Positions 1 to 25,272 of a stretch of 25,272 nucleotides of DNA are shown in pieces. The position numbers were made by a program, and so were the translations under genes. The DNA is from a virus. The notes beneath the pieces were generated by a model, which was given only the letters and a program-made list of their open reading frames with translations, did no database searches and had not been told where the DNA came from. Position 1 is the first letter of the stretch, and every line of letters begins with the position of its first letter. The DNA lies in IMG/VR virus record IMGVR_UViG_3300028844_003149, positions 1 through 25,272 of that record; one strand, given 5' to 3'.

Positions 1-222
1 CTGTTTCGTAACAGTATTTAAGAACATACCAGGTTCTGCACCTTCTACGTAATTTTGATTACGTTTCTGTGCTTCTGCTGATCCGTTCTGTAGTAGTTTT
101 AAGATTGGTGGAGCCAGACTATCTGTCTTCACATTCTCAAAACCCATTTGTGCATCTGCTTCGAATAACGAAGCTGACGGAAGATTTTCATCTTTCTTTG
201 TCATTTGTTTCGCGTTACTCAT
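1..222 (-). CDS. Conserved phage replication-module protein (N-terminal part, cut by window edge)
   Basis: The open frame starts at ATG 222 and runs off the left edge, giving 74 N-terminal residues beginning MSNAKQMTKK. An AGGAG Shine-Dalgarno lies just upstream (about 232-236). The visible part is hydrophilic and carries LFEADAQMGFENV, LAPPILKLLQNGS and YVEGAEPGMFLNTVT. I recognise this pattern (an acidic FEADA start, a LAxPxLKLLQ segment, then an EGAxPGxxxNTV turn) from an uncharacterised family found among replication or recombination genes of marine phages. Its role is not established; single-strand DNA binding is a guess from context only. It follows the 240-791 gene by 17 bases in the same direction, so the two are probably co-transcribed. 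Confidence is high that it is a gene and low on function. Confidence 0.75.
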   Translation of the reverse strand, partial: MSNAKQMTKKDENLPSASLFEADAQMGFENVKTDSLAPPILKLLQNGSAEAQKRNQNYVEGAEPGMFLNTVTKQ

Positions 223-239
223 TTCTCGTTTCTCCTATG

Positions 240-791
240 TTATCGTCTTGTTATTTTTGTTTGGTTACCTTCAAACGGTTTAAATAGGTCGGCAGGAACG
301 TCTTGTCCAGATTCAAGTCGCTCCCTGACCAGTGCTTTGAGTGTCATTGGGTTTACTCCAATCTTCTGGATAGGTTCAAACCCTTGACCTCGTGCAAGGT
401 TAGCATATGTTGCTGCCTTGTTATCTTCGCCACGACCAAAGGTAACGGTAATATCATTTTTAATAATATCACCTAGACCGTTGTTACGAAGCCATGTAAA
501 AGCTGCTTCCTGTTGATCTTTAGGAATAGATGCACCGTAGACTTTTTTAATTTCTACAGCCTCTCCATCTTTCAGCTTTAATTTTGTAATCTGCATTTCA
601 TCCATCATCGCTGGAATCTCAATGCTTGAAATTGCTCTTGCTTTTTCTTTAAGTTTTTTTAAAGACTCTTCTGCATTTGCAATCTCATCTTCAAAATCTT
701 TTAGTTCTAATATTTTATCTGATAGTCTTTTAGCGGAATCTATCTGTTCAACAGATTGCATTCTATCATTTTCATAATCAATTTTTGTCAT
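240..791 (-). CDS. Conserved phage protein with N-terminal coiled coil, replication module
   Basis: This is a 183-residue soluble protein. Residues about 15-55 are rich in Lys, Glu and Leu with heptad spacing (DKILELKDFEDEIANAEESLKKLKEKA), predicting a coiled coil. The rest is a compact domain containing GASIPKDQQEAAFTWLRNNG, TVTFGRGED and GVNPMTLKALVRE. The last motif resembles a conserved C-terminal patch in a marine phage family found beside probable DNA-metabolism genes; I cannot name a reaction. The start at 791 is preceded by AAGGTGAG and by a good promoter at 806-834, so it probably heads its own transcript together with the 1-222 gene. The C-terminus (NQTKITRR) is basic. Confidence 0.8.
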   Translation of the reverse strand: MTKIDYENDRMQSVEQIDSAKRLSDKILELKDFEDEIANAEESLKKLKEKARAISSIEIPAMMDEMQITKLKLKDGEAVEIKKVYGASIPKDQQEAAFTWLRNNGLGDIIKNDITVTFGRGEDNKAATYANLARGQGFEPIQKIGVNPMTLKALVRERLESGQDVPADLFKPFEGNQTKITRR

Positions 792-805
792 AACTTTCTC
801 ACCTT

Positions 806-834
806 TCTATATAATTATTTTTTTTAATTGTCAA
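806..834 (-). promoter_or_regulatory. Sigma70-type promoter for the 240-791 gene
   Basis: On the minus strand, TTGACA (plus 829-834) is followed by exactly 17 bases and TATAGA (plus 806-811). The -35 is a perfect consensus hexamer and overlaps the TGA stop of the 831-1169 gene. The expected start of transcription near 799 leaves a short leader containing the AAGGTGAG ribosome site. Activity has not been tested. Confidence 0.5.
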
Positions 835-1169
835 CCTTTGTTATATAAATTTATTTCAACTGGATAATATCTCCTCTCTTGTTTGTCCCATTTTAATAAT
901 TTATATTTTCCATTTGTAATATCAGAAACTATTGAACAGGTTACACCAATAATTGCCGGGTCACCTGTTAATAATAAATAATCTTCTTCTGTATAATCTT
1001 TTAATTTTTGTTTTAATGTTGTTATCACATAAGTTGGACTTAAAATAATTTGAGAATTCTCAGGTAATAACACTTTAAGTTGTCCAAATTGTGTCGCCCC
1101 AATAATATTTATTTTGGGTGCTCCTGCTTTAGTTCCTGGTATGTCTTGTATAACAAAGACTTTTGACAT
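831..1169 (-). CDS. Conserved hypothetical phage protein
   Basis: This is a 112-residue protein starting MSKVFVIQDIPG and ending VEINLYNKG. It looks like a small alternating-strand fold, with conserved-looking patches PKINIIGATQFG and YLLLTGDPAIIG; the second (LLLTGDPAxIG) recalls a widespread but uncharacterised marine phage protein. I chose ATG 1169 because AAGAAGGA lies about 10-15 bases upstream. The in-frame ATG at 1301 would add 44 residues that read antisense through the start of the helicase gene and look non-protein-like. It is divergent from the helicase, with about 70 bases between them. No function is assigned. Confidence 0.7.
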   Translation of the reverse strand: MSKVFVIQDIPGTKAGAPKINIIGATQFGQLKVLLPENSQIILSPTYVITTLKQKLKDYTEEDYLLLTGDPAIIGVTCSIVSDITNGKYKLLKWDKQERRYYPVEINLYNKG

Positions 1170-1185
1170 TAATAATATATCCTTC

Positions 1186-1214
1186 TTGACATTAAATAAC
1201 ACATAATATATATG
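1186..1214 (+). promoter_or_regulatory. Candidate sigma70-type promoter for the plus-strand helicase
   Basis: TTGACA (1186-1191) is a perfect -35 hexamer, followed by a 17-base spacer and TATATG (1209-1214, four of six matches). Predicted transcription starts near 1221, about 20 bases before the helicase ATG at 1241. The spacing is the same as in the promoter at 806-834. The -10 is weak, so support is moderate. Confidence 0.4.
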
Positions 1215-1240
1215 CTTGCAATAGAAAGTTAAAATATAAT

Positions 1241-2665
1241 ATGCATTACAAATATAAAAGCAAGCCTTTTGCTCACCAGAAAAAAGCCCTTGAAATGTCA
1301 TGGGATAAAGAAGTATTTGCGTACTTCATGGAAATGGGTACAGGTAAATCAAAGGTATTAATTGATAATATTGCTATGCTTTATAACGCTGGCAAGATAG
1401 ATGGTGCTTTAATTATTGCACCAAAAGGTGTTTATAAGAATTGGTTTGACTCTGAAATACCAAGCCATATGCCTGATTATATAGAAAAGAAAGTTGGTTT
1501 ATGGAGAACTAAACCTGATGCTGCAGACCTGAAACCTATGTTTTCTACAGGTGCAGAGCTTCATATATTGATTATGAACGTAGAAGCATTTTCTACAAAA
1601 AAAGGTGTAGATTTTGCAAAAAAGTTTTTAGCTTCTCATAAAACTATAATGGCAATTGATGAATCAACTTCTATAAAAAATCCTCAAGCAAAAAGAACAA
1701 AAGCAATTATAGATATTAGTATTAATTCTAAATATAGAAGAATACTTACAGGTTCGCCTGTAACTAAATCACCATTAGATTTATTTGCACAATGTTATTT
1801 TTTAAGTCCTTTTTTATTAGGACATGAATCTTACTACACATTTAAAATTAGATATGCGATTACTAAACAAGTAAATGTATCAGGTAGAATGATTCAACTT
1901 GTTGTTGGTTATAGAAACTTACCTGAACTATCTGATAAAATAAAACCTTTTTCATATCGTGTATTAAAAGATGATTGTTTAGATCTACCAAAGAAAACAT
2001 ATTCAAAACGTACAGTAGAATTAACTGATGAACAAAAGAAACTTTATAAACAAATGAAACAAGAAGCTATTGCATTTTTAAATGGTAAAGTAGTTTCGTC
2101 TACAACTGTAATTACTCAATTAATGAGATTACATCAAATAACTTGTGGTCATTTCACATCTAATGATGGTGTGGTTCAAGATGTAAAAAGCAATCGTATT
2201 AATCAACTAATGGATATTCTTGAAGAGGTTGAAGGCAAAGCTGTTATATGGGCACATTATAGATATGATATTAAAAAAATTGTAGAATCTATATCAAAAA
2301 AATATGGTGAAAATACAGTTGTTACATATTATGGTGATACATCAACAGATGATAGACAGAAAGCTATTAAAAAAATACAAAACCCTAAAAGTCCTGTTAG
2401 ATTTATTGTAGGCACACCTCAAACAGGAGGTTACGGTATTACACTTACAGGTGCATCAACAATGATTTATTATTCTAATGGTTATGATCTTGAGAAAAGA
2501 ATGCAATCAGAAGCTAGAATAGATCGTATTGGTCAAGAAAAACCTATGACATATATTGATCTTATTTGTGAAGATACTATTGATACAAAAATAGTTACTT
2601 CTCTTCGTAACAAAGTAAACATTGCTACTGAAATAATGGGTGAAGAATTAAAAGATTGGATTTAA
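1241..2665 (+). CDS. SNF2-type superfamily 2 helicase/ATPase
   Basis: This is a 474-residue protein with both halves of an SF2 motor. The N-terminal lobe has AHQ (about 11-13), Walker A MGTGKS (about 32-37), a DEST Walker B box (about 140-143) and TGSP motif III (about 170-173). The C-terminal lobe has GGYGITLTGAST and the motif VI string EARIDRIGQ (about 424-432), which is diagnostic of the SNF2/RapA group. Such proteins translocate on double-stranded DNA; in phages they are usually placed in replication or recombination. It has no extra DNA-binding or nuclease domain and is shorter than most cellular SNF2 proteins. It runs against its neighbours: its stop overlaps the stop of the 2662-2856 gene by four bases. 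The ribosome site is weak (AGAAAG). Function class is secure; the exact role is not. Confidence 0.93.
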   Translation: MHYKYKSKPFAHQKKALEMSWDKEVFAYFMEMGTGKSKVLIDNIAMLYNAGKIDGALIIAPKGVYKNWFDSEIPSHMPDYIEKKVGLWRTKPDAADLKPMFSTGAELHILIMNVEAFSTKKGVDFAKKFLASHKTIMAIDESTSIKNPQAKRTKAIIDISINSKYRRILTGSPVTKSPLDLFAQCYFLSPFLLGHESYYTFKIRYAITKQVNVSGRMIQLVVGYRNLPELSDKIKPFSYRVLKDDCLDLPKKTYSKRTVELTDEQKKLYKQMKQEAIAFLNGKVVSSTTVITQLMRLHQITCGHFTSNDGVVQDVKSNRINQLMDILEEVEGKAVIWAHYRYDIKKIVESISKKYGENTVVTYYGDTSTDDRQKAIKKIQNPKSPVRFIVGTPQTGGYGITLTGASTMIYYSNGYDLEKRMQSEARIDRIGQEKPMTYIDLICEDTIDTKIVTSLRNKVNIATEIMGEELKDWI

Positions 2666-2856
2666 AGTTTTTGTAAGAGAACTAAAATAACACCACCCAT
2701 ACCTGTGATGACTGCTCCCATAGATACTAATAATATTCTTTCTACTCTAGTAATTTGTCCTTCTAATTTATGAATCTTGTCGTGAGTTTGTTTCTGCATA
2801 ATTCTGCAGAGTTTTTCGTGTGAGTCTATTCGTTGTAGTGCGTTGTCTTTAGTCAT
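2662..2856 (-). CDS. XhlA-like single-membrane-segment protein, candidate holin
   Basis: This is a 64-residue protein. Residues 1-38 form an amphipathic, charged helix (HDKIHKLEGQITRVERI) and residues about 41-62 form one hydrophobic membrane segment (ILLVSMGAVITGMGGVILVLLQ) ending in a single lysine. This charged-helix-then-membrane layout is that of the XhlA/haemolysin-associated family, which acts with holins in lysis. It is last in the virion operon, a common place for lysis genes, but no endolysin is adjacent in this window. Its ATG shares a base with the stop of the upstream gene (TAATG), pointing to translational coupling. The lysis role is inferred from shape and place; a virion membrane protein is the alternative. 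Confidence 0.6.
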   Translation of the reverse strand: MTKDNALQRIDSHEKLCRIMQKQTHDKIHKLEGQITRVERILLVSMGAVITGMGGVILVLLQKL

Positions 2857-3350
2857 TAAATAAATCCATCATCAGAGCTACCAGTACCTGCATTAGAAGT
2901 TCCATCGTTAGCATTACCACTATAGTCATTGTTATCAAAAGCATCGTCTGATCCTTGTGCTGCTCCTATTTCTATTCCTGTTGGCATAATCGCAGAGTCT
3001 GGTGTTATATCTAACCTACCTGCTCTTTTATCCTGATAATTTTTAAACAAATCAGAAATTCCACCCATTCCATCTGAAATATTATCTCTAATTCGTGGAG
3101 AGTTATACCCTATGATGGCTCCCATTGGCCCACCTAGTAATAATCCTAAAAGACCTCTTGTCAAACCACCTCTATTTTGACTTAAATAATTTTGAGTTTG
3201 TTGAAAAGCATTTAAGTCTTGTGGCACATCACTAGTATTTATGTAACCTGGATTTGCATCGTAAAGTAAATTCCTATTCACTATCCCAGACCCAGATAAA
3301 TCTTCCAGATTTCCTAAATATCGGTTTATGTCTTCTACATTAATTTGCAT
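2856..3350 (-). CDS. Small probable virion/ejection protein with glycine-rich hydrophobic segment
   Basis: This is a 164-residue protein not recognised by name. Residues about 60-82 (RGGLTRGLLGLLLGGPMGAI) form a Gly-rich hydrophobic stretch of glycine-zipper type that could insert in or perturb a membrane. The last 40 residues are acidic and low in complexity (Asp, Asn, Gly, Ser) and end DDGFI. It contains no cysteine, like the four genes upstream. Both ends are TAATG stop-start fusions (at 3350 with the 1381-residue gene and at 2856 with the candidate holin), so it is translated as part of a coupled chain. A minor internal virion protein is the likeliest role. Confidence 0.6.
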   Translation of the reverse strand: MQINVEDINRYLGNLEDLSGSGIVNRNLLYDANPGYINTSDVPQDLNAFQQTQNYLSQNRGGLTRGLLGLLLGGPMGAIIGYNSPRIRDNISDGMGGISDLFKNYQDKRAGRLDITPDSAIMPTGIEIGAAQGSDDAFDNNDYSGNANDGTSNAGTGSSDDGFI

Positions 3351-6300
3351 TATACAATACCTCTTTGTCTTAATCTTATAGCTTTTTCTTCATCTGAAAG
3401 TAAAGCATTTTCTGTTGTGGTCAACCCTGATTGCATAGGCATTGGCGGTGTTGAAACAACTTGTGGATTAGGTTGTGGTTGTTCTGGTAATGGCGGTGTT
3501 GGTATATCATTAATAGAAGAACTTCTTTTTTCACCAGTTAAATAATCTTCTAATCTTATTTGATCTTGATACCTATCGTCTAAGGACATACCTATCATAT
3601 CTCTTTTCATTTCATTTAAAATTTGTAATGCTTCTTCATCTAAAGGTGCTTCAAATGTTAGTTGTTCAAATTGTTCTTCTAATTTTTCTCTTTGTTCTCT
3701 AACTTTTTTGCTATAACCTGGACTAATTTTAAATGGCAAATATTCACCTTCGTTCATAAAATTAAATTCTTTTCTAATTCCTCTATCTATGTAAAGTTTT
3801 CTCATAGCCTCTTCATCAACTTCTAAAATTCTTGCTAACTCATTTATATCTTTTTGTTTTTTCATAGCTTTAAATCTTTGTTGATTAGCTATGTAGTATC
3901 TTTCAATAATATCGTCCCTAGATATTTCTCCCCCTTTTGTTGTTGGGGATGTTAATAAACTTCTTGTTCCTGCAACTGACTTTTTAAATTCATATATTTT
4001 ATATGGCATACTTTTCATTGGATCTAGTTTTACCCCTCTTAAACCATAAAAACCTGCTATTTCATCATCTACATTAAACTTCTCGCCTCTCGGTCCTGGT
4101 TTATCTTGTATGGCTGTTCCTAATCTTTTAAATTGTTTAATAGAAAAAGGAGCTGTTGCTTCTATTGTATACTCAACTGCTTTTTGAATTTTTTCTCCTT
4201 GAGGTGCATCTTCATTCCATATTCTATAACCCTCTTTTGTTTCTCCATCTCTAACTAAAATGTCTAGCATTGTTGCATACCAAATAGATGGTTCAATAAA
4301 GGGTCTAGCTAATCTTGCCATACCTCTTGCCAAACCTTCATATAAACCTGGTACTAAAGGTTTGGAAGGATCAATAACTCTTTGTTCTTCAACAGAAGCT
4401 AACGCAGCAGTAATTGGGTTAGTTAAAGTATCATAAACAAATGCACCAGATGCATCTATGTAATTTAGTGAACCATCCTCATCTCGAGTAAGAAATATAA
4501 TAGATTCTTTTGAATAGTATGGAACAAATTCTCTGGCTGCTGCTGCCATATCTTTAGTTATACCATATAAGTTTCTTAGTATTTCACCTGTCACTGGTAT
4601 GGCAACTCCTATCGTTGTTGCTGCAGATGCTAATCTTTTATAACCAATTGCAGCTGTGATAGGATTTTTTGTTTCTTTAAGAGCGATCTCAATTAAATTT
4701 ACACCATTTCTTAAAATTTCAGCAGGCCATGCTAAGAAGTTTCCTAAAGGTAATCTTCGAACAGCTTGAACTAATCTACCTACATAACCATAGTTTGGCA
4801 TGTAGTTTCTAACTAAATTTGCAGCTGTCTTCATTAACTCTAAATCTGAAGGCATTTGTTTTATTTTACCTGCATTAAAAGCAGCTGTGTAAGCTTTTTT
4901 ATAACTATCAAAATCACCTAAGAAAGAAAAAATTTTCCAAAGATCATCTTCAGCTACATACAAGTCTCCAGCTTTTGTATATAAATTTTTTAAGCCTTGA
5001 CCAAATCTACCAAAAAATCTTTGATAAACATCTCCACCTTTTCCAATGTCATCTAATACTCCTGCAATATCTCTTGCTACAGCAGAAGAATTTACTACTT
5101 GTTCTTCTAATAAAAATTTATACATAGCCTGATCTTTAGGTAAATTACGATAAAGTAATTGAGGTTGAACTGTATTGAAAGCTTGTTTAAAATTTTTAAC
5201 TACTGTAACTGGATTTTTAAATACATTACCAGAAGCTATAGCAAATATACTAGAACCAACAAAGTTTCTTGTATGTGTAAAAGGACCCAATATTGTTTTT
5301 GATATTTGAGTTGCACCTTTTGGTATTAAAACTAAATGTTTATAAAAAGCATTTTTAGCAAATTCATCAAAAGGTATTTTCTCTGCAAATTGTAAAGCGT
5401 CAGCAAATTTTTTACTTGTAAAATATCCATTTAATGGATTTGTGTAAGCACTCTCACCTAAAGGCGATTTTATTTGTAAACCATTTTTACTAGTAATTAA
5501 TTGTTGGTTAGGTAAACCTTTTATAGCCTGTAGTCTTGTTGGATACACAACTGCTCTTTTACCTTGCTTAATTAACTCTTCACTATTTTTTAATACATTT
5601 GAATACAACTCATCTTTAGCAACTATCGATGCTAAATCATTTATAGTGTTTATAATTGTGTTTCTGATATCTCTTTTTTGTCCAAATAATCTTTGAAAAT
5701 CTCGTAAATCATCTTTTGTTTTTATTAACTTACCGGGTTTGAAAACACCTTTTTTAAAACTATCTGCAATGTTTATAAGCTGTGTTTGTGTATCATCTAA
5801 AGCATTTAATTTAGTCATAAAGAAACGTGGTGTTTTAGTTACTTCATCTATCTGTACGTTTTTTATAATATCATCTACTATTAAATCTAATTCTGTATCA
5901 CCTAGTTTAACTCCTTCTGATTTACCATATCTATTTATAACAGATTTTACAGCATTTACATTGGCTTCAGCTGGTTTATAATTAGCCCAAGGTAAAATAC
6001 TTCTGTCTGTTGATATTTTGTATTCTGATGTAAACATATTTTTCATACGATCAGACATTATTTCGTTAAATTGTTTTGAACCAACATTTAAATTTTTACT
6101 TGTAAGCAAAGCATTTTTAAATATGTTAAATTCATTTCTAATTTTTATTAAATCGGAGACGATAGCTTTTTGATCATTTGCAGTAATATCAAGTTCGTCT
6201 GCAAATTTTTTAAATTCTTTCATTGTTTTTGTATCAAAACCATTAAATATAATTTTATTATTTTTAACTACATCTTGACCTCCTGTTAAAAGTTCATCTA

Positions 6301-7495
6301 CTCTTCCTATAATTCTTTTAAATGCTGGACTACCTTTTGAAATACCGGATCGTTTTGCAATATCAAATAATGTTTTATCTATATCTAATATCAAATCTTT
6401 TGATGTAACTTGTCCTGCATTAATTTGACCTTCTACTTTTTTAGTTCCTTCAAACAGTTTTTGTTCTTTAAACCCTCTTGGTCTTAAATCTGCTGCAAAT
6501 CTATCTATCCATCTATCAATAGCTTTGTTACTATAAGCAAGTTTATCTCCTTGCTCGATTAATTTATTTGTTACCTTTCCTAAACCATAGCCTACAACAA
6601 CAGATATCAAACCTGTGTCAGCTCCAAACTTAAATCTGTTTGTTAAATTTCTAACAGCTTCGTCTTTAGCATCTTCTCTTTTTACTCTATCTAATCGTGT
6701 TGGAAAATCAAAACCAATTAATTCATTTAATGCTTCTATATCTCCTAACGTACCTATGTCTTCAGTTTCTGCTACAAGACCTGCACCAATTCCACCACCA
6801 ATACCTATAGCTATGTATTTATTTTTACCTGATAATTTATTTAATTCTTTTGCTTTTTCTAAAGCTTTAACCATGTTTTTATTTGGTTTAGCAACTTTTC
6901 CTACTTTAGCTGCCTTTATATAATTGTTAGCTATTTGTTTAGCTTTATTTCCTAAATATAAAGTTCCAGATGCTCCTGCTCTACCTCCAACATATAATTG
7001 AGTAAATGCAGAAGTTAATCTACCTACAGCATCTTGATATGCAATTTCTTCTGCTCCTCTTTCTAATTTTCCAAAAACAGACTCATCAAAATCTTTTTCT
7101 AGTTTAGCAAATAAACCTGCATCTTTTTTTATATTCTCTTCACCCAATGCATCAACTATCGCACCAGTTAAAGTATAAGCGTTTTTTGCTATTTTTAGTG
7201 AAGCATCAAGCACACCAATAACACCTGTTTCTAATATTGTGTATTCATTTGTAGGAACTTCTTCACCTTTTATTGATCTGTATAATTTTTCTGCTGCAGT
7301 AAATCCTGTAGTAAAAACAGGCGCTCCTTGTTTATATGTTTCAGGTAATTTATCTTGATTAAGATCACCAGGTTTAAAAGCAGGTTGACTATAATTTTCT
7401 GTATCAATAGAAACTTCATCAACATCAGGAAGTTCATCTACGTTAGGAGTTTGTGGTAATTTTTTACTGTTTTCAAGTTCTGTTTTTGAAGACAT
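3350..7495 (-). CDS. Large internal virion/DNA-ejection protein (predicted)
   Basis: At 1381 residues this is by far the largest gene here, and it contains no cysteine. Residues 1-60 are acidic and probably disordered. Hydrophobic or Gly-rich segments lie at about 225-243 (YIAIGIGGGIGAGLVAE), 290-310 (GLISVVVGYGLGKVT), 715-758 and 945-980 (AATTIGVAIPVTGEIL), separated by long charged helices. A charged region near 1275-1320 precedes a Pro-rich tail (PTPPLPEQPQP). Size, helix content and position with smaller Gly/Gln-rich genes fit the internal or ejection proteins of podoviruses (the role played by T7 gp15/gp16 and their analogues). I see no lysozyme or transglycosylase catalytic motif. AGGAG precedes ATG 7495. 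Being a virion protein is likely; the ejection role is inferred. Confidence 0.65.
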   Translation of the reverse strand: MSSKTELENSKKLPQTPNVDELPDVDEVSIDTENYSQPAFKPGDLNQDKLPETYKQGAPVFTTGFTAAEKLYRSIKGEEVPTNEYTILETGVIGVLDASLKIAKNAYTLTGAIVDALGEENIKKDAGLFAKLEKDFDESVFGKLERGAEEIAYQDAVGRLTSAFTQLYVGGRAGASGTLYLGNKAKQIANNYIKAAKVGKVAKPNKNMVKALEKAKELNKLSGKNKYIAIGIGGGIGAGLVAETEDIGTLGDIEALNELIGFDFPTRLDRVKREDAKDEAVRNLTNRFKFGADTGLISVVVGYGLGKVTNKLIEQGDKLAYSNKAIDRWIDRFAADLRPRGFKEQKLFEGTKKVEGQINAGQVTSKDLILDIDKTLFDIAKRSGISKGSPAFKRIIGRVDELLTGGQDVVKNNKIIFNGFDTKTMKEFKKFADELDITANDQKAIVSDLIKIRNEFNIFKNALLTSKNLNVGSKQFNEIMSDRMKNMFTSEYKISTDRSILPWANYKPAEANVNAVKSVINRYGKSEGVKLGDTELDLIVDDIIKNVQIDEVTKTPRFFMTKLNALDDTQTQLINIADSFKKGVFKPGKLIKTKDDLRDFQRLFGQKRDIRNTIINTINDLASIVAKDELYSNVLKNSEELIKQGKRAVVYPTRLQAIKGLPNQQLITSKNGLQIKSPLGESAYTNPLNGYFTSKKFADALQFAEKIPFDEFAKNAFYKHLVLIPKGATQISKTILGPFTHTRNFVGSSIFAIASGNVFKNPVTVVKNFKQAFNTVQPQLLYRNLPKDQAMYKFLLEEQVVNSSAVARDIAGVLDDIGKGGDVYQRFFGRFGQGLKNLYTKAGDLYVAEDDLWKIFSFLGDFDSYKKAYTAAFNAGKIKQMPSDLELMKTAANLVRNYMPNYGYVGRLVQAVRRLPLGNFLAWPAEILRNGVNLIEIALKETKNPITAAIGYKRLASAATTIGVAIPVTGEILRNLYGITKDMAAAAREFVPYYSKESIIFLTRDEDGSLNYIDASGAFVYDTLTNPITAALASVEEQRVIDPSKPLVPGLYEGLARGMARLARPFIEPSIWYATMLDILVRDGETKEGYRIWNEDAPQGEKIQKAVEYTIEATAPFSIKQFKRLGTAIQDKPGPRGEKFNVDDEIAGFYGLRGVKLDPMKSMPYKIYEFKKSVAGTRSLLTSPTTKGGEISRDDIIERYYIANQQRFKAMKKQKDINELARILEVDEEAMRKLYIDRGIRKEFNFMNEGEYLPFKISPGYSKKVREQREKLEEQFEQLTFEAPLDEEALQILNEMKRDMIGMSLDDRYQDQIRLEDYLTGEKRSSSINDIPTPPLPEQPQPNPQVVSTPPMPMQSGLTTTENALLSDEEKAIRLRQRGIV

Positions 7496-7504
7496 TACTT
7501 ACTC

Positions 7505-8344
7505 CTATTTTAATAATATTAATGATTTCTGTCCATCGAAATAATATAAGTTACGTGTTACGGGATCTAAATAAACATTGTTTGGTTGTAAAGTACTTGG
7601 TGGATTTCTGTCAGGCGCTGTCCAAACATAATTACCTGTAGTTGTTTCTAATTCAAAATTTCTAGGTATAAGACCTTTTAATCTTCCTCCAACTTTTCTT
7701 CTAAAGTCTTCATCATTTGCTATTCGGTATTGTGTTTCTGCTAAAGCTTTAGCATCAGCATAGTTTAAAGAAGTATCTGTTTGTATTCTTTTTGTGATAT
7801 CTTCTATTGTTTTTGTTTGTAAAGCTTCTGATTTATCTACACCTTCTAATTCAGTTGTTCTAATTACATATTCAAATGTCTCATCATAACTTTGAAATTG
7901 TCTTTGATCTTCTGGTTTTTGAGATTCAATAGCCCAAAGATCTTTTGCTAATTTTTGATATTTTAAAAGTTTTTGATCGCTTGTTCCTGATAATGTTTTT
8001 AAAAATGTTTGTTGTCCAAGATCTCTAGCTTTTTGTATTTTAGGTTCAAACATCTTTTGAAAGTTAGCACCTGTTTGTCCTAATGCTCCACCTAATGTTT
8101 GAAACTGACCAGCTGGTGCAGCACTTGCACCAAACGCTCTTAAAAAATCTCTAACTTGTTCTCCATAAGCAGGCATTGCTTGTTCTTGAACAGCTTGAGA
8201 AACTTGTTTTGCAAACGCAGTTCTTGCAGGATCTAATGATCCTTCTTTATAATTTTTTCTTTTTTCTAAGTTAGAAGTAATACCTGTTCCATAAGGGTTA
8301 GGTGTGCCACCTCTAAACATTGGTCTACGTAAAATTTTTGACAT
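7505..8344 (-). CDS. Probable internal virion protein with RPMFRGG N-terminus
   Basis: This is a 279-residue protein beginning MSKILRRPMFRGGTPNPYGTGITSN. The basic RPMFRGG...GTGIT start is one I associate with marine phage virion proteins encoded beside very large ejection-like genes. The middle (residues about 40-220) is helical and rich in Gln, Ala and Lys; the end has strand-like YVWTAPDR and NVYLDPVTRNLYYFDG. No cysteine, signal peptide or membrane segment is seen. It sits 9 bases before the 1381-residue gene and 8 bases after the 8353-9228 gene, in one operon. A catalytic function is not suggested. Confidence 0.6.
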   Translation of the reverse strand: MSKILRRPMFRGGTPNPYGTGITSNLEKRKNYKEGSLDPARTAFAKQVSQAVQEQAMPAYGEQVRDFLRAFGASAAPAGQFQTLGGALGQTGANFQKMFEPKIQKARDLGQQTFLKTLSGTSDQKLLKYQKLAKDLWAIESQKPEDQRQFQSYDETFEYVIRTTELEGVDKSEALQTKTIEDITKRIQTDTSLNYADAKALAETQYRIANDEDFRRKVGGRLKGLIPRNFELETTTGNYVWTAPDRNPPSTLQPNNVYLDPVTRNLYYFDGQKSLILLK

Positions 8345-8352
8345 AAATACTA

Positions 8353-9228
8353 CTAATTCTGGTTATATAAACTACCAAGACCACCTTGTGGTGATAGTCC
8401 TCCATAAACAGTACCAAAAGCTTGAGCTGCTGATAAAGCTGGAGAAGTTACTTGAGGAGGAGAATAAACAGCTCCTGGAGTTCCTTGTGCAATTCCTCCA
8501 AATACATTTGTAGCTCCTGCTAACTGTTGTAATGGAAATTGTTGACCTATTAAATTAGCTTGCTGATTGGCATCCAAAATAGATTGTGAATATTGTTGAG
8601 CACCTGTTCCAGCTAAACCTAATTCAGAAGTAATTCCTCTTCCTAATTGTTGTTGAATTGATGGAAATACTGTTAGATTTCCTAATGCTTGTTGTTGTAA
8701 AGCTTGAGCTCTTGTTAAACCTTCTTGTCTTAATCCAGCTATAGTTCCTGCATCAGAAATATCTCTTTGTCTTTCATATTCAGCTCTTTGTACACCTTCT
8801 CTACCACTACCAAACGCTCCAGCGCCAATAGCTTCAGCTGCTAGTCTTGTTCTTCCCGATGCTCGCTGCTCGTCTAACAAAGCTTGCGTCGTGTCAATAA
8901 CTTCTTGTTGATATGGAGACATGTAAGACTGATAACCAGATGGATCTAATAAACCTTCTGCTTTATCTAAAAATGGTTCGTATTGTGCAACTCCTGTACC
9001 TTGACCAACACCTGTAACAGCTCCGGTATCTGGTGAAAATTGTAAAGAACCTAATCCAGCTTGTGTTGCACTTCTTTGTTGAGCTGCTTGAATAAGAGGA
9101 TTGATTTGAGAAACCTGTGGCGTAATGCCAGTTACATCATATGCTTGACCTTCTGCAGGTAAAGTTGATGCAAGAACGTCTGAAAGTCTTTGACCTAGTG
9201 GTTCTAAAAATGGTTGTGGGTATGCCAT
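8353..9228 (-). CDS. Gln/Ala/Gly-rich virion-associated protein
   Basis: This is a 291-residue protein with the string SYMSPYQQEVIDTTQALLDE (about 100-120) followed by GAGAFGSGREGVQRAEYERQ, patterns I know from a common but uncharacterised virion-associated family of marine podoviruses and related phages. The rest is very rich in Gln, Ala and Gly and is predicted mainly helical. It has no cysteine, no membrane segment and no catalytic motif. Its start shares a base with the stop of the upstream gene (TAATG at 9228), so translation is probably coupled. Its place between two other ejection-type genes suggests an internal or tail-associated particle protein. Confidence 0.6.
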   Translation of the reverse strand: MAYPQPFLEPLGQRLSDVLASTLPAEGQAYDVTGITPQVSQINPLIQAAQQRSATQAGLGSLQFSPDTGAVTGVGQGTGVAQYEPFLDKAEGLLDPSGYQSYMSPYQQEVIDTTQALLDEQRASGRTRLAAEAIGAGAFGSGREGVQRAEYERQRDISDAGTIAGLRQEGLTRAQALQQQALGNLTVFPSIQQQLGRGITSELGLAGTGAQQYSQSILDANQQANLIGQQFPLQQLAGATNVFGGIAQGTPGAVYSPPQVTSPALSAAQAFGTVYGGLSPQGGLGSLYNQN

Positions 9229-10316
9229 TATACTTTGCCTCCTTCTTCTAATTTTTTCATAAGAGCGTACATTCTTTCAGAGCCTTCTTCTACGTCTCCG
9301 CCTCCCATACCTCTTACTGCATCTGCTGTAAAAACAAATTCATTATTTGATAACATTGCTGGAATGTCATCTTCTTTTTCTTTTATTCCAACTGGTGGTA
9401 TAAATCCAGCTTTTTCTCTTAAATCTAATTCCATAACACCTTTAGGGTTTTGTCTCATAGGAAGCCCCTCGATGCCCGCCGCTTGCATAGCATTCTGGCT
9501 TGCAGTGTCGCCTAACGCGTAATTCATTCTATTCATAATGCCGCCATTCATAACTGGTGCTCTTACTACATCTTTTATTTCGTCTGGTGTTTCAACTTCG
9601 TATCTAGCTAAGTTAGAAGGATCTTTATATCGTTCTGTATATTTAGCTACTTCTGCTTTGTATTCATTAAATTCGTTTTCTAATCTATTTATTAAATCAT
9701 GTTGTTCTTTGTAAGTTAAACCCGCTAATATTCCTGCTGCAGCTAATGAAATCAATTTTTGATAAGTGTCTATAGTGCCTAGAATGCCATCGTTTTTTCT
9801 TCTAGTTCTTCCCATATCAACACTTATGCCATCGTTTTTTCTTCTAGTTCTTCCCATATCAACACTTCTATCAAAAACATCCTCTTCTTTTAAGTCCTCA
9901 AATTGAGGAAAAGCATTCATCGCTTGCATTGCTATATCTTGAATTGTTGGCTGTGCAATTCCTTGTGTCTGATATATTGAACCTGATTGTCCCATGTTTC
10001 CAGTTGTAAAAGGATTTGATCCGTATTTTCCACCATAGGCACCTGGAGTAAAATTACCTACTTGTAATCCTTTGTAATCTCCACCAACACCAGAGGCTCT
10101 CATACCAGTGTATGCTTGTGCGTATGGTTGATAAGGATTTGGAACTACAGCAGCTATTTGTGCAATAGGATCTGCAACTTTTTTAATTGTTCTTCCTACT
10201 GACTTTACTGCTTTTTTAAGTGAACTTCCCAAACCATATTGTTCTCTTGGCATTGCATTCATAATACCACCGCCCATGTATAATTGTCTATTCATCTGTC
10301 CTCTTGATATTGTCAT
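9228..10316 (-). CDS. Virion-associated protein with PAML..NEFVF motif and a recent internal duplication
   Basis: This is a 362-residue protein. The N-terminal part has Gly-rich MGGGIMN and a basic helix (LKKAVKSVGRTIKKVADP). A 14-residue unit, SVDMGRTRRKNDGI, occurs twice in tandem at residues 151-164 and 165-178. A hydrophobic helix (LISLAAAGILAGL) and a charged, coiled-coil-like segment follow. The C-terminus holds DDIPAMLSNNEFVFTADAVRG, a motif shared by many marine phage virion proteins whose role is unknown to me. No cysteine is present. There is no clear ribosome site before ATG 10316, and a 12-base palindrome lies at 10318-10329. It heads the block of five presumed ejection genes, after the two glycosyltransferase genes. 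Confidence 0.6.
   Translation of the reverse strand: MTISRGQMNRQLYMGGGIMNAMPREQYGLGSSLKKAVKSVGRTIKKVADPIAQIAAVVPNPYQPYAQAYTGMRASGVGGDYKGLQVGNFTPGAYGGKYGSNPFTTGNMGQSGSIYQTQGIAQPTIQDIAMQAMNAFPQFEDLKEEDVFDRSVDMGRTRRKNDGISVDMGRTRRKNDGILGTIDTYQKLISLAAAGILAGLTYKEQHDLINRLENEFNEYKAEVAKYTERYKDPSNLARYEVETPDEIKDVVRAPVMNGGIMNRMNYALGDTASQNAMQAAGIEGLPMRQNPKGVMELDLREKAGFIPPVGIKEKEDDIPAMLSNNEFVFTADAVRGMGGGDVEEGSERMYALMKKLEEGGKV
9784..9867. repeat. Perfect 42-bp tandem duplication inside a coding region
   Basis: Bases 9784-9825 and 9826-9867 are identical 42-base units (each begins atgccatcgttttttcttct on the plus strand). The length is a multiple of three, so the reading frame is kept and the protein gains one 14-residue basic unit. 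The absence of any difference between copies points to a recent event. Confidence 0.95.
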
Positions 10317-10362
10317 AATTTAGCTAAATATTAGGCAGGCTTTGAATCCTGGAACGCCCACT

Positions 10363-11193
10363 TTACTTAATTTTTTGTTTGTCGTCAATCTTTTTTAAAT
10401 CAAGCGTAAGGTCATCTATCAACTTACCCTTAAATTGATACTCCCCTACGTGAGAAATTTCATCTAACACATATAAATGGCATTTACCACCTATTGCTGT
10501 CCATCTTTTACAAAAGCCAAAGTCCTCACCATAATATCTCTTCGTTTCAGGCTCATGATAGGTATCAAAAAAATTGTAAAAATAAGGTCTTGGAACTTCT
10601 TCTCCGTTAATAATCGTAGGTTGTTTAATTTCTAAATTAGGGTAGGCCTTTATCATTCTATGAAATACATTTTTCTTAATTAACATACATCCTGTTGGAG
10701 CGTGGGATACTTCAGCAACTCCTTCTTTAACTTTTATTTGATTACTACCTTCTATTTTTATAGGCCAAATAAAACCTAATCTAGAAAGTTGTTCTCCAGT
10801 CATATTAGGTTGTTTTCTTTTTTCTACTTTATTCCAATCAATAGTTTTCATTGGATAAGGAGCAGCAATAACGTCCACATCTTTTTCTATCATTTTAAAT
10901 ATTGTTTCTGGTTTAAATTCAACATCAGAATCTATAAATAAAAAATGAGTATAAGGATGTTTATCACATTCTTCTAAAAAATTAGAAACACAAAGATTTC
11001 TACCTTGAGTAACTAAAGAAGATTTTAACAACGTAAAACTAACTAGAATACCTTGACCAAGACAAACTTGTTGAAACTTTAAAAGTGATTGAGTGTAATG
11101 AATAGAGCATTCTGAATGACAAGGTGTTGCTACAAAAATAGAAACTTTTTTACTAACAGGTTGGTTAATCCATATGGGTGTATTATTTTGCAT
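10363..11193 (-). CDS. GT-A fold glycosyltransferase
   Basis: This is a 276-residue protein. The start VSIFVATPCHSECSIHYTQS is the nucleotide-sugar-binding strand and turn of GT-A enzymes. FLFIDSDVEF places a DxD metal/donor motif at residues 88-90. ED (223-224) in RYYGEDFGFCKRW is a likely catalytic acid pair, and ISHVG (His 248) is a typical late metal ligand. No membrane segment is present, so it should be cytoplasmic. Its start overlaps the end of the GT-B gene by 11 bases and has AAGGA upstream, so the pair is made together. It would transfer a sugar from an activated donor; acceptor and sugar cannot be read from sequence. Candidates are virion protein, modified DNA base or surface glycan. 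Confidence 0.85.
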   Translation of the reverse strand: MQNNTPIWINQPVSKKVSIFVATPCHSECSIHYTQSLLKFQQVCLGQGILVSFTLLKSSLVTQGRNLCVSNFLEECDKHPYTHFLFIDSDVEFKPETIFKMIEKDVDVIAAPYPMKTIDWNKVEKRKQPNMTGEQLSRLGFIWPIKIEGSNQIKVKEGVAEVSHAPTGCMLIKKNVFHRMIKAYPNLEIKQPTIINGEEVPRPYFYNFFDTYHEPETKRYYGEDFGFCKRWTAIGGKCHLYVLDEISHVGEYQFKGKLIDDLTLDLKKIDDKQKIK

Positions 11194-12112
11194 TTATTAT
11201 TCCTTTTAAAAAATTAGTCCAAGCCATACCTATTTTAGTCCAATTATAATATTGATTTACATAATCTACTTGAAAACTTAAATGTTTTTGAATCCCAGGA
11301 TTATTTAAATTAGGTGCTGCGTTTTCAACAGCAAAAGCAAAGTTAGCTGCTAGATTTAAATGATTAGCTTGATAAGGAACGTATGTTGAAAACTCTGCAC
11401 AAGTTTCATACAAAGCTCCAAAGTCTGTAGTAATAATATATAAACCAGCTGCCATAGCTTCTATTGCAGATATACAAAAAGTTTCTTCCCAAATATTAGG
11501 ATAAACAAACATATCGTATTTATGTAAATTTTCTTTTATATATTCATTTGGTTTATATCCAATATAATTAACATTCGGTAGCTGTTTAGCTTGAGCATAT
11601 AATTCTTCATAATGTTTATCATTCATTTGTTTGAATGCTGTGCCATATACTTCACAGGAAGAATAAACATCTAATTCTATATTAGGATTTTTTATAAGTT
11701 GCATAGTTGCTAACATTACATTTAATCCTCTCCAAGGTGTAGGATGAAAAATTAATTTTACTTTTTTATCTTTTTTTTGAAAAAGTCTAGGTTTAATATT
11801 ATCTATTCCATTTTTAATTACTAAACATTTTTCTGTTGGTACGTTAAACTCTCTTCTAAATTGTTCATAATTCCAATGTGAGTTAAATATATACCAATCA
11901 TATTTTTTGTGATTGTTTTTATCTAAAAACCAAGGTCTTAAATTAGGTTGATCATAAGAATTTTTCTGCCAAAGTATGTTTGGTTTTGTTGGATGTAACG
12001 GAATCTTCTCTGGAACTGAAGTTGTTATTTGAACTTTATCTAAAAGACTTTCATCAACATGCTTTTTTAAATATTCAAACTGTAACTCAGTACCACCTCG
12101 CGGTGCTTGCAT
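11183..12112 (-). CDS. GT-B fold glycosyltransferase (GT4-like)
   Basis: This is a 309-residue protein. The N-terminus APRGGTEL is the glycine-rich acceptor-side loop found at the start of this family. Residues about 118-130 (KLIFHPTPWRGL) hold the conserved Arg that binds donor phosphate. PNIWEETFCISAIEAMAAG places the E-x7-E donor-binding motif at Glu 210 and Glu 218. At 309 residues it is compact compared with the 350-400 usual for GT4 enzymes, but both Rossmann lobes appear present. It starts 3 bases after the stop of the 12116-12307 gene and overlaps the GT-A gene, so the two glycosyltransferases form one translational unit, perhaps acting in sequence on the same acceptor. The acceptor is unknown. 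Confidence 0.85.
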   Translation of the reverse strand: MQAPRGGTELQFEYLKKHVDESLLDKVQITTSVPEKIPLHPTKPNILWQKNSYDQPNLRPWFLDKNNHKKYDWYIFNSHWNYEQFRREFNVPTEKCLVIKNGIDNIKPRLFQKKDKKVKLIFHPTPWRGLNVMLATMQLIKNPNIELDVYSSCEVYGTAFKQMNDKHYEELYAQAKQLPNVNYIGYKPNEYIKENLHKYDMFVYPNIWEETFCISAIEAMAAGLYIITTDFGALYETCAEFSTYVPYQANHLNLAANFAFAVENAAPNLNNPGIQKHLSFQVDYVNQYYNWTKIGMAWTNFLKGIINAK

Positions 12113-12115
12113 AAA

Positions 12116-12307
12116 TTACTTTCTGCCCATTACTTTTTGTAACAACTCTAATCCTTTATTTGTTACAGTAACAGTAGTATCTGTAGCTAAATCTTCGATA
12201 GAATGATTTTCTAAAAACAATTCTTTGCTATCATAAGATTTACCCGTAGACTTACTTCTAAAAGTTTGTTTTGTTGTCGTTTCTATTTCTGGTATTTCTT
12301 TATCCAT
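12116..12307 (-). CDS. Small hypothetical protein
   Basis: This is a 63-residue, charged, Thr-rich protein beginning MDKEIPEIETTTKQTF and ending LELLQKVMGRK. No known domain is recognised. It overlaps the end of the upstream gene by 8 bases and is 3 bases from the GT-B gene, so it lies in a tightly packed translational chain. The C-terminal half may form one helix (NKGLELLQKVM). It might be a small partner of the tail or glycosyltransferase genes, but nothing in the sequence decides this. Confidence 0.55.
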   Translation of the reverse strand: MDKEIPEIETTTKQTFRSKSTGKSYDSKELFLENHSIEDLATDTTVTVTNKGLELLQKVMGRK

Positions 12308-12635
12308 TTTCTTGTGATCTATCTATCAGAAGATAGCTTACTTGTCCAGTGATCTGATTAGCAGTATCTGCTTGTGCTTTTAATATATCACCTTCTTCCA
12401 TATTTATTATATCTTTAGCTAAATTTATAGAGGATTTGTTTAACTGCGCATGTGATATCTCCACATCAGAACCACCAAATTTCTTAAGAAATAGATCTAC
12501 ATCTACATTACTAGCTGTTGCATGACTAGCTTGAACTGCTTTAACTATCGCAACCGATGATGTGTTAATAGTTAACACAGTTGTCAAATTAGTTGTTGTT
12601 AAATTAAAAGTTTCGCTTTTATAAAAATTTGCCAT
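12300..12635 (-). CDS. Small beta-type virion protein (predicted)
   Basis: This is a 111-residue protein with a regular alternation of beta-strand-like stretches (ETFNLTTTNLTTVLTINTSS, VAIVKAVQASHA, GQVSYLLIDRS), without cysteine or charge clusters. This fits a small beta-sandwich structural protein, and I know similar N-termini beside the tail hub gene in marine podoviruses. No Shine-Dalgarno precedes ATG 12635; instead the stop of the 20-residue micro-ORF lies 3 bases upstream. Its translation therefore probably depends on ribosomes finishing the micro-ORF. Its place next to the hub/nozzle gene suggests a tail-associated role. Confidence 0.55.
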   Translation of the reverse strand: MANFYKSETFNLTTTNLTTVLTINTSSVAIVKAVQASHATASNVDVDLFLKKFGGSDVEISHAQLNKSSINLAKDIINMEEGDILKAQADTANQITGQVSYLLIDRSQENG

Positions 12636-12638
12636 TAA

Positions 12639-12701
12639 CTAAGAAACCAGTTTTTCTGGCTCATCTACTGGATCTGGAAAAACTGGTGTTATTGTACCCA
12701 T
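12639..12701 (-). CDS. 20-residue micro-ORF with perfect Shine-Dalgarno
   Basis: The frame ATG 12701 to TAG 12639 encodes MGTITPVFPDPVDEPEKLVS, an acidic, proline-rich peptide. A perfect AGGAGG (plus 12711-12716) lies 9 bases upstream, and the ATG shares a base with the TAA stop of the tail hub gene (TAATG). The next gene starts 3 bases after its stop without its own ribosome site. These three facts support real translation, either as a functional small peptide or as a coupling leader for 12300-12635. It also contains an 11-base perfect inverted repeat. It is too short for ordinary gene callers. Confidence 0.55.
   Translation of the reverse strand: MGTITPVFPDPVDEPEKLVS
12646..12687 (-). other. 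Perfect 11-bp inverted repeat within the micro-ORF
   Basis: ACCAGTTTTTC (12646-12656) and GAAAAACTGGT (12677-12687) are perfect reverse complements around a 20-base loop. In the minus-strand mRNA the stem would lie wholly inside the micro-ORF and end 10 bases before the next start codon. No U-run follows, so it is not an intrinsic terminator. A translation-control hairpin is possible. Confidence 0.6.
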
Positions 12702-14644
12702 TATCTTCTACCTCCTGCGTGAATATCTAATCTTAAAGTGCCATATCTCCACGACTGGTCTTTACCATCATTTTCAATTTTCAGACTTACTTGTCTTCCT
12801 CTAACTCTTGTGCTTTTAAATTCAGTTGTAGTATTAATTGTAAAAGGTCCTGTAACTAAAGGATAATTATTATCAGTTGTTTCGGATGATGCTGGATAGT
12901 TTCTAAATCTTAAAGTGACTTTTGCATTACCTTCTAAATTTTTAAAGTCGGGTATAAATCTAGATACTCTCATAATATTTTCACCTGCTCCATTTAAACC
13001 TTGTTGCGCGTCTAAATCATAATCACCAGATATTACATAAGAAGTTATAGCAAACGATGTAGTATCAGCAAGAACAGCATTAGTGCCTGTTTCATGTGCC
13101 CAAAATCTCGTTGCTCCGTATGTATTTGATGCACCATTAATAACTGGAAAAGAGGGTACAGTGCTTGCTAAAAATTCAGTAGCATAAGGCAATGAATAAG
13201 TATGATTGTCTTGATAACTTGTTCTGGATAAAGATCCTGTTGACCAAGTATTTTCTACATAGTTATAGGTTACTACTCTATCAATTTGAGCTGATCCTGC
13301 TTTTGGATAAAACCAAAATATTTCATTGTATAAACTGTTGTGTTCACCATAAGCAATTTTACTAGCTTCATAGTTTATACCTAAATTAGAGTTTCCAGTT
13401 GTAAATACAAAATCTTCTACGAGTGATCCTAATTGTGTTACTGTTCCATCAAATTTAAAAAAACCTCCACCGAAACCCATCCAATATACAGCTCCTTGTG
13501 AATATACCAAAGTGTGTTGTGATAAACACCCACAGTTAGAACCAACTTGTCTAAGTGAAAAAGTAAAAGGTGGTCCAACAAATTGAATTACATAAGCTGC
13601 TTGATCTGTTAAAACCAACACATAATCTTTACCTTGAACAGCGGCTATAATTTCATTTCCTTGATCAAGTAAAAATGTTCCTGCAGTATTTGTTGCAGTT
13701 GGAGTATAAGTATTAAAGTCTTCTTGGTTTGAAAATCGAATAAACATTTTATTTTGTGTATCTGTATTACCTATAGTTTCTTCTGTTCCTATATGAAACA
13801 AATGTCTGTCTCTATCTGACACAAGAGTTATAACTGAAGCTGTAGGTGCATTTGTCATTACAACTGCTCTTGTATCAATTGCCGATGGGCCATCTTGAGC
13901 AATAGTATTCCAAGTAAAAGTTCTGCCGTTGTGAATTGTTGCAACAAGAGTTTGACCAAAAGTGTCCAGTGACCAGTTACCAGGATCTAATGTTACATTT
14001 GAAGATGTTGATGCTTCTCCCCATTTTTCACTACCGTAAGTATCTGTACCCCAACCAAACGCCGAAGTTTGTGCAATGGGTCCTATGGTTACATATCTAT
14101 TCTGAGTCGCTGATCCAGCAGAAGATATGCCAGAGCTTGTTTCATTTGAAGGCATTGTAATTGTATATGCATTACTTCCGCTTAAAGATGTTACTTCAAA
14201 AACATTTGTTGTAAAATCTGCTGCAACAAAAGACGTACCACTTCCAGGTAATGTTACATTTTTAAATTTTACATAGTCTCCAACAGCTACTTGTGCTGCC
14301 GTTACATTTACAGTTACTGTAGCTGACCCGTTTGTGGTTGTAAAAGTTACACCTGATTGATCTGCTTCTACGGGTGTAATATCATAAAAAGCAGACTCGT
14401 AATAAATTACTAATAACTTAGATGTACCAATGGCAGCATACTTTCTACCATCTAAGTCTGACCAACTAAGTTGATCACGAGCAGGACCTGATAAAGTTGC
14501 ATTAACAAGTTCTGACCAACCCCCTATTTTTTCTGGTTGACCATATCTAAATCTAACATTGTCTCCGTCAGTCCATTGACCTTCAGCACCTGTTTCAGTA
14601 TCTTGTTTATTAAAACCTGGTCTAAAATTAATTTTTTGAAGCAT
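12701..14644 (-). CDS. Tail hub/nozzle protein (stabilisation-protein-like, predicted)
   Basis: This is a 647-residue protein beginning MLQKINFRPGFNKQDTETG, followed by GQWTDGDNVRFRYGQPEKIGGW. This N-terminus is a strongly conserved signature of a large tail protein in marine podoviruses. Family members I know are annotated as stabilisation or tail-tube proteins, and by analogy with P22 gp10 or T7 gp12 they close the tail below the adaptor. The body is all-beta with repeated hydrophobic strands (KLLVIYYESAFYDI, YVLVLTDQAAYVIQF, GAVYWMGFGGGFFKF), consistent with a beta-propeller core; a CGC pair lies at SNCGCLSQ. No strong ribosome site precedes ATG 14644. It is separated from the other tail genes by the inverted modification cassette. 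Confidence 0.7.
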   Translation of the reverse strand: MLQKINFRPGFNKQDTETGAEGQWTDGDNVRFRYGQPEKIGGWSELVNATLSGPARDQLSWSDLDGRKYAAIGTSKLLVIYYESAFYDITPVEADQSGVTFTTTNGSATVTVNVTAAQVAVGDYVKFKNVTLPGSGTSFVAADFTTNVFEVTSLSGSNAYTITMPSNETSSGISSAGSATQNRYVTIGPIAQTSAFGWGTDTYGSEKWGEASTSSNVTLDPGNWSLDTFGQTLVATIHNGRTFTWNTIAQDGPSAIDTRAVVMTNAPTASVITLVSDRDRHLFHIGTEETIGNTDTQNKMFIRFSNQEDFNTYTPTATNTAGTFLLDQGNEIIAAVQGKDYVLVLTDQAAYVIQFVGPPFTFSLRQVGSNCGCLSQHTLVYSQGAVYWMGFGGGFFKFDGTVTQLGSLVEDFVFTTGNSNLGINYEASKIAYGEHNSLYNEIFWFYPKAGSAQIDRVVTYNYVENTWSTGSLSRTSYQDNHTYSLPYATEFLASTVPSFPVINGASNTYGATRFWAHETGTNAVLADTTSFAITSYVISGDYDLDAQQGLNGAGENIMRVSRFIPDFKNLEGNAKVTLRFRNYPASSETTDNNYPLVTGPFTINTTTEFKSTRVRGRQVSLKIENDGKDQSWRYGTLRLDIHAGGRR

Positions 14645-14691
14645 ATCTGTCTATAATACCTAATTTTGTTTATTTGACTAGACTATTTTTA

Positions 14692-14697
14692 TATAAT
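14692..14697 (+). promoter_or_regulatory. Candidate -10 element for the plus-strand modification cassette
   Basis: A perfect TATAAT at 14692-14697 lies 20 bases before ATG 14718, in the 73-base divergent gap. The nearest -35-like hexamers are badly spaced (TTGACT at 14674-14679, 12 bases; TTGTTT at 14667-14672, 19 bases). It may be a weak or activator-dependent promoter, or chance in AT-rich DNA. Confidence 0.35.
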
Positions 14698-14717
14698 AGA
14701 GTATAGCCATATCATAA

Positions 14718-15224
14718 ATGATGAAAGAAAACGATAAAAAAGATCTAGGCTTTACTATCATAGATAATTTTATGGATCAAACCTATTTCAAGCAATTGCA
14801 AGATGTGGTTATGGGTGATCAAATGTCTTGGTTTTTTCAAAAAGAAGTAAATAGCTTTGATAAAAATATATATTTTACACATATTCTTTATCAAGATTAT
14901 GCTCCTTGTTCTAACCTTTGGGGACATTTTCAAAACCTAGCACTGAGATTAGATGCAAAAGCTTTTATAAGAATTAAAATGAATTGTTATCCTAGAACAG
15001 ATAAAATTATAACACATGCTAGTCATGTGGATGAAGACTTTAAGCATAGAGGTGCTCTCTTTTATTGGAATACTAATAATGGTAAAACCATTTTAGAAAA
15101 TGGAACTGAAATAAAATCTGTTGCAAATAGAATGTTACTATTTAATGCAGCAAGACCTCATCAAAGCACGACGTGCACAGATCAACCAGCTAGGTACAAT
15201 ATAAATTTTAATTTTTTTAAATGA
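14718..15224 (+). CDS. 2-oxoglutarate/Fe(II)-dependent oxygenase
   Basis: This is a 168-residue protein of the double-stranded beta-helix 2OG oxygenase type. The iron triad is His 103-x-Asp 105 (in ASHVDED) and His 148 (in NAARPHQS), with Arg 159 (PARYNINF) placed to bind 2-oxoglutarate. The 43-residue gap between the second and third ligands is normal for the prolyl-hydroxylase-like group. It should use O2 and 2OG to hydroxylate a substrate in the cytoplasm; the substrate is unknown. It is the first gene of a plus-strand cassette and overlaps the carbamoyltransferase start by four bases (ATGA). There is no clear ribosome site, and ATG 14721 is an alternative start. All catalytic residues are intact. 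Confidence 0.85.
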   Translation: MMKENDKKDLGFTIIDNFMDQTYFKQLQDVVMGDQMSWFFQKEVNSFDKNIYFTHILYQDYAPCSNLWGHFQNLALRLDAKAFIRIKMNCYPRTDKIITHASHVDEDFKHRGALFYWNTNNGKTILENGTEIKSVANRMLLFNAARPHQSTTCTDQPARYNINFNFFK

Positions 15225-16879
15225 GAATATTAGGGATATCTCCTTATCATGACGCCAGTGTTTGCATCCTAGACGATGGAGAAATTACATACTTTTCAAA
15301 ACAAGAAAGATTAACACGTAAAAAAAGAGATGAGTTAGGTGAAAATCAACTTACTGTTTTAAATTATGTTTTAGATAATTATCAAGATACACCAATTGAT
15401 AAAATAGTTATATGTTCTCCAACACCAAATTCTCAAGGTGTTGATTGGTTACAGATGTATATGTGGACAAAAATAAAAAATGCTAAGGGTTGTCAAATTA
15501 TAAAATATTGTCAAGATCATCATTTAGCCCATGCAACTTTAGCTTTTAACAATAGTGGTTTTAAAGAAGCTTTAACTTTTGTTATCGATAGAAATGGTGC
15601 AATGATGGAAGATAGAATAAGAGAAAGTGAGTCTGTATTTATTTGTAAGTATCCTGCTAATTTTAAAACTATATATAAAAATTATTTTCTTGTTAATAAA
15701 GGACAAGACTATGATGTAGAAAATCATCAGCTTGTTTCTAAAATGAAAAAAATATTTAAAGATGCAGAAGTAAAAGGTGATAGCACTATGAACATTACCA
15801 AAGTTTATGAATCCGCAACAACATTAATTGGTCAACATGTTTTAGAAAATGGAAAAACTATGGGTCTTGCTGGTTACGGAAAAGATAAAAAATTTCCTGA
15901 CTTAATGAATGATGATTTATATTTTCATTATCACGGCATGGAAGTAGGTTATAAAGAACATTTTGGTTTACAAAATAAAAACTTTGATAAAAGAAAATCT
16001 TTGTACGCAGACTATGCTTTTCAAGTTCAAAAACAAACTCAGGAAATGGTTCTTAATCTAGTTAAGAAGTTTGTTAAAAAAACAGGAATACGTAATGTTT
16101 GTTTAACAGGAGGTTATGCATTGAACGTTGTAACAAACGGATATTTAATTGAAAAATTACCTCATCTAAATTTTTATTTTGAACCACTTGCAGATGATTC
16201 TGGAAATAGTCTAGGAGCGGCTATGGACATATACAGAACTTTAACCAAAGATAAAACAATTCGTAAATTAGTTCATACCTTTTTTAATCATACTAAAGAA
16301 AAAATAAAACCTATTGGAAAAAAATGTAGTGTTGCTGATATAGCAAAAGCTTTATCTAAACAAAAAACAGTTGCAGTATACTATGGAAAAGCAGAATCAG
16401 GTCCTAGAGCTTTAGGACATAGATCTATTTTATTTGATGCAAGAAATAAAAATGCCAAAGACATAGTAAATAAGATTAAGAAAAGAGAATGGTACAGACC
16501 GTTTGCTTGTTCTGTTTTAGAAGAAGATGCAAATGAGTATTTTATTATGTATGGTTTAAATGAATCTCCTTTTATGACTATTTCTTTTCCTGTTAGAAAA
16601 GAGAAAAAAAATATTATACCGGGTGTAATTCATGTTGACAATTCTTGTCGTATACAAACTGTAAACAACTCTATTCCTCATTTTTTTGAATTACTTACTG
16701 AATTTAAATATTTAACTAATGTTCCTGTTTTATTAAACACATCCTTTAATCTTGCTGGAGAGGCTTTAGTTGAATCTTATGAAGACGCAATAAAAACATT
16801 TAAGAAATCAGATATTGATATATTATGGTTTCCAGAAACAGAGAGGTATATAAATGATAAGTCCAATTTGGCCATTTGA
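15221..16879 (+). CDS. NodU/CmcH/TobZ-family O-carbamoyltransferase
   Basis: This is a 552-residue, full-length member of the family. The N-terminal Kae1-like domain starts LGISPYHDASVCILDDG, has the metal-site HHLAHA (His 100, 101 and 104) and a GLAGYGK loop (about 215-221). LTGGYALN (about 295-302) and the C-terminal domain motifs ESGPRALGHRSIL (about 392-404), WYRPFACSVL and NTSFNLAGEALVESYEDA (about 506-523) are all present. Enzymes of this family use carbamoyl phosphate and ATP to carbamoylate a hydroxyl group, for example on Nod factors, cephalosporins or tobramycin. Here it is sandwiched between two hydroxylases that could create the acceptor hydroxyl. Overlaps of 4 and 26 bases with its neighbours show a single translational unit. 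The substrate is not readable from sequence. Confidence 0.93.
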   Translation: MRILGISPYHDASVCILDDGEITYFSKQERLTRKKRDELGENQLTVLNYVLDNYQDTPIDKIVICSPTPNSQGVDWLQMYMWTKIKNAKGCQIIKYCQDHHLAHATLAFNNSGFKEALTFVIDRNGAMMEDRIRESESVFICKYPANFKTIYKNYFLVNKGQDYDVENHQLVSKMKKIFKDAEVKGDSTMNITKVYESATTLIGQHVLENGKTMGLAGYGKDKKFPDLMNDDLYFHYHGMEVGYKEHFGLQNKNFDKRKSLYADYAFQVQKQTQEMVLNLVKKFVKKTGIRNVCLTGGYALNVVTNGYLIEKLPHLNFYFEPLADDSGNSLGAAMDIYRTLTKDKTIRKLVHTFFNHTKEKIKPIGKKCSVADIAKALSKQKTVAVYYGKAESGPRALGHRSILFDARNKNAKDIVNKIKKREWYRPFACSVLEEDANEYFIMYGLNESPFMTISFPVRKEKKNIIPGVIHVDNSCRIQTVNNSIPHFFELLTEFKYLTNVPVLLNTSFNLAGEALVESYEDAIKTFKKSDIDILWFPETERYINDKSNLAI

Positions 16880-17432
16880 GGCTGACAAAGTACATCACTA
16901 TGCATATGCAGATAATGTATTAACAAAAAAAGAATGTGAGGATCTTGTATTCTTTGCAAAATCAATGGATCCTGAAGAAGCTTTTGTAGGAAAAGATAAA
17001 AAATTAAATCATAATATTAGAAAAAATAAGGTTAGATGGTTAACACCTCATAATGAGATACAAGATGTGTATAGAAAAATTACTGATGCAATTGTATCTT
17101 TAAACAAAGATTTTTTTAATTTTAAACTTTATGGTATTTATGAAAGTCTACAATTTACTACTTATGGTAAAGATGAAAAGTATACTAAACACACTGATAG
17201 ACTTTTTAGTAGTGTAATTAGAAAATTATCTTTTTCAATTCAACTTACAGATCCTAAAGAATATGATGGTGGAGATTTAGTTTTGTATGATGCAGATACA
17301 CAAACAAAAATGAATAGAGAACAAGGAACAATAATTGTTTTTCCTTCTTTTATTCCACATGAAGTTCAACCTGTAACAAAAGGTGAAAGAGATGCTTTAG
17401 TAGGTTGGATAACTGGGTCTAATTTTAATTAA
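16854..17432 (+). CDS. 2OG/Fe(II) oxygenase of prolyl-4-hydroxylase/PKHD type
   Basis: This is a 192-residue protein with His 113-x-Asp 115 (YTKHTDR), YDGGDLVLY (about 137-145, the conserved strand of the PKHD/P4Hc group), His 169 (FPSFIPHEV) and Arg 179 (KGERDALVGW). The spacing of these ligands is typical. It is a different subfamily from the 14718-15224 enzyme, so it is not a simple duplication. The start at 16854 is supported by GAGAGGT upstream, inside the carbamoyltransferase end, which it overlaps by 26 bases. Its stop overlaps the stop of the convergent 17429-17764 gene (TTAA). Predicted role: hydroxylation of an amino acid side chain, sugar or base as part of the cassette; the substrate is unknown. 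Confidence 0.9.
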   Translation: MISPIWPFEADKVHHYAYADNVLTKKECEDLVFFAKSMDPEEAFVGKDKKLNHNIRKNKVRWLTPHNEIQDVYRKITDAIVSLNKDFFNFKLYGIYESLQFTTYGKDEKYTKHTDRLFSSVIRKLSFSIQLTDPKEYDGGDLVLYDADTQTKMNREQGTIIVFPSFIPHEVQPVTKGERDALVGWITGSNFN

Positions 17433-17764
17433 ACAGTTTGCCAAGTATTAGCGTCTTCGTCCCAATATGAATAACCTTCAGGTTTTCCTGACGGTTCATC
17501 CCATTTACCTGTAGAAGTATTGTAAGTAAAAGATTCAGATGGTTTAGGTTCTACAAAAGCATCATTGCTAGAATCATAAGTATAACCAATACTTGCCCTA
17601 ATTTTTCTTGAACCACCATCTAAAAAATATTCTACATATTGATTATTAGAATCAGCTAAAGGTTTAACAGCAGCTGCTTTTTCTGCTGTAGTAACATCAT
17701 CTTGAAATACAGTTGTTTCAATGACTTCGTTAGAATTATTTATTTCTGCCCAATATTTAGCCAT
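17429..17764 (-). CDS. Short virion protein, marine phage GIGYTYD...PPKP-type family
   Basis: This is a 111-residue protein starting MAKYWAEINNSNEVIETTVF, with IRASIGYTYDSSNDAFVEPKPSESF, TGKWDEPSGKPEGYSYWDED and a terminal WQTV. This order (IGYTYD, then AFxxPKP, then a W-D pair, then Y-W-DE-W) matches a short virion protein family I know from marine cyanophages and pelagiphages, probably a tail accessory. I chose ATG 17764, which forms a TAATG overlap with the upstream gene. The same frame continues open upstream to 18145, but that region reads antisense-like Arg/Trp repeats from the glycine-rich gene in another frame and is not protein-like. It ends tail-to-tail with the plus-strand oxygenase. 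Confidence 0.75.
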   Translation of the reverse strand: MAKYWAEINNSNEVIETTVFQDDVTTAEKAAAVKPLADSNNQYVEYFLDGGSRKIRASIGYTYDSSNDAFVEPKPSESFTYNTSTGKWDEPSGKPEGYSYWDEDANTWQTV

Positions 17765-18621
17765 TATAAAGGGTACCTCACTACTACAATTCCAGCTGAA
17801 CCAGATCCACCTGTTCTGTTTTGGCCGCCATTTCCGCCTCCGCCAGAACCAAATCCTGTTGCAGAAGGAGCTGTTCCTTGACCATTTTGTACAGAGCCGT
17901 TTCCGCCTCCTCCTTGACCGCCTTGACCAGCAGACATTTGCCAAGTTCCACCGCCGCCACCGCCAGCATAATATTGATTTGAACCTGTTTGAAAAGCATT
18001 TTGAATTCCTGCGCCGCCTGCTCCTCCAGTACTTCCTGATCCTCCAGTTCCTGCCTGGCCTGCGCCACCGCCGCCTCCGCCGCCGTGTTGTGGAGATCCT
18101 GCTCCGCCTGAGCCACCTGACGTACCAAATGAAGCTCCCGACCAAGGGGACTGAACACTAGATTGGTTAGAAGATCCTCCACCTGTAGGTTCTCCTCCAC
18201 CGCCGCCGCCGCAGCCGCCGCTGCCGCCACCACCTTGTCGAAATCCACCACCTTTTCCGCCACCATTACCTGTTTGACCGAATCCAGTTGTGTTTGATCC
18301 AGAGCCCGCAGAACCTGCGCCGCCACCAACTGAGATTGAATAAGAAGCGGGTCCGCTTGTGTTTTGTGTTAATACGATTGCTCCTGATGCACCAGCACCT
18401 CCGCCGTGATTTTGGCCTCCGCCACCACCACCGCCGATTACCATTACATCTAATTCGCTTGTTTCGCCTGCTTCAATTTCAAAAGTTCCGTTTGAAGTAA
18501 AGGTGTGTACTCTAAATCCACCATACTCTGTGATAGTTCCACCTGTAGCTGTAAGTCCACCACCAGCTCCGAAACCGAAACCTTTTACTGATGCTGAACC
18601 TATTGTTGTTAAAATTGGCAT
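17764..18621 (-). CDS. Polyglycine-rich tail tip / receptor-binding candidate
   Basis: This is a 285-residue protein. After a short N-terminus, residues about 35-65 (FRVHTFTSNGTFEIEAG, then LDVMVIGGGGGGG) match the Gly-rich domain seen in many phage tail fibre proteins. The rest is dominated by runs of Gly with Ser, Asn, Gln and Ala, ending GIVVVRYPL. Such sequences can pack as polyglycine-II helix bundles, as in the tip adhesin gp38 of T4-like phage S16, so host binding is plausible. Codons are forced to be GC-rich here, making a local GC island in AT-rich DNA. AGGAGG lies about 12 bases before ATG 18621, and the stop is fused to the next start (TAATG at 17764). Confidence 0.75.
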   Translation of the reverse strand: MPILTTIGSASVKGFGFGAGGGLTATGGTITEYGGFRVHTFTSNGTFEIEAGETSELDVMVIGGGGGGGQNHGGGAGASGAIVLTQNTSGPASYSISVGGGAGSAGSGSNTTGFGQTGNGGGKGGGFRQGGGGSGGCGGGGGGEPTGGGSSNQSSVQSPWSGASFGTSGGSGGAGSPQHGGGGGGGAGQAGTGGSGSTGGAGGAGIQNAFQTGSNQYYAGGGGGGTWQMSAGQGGQGGGGNGSVQNGQGTAPSATGFGSGGGGNGGQNRTGGSGSAGIVVVRYPL

Positions 18622-18638
18622 CTTTCTATGTCCTCCTA

Positions 18639-19718
18639 TTATGCAAACTGTGTTTGAGAAGCTAAAACTGTAAACGTAGAAGCTGCAGTTTTTATTGCTG
18701 TCATAGTATATGTATCGTTTGATGTTGCGTTTCCTGCAGTGAATGAAGATCCACCTTGATAAACAATAGTTACGTTTGTTGATTTATTGTCTACTACAAA
18801 AGAAGTAGCAGCCCACGTGTTGTTATTATTTTTATTAATATATGCAACAGTAATTGATTCACCTGTATCCATTACAGCGTCTAATGAACTAGATCCGTTT
18901 CCTCTTAAATTAACTCTAAAGTTACCAGATGCTGCAGCAGTACTTAAAATAACTGCTTGTGTTTGTGTATCAATTACAACGTTTGTAGAAAATGAATTAT
19001 CAACGGTTACTTTTTCAGCAAGACCTTGAATCTTACCACTACCATTTAATGTAACTCTTCCTGTTCCTTTTGGAGTTATATTAAGATCAATGTTTGTGTC
19101 ACCACCTGTTGCTGCTAAGTCAGGAGCATTTCCTGTTGCAGCGTTTGTAACATCAAATTGATTTACAGCAGATGCTGTTTTTTGAAATACAATTTGTTCA
19201 TTACCAGAATCATCATTAATACCATGAGCATCATCAAATTGAATATTTTGTGAATTAGTATCTAAGTCTGCAGATAATTGTGGTGAGTAGTCTGAAGAAA
19301 GATCAGTTAAACCAGTGTCTACAACATTTGTTCCATCTGAGTAAAGAATTTTAGTTGTTTTTTCATTGTCACCAAAAGTTACTCCAGATCCTGATGTTGT
19401 TTTAACTGTTAAAGATAATGTTCCACCAGTTGAGTTTTTTACTATATAAGTTTTTTCAATTCCGTCAGGAACCTTAACTGTACAATCACCTGAAGGTGTG
19501 CCTGTAATATCAATCACAGCATTTTTACCATTTGATAATGCACCATTTGTAAATGCTAAAGTAATAGCGTTTGTAGATGCAACAGAAACAGCTTCTCTTC
19601 CAGCAATTGCTTGTTGAACAATGTTTAAGTTTGTATTTGTAATGTCACCCCAAAGACCAGCTTTTTCACCGGTGACCATTAACTCTAGTTTTAAATCTGT
19701 ACTATAACTTGATGGCAT
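18639..19718 (-). CDS. Tail fibre protein
   Basis: This is a 359-residue protein. The N-terminus PSSYSTDLKLELMVTGEKAGLWGDITNTN is a widespread tail-fibre start in marine phages and probably the particle attachment part. The middle has fibre-like Asp/Asn/Thr-rich stretches (DLDTNSQNIQFDDAHGIND, then GDTNIDLNITPKGTGRVTLNG), a pattern common in trimeric beta-helical fibres. The C-terminal 100 residues are a strand-rich domain (ESITVAYINKNNNNTW; YTMTAIKTAASTFTVLASQ). AAGGAA precedes ATG 19718. It sits just before the polyglycine-rich tip gene, as fibre and tip genes often do. Confidence 0.8.
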   Translation of the reverse strand: MPSSYSTDLKLELMVTGEKAGLWGDITNTNLNIVQQAIAGREAVSVASTNAITLAFTNGALSNGKNAVIDITGTPSGDCTVKVPDGIEKTYIVKNSTGGTLSLTVKTTSGSGVTFGDNEKTTKILYSDGTNVVDTGLTDLSSDYSPQLSADLDTNSQNIQFDDAHGINDDSGNEQIVFQKTASAVNQFDVTNAATGNAPDLAATGGDTNIDLNITPKGTGRVTLNGSGKIQGLAEKVTVDNSFSTNVVIDTQTQAVILSTAAASGNFRVNLRGNGSSSLDAVMDTGESITVAYINKNNNNTWAATSFVVDNKSTNVTIVYQGGSSFTAGNATSNDTYTMTAIKTAASTFTVLASQTQFA

Positions 19719-19751
19719 ATTTTATATTCCTTATTGTTTAATTTATAAAAT

Positions 19752-20693
19752 TTAAGCGGCGGTGTCAACTTCTATCCAAGAAGATTGTGTTCCGGTATCT
19801 ACTGGTTGCCAAGATTGGACATTTTCATTTCCTAATGAAATAGCCATTGCTGACCCAGTAGGTGAAACAAGTGCAGAAGCACCTGCTACAGCATTTCTTA
19901 ACCCAACTTCTAGTCCTTGTCCAGTTAAATCTACAAAAGTATTTGCATCTAAAACAGCTGTTCCTTGAGCTATTTCTAATCCATTTCCTGTAATTGAAAT
20001 ATCAGCTCCTGCTGTAACTGTTCCTACACCAACACCTACAGATAAACCAACACCTACAATCATAGCATCTGGTGAAGGATCTACTGTTCCTTCTTGAGTT
20101 GTTAATCCAATTCCTGTTAAATTAATTAAAGTATTTGGTGTTGCAATAACAGAACCAAGATTAGCTGTTAATCCAATTCCAGTAACAGGAGCTTGTGCCC
20201 AAACACCTGAAGCACCCCATGCTTCTTCTCCCCATTGAGTTCTACCCCAACCTTCTTCATTAAATCCATCTGCAGTTCCTGCTGCAACTCCTAAAGCTAC
20301 ACCAGTTAACATAACATCAGGAGCAGGATCTACTGTTCCAATAGACGCTTCTAAAGCTATACCTGTTAAATCAACTTCAGCTAATCCTTCTGCTGTTATT
20401 GTTCCTAAATTTAAATTTTGTTGTATGCCAGTAATTTCGTTTTGAACATCAATAACAACTGAGCCTGTTCCAATAGAAGCTTCTAAACCTATACCTGTAA
20501 CTAAAAGATCACCTGAAATACCCCAAGCGTTTTCACCAAAAGTTAATCTACCCCAACCTGTATTAATTTCAGTTGATGTACCAACATTTCCTTGGGCACT
20601 ACTTAACTGTTGTCCAGTTAAGGTAACAGAAACATCATTCTGTTGACCCCATGAACCAGTATTCCAACTTAACGTGCCCCAAGTATTGGCCAT
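19752..20693 (-). CDS. Repeat-rich tail appendage protein
   Basis: This is a 313-residue protein made of degenerate repeats. A unit of about 20-28 residues with the core (V/L)TGxGLxxxxGTV recurs about ten times (for example VTGIGLEASIGT, LTGIALEASIGT, LTGVALGVAAGT, VTGIGLTANLGS, LTGIGLTTQEGT, ITGNGLEIAQGT, LTGQGLEVGL). Between these lie three Trp-Gly blocks (WGTLSWNTGSWGQ, GWGRLTFGENAWG, GWGRTQWGEEAWG). Beta-solenoid or stacked-hairpin structure is likely, consistent with a tail appendage. AGGAGG lies before ATG 20693. There is no enzyme motif. The C-terminus is Trp-containing (WQPVDTGTQSSWIEVD). Confidence 0.65.
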   Translation of the reverse strand: MANTWGTLSWNTGSWGQQNDVSVTLTGQQLSSAQGNVGTSTEINTGWGRLTFGENAWGISGDLLVTGIGLEASIGTGSVVIDVQNEITGIQQNLNLGTITAEGLAEVDLTGIALEASIGTVDPAPDVMLTGVALGVAAGTADGFNEEGWGRTQWGEEAWGASGVWAQAPVTGIGLTANLGSVIATPNTLINLTGIGLTTQEGTVDPSPDAMIVGVGLSVGVGVGTVTAGADISITGNGLEIAQGTAVLDANTFVDLTGQGLEVGLRNAVAGASALVSPTGSAMAISLGNENVQSWQPVDTGTQSSWIEVDTAA

Positions 20694-20708
20694 AATAGGT
20701 TCCTCCTA

Positions 20709-21167
20709 TTACGCGTTACCAATTCTTAGAATCGCTGCTGCTGTTGTGAAAGACGGAAATTGAATTGTAAACGTCCCTGAAGTTGCTGTTTTATCTGCAC
20801 CAAAATTTAAAACACACACCGCATCAGTAGTGTTTGAACCACCACCCATTGTGCTGTTGTAAATTAAAGCACCTCTAGCTGTTATTGATACTCCAGTGAA
20901 AGACAAATCGTTAAAGTCAACAATTGCAACACCTGATGCAACTGAAGTACTTGGATTTGGTTTTACTAAAGTGCCACCACCTGCAGCATACGCACCTGAG
21001 TTACCAACTTCACCTGAAGTAGCATAACCAGTTGTTGCTGCGCTTAATGTAGCAGTAGAGATATAAAGTGCAAGTTTGAAAGTGTCTCCTCCAGAATATT
21101 GAAATTCGTGGTCACCTTCTAACAGTTCCTTCTTGAATGAATTACAAACCGCTTGTGTTATTGCCAT
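20709..21167 (-). CDS. Conserved marine phage virion protein
   Basis: This is a 152-residue protein starting MAITQAVCNSFKKELLEGDH, with GGDTFKLALYISTATLSAAT, FTGVSITARGALIYNST and FTIQFPSFTTAAAILRI. I recognise this as a very common protein beside the adaptor gene in marine phages, usually annotated only as structural or hypothetical. Composition is strand-rich with many Thr, Ser and Gly. AAGGAG precedes the start. Its place between the neck proteins and the fibres suggests a tail or neck component. Confidence 0.75.
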   Translation of the reverse strand: MAITQAVCNSFKKELLEGDHEFQYSGGDTFKLALYISTATLSAATTGYATSGEVGNSGAYAAGGGTLVKPNPSTSVASGVAIVDFNDLSFTGVSITARGALIYNSTMGGGSNTTDAVCVLNFGADKTATSGTFTIQFPSFTTAAAILRIGNA

Positions 21168-21185
21168 ATTTTACTCCTTTAACTT

Positions 21186-21854
21186 TTAACTTTGTTTAGA
21201 ATAACGTGGCGACCCGCTTTGGTATTCATCACGTCTTCTTCTGCCCATTTGTTCTATATTAAATCCTTGTAACGCATTCTGATATTTTTGTTCATAATAT
21301 TGAAGCATATCAGCGGGTCCTTTAAGAAAGCCAAAGGCTTCTACAAGGGATGCATACAAAAGTCCGTTGGGAAAATTCGTACTTAAATATGTAGTCGTAT
21401 TAGTAGCCGATAATCCAGTTGGTTTCAAGATATAATTTATCTGCATGGTATAATTTGCATTAGGTGTAGGAGCTATAACTATCTGATTATCATCCCAATA
21501 TCCGTAGTATTTTGGAATACCTTGAGTTTCTTTTGGATTAAACTCTGATATAAAGCTTGTATCTCTATATTCCACAAAAGATCTATCTGTAGGCTGCCCT
21601 ACGCCATCTGAGTCTACAATTTGAATTGATCTAATAACGGCTGTTTCTGTGTTTCCTACGTCAGGAGTATTTACATATCTTTGACCTGATACAATTGTGG
21701 CTGTAGCATATTTTCTATTATTATCAGAATCAGAATCTCTAAAAATTCTTTCTTCGGAATCTAAAATAAACCCATCTAATATAGAATCTGTAAACACATT
21801 AGAATCAACTTCTGTGTAATTTCTTATTTTTGTTAATAGTTCTGCGTAAGTCAT
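21186..21854 (-). CDS. Head-tail adaptor protein, SU10-adaptor-like
   Basis: This is a 222-residue protein. Key strings are MTYAELLTKIRNYTE (N-terminal helix), FILDSEERIFRDSD, IPKYYGYWDDNQIVIAPTPN, YILKPTGLSATNTTTYLSTN and PNGLLYASLVEAFGFLKGPADM. Together these match the adaptor family typified by phage SU10, which forms the ring under the portal. The last 25 residues are basic and flexible (MGRRRRDEYQ). It overlaps the upstream gene by four bases (ATGA at 21851-21854). Role: structural joint between the portal and the tail hub. Confidence 0.8.
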   Translation of the reverse strand: MTYAELLTKIRNYTEVDSNVFTDSILDGFILDSEERIFRDSDSDNNRKYATATIVSGQRYVNTPDVGNTETAVIRSIQIVDSDGVGQPTDRSFVEYRDTSFISEFNPKETQGIPKYYGYWDDNQIVIAPTPNANYTMQINYILKPTGLSATNTTTYLSTNFPNGLLYASLVEAFGFLKGPADMLQYYEQKYQNALQGFNIEQMGRRRRDEYQSGSPRYSKQS

Positions 21855-22342
21855 GGTGTTAATGTTACTGGTCCTGCTGTTACGACCGCTCCTCCTGCAT
21901 CTTCAGTTATAGCAGTTGTTGTGTTTAAATTAAAGGTAAAACTATTTGTTGTTACTGAACTAATAATAAAAGAATTTTCATATACCGTAAAAGCTAATCC
22001 TCCTGGTGAACCGTCTACATTTCTAAGTTCTATTATATCACTTACAGCTCTTTTATTACTAGGTTCCGATATTGATATAGTTGAAGAATTTGCTGTTGTA
22101 CTTATTGGATTACTAGGTAACATACTAGCTACAGCTGGTTCTGTTCTGTCAGGTTTTGCATTTTGTAAACCTTCAGGATCTGCTCCGTGAGCTCTTGGTT
22201 GTAATTGTGGCTGTTTAGGTTCAAACTCTGATGTGTGAACTCTAGAACCATTCCACTCTCTAACCATTTCTGTATAGGGAAACTCCATACCTGATCTATC
22301 AGATATAAATTTTGCATGTTTACCTTTTGAAAAATTAGACAT
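21851..22342 (-). CDS. Conserved neck/tail-associated protein (KFISDRSG family)
   Basis: This is a 163-residue protein. The N-terminus KHAKFISDRSGMEFPYTEMVREWNG, followed by HTSEFEPKQPQ, is a conserved signature in marine podoviruses and other phages; its exact role is not known to me. The second half is strand-rich, ending in TTTAITEDAGGAVVTAGPVTLTP. It lies between two adaptor-type genes, overlapping one by 4 and the other by 8 bases, so a neck or joining function is likely. Confidence 0.7.
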   Translation of the reverse strand: MSNFSKGKHAKFISDRSGMEFPYTEMVREWNGSRVHTSEFEPKQPQLQPRAHGADPEGLQNAKPDRTEPAVASMLPSNPISTTANSSTISISEPSNKRAVSDIIELRNVDGSPGGLAFTVYENSFIISSVTTNSFTFNLNTTTAITEDAGGAVVTAGPVTLTP

Positions 22343-23063
22343 TTGGATAATAAGTTTTAGGTGTTATGAATGAACTAGAAGAAGAACCATCTTCAGTTAA
22401 AGCTCTTTGTAATTCATCCTCATATAACAATTTTAATTCTTGTGTTCTTTGTGGTGCTTTTTTCTGTGAAAGATAGTAAGATAAACCTGCACACATACAT
22501 GGAACAAATCTATAAGGTACGTCTGTTGCATTTGTATAATCACCAACATCTTGTATTCTTTTTACATAATAATAATTAAGTTTATTACCTGCTTCAGAAG
22601 AACCTGGTGTTAAATATAAAGTGATTGTAACTTTATCTATAAATCTCTGTACAAAATATTGTGAAGGTGTTCCTTCAGATGTTTTATTTGAAAGGCCTTG
22701 GTATGTAGATCTATTTATTTTTGTAAGAGGTGTATCCACATTTGATGAGTTTCTGTAAACAGCTTCTAATATATCATCAACACCATAAACAGCTGTAGCA
22801 CTAGAAGTGCCATCACTTGTTGACCTAAACATTGTGTATTCTGCTTGACCATCAACTAATGTAATTGAGTTATTTGCTACTTCCCAATAATGAAGTCCTC
22901 TATTACTCCACTCTTGAAATAATATATTAAGAGATCTTCTAGCTGACTTTAAATCATAACCAGCGTTTGGTTCTAAACCAATTCTTTCATAAGATTCTTC
23001 AATGATTTCATCAATTGAAAAATTTTTATCAAATACTGTTGTACCGGAAGTAGTGTTAGCCAT
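22335..23063 (-). CDS. Head-tail connector/adaptor protein (P22 gp4 / T7 gp11-like, predicted)
   Basis: This is a 242-residue protein. Helical SIDEIIEESYERIGLEPNA and SARRSLNILFQEWSNRGLHYWEV are the hallmark N-terminal helices of the podovirus adaptor family. A strand region follows (LVDGQAEYTM, DDILEAVYRNS, STYQGLSNKTSEGTPSQYFV) and then a helical end (LKLLYEDELQRALTEDG). Such proteins bind beneath the portal and close the packaged head. AGGAGGG precedes ATG 23063. It overlaps the KFISDRSG gene by 8 bases. Being a connector is well supported; the exact homologue is inferred. Confidence 0.75.
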   Translation of the reverse strand: MANTTSGTTVFDKNFSIDEIIEESYERIGLEPNAGYDLKSARRSLNILFQEWSNRGLHYWEVANNSITLVDGQAEYTMFRSTSDGTSSATAVYGVDDILEAVYRNSSNVDTPLTKINRSTYQGLSNKTSEGTPSQYFVQRFIDKVTITLYLTPGSSEAGNKLNYYYVKRIQDVGDYTNATDVPYRFVPCMCAGLSYYLSQKKAPQRTQELKLLYEDELQRALTEDGSSSSSFITPKTYYPNV

Positions 23064-23071
23064 CTACCCTC

Positions 23072-23353
23072 CTATTTATCTATCAATACAGTACACTTTG
23101 AACTTGCTATTGCATTACAAGTAATAAATCCTTTAAACAAAATTCCATCAGAAGGAAAATTGAAAGAGAAAACGTCACCTGGAGGAACTTCAGCTGTAAA
23201 CTGAACTGCGTCCGAGTCACTAAAACTTATAGATCCTGTAGTTGTAGTTGTTGTCGTGTTAGAAAGAACTAATCCTCTTAATCTAGTTCTACCACCAAAT
23301 ACAGAACCTGTAGCTGTTACTTGTACTGCTTTTACATCACCTTGTATTGCCAT
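23072..23353 (-). CDS. Small beta-type virion protein (hypothetical)
   Basis: This is a 93-residue, strand-rich protein (VQVTATGSVFGGRTRLRGLVLSN, then GSISFSDSDAVQFTAEVPPG), with seven consecutive threonines at about 33-39. It ends KCTVLIDK. The composition suggests a small jelly-roll or decoration-type domain, but no family is recognised by name. AAGGAG precedes the start. It is separated from the upstream head protein by 71 bases that hold a strong hairpin, unusual spacing in this compact operon. Confidence 0.65.
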   Translation of the reverse strand: MAIQGDVKAVQVTATGSVFGGRTRLRGLVLSNTTTTTTTGSISFSDSDAVQFTAEVPPGDVFSFNFPSDGILFKGFITCNAIASSKCTVLIDK

Positions 23354-23371
23354 ATTTTTACTCCTTATTGG

Positions 23372-23418
23372 TGCGGGTGAGTATCAAGATCAAAAAGTCT
23401 TGAAGTTTCTCACCCACA
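23372..23418 (-). other. Compound hairpin between two head-region genes
   Basis: GGGTGAG (23375-23381) pairs perfectly with CTCACCC (23409-23415), and one mismatch further out two more bases pair. Inside, TCAAGA (23384-23389) pairs with TCTTGA (23398-23403). No U-run follows in either direction, so it is not a standard terminator. A site for mRNA processing or protection against decay is plausible. Confidence 0.6.
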
Positions 23419-23424
23419 TAATTA

Positions 23425-23979
23425 TTACGCTGCGAATGCAAACGCACCAGTAACAGCTGCTGCTGCTCCAGTGAATTCAGTTGCAATCGTCCACACACCA
23501 TCTTCAAAACACATGAAAGCAATTTTGCCGCCAGTTGTTAAAACATTAGTTGCTGCATCAGCTGGAGTGAAAACTAATTGTGTTTCACCTGCTGTTGAAG
23601 TATCAAAAGTTACTTCATTTGCTGCTCTTGATTCAATTAATGAACCAGTTGCCCAAACGTCAGTTCCTACTGCATCAAAAGTTAAAGTCGCAGTTCCGCC
23701 AGCTGTATCTTTAGCTTGAACGTAAACAGCGATAGAACCTCTAGTTGCTGCTGGTAATGCTACAGCACATGCTGCTGCACCTGTGTAGTTTACAGTTGCT
23801 ATAATTTCATTAGCAATAGTAATGTTAGCACCTGTTGCTGTGTCAGCTAATGTCAAACCTGTTAGGTCAGGCATTCCTGAACTCATTCTTGTTGTAATTG
23901 CACCAGTAGTTGCGTTTTTAGTAGCCATTTGAAAGCCACCTTCCGAACGTACTGGACCATTAAATGTAGTACTTGCCAT
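23425..23979 (-). CDS. Probable head (decoration-type) virion protein
   Basis: This is a 184-residue protein starting MASTTFNGPVRSEGGFQ, strand-rich and dominated by Ala, Thr and Gly, ending GAFAFAA. A start of this type (MASTTF.GP..S.GGF) is common in marine phage virion proteins encoded near the capsid gene. Three features suggest high expression: a perfect AGGAGG (plus 23988-23993) 8 bases before the ATG, a dedicated promoter at 24064-24092, and codons less AT-biased than those of its neighbours. A capsid decoration or similar abundant particle protein fits; no known domain is recognised with certainty. Confidence 0.7.
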   Translation of the reverse strand: MASTTFNGPVRSEGGFQMATKNATTGAITTRMSSGMPDLTGLTLADTATGANITIANEIIATVNYTGAAACAVALPAATRGSIAVYVQAKDTAGGTATLTFDAVGTDVWATGSLIESRAANEVTFDTSTAGETQLVFTPADAATNVLTTGGKIAFMCFEDGVWTIATEFTGAAAAVTGAFAFAA

Positions 23980-24001
23980 ATTTATATCCTCCTAGTTTTC
24001 C

Positions 24002-24042
24002 GAACATAGTCTCTAGGCCGTCGACTATACGCGTCTATGTTC
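24002..24042 (-). other. Inverted repeat in the leader of the 23425-23979 gene
   Basis: GAACATAG (24002-24009) and CTATGTTC (24035-24042) are perfect reverse complements flanking 25 bases that include two six-base palindromes, GTCGAC (24020-24025) and ACGCGT (24029-24034). It lies between the promoter at 24064-24092 and the ribosome site at 23988-23993. It could be a leader hairpin or a protein-binding site. Confidence 0.5.
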
Positions 24043-24063
24043 TAATTAATGTATAGTGTGTAT

Positions 24064-24092
24064 TTTATAGCTTAGTTTTGAATAGAGTGCAA
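24064..24092 (-). promoter_or_regulatory. Candidate promoter for the head-protein gene
   Basis: On the minus strand, TTGCAC (plus 24087-24092) is followed by exactly 17 bases and TATAAA (plus 24064-24069, five of six matches). Predicted transcription starts near 24057 and gives a leader of about 77 bases containing the inverted repeat and AGGAGG. The -35 matches only at TTG. This is the only larger non-coding gap (161 bases) in the right half of the window, which supports a regulatory role. Confidence 0.4.
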
Positions 24093-24140
24093 GAGATTGC
24101 GTAGTGAAAGTGCGATTTCAGCGATGTAGCGTTTTTTATG

Positions 24141-24356
24141 TTACGTAGCTACAGAAACGTTGGGTGCAGCGTCTTCTATCTTATTAGTCTGATGAGCAAC
24201 ATCTGCTTCAGCTAATTTGATGTGACTGATAACTTGTCTTATTTTGTCATCAATCCTAACCATATCAAGAGTGTATCTTTTCTCTTGATTATAGTGCTGC
24301 GACCACTTCAGTTCTAGACTCCTTTTTTCCGTGTAAAGGTTCTGAACGTGTGTCAT
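24141..24356 (-). CDS. Small helical protein, start inside the preceding gene
   Basis: This is a 71-residue charged protein, probably one long helix or coiled coil (SLELKWSQHYNQEKRYTLD, then RIDDKIRQVISHIKLAEADVAHQ). No family is recognised. The start at 24356 is well supported: a perfect AGGAGG (plus 24363-24368) lies 6 bases upstream. The first 68 bases overlap the end of the 24289-24543 gene in another frame. A small scaffold-like or regulatory role would be guesswork. Confidence 0.65.
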   Translation of the reverse strand: MTHVQNLYTEKRSLELKWSQHYNQEKRYTLDMVRIDDKIRQVISHIKLAEADVAHQTNKIEDAAPNVSVAT

Positions 24357-24543
24357 TTATAACCTCCTCATAGGTTAACCATGTTTTAGATTTACTTGTA
24401 AATCCATCTTTGTCCCATACAATATCATTTTTTCCTAGCTTGTCAACTAGTGTATCCTCAAAGGATTTAGCATTATCCTCACAAGATATATTGAATATGG
24501 CATGGTAGCCATATGCTCTGATTTGTATTTTAAAATTTTTCAT
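24289..24543 (-). CDS. Small hypothetical protein
   Basis: This is an 84-residue protein starting MKNFKIQIRAYGYHAIFNIS, with a strand-rich first half and helical ESFEDTL-like middle (KSFEDTLVDKLG), then DIVWDKDGFTSKSKTW. Phage proteins of this shape are common but uncharacterised. No good ribosome site is visible before ATG 24543, so translation may depend on the oxygenase gene ending 23 bases upstream. The final 68 bases are shared out of frame with the 24141-24356 gene; the last residues (SRTEVVAAL) may be shaped by that overlap. Confidence 0.55.
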   Translation of the reverse strand: MKNFKIQIRAYGYHAIFNISCEDNAKSFEDTLVDKLGKNDIVWDKDGFTSKSKTWLTYEEVINDTRSEPLHGKKESRTEVVAAL

Positions 24544-24566
24544 GGGTTTGTATAGTATATCAAAAT

Positions 24567-25088
24567 TTAAGTATATTGATAGAGTTCATTAAAATTAAAT
24601 GATATGGCATATTTTACTTTTTCTGTAACATTTCTGTCACAACTATGCTTTAATTCTGACGAAAACATAACAATTTTACCTTCTTCAGGTGTAACTTTTT
24701 CGTTTATATCAGGGAAGATTAAATCTTGGTGATGATCATTTAAATATAAAACTCCTGAAATTACAGATGGTGTGTGAGCGTGTTCTATTGTTCTACCACC
24801 AAAGCCTTCTGCTATACCCCAAGCAAGACTTAATTCATAAGGTCTTATAAAATCATGTTTATCAACTTTATCTAAAACAGGGTAAATTATTTTTATAAAT
24901 TCTTTGTCAGAACAAAAATATCGCCAATCAGTCATAAGACCAACAACATTTGTAGCGTAGTTATTTTTAGAAGATTTAACATCTTCTTTTATTTTATCTA
25001 TAAAATATTCAGCATTTATTTTTACTTTACCAACCAAAAATAAATAGTCTTTTTGTATTTTTCCTATTACTTCTTTCTCTATTTTCAT
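24567..25088 (-). CDS. 2OG/Fe(II) oxygenase (Oxy_5-like), third in window
   Basis: This is a 173-residue protein from ATG 25088. Numbered from the longer start at 25106, the core motif is EHAHTPSVISGVLYLNDHH (about 108-126), followed by LIFPDIN, PEEGKIVMFSSELKH (His 154) and KYAISFNF. This order (a His-x-His-x-P, then SGVxYL, then an FxS..LxH box and ISFNF) matches the 2OG-FeII_Oxy_5 family common in marine phages. An ordinary HxD is not evident, which I read as the family's variant first motif; activity is less certain than for the other two. I prefer ATG 25088 because ATG 25106 directly abuts the terminator hairpin and has no ribosome site. The gene lies directly downstream of the capsid gene. 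Confidence 0.75.
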   Translation of the reverse strand: MKIEKEVIGKIQKDYLFLVGKVKINAEYFIDKIKEDVKSSKNNYATNVVGLMTDWRYFCSDKEFIKIIYPVLDKVDKHDFIRPYELSLAWGIAEGFGGRTIEHAHTPSVISGVLYLNDHHQDLIFPDINEKVTPEEGKIVMFSSELKHSCDRNVTEKVKYAISFNFNELYQYT

Positions 25089-25106
25089 TCTATTTCTTTC
25101 TACCAT

Positions 25107-25136
25107 AAAAAAAGGGCGGCTACAAGAGCCGCCCTT
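25107..25136 (-). terminator. Intrinsic terminator after the major capsid gene
   Basis: In minus-strand RNA, AAGGGCGGCU and AGCCGCCCUU form a perfect 10-bp GC-rich stem with the five-base loop CUUGU, followed directly by five more U. The stem lies 22 bases after the capsid stop codon. This is the only clear intrinsic terminator I find in the window. Confidence 0.92.
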
Positions 25137-25158
25137 AATTATTCAGTTAATCTAGTGA

Positions 25159-25272
25159 TTACGCACCAGGTGAACCGAAGATACCTCTAGGGTCTGAGAA
25201 TCCGAATGAATATCTCTCTCTAGCTTTGTATCTTACGTTACCAGTATCGAAGTCACCTTCCATAGCTGTCTT
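25159..25272 (-). CDS. Major capsid protein, C-terminal end (cut by window edge)
   Basis: The last 37 codons of a minus-strand gene enter from the right edge and end at TAA (25159-25161). The visible end contains VRYKARERYSFGFSDPRGIFGSPGA; the string RYSFGxxDPRGxFGSPGA is a conserved C-terminus of HK97-fold major capsid proteins in marine podoviruses and related phages. Further support comes from the strong terminator directly downstream and from the head and neck genes that follow. Codons are less AT-biased than in most of the window, as expected for an abundant protein. The fold-bearing part lies outside the window. Confidence 0.75.
   Translation of the reverse strand, partial: KTAMEGDFDTGNVRYKARERYSFGFSDPRGIFGSPGA

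What the first reader, a model, noticed from the sequence alone, without database searches (positions are those of the whole stretch)
14718..17432. Plus-strand cassette: oxygenase, carbamoyltransferase, oxygenase inside a phage tail operon
Three overlapping genes (4-base and 26-base overlaps) encode a 2OG oxygenase, a full-length NodU/TobZ-type O-carbamoyltransferase and a second 2OG oxygenase of a different subfamily, all with intact catalytic residues. Carbamoyltransferases of this family act on hydroxyl groups and 2OG oxygenases make hydroxyl groups, so a two-step hydroxylate-then-carbamoylate pathway is a natural reading. The cassette interrupts the minus-strand tail genes and runs against them. 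Possible targets are phage DNA bases (hydroxymethyl to carbamoyloxymethyl pyrimidine), a virion protein, or a surface glycan. The oxygenases look like prolyl-hydroxylase/PKHD types rather than TET/JBP types, which argues mildly for protein or sugar over DNA.
Basis: partly seen in the sequence, partly recalled or inferred. Interest (0 to 1): 0.82.

Follow-up and report, generated by a model that had tools for sequence, protein, structure and literature searches.

The report
Tail-fibre-linked hydroxylase and carbamoyltransferase cassette
Next to its probable receptor-binding tail fibre this marine virus of bacteria carries three enzyme genes, two that probably add hydroxyl groups and one that probably caps hydroxyls with a carbamoyl group; related viruses swap similar enzyme sets at the same spot, which suggests, but does not prove, that they chemically decorate the virus's own attachment fibre.

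Summary
Three overlapping plus-strand genes (14718-17432) encode a prolyl-hydroxylase-like 2OG oxygenase (oxyA), a complete O-carbamoyltransferase (CTase) and a PKHD-type 2OG oxygenase (oxyB), catalytic residues intact, among minus-strand tail genes. The phage resembles Pelagibacter phages HTVC023P and HTVC027P.

The exact trio was seen only in near-identical contigs. Its place is a hypervariable slot between a fibre gene and a conserved tail gene. Of 47 dereplicated complete slots, 45 hold 1-8 oxygenases; the two without a recognised one carry SPRY-like/DUF7483 proteins, one of them beside a Gly-rich fibre. Carbamoyltransferase, halogenase, sulfotransferase, methyltransferase and radical-SAM genes are optional extras. 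In one natural swap between phages 97-98% identical on both flanks, fibre genes and oxygenases were replaced together. Carbamoyltransferases from several parts of the family tree recur beside oxygenases, mostly with Gly-rich fibres, also in cyanomyoviruses.

Best reading: a fibre-linked tailoring module that hydroxylates, and here carbamoylates, the fibre or a neighbouring tail protein (0.42). Main rival: glycan modification. DNA modification is unlikely. No substrate is shown; coupling holds for fibre type, not fibre sequence, and a Trp-content test was negative.

The parts
14718..15224 (+). oxyA: prolyl-hydroxylase-like 2OG-Fe(II) oxygenase (168 aa; H103, D105, H148, R159)
15221..16879 (+). 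CTase: full-length NodU/TobZ-type O-carbamoyltransferase (552 aa; H10, H100, H104, D123, D326)
16854..17432 (+). oxyB: PKHD-type 2OG-Fe(II) oxygenase (192 aa; H113, D115, H169, R179)
17764..18621 (-). Gly-rich receptor-binding fibre candidate (285 aa, PF21722); proposed substrate or neighbour of the substrate
   Evidence: best fold match cyanophage Pam3 fibre, E 7.7e-5, low TM 0.33-0.36
17429..17761 (-). small protein (110 aa) beside the fibre; copies in near-identical contigs cluster with small proteins beside fibres in relatives; possible fibre chaperone (inference; no Pfam match, no convincing solved relative)
12701..14644 (-). tail647: conserved virion structural protein (phrog_3287) that bounds the variable slot
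18639..19718 (-). p359: conserved gene that bounds the slot on the other side
14645..14717 (.). 73-base divergent intergenic region between tail647 and oxyA; likely place of the cassette's promoter (inference; promoter scan of 14500-17800 found 19 sites against 18.5 expected)
11183..12112 (-). glycosyltransferase (PF00534) in the tail region; relatives found in 77 of 142 tail647 loci, many of them truncated; possible partner if a glycan is the target
10363..11193 (-). gene of unknown function (phrog_1574, no Pfam match) beside the glycosyltransferase; relatives in 62 of 142 loci

Best explanation
The cassette is one version of a hypervariable tailoring module that travels with the phage's receptor-binding fibre. 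Shown: the three genes are there with intact catalytic residues; in relatives the same slot between fibre and tail647 nearly always holds 2OG oxygenases, with optional transferases; the oxygenase repertoire differs between the two main fibre types. Inferred: in the infected cell oxyA and oxyB use Fe(II), O2 and 2-oxoglutarate to hydroxylate side chains of the newly made fibre (Gly-rich protein 17764-18621) or of a neighbouring tail protein, and the CTase makes carbamoyl-adenylate from carbamoyl phosphate and ATP and caps such a hydroxyl (or a Ser/Thr hydroxyl) as a carbamate. The altered residues would change receptor contacts, stability or recognition of the tip, and swapping the enzymes would diversify the tip faster than mutation.
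For: Slot survey: of 142 loci with tail647, 73 have a complete slot, 47 after dereplication; oxygenases in 23 of 23 collar-type, 20 of 21 with a Gly-rich fibre, 2 of 2 other, 0 of 1 with SPRY-like/DUF7483 proteins only (presence table unchanged with a stricter oxygenase definition). Natural swap: L124 against L125/L126/L136, 97.3-98.5% identical on both flanks, fibre genes and three oxygenases replaced as one block. Collar/Gly pairs with tail647 75-90% identical share no oxygenase at 45% identity or more (26 pairs from 4 collar loci), Gly/Gly pairs share 28%, collar/collar pairs 58%. Carbamoyltransferases beside oxygenases and mostly Gly-rich fibres fall in several places of the CTase tree (at least 7 changes of context over 99 rows), including cyanomyoviruses. 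oxyA folds like prolyl hydroxylases that act on proteins; oxyB resembles PKHD hydroxylases. The recognised extras (carbamoyl-, sulfo-, methyltransferase, halogenase, radical SAM) are kinds that tailor peptides and other natural products. The fibre candidate resembles the Pam3 fibre, whose Gly-rich tip is proposed to bind the receptor.
Against: No substrate is shown. Within one fibre type the oxygenase set does not follow fibre sequence: partial Spearman -0.03 for Gly-rich (no pair above 53% identity, so little power) and 0.29 for collar, below the linkage control with p359 at 0.39. The overall 0.66-0.68 correlation (0 of 500 permutations) is thus largely a between-type effect; the overall p359 control reaches 0.48. 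Halogenase slots do not have Trp-richer fibres (p 0.75, 6 against 34 fibres). Neighbouring genes can be co-inherited by linkage alone. One Gly-rich slot (L233, with SPRY-like/DUF7483-family proteins) has no recognised oxygenase, though one unassigned 181-aa gene. 37 of 310 slot genes counted in the 47 slots are unassigned. Relatives of oxyB in phages CRP-810 and DLP_6 lie among replication-type genes, not tail genes. A modification of the host receptor would also be expected to travel with the fibre.
Confidence: 0.42

Rival explanations
1. Glycan modification: the enzymes decorate a sugar, either the host's surface polysaccharide (blocking superinfection or debris binding, which explains linkage to the fibre that reads this receptor) or a glycan put on the virion with help of the glycosyltransferase of the tail region.
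For: NodU/TobZ-type carbamoyltransferases commonly act on sugars (family knowledge); many cyanophage relatives of this CTase sit in the tail-fibre module beside kinase, cytidylyltransferase-like and NAD-dependent epimerase genes and a conserved gene c2 that looked like a GT9 glycosyltransferase to me but has no Pfam match; a glycosyltransferase gene recurs next to tail647 (77 of 142 loci, many truncated); one slot holds an epimerase (L123), others sulfotransferases or methyltransferases. PMC7029224 (passages) proposes surface alteration for glycosyltransferases in pelagimyophage host-recognition islands.
Against: Among recognised slot genes the 2OG oxygenases dominate and a sugar-nucleotide gene was recognised in one dereplicated slot only (L123; 37 slot genes unassigned); oxyA has a prolyl-hydroxylase-like fold; halogenases are odd for a sugar.
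Confidence: 0.25
2. Small-molecule pathway: the enzymes make a hydroxylated, carbamoylated (in relatives halogenated) metabolite that helps the infected cell, as proposed for a cyanophage cluster.
For: Iyer and colleagues (PMC7824862, passages read) interpret the carbamoyltransferase/2OG oxygenase/halogenase cluster of S-SSM6a as a secondary metabolite or capsule-decoration system; the relative S-SSM7 carries CTase, 2OG oxygenase, CTase, a gene labelled denV (oxyA-like family) and halogenase in a row.
Against: No scaffold-making enzyme is among the window's three genes, and none was recognised in the slots (37 slot genes unassigned); composition of the set changes from phage to phage while the place beside the fibre stays.
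Confidence: 0.12
3. DNA modification: the oxygenases hydroxylate a pyrimidine and the CTase makes a carbamoyloxymethyl base.
For: A phage 5-hydroxymethylcytosine carbamoyltransferase is proven (PMC8670742, passages); some CTases in the same 21-row group lie away from any recognised fibre or oxygenase, and S-RIM44 and S-SCSM1 have CTase genes next to thymidylate synthase.
Against: 0 of 9 records tested have a thymidylate synthase or ThyX match (fragments); place among tail genes; the oxygenases resemble prolyl/PKHD hydroxylases and no TET/JBP family is listed for them.
Confidence: 0.06
4. Mobile accessory genes parked at a recombination-prone spot beside the hypervariable fibre, with functions unrelated to the fibre or to each other (cargo, for example 2OG or iron handling).
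For: No fine-scale link between fibre sequence and oxygenase set; related oxygenases elsewhere in other phages; published ideas of 2OG or iron metabolism (PMC3037559, PMC12753301, passages).
Against: Cargo should be of mixed kinds, yet 45 of 47 slots hold oxygenases and the recognised extras are mostly group-transfer enzymes and halogenases (37 of 310 slot genes unassigned); in the one clear swap, absence of oxygenases coincides with another fibre type.
Confidence: 0.15

Closest known systems
Cyanophage carbamoyltransferase/2OG oxygenase/halogenase cluster (S-SSM6a; Iyer et al. 2021, PMC7824862; relative S-SSM7)
   Same: Same enzyme families side by side (S-SSM7: CTase, 2OG oxygenase, CTase, denV-labelled gene, halogenase).
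   Different: Read by its authors as secondary metabolite or capsule decoration; the window's cassette has no halogenase, methylase or sugar phosphatase; its CTase is 32-39% identical to those in the 40 best phage records.
HTVC023P-type pelagiphage 2OG oxygenase genes (PMC9599517)
   Same: Same phage group; several non-orthologous oxygenases, often with so-called ferrochelatases.
   Different: The passages read do not link them to the fibre, and the main text has 0 occurrences of 'carbamoyl'.
TobZ / NodU O-carbamoyltransferases
   Same: Both domains, catalytic residues, full length.
   Different: Substrates there are an aminoglycoside and a Nod factor (recalled); acceptor here unknown.
5-hydroxymethylcytosine carbamoyltransferase (PMC8670742)
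   Same: Phage member of the same enzyme family.
   Different: That one comes from a contig with a thymidylate synthase homologue; none found here.
Viral prolyl 4-hydroxylase for virion proteins (PBCV-1; suggestion for aquatic viruses in PMC9301287)
   Same: Idea of a virus hydroxylating its own fibre proteins; prolyl-hydroxylase-like fold.
   Different: PBCV-1 is an algal virus (recalled); PMC9301287 raises collagen tail fibres and calls the use of the enzyme cryptic (passages), without locus linkage or a carbamoyltransferase.
Myocyanophage Pam3 Gly-rich fibre gp24 and chaperone gp25 (PMC9608196)
   Same: Gly-rich domain in the fibre; fibre chaperone.
   Different: No modification in the passages read (0 occurrences of 'hydroxyl'); fold match is weak (TM 0.33-0.36).

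Membership tests
NodU/TobZ O-carbamoyltransferase | Carbam_trans_N and Carbam_trans_C domains | tested here: met
   Pfam 93 and 194.2 bits, cut-offs 24 and 27
NodU/TobZ O-carbamoyltransferase | Catalytic His and metal ligands (HDA-type motif, HHxxHA, two Asp) | tested here: met
   H10, H100, H104, D123, D326 invariant in 9 and 10 sequences; role of residues recalled from TobZ
NodU/TobZ O-carbamoyltransferase | Carbamoyl transfer to a hydroxyl | not testable with these tools
   needs assay
2OG-Fe(II) oxygenase superfamily (oxyA) | DSBH fold with HxD...H...R | tested here: met
   H103, D105, H148, R159 invariant in 12; fold match to prolyl-4-hydroxylase E 3.9e-8; Pfam score below cut-off
2OG-Fe(II) oxygenase superfamily (oxyB) | Domain score over cut-off and HxD...H...R | tested here: met
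   60.4 bits, cut-off 27; motif
Prolyl/PKHD hydroxylase acting on protein | Hydroxylated protein residue | not testable with these tools
   only fold and sequence likeness
Phage 5hmC DNA carbamoyltransferase system | Thymidylate synthase/dCMP hydroxymethylase homologue in the same genome | tested here: inconclusive
   0 of 9 records for PF00303 and 0 of 9 for PF02511, but the records are fragments of 8-45 kb
Cyanophage halogenase/carbamoyltransferase cluster | Halogenase beside carbamoyltransferase and oxygenases | tested here: not met
   none among the window's three genes; present in relatives L199, L030, L023
Host-recognition island / surface-glycan conversion cassette | Nucleotide-sugar or glycosyltransferase genes in the cassette | tested here: not met
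   none among the three genes; the glycosyltransferase at 11183-12112 is outside the slot
Fibre-linked tailoring slot of HTVC023P-type phages (defined here) | Oxygenases between fibre and tail647 | tested here: met
   in the window and in 45 of 47 dereplicated complete slots

The most novel reading that the evidence does not exclude
Marine phages chemically diversify their receptor-binding fibre with an interchangeable set of tailoring enzymes (up to eight hydroxylase-type genes in a complete slot, ten in one incomplete slot, plus carbamoyl-, sulfo- and methyltransferases and halogenases) encoded beside the fibre: a post-translational counterpart to genetic diversification of host range, with protein O-carbamoylation as one of its marks.
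Probability: 0.3. Interest if true: 0.88.

Novelty: new variant of a known kind. Interest (0 to 1): 0.62.

Why it matters
2OG oxygenases are frequent in marine cyanophages and pelagiphages and their substrate is an open question; published guesses in the passages I saw are 2OG/NtcA signalling, DNA repair, iron use, or secondary metabolites and capsule decoration. A slot tied to the fibre, with interchangeable hydroxyl-adding and group-transfer enzymes, turns that question into one direct experiment: mass spectrometry of tail proteins in isolates that already exist (HTVC023P, HTVC027P, S-CAM8, P-RSM4). If the fibre is modified, host-range prediction from fibre sequence alone would be incomplete for an abundant group of marine viruses.

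Tried and rejected
Fine-scale coupling of fibre and oxygenases: the overall partial correlation (0.66-0.68) vanished within Gly-rich slots and did not exceed linkage within collar slots, so only type-level coupling is claimed. Trp content of fibres in halogenase slots: no difference, 6 against 34 fibres; of 11 residues only Lys had uncorrected p below 0.05. Composition of fibres in CTase slots, 14 against 26: uncorrected p below 0.05 for His, Asp and Gln among 11 residues; not trusted. Promoter and terminator scan: no excess. Cellular origin of the CTase: the best 80 bacterial relatives were at most 37% identical in the best segment; neighbour HMMs built on phage proteins found an oxygenase in 1 of 80 and a sugar gene in 11 of 80, weakly informative. 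Expression timing of the HTVC027P oxygenase genes: not in the passages read. Residues that mark DNA carbamoyltransferases: PMC8670742 names W408, G421 and R423 but the passages do not say which letters mark DNA enzymes, so no test was possible; by motif spacing (inference) the window has V, G and R there. 'Ferrochelatase' family against oxyA and oxyB by HHalign: no support (probabilities 1.2% and 0.4%; oxyA against oxyB itself only 0.3%, so this comparison is not sensitive), although it conserves an HxD...H pattern; it is counted as oxygenase, and the presence table stays the same with oxygenases defined only from oxyA, oxyB and oxyC searches. One-clade test on the CTase tree did not finish and was not run again. 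The CTase labels 'cassette' and 'other' were set by hand; some short contigs labelled 'other' (such as L033, CTase next to tail647) are probably in the slot. Of the extras counted in the 47 slots, Pfam was over cut-off for CTases (L199, L210, L220 and the window), all 4 halogenases, 2 of 4 sulfotransferase slots (L218, L219; L155 weak, L163 none), 1 of 2 methyltransferase slots (L163; L207 weak) and the radical SAM gene. Gly-rich slots: 18 of 21 by family match, 3 by glycine content alone. Considered and rejected: frameshift or sequencing artefact (contigs L001-L005 keep the same frames).

Papers searched for prior statements of fibre modification by oxygenases or carbamoyltransferases: (listings; passages of single papers); none found except the P4H/collagen remark in PMC9301287. 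The library lacks most subscription journals.
Full report
What is there. The window is a 25,272-base virus record. The three plus-strand genes are real: oxyA 14718-15224, CTase 15221-16879, oxyB 16854-17432, overlapping by 4 and 26 bases. The CTase has both domains of the NodU/TobZ family far over the cut-offs, matches solved carbamoyltransferases of novobiocin type, GdmN and TobZ, and keeps the residues expected for catalysis and metal binding (roles recalled from TobZ). oxyB is a clear 2OG-Fe(II) oxygenase nearest to PKHD hydroxylases. oxyA is below the Pfam cut-off and is labelled 'DNA endonuclease V' in PHROGs, but its HxD, His and Arg are invariant in the 12 sequences aligned, and its model (pLDDT 87) matches bacterial and animal prolyl hydroxylases. 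The label is therefore probably wrong for this protein. Five viral contigs (L001-L005) with CTases 97.8-99.8% identical keep the trio in the same frames and, where their length allows, the same neighbours; dN/dS against L003 is 0.24, 0.07 and 0.58 for oxyA, CTase and oxyB (few changes in oxyB).

Whose genes. The conserved tail protein tail647 is 56% and 55% identical to that of Pelagibacter phages HTVC023P and HTVC027P. Both isolates have 2OG oxygenase genes near it: HTVC027P on the opposite strand (gp73, flanked by two unassigned genes) between a tail-collar protein plus small gene and the tail647 homologue, the layout of many relatives; HTVC023P as a co-directional group further upstream and one directly before it. 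A SAR11 or related host is likely, not shown.

The slot. I collected 142 viral loci around tail647 in two searches (each kept only the best 80 of 494 and 456 relatives; some contigs occur twice). In 73 the stretch from p359 to tail647 is complete, 47 after removing slots at least 95% identical. The slot holds the fibre (Collar domain, PF07484 in the representative scanned; or Gly-rich, PF21722 in the two scanned), usually a small protein, then 2OG oxygenases: 23 of 23 collar slots (1-7 genes), 20 of 21 slots with a Gly-rich fibre (2-8), 2 of 2 of other make-up. None was recognised in L124 (SPRY-like, below cut-off, and DUF7483 proteins) nor in L233, which has a Gly-rich fibre, proteins of the same family as those in L124, and an unassigned 181-aa gene. 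The presence table stays the same with oxygenases defined only from oxyA, oxyB and oxyC. Extra enzymes in the 47 slots by family search: carbamoyltransferase 4, halogenase 4, sulfotransferase 4, methyltransferase 2, radical SAM 1; Pfam confirms all CTases, halogenases and the radical SAM gene, 2 of 4 sulfotransferase and 1 of 2 methyltransferase slots. 37 of 310 counted slot genes are unassigned. Orientation: collar slots have oxygenases against the tail genes (22 of 23, one mixed); Gly-rich slots mostly with them (17 of 20). The window's group is one of the 3 Gly-rich exceptions.

Linkage to the fibre. L124 and L125 (also L126, L136) are 97.3-98.5% identical on both flanks, but the block between is wholly different: SPRY-like/DUF7483 proteins without oxygenase in one, Gly-rich fibres plus three oxygenases in the other. 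This is one independent event, since L124 and L141 are 99.995% identical. Pairs of one collar and one Gly-rich locus with tail647 75-90% identical share no oxygenase (45% identity or more; 26 pairs, 4 collar loci), against 28% for Gly/Gly and 58% for collar/collar pairs. Oxygenase and fibre similarity correlate given tail647 similarity (0.66, 0 of 500 permutations; control of fibre with p359 0.48), but within Gly-rich slots not at all (-0.03) and within collar slots no more than the linkage control (0.29 against 0.39). So the claim is coupling to fibre type, not to fibre sequence.

The carbamoyltransferase. In a tree of 99 CTases the window's protein lies in a fully supported 21-row group with others next to Gly-rich fibres and oxygenases (L022, L023, L025, L026, L028, L030) but also with CTases from places without a recognised fibre or oxygenase. 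CTases beside oxygenases, most with a Gly-rich fibre in view, occur in other parts of the tree too: L199/L225, L210/L220, and the cyanomyoviruses S-CAM8, S-MS29 and P-RSM4 (L007, L012, L018) with L064. The fewest changes between 'cassette' and 'other' context is 7 (hand-set labels, quick tree, long branches among them). Other cyanophage CTases follow a conserved gene c2 (no Pfam match; looked GT9-like to me) with PfkB-kinase, cytidylyltransferase-like and epimerase genes in the tail-fibre module, and two lie next to thymidylate synthase. The family thus probably serves more than one pathway in phages.

The fibre. The Gly-rich protein 17764-18621 gives a middling model (pLDDT 71) whose best fold match is the Pam3 fibre (E 7.7e-5, TM 0.33-0.36); the Gly-rich tip of that fibre is proposed to bind the receptor (passages of PMC9608196). 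A sequence profile of the Gly-rich alignment found no solved chain.

How it most likely works. oxyA and oxyB hydroxylate side chains of the fibre or a neighbouring tail protein; the CTase caps a hydroxyl with carbamoyl. Shown: gene content, catalytic residues, predicted fold, slot conservation, exchange with the fibre. Inferred: substrate, order of steps, effect on host recognition. The main rival, glycan modification, is not excluded, since an enzyme that alters the host receptor would also travel with the fibre. DNA modification is unlikely: no thymidylate synthase or ThyX match in 9 records (fragments), while the proven DNA carbamoyltransferase comes from a contig with a thymidylate synthase homologue (passages of PMC8670742).

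Known or new. 2OG oxygenases in cyanophages (PMC3037559, passages) and in HTVC023P-type phages (PMC9599517, passages) are known; a cluster with carbamoyltransferases, halogenase and oxygenases was read as secondary metabolite or capsule decoration (PMC7824862, passages); prolyl hydroxylase and collagen tail fibres were mentioned together, use 'cryptic' (PMC9301287, passages). In the searches made I found no report of a fibre-linked tailoring slot or of fibre carbamoylation. I file it as a new variant of a known kind; if the fibre is the substrate it would be more than that.

Noticed in passing
window 24567-25106 (-): A fourth 2OG oxygenase (oxyC; PF13759 E 2.3e-9, TIGR02466 below cut-off) near the far end of the window, outside the slot.
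   Followed up: no
window 14718-15224; phrog_274: The PHROG and GenBank label 'DNA endonuclease V' (denV) is carried by a family whose member here has a prolyl-hydroxylase-like fold and HxD...H...R; probably a propagated misannotation.
   Followed up: partly
L018:4832-5422; HTVC023P gp67; phrog_3531 family: The 'ferrochelatase' said to partner 2OG oxygenases conserves an HxD...H pattern and may itself be an oxygenase; HHalign gave no support, but it also failed between oxyA and oxyB.
   Followed up: partly
L014, L017, L044, L045, L048, L010: Cyanophage tail-fibre modules with CTase, conserved gene c2, PfkB kinase, cytidylyltransferase-like, epimerase and in some HAD phosphatase genes: looks like a heptose-type sugar pathway (inference).
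   Followed up: no
L082:3192-4055 and 73 others (cluster c1): Fibre-region proteins beside CTases in cyanophage loci (74 proteins in 31 loci); those seen are strikingly rich in Cys, Gly and aromatic residues.
   Followed up: no
L013 (S-RIM44), L019 (S-SCSM1): CTase split into two adjacent ORFs beside thymidylate synthase; candidates for DNA carbamoylation with separated halves.
   Followed up: no
L008:4001-5593 (PQ898602.1): A CTase annotated as '2OG-Fe(II) oxygenase' in GenBank.
   Followed up: no
L123:2758-8920: A slot with seven oxygenases plus an epimerase, a radical SAM protein and an unassigned 245-aa gene in two opposed runs.
   Followed up: partly
L118, L134, L218, L219: Sulfotransferase genes in the same slot, another hydroxyl-capping chemistry.
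   Followed up: partly
L195:4507-5595, L206:4350-5471: Halogenase-family genes of 362 and 373 aa whose best stretch covers only the later part of the Trp_halogenase profile (196-436 and 225-431 of 458), shorter than those of L199 and L223.
   Followed up: no
L125 against L126 (5886-6776 and 6380-6715): Otherwise 99.9% identical phages differ by a length change around the second Gly-rich protein gene: recent fibre variation.
   Followed up: no
L038:305-1474, L068:1260-2393: Proteins with two oxygenase-like domains fused head to tail.
   Followed up: no
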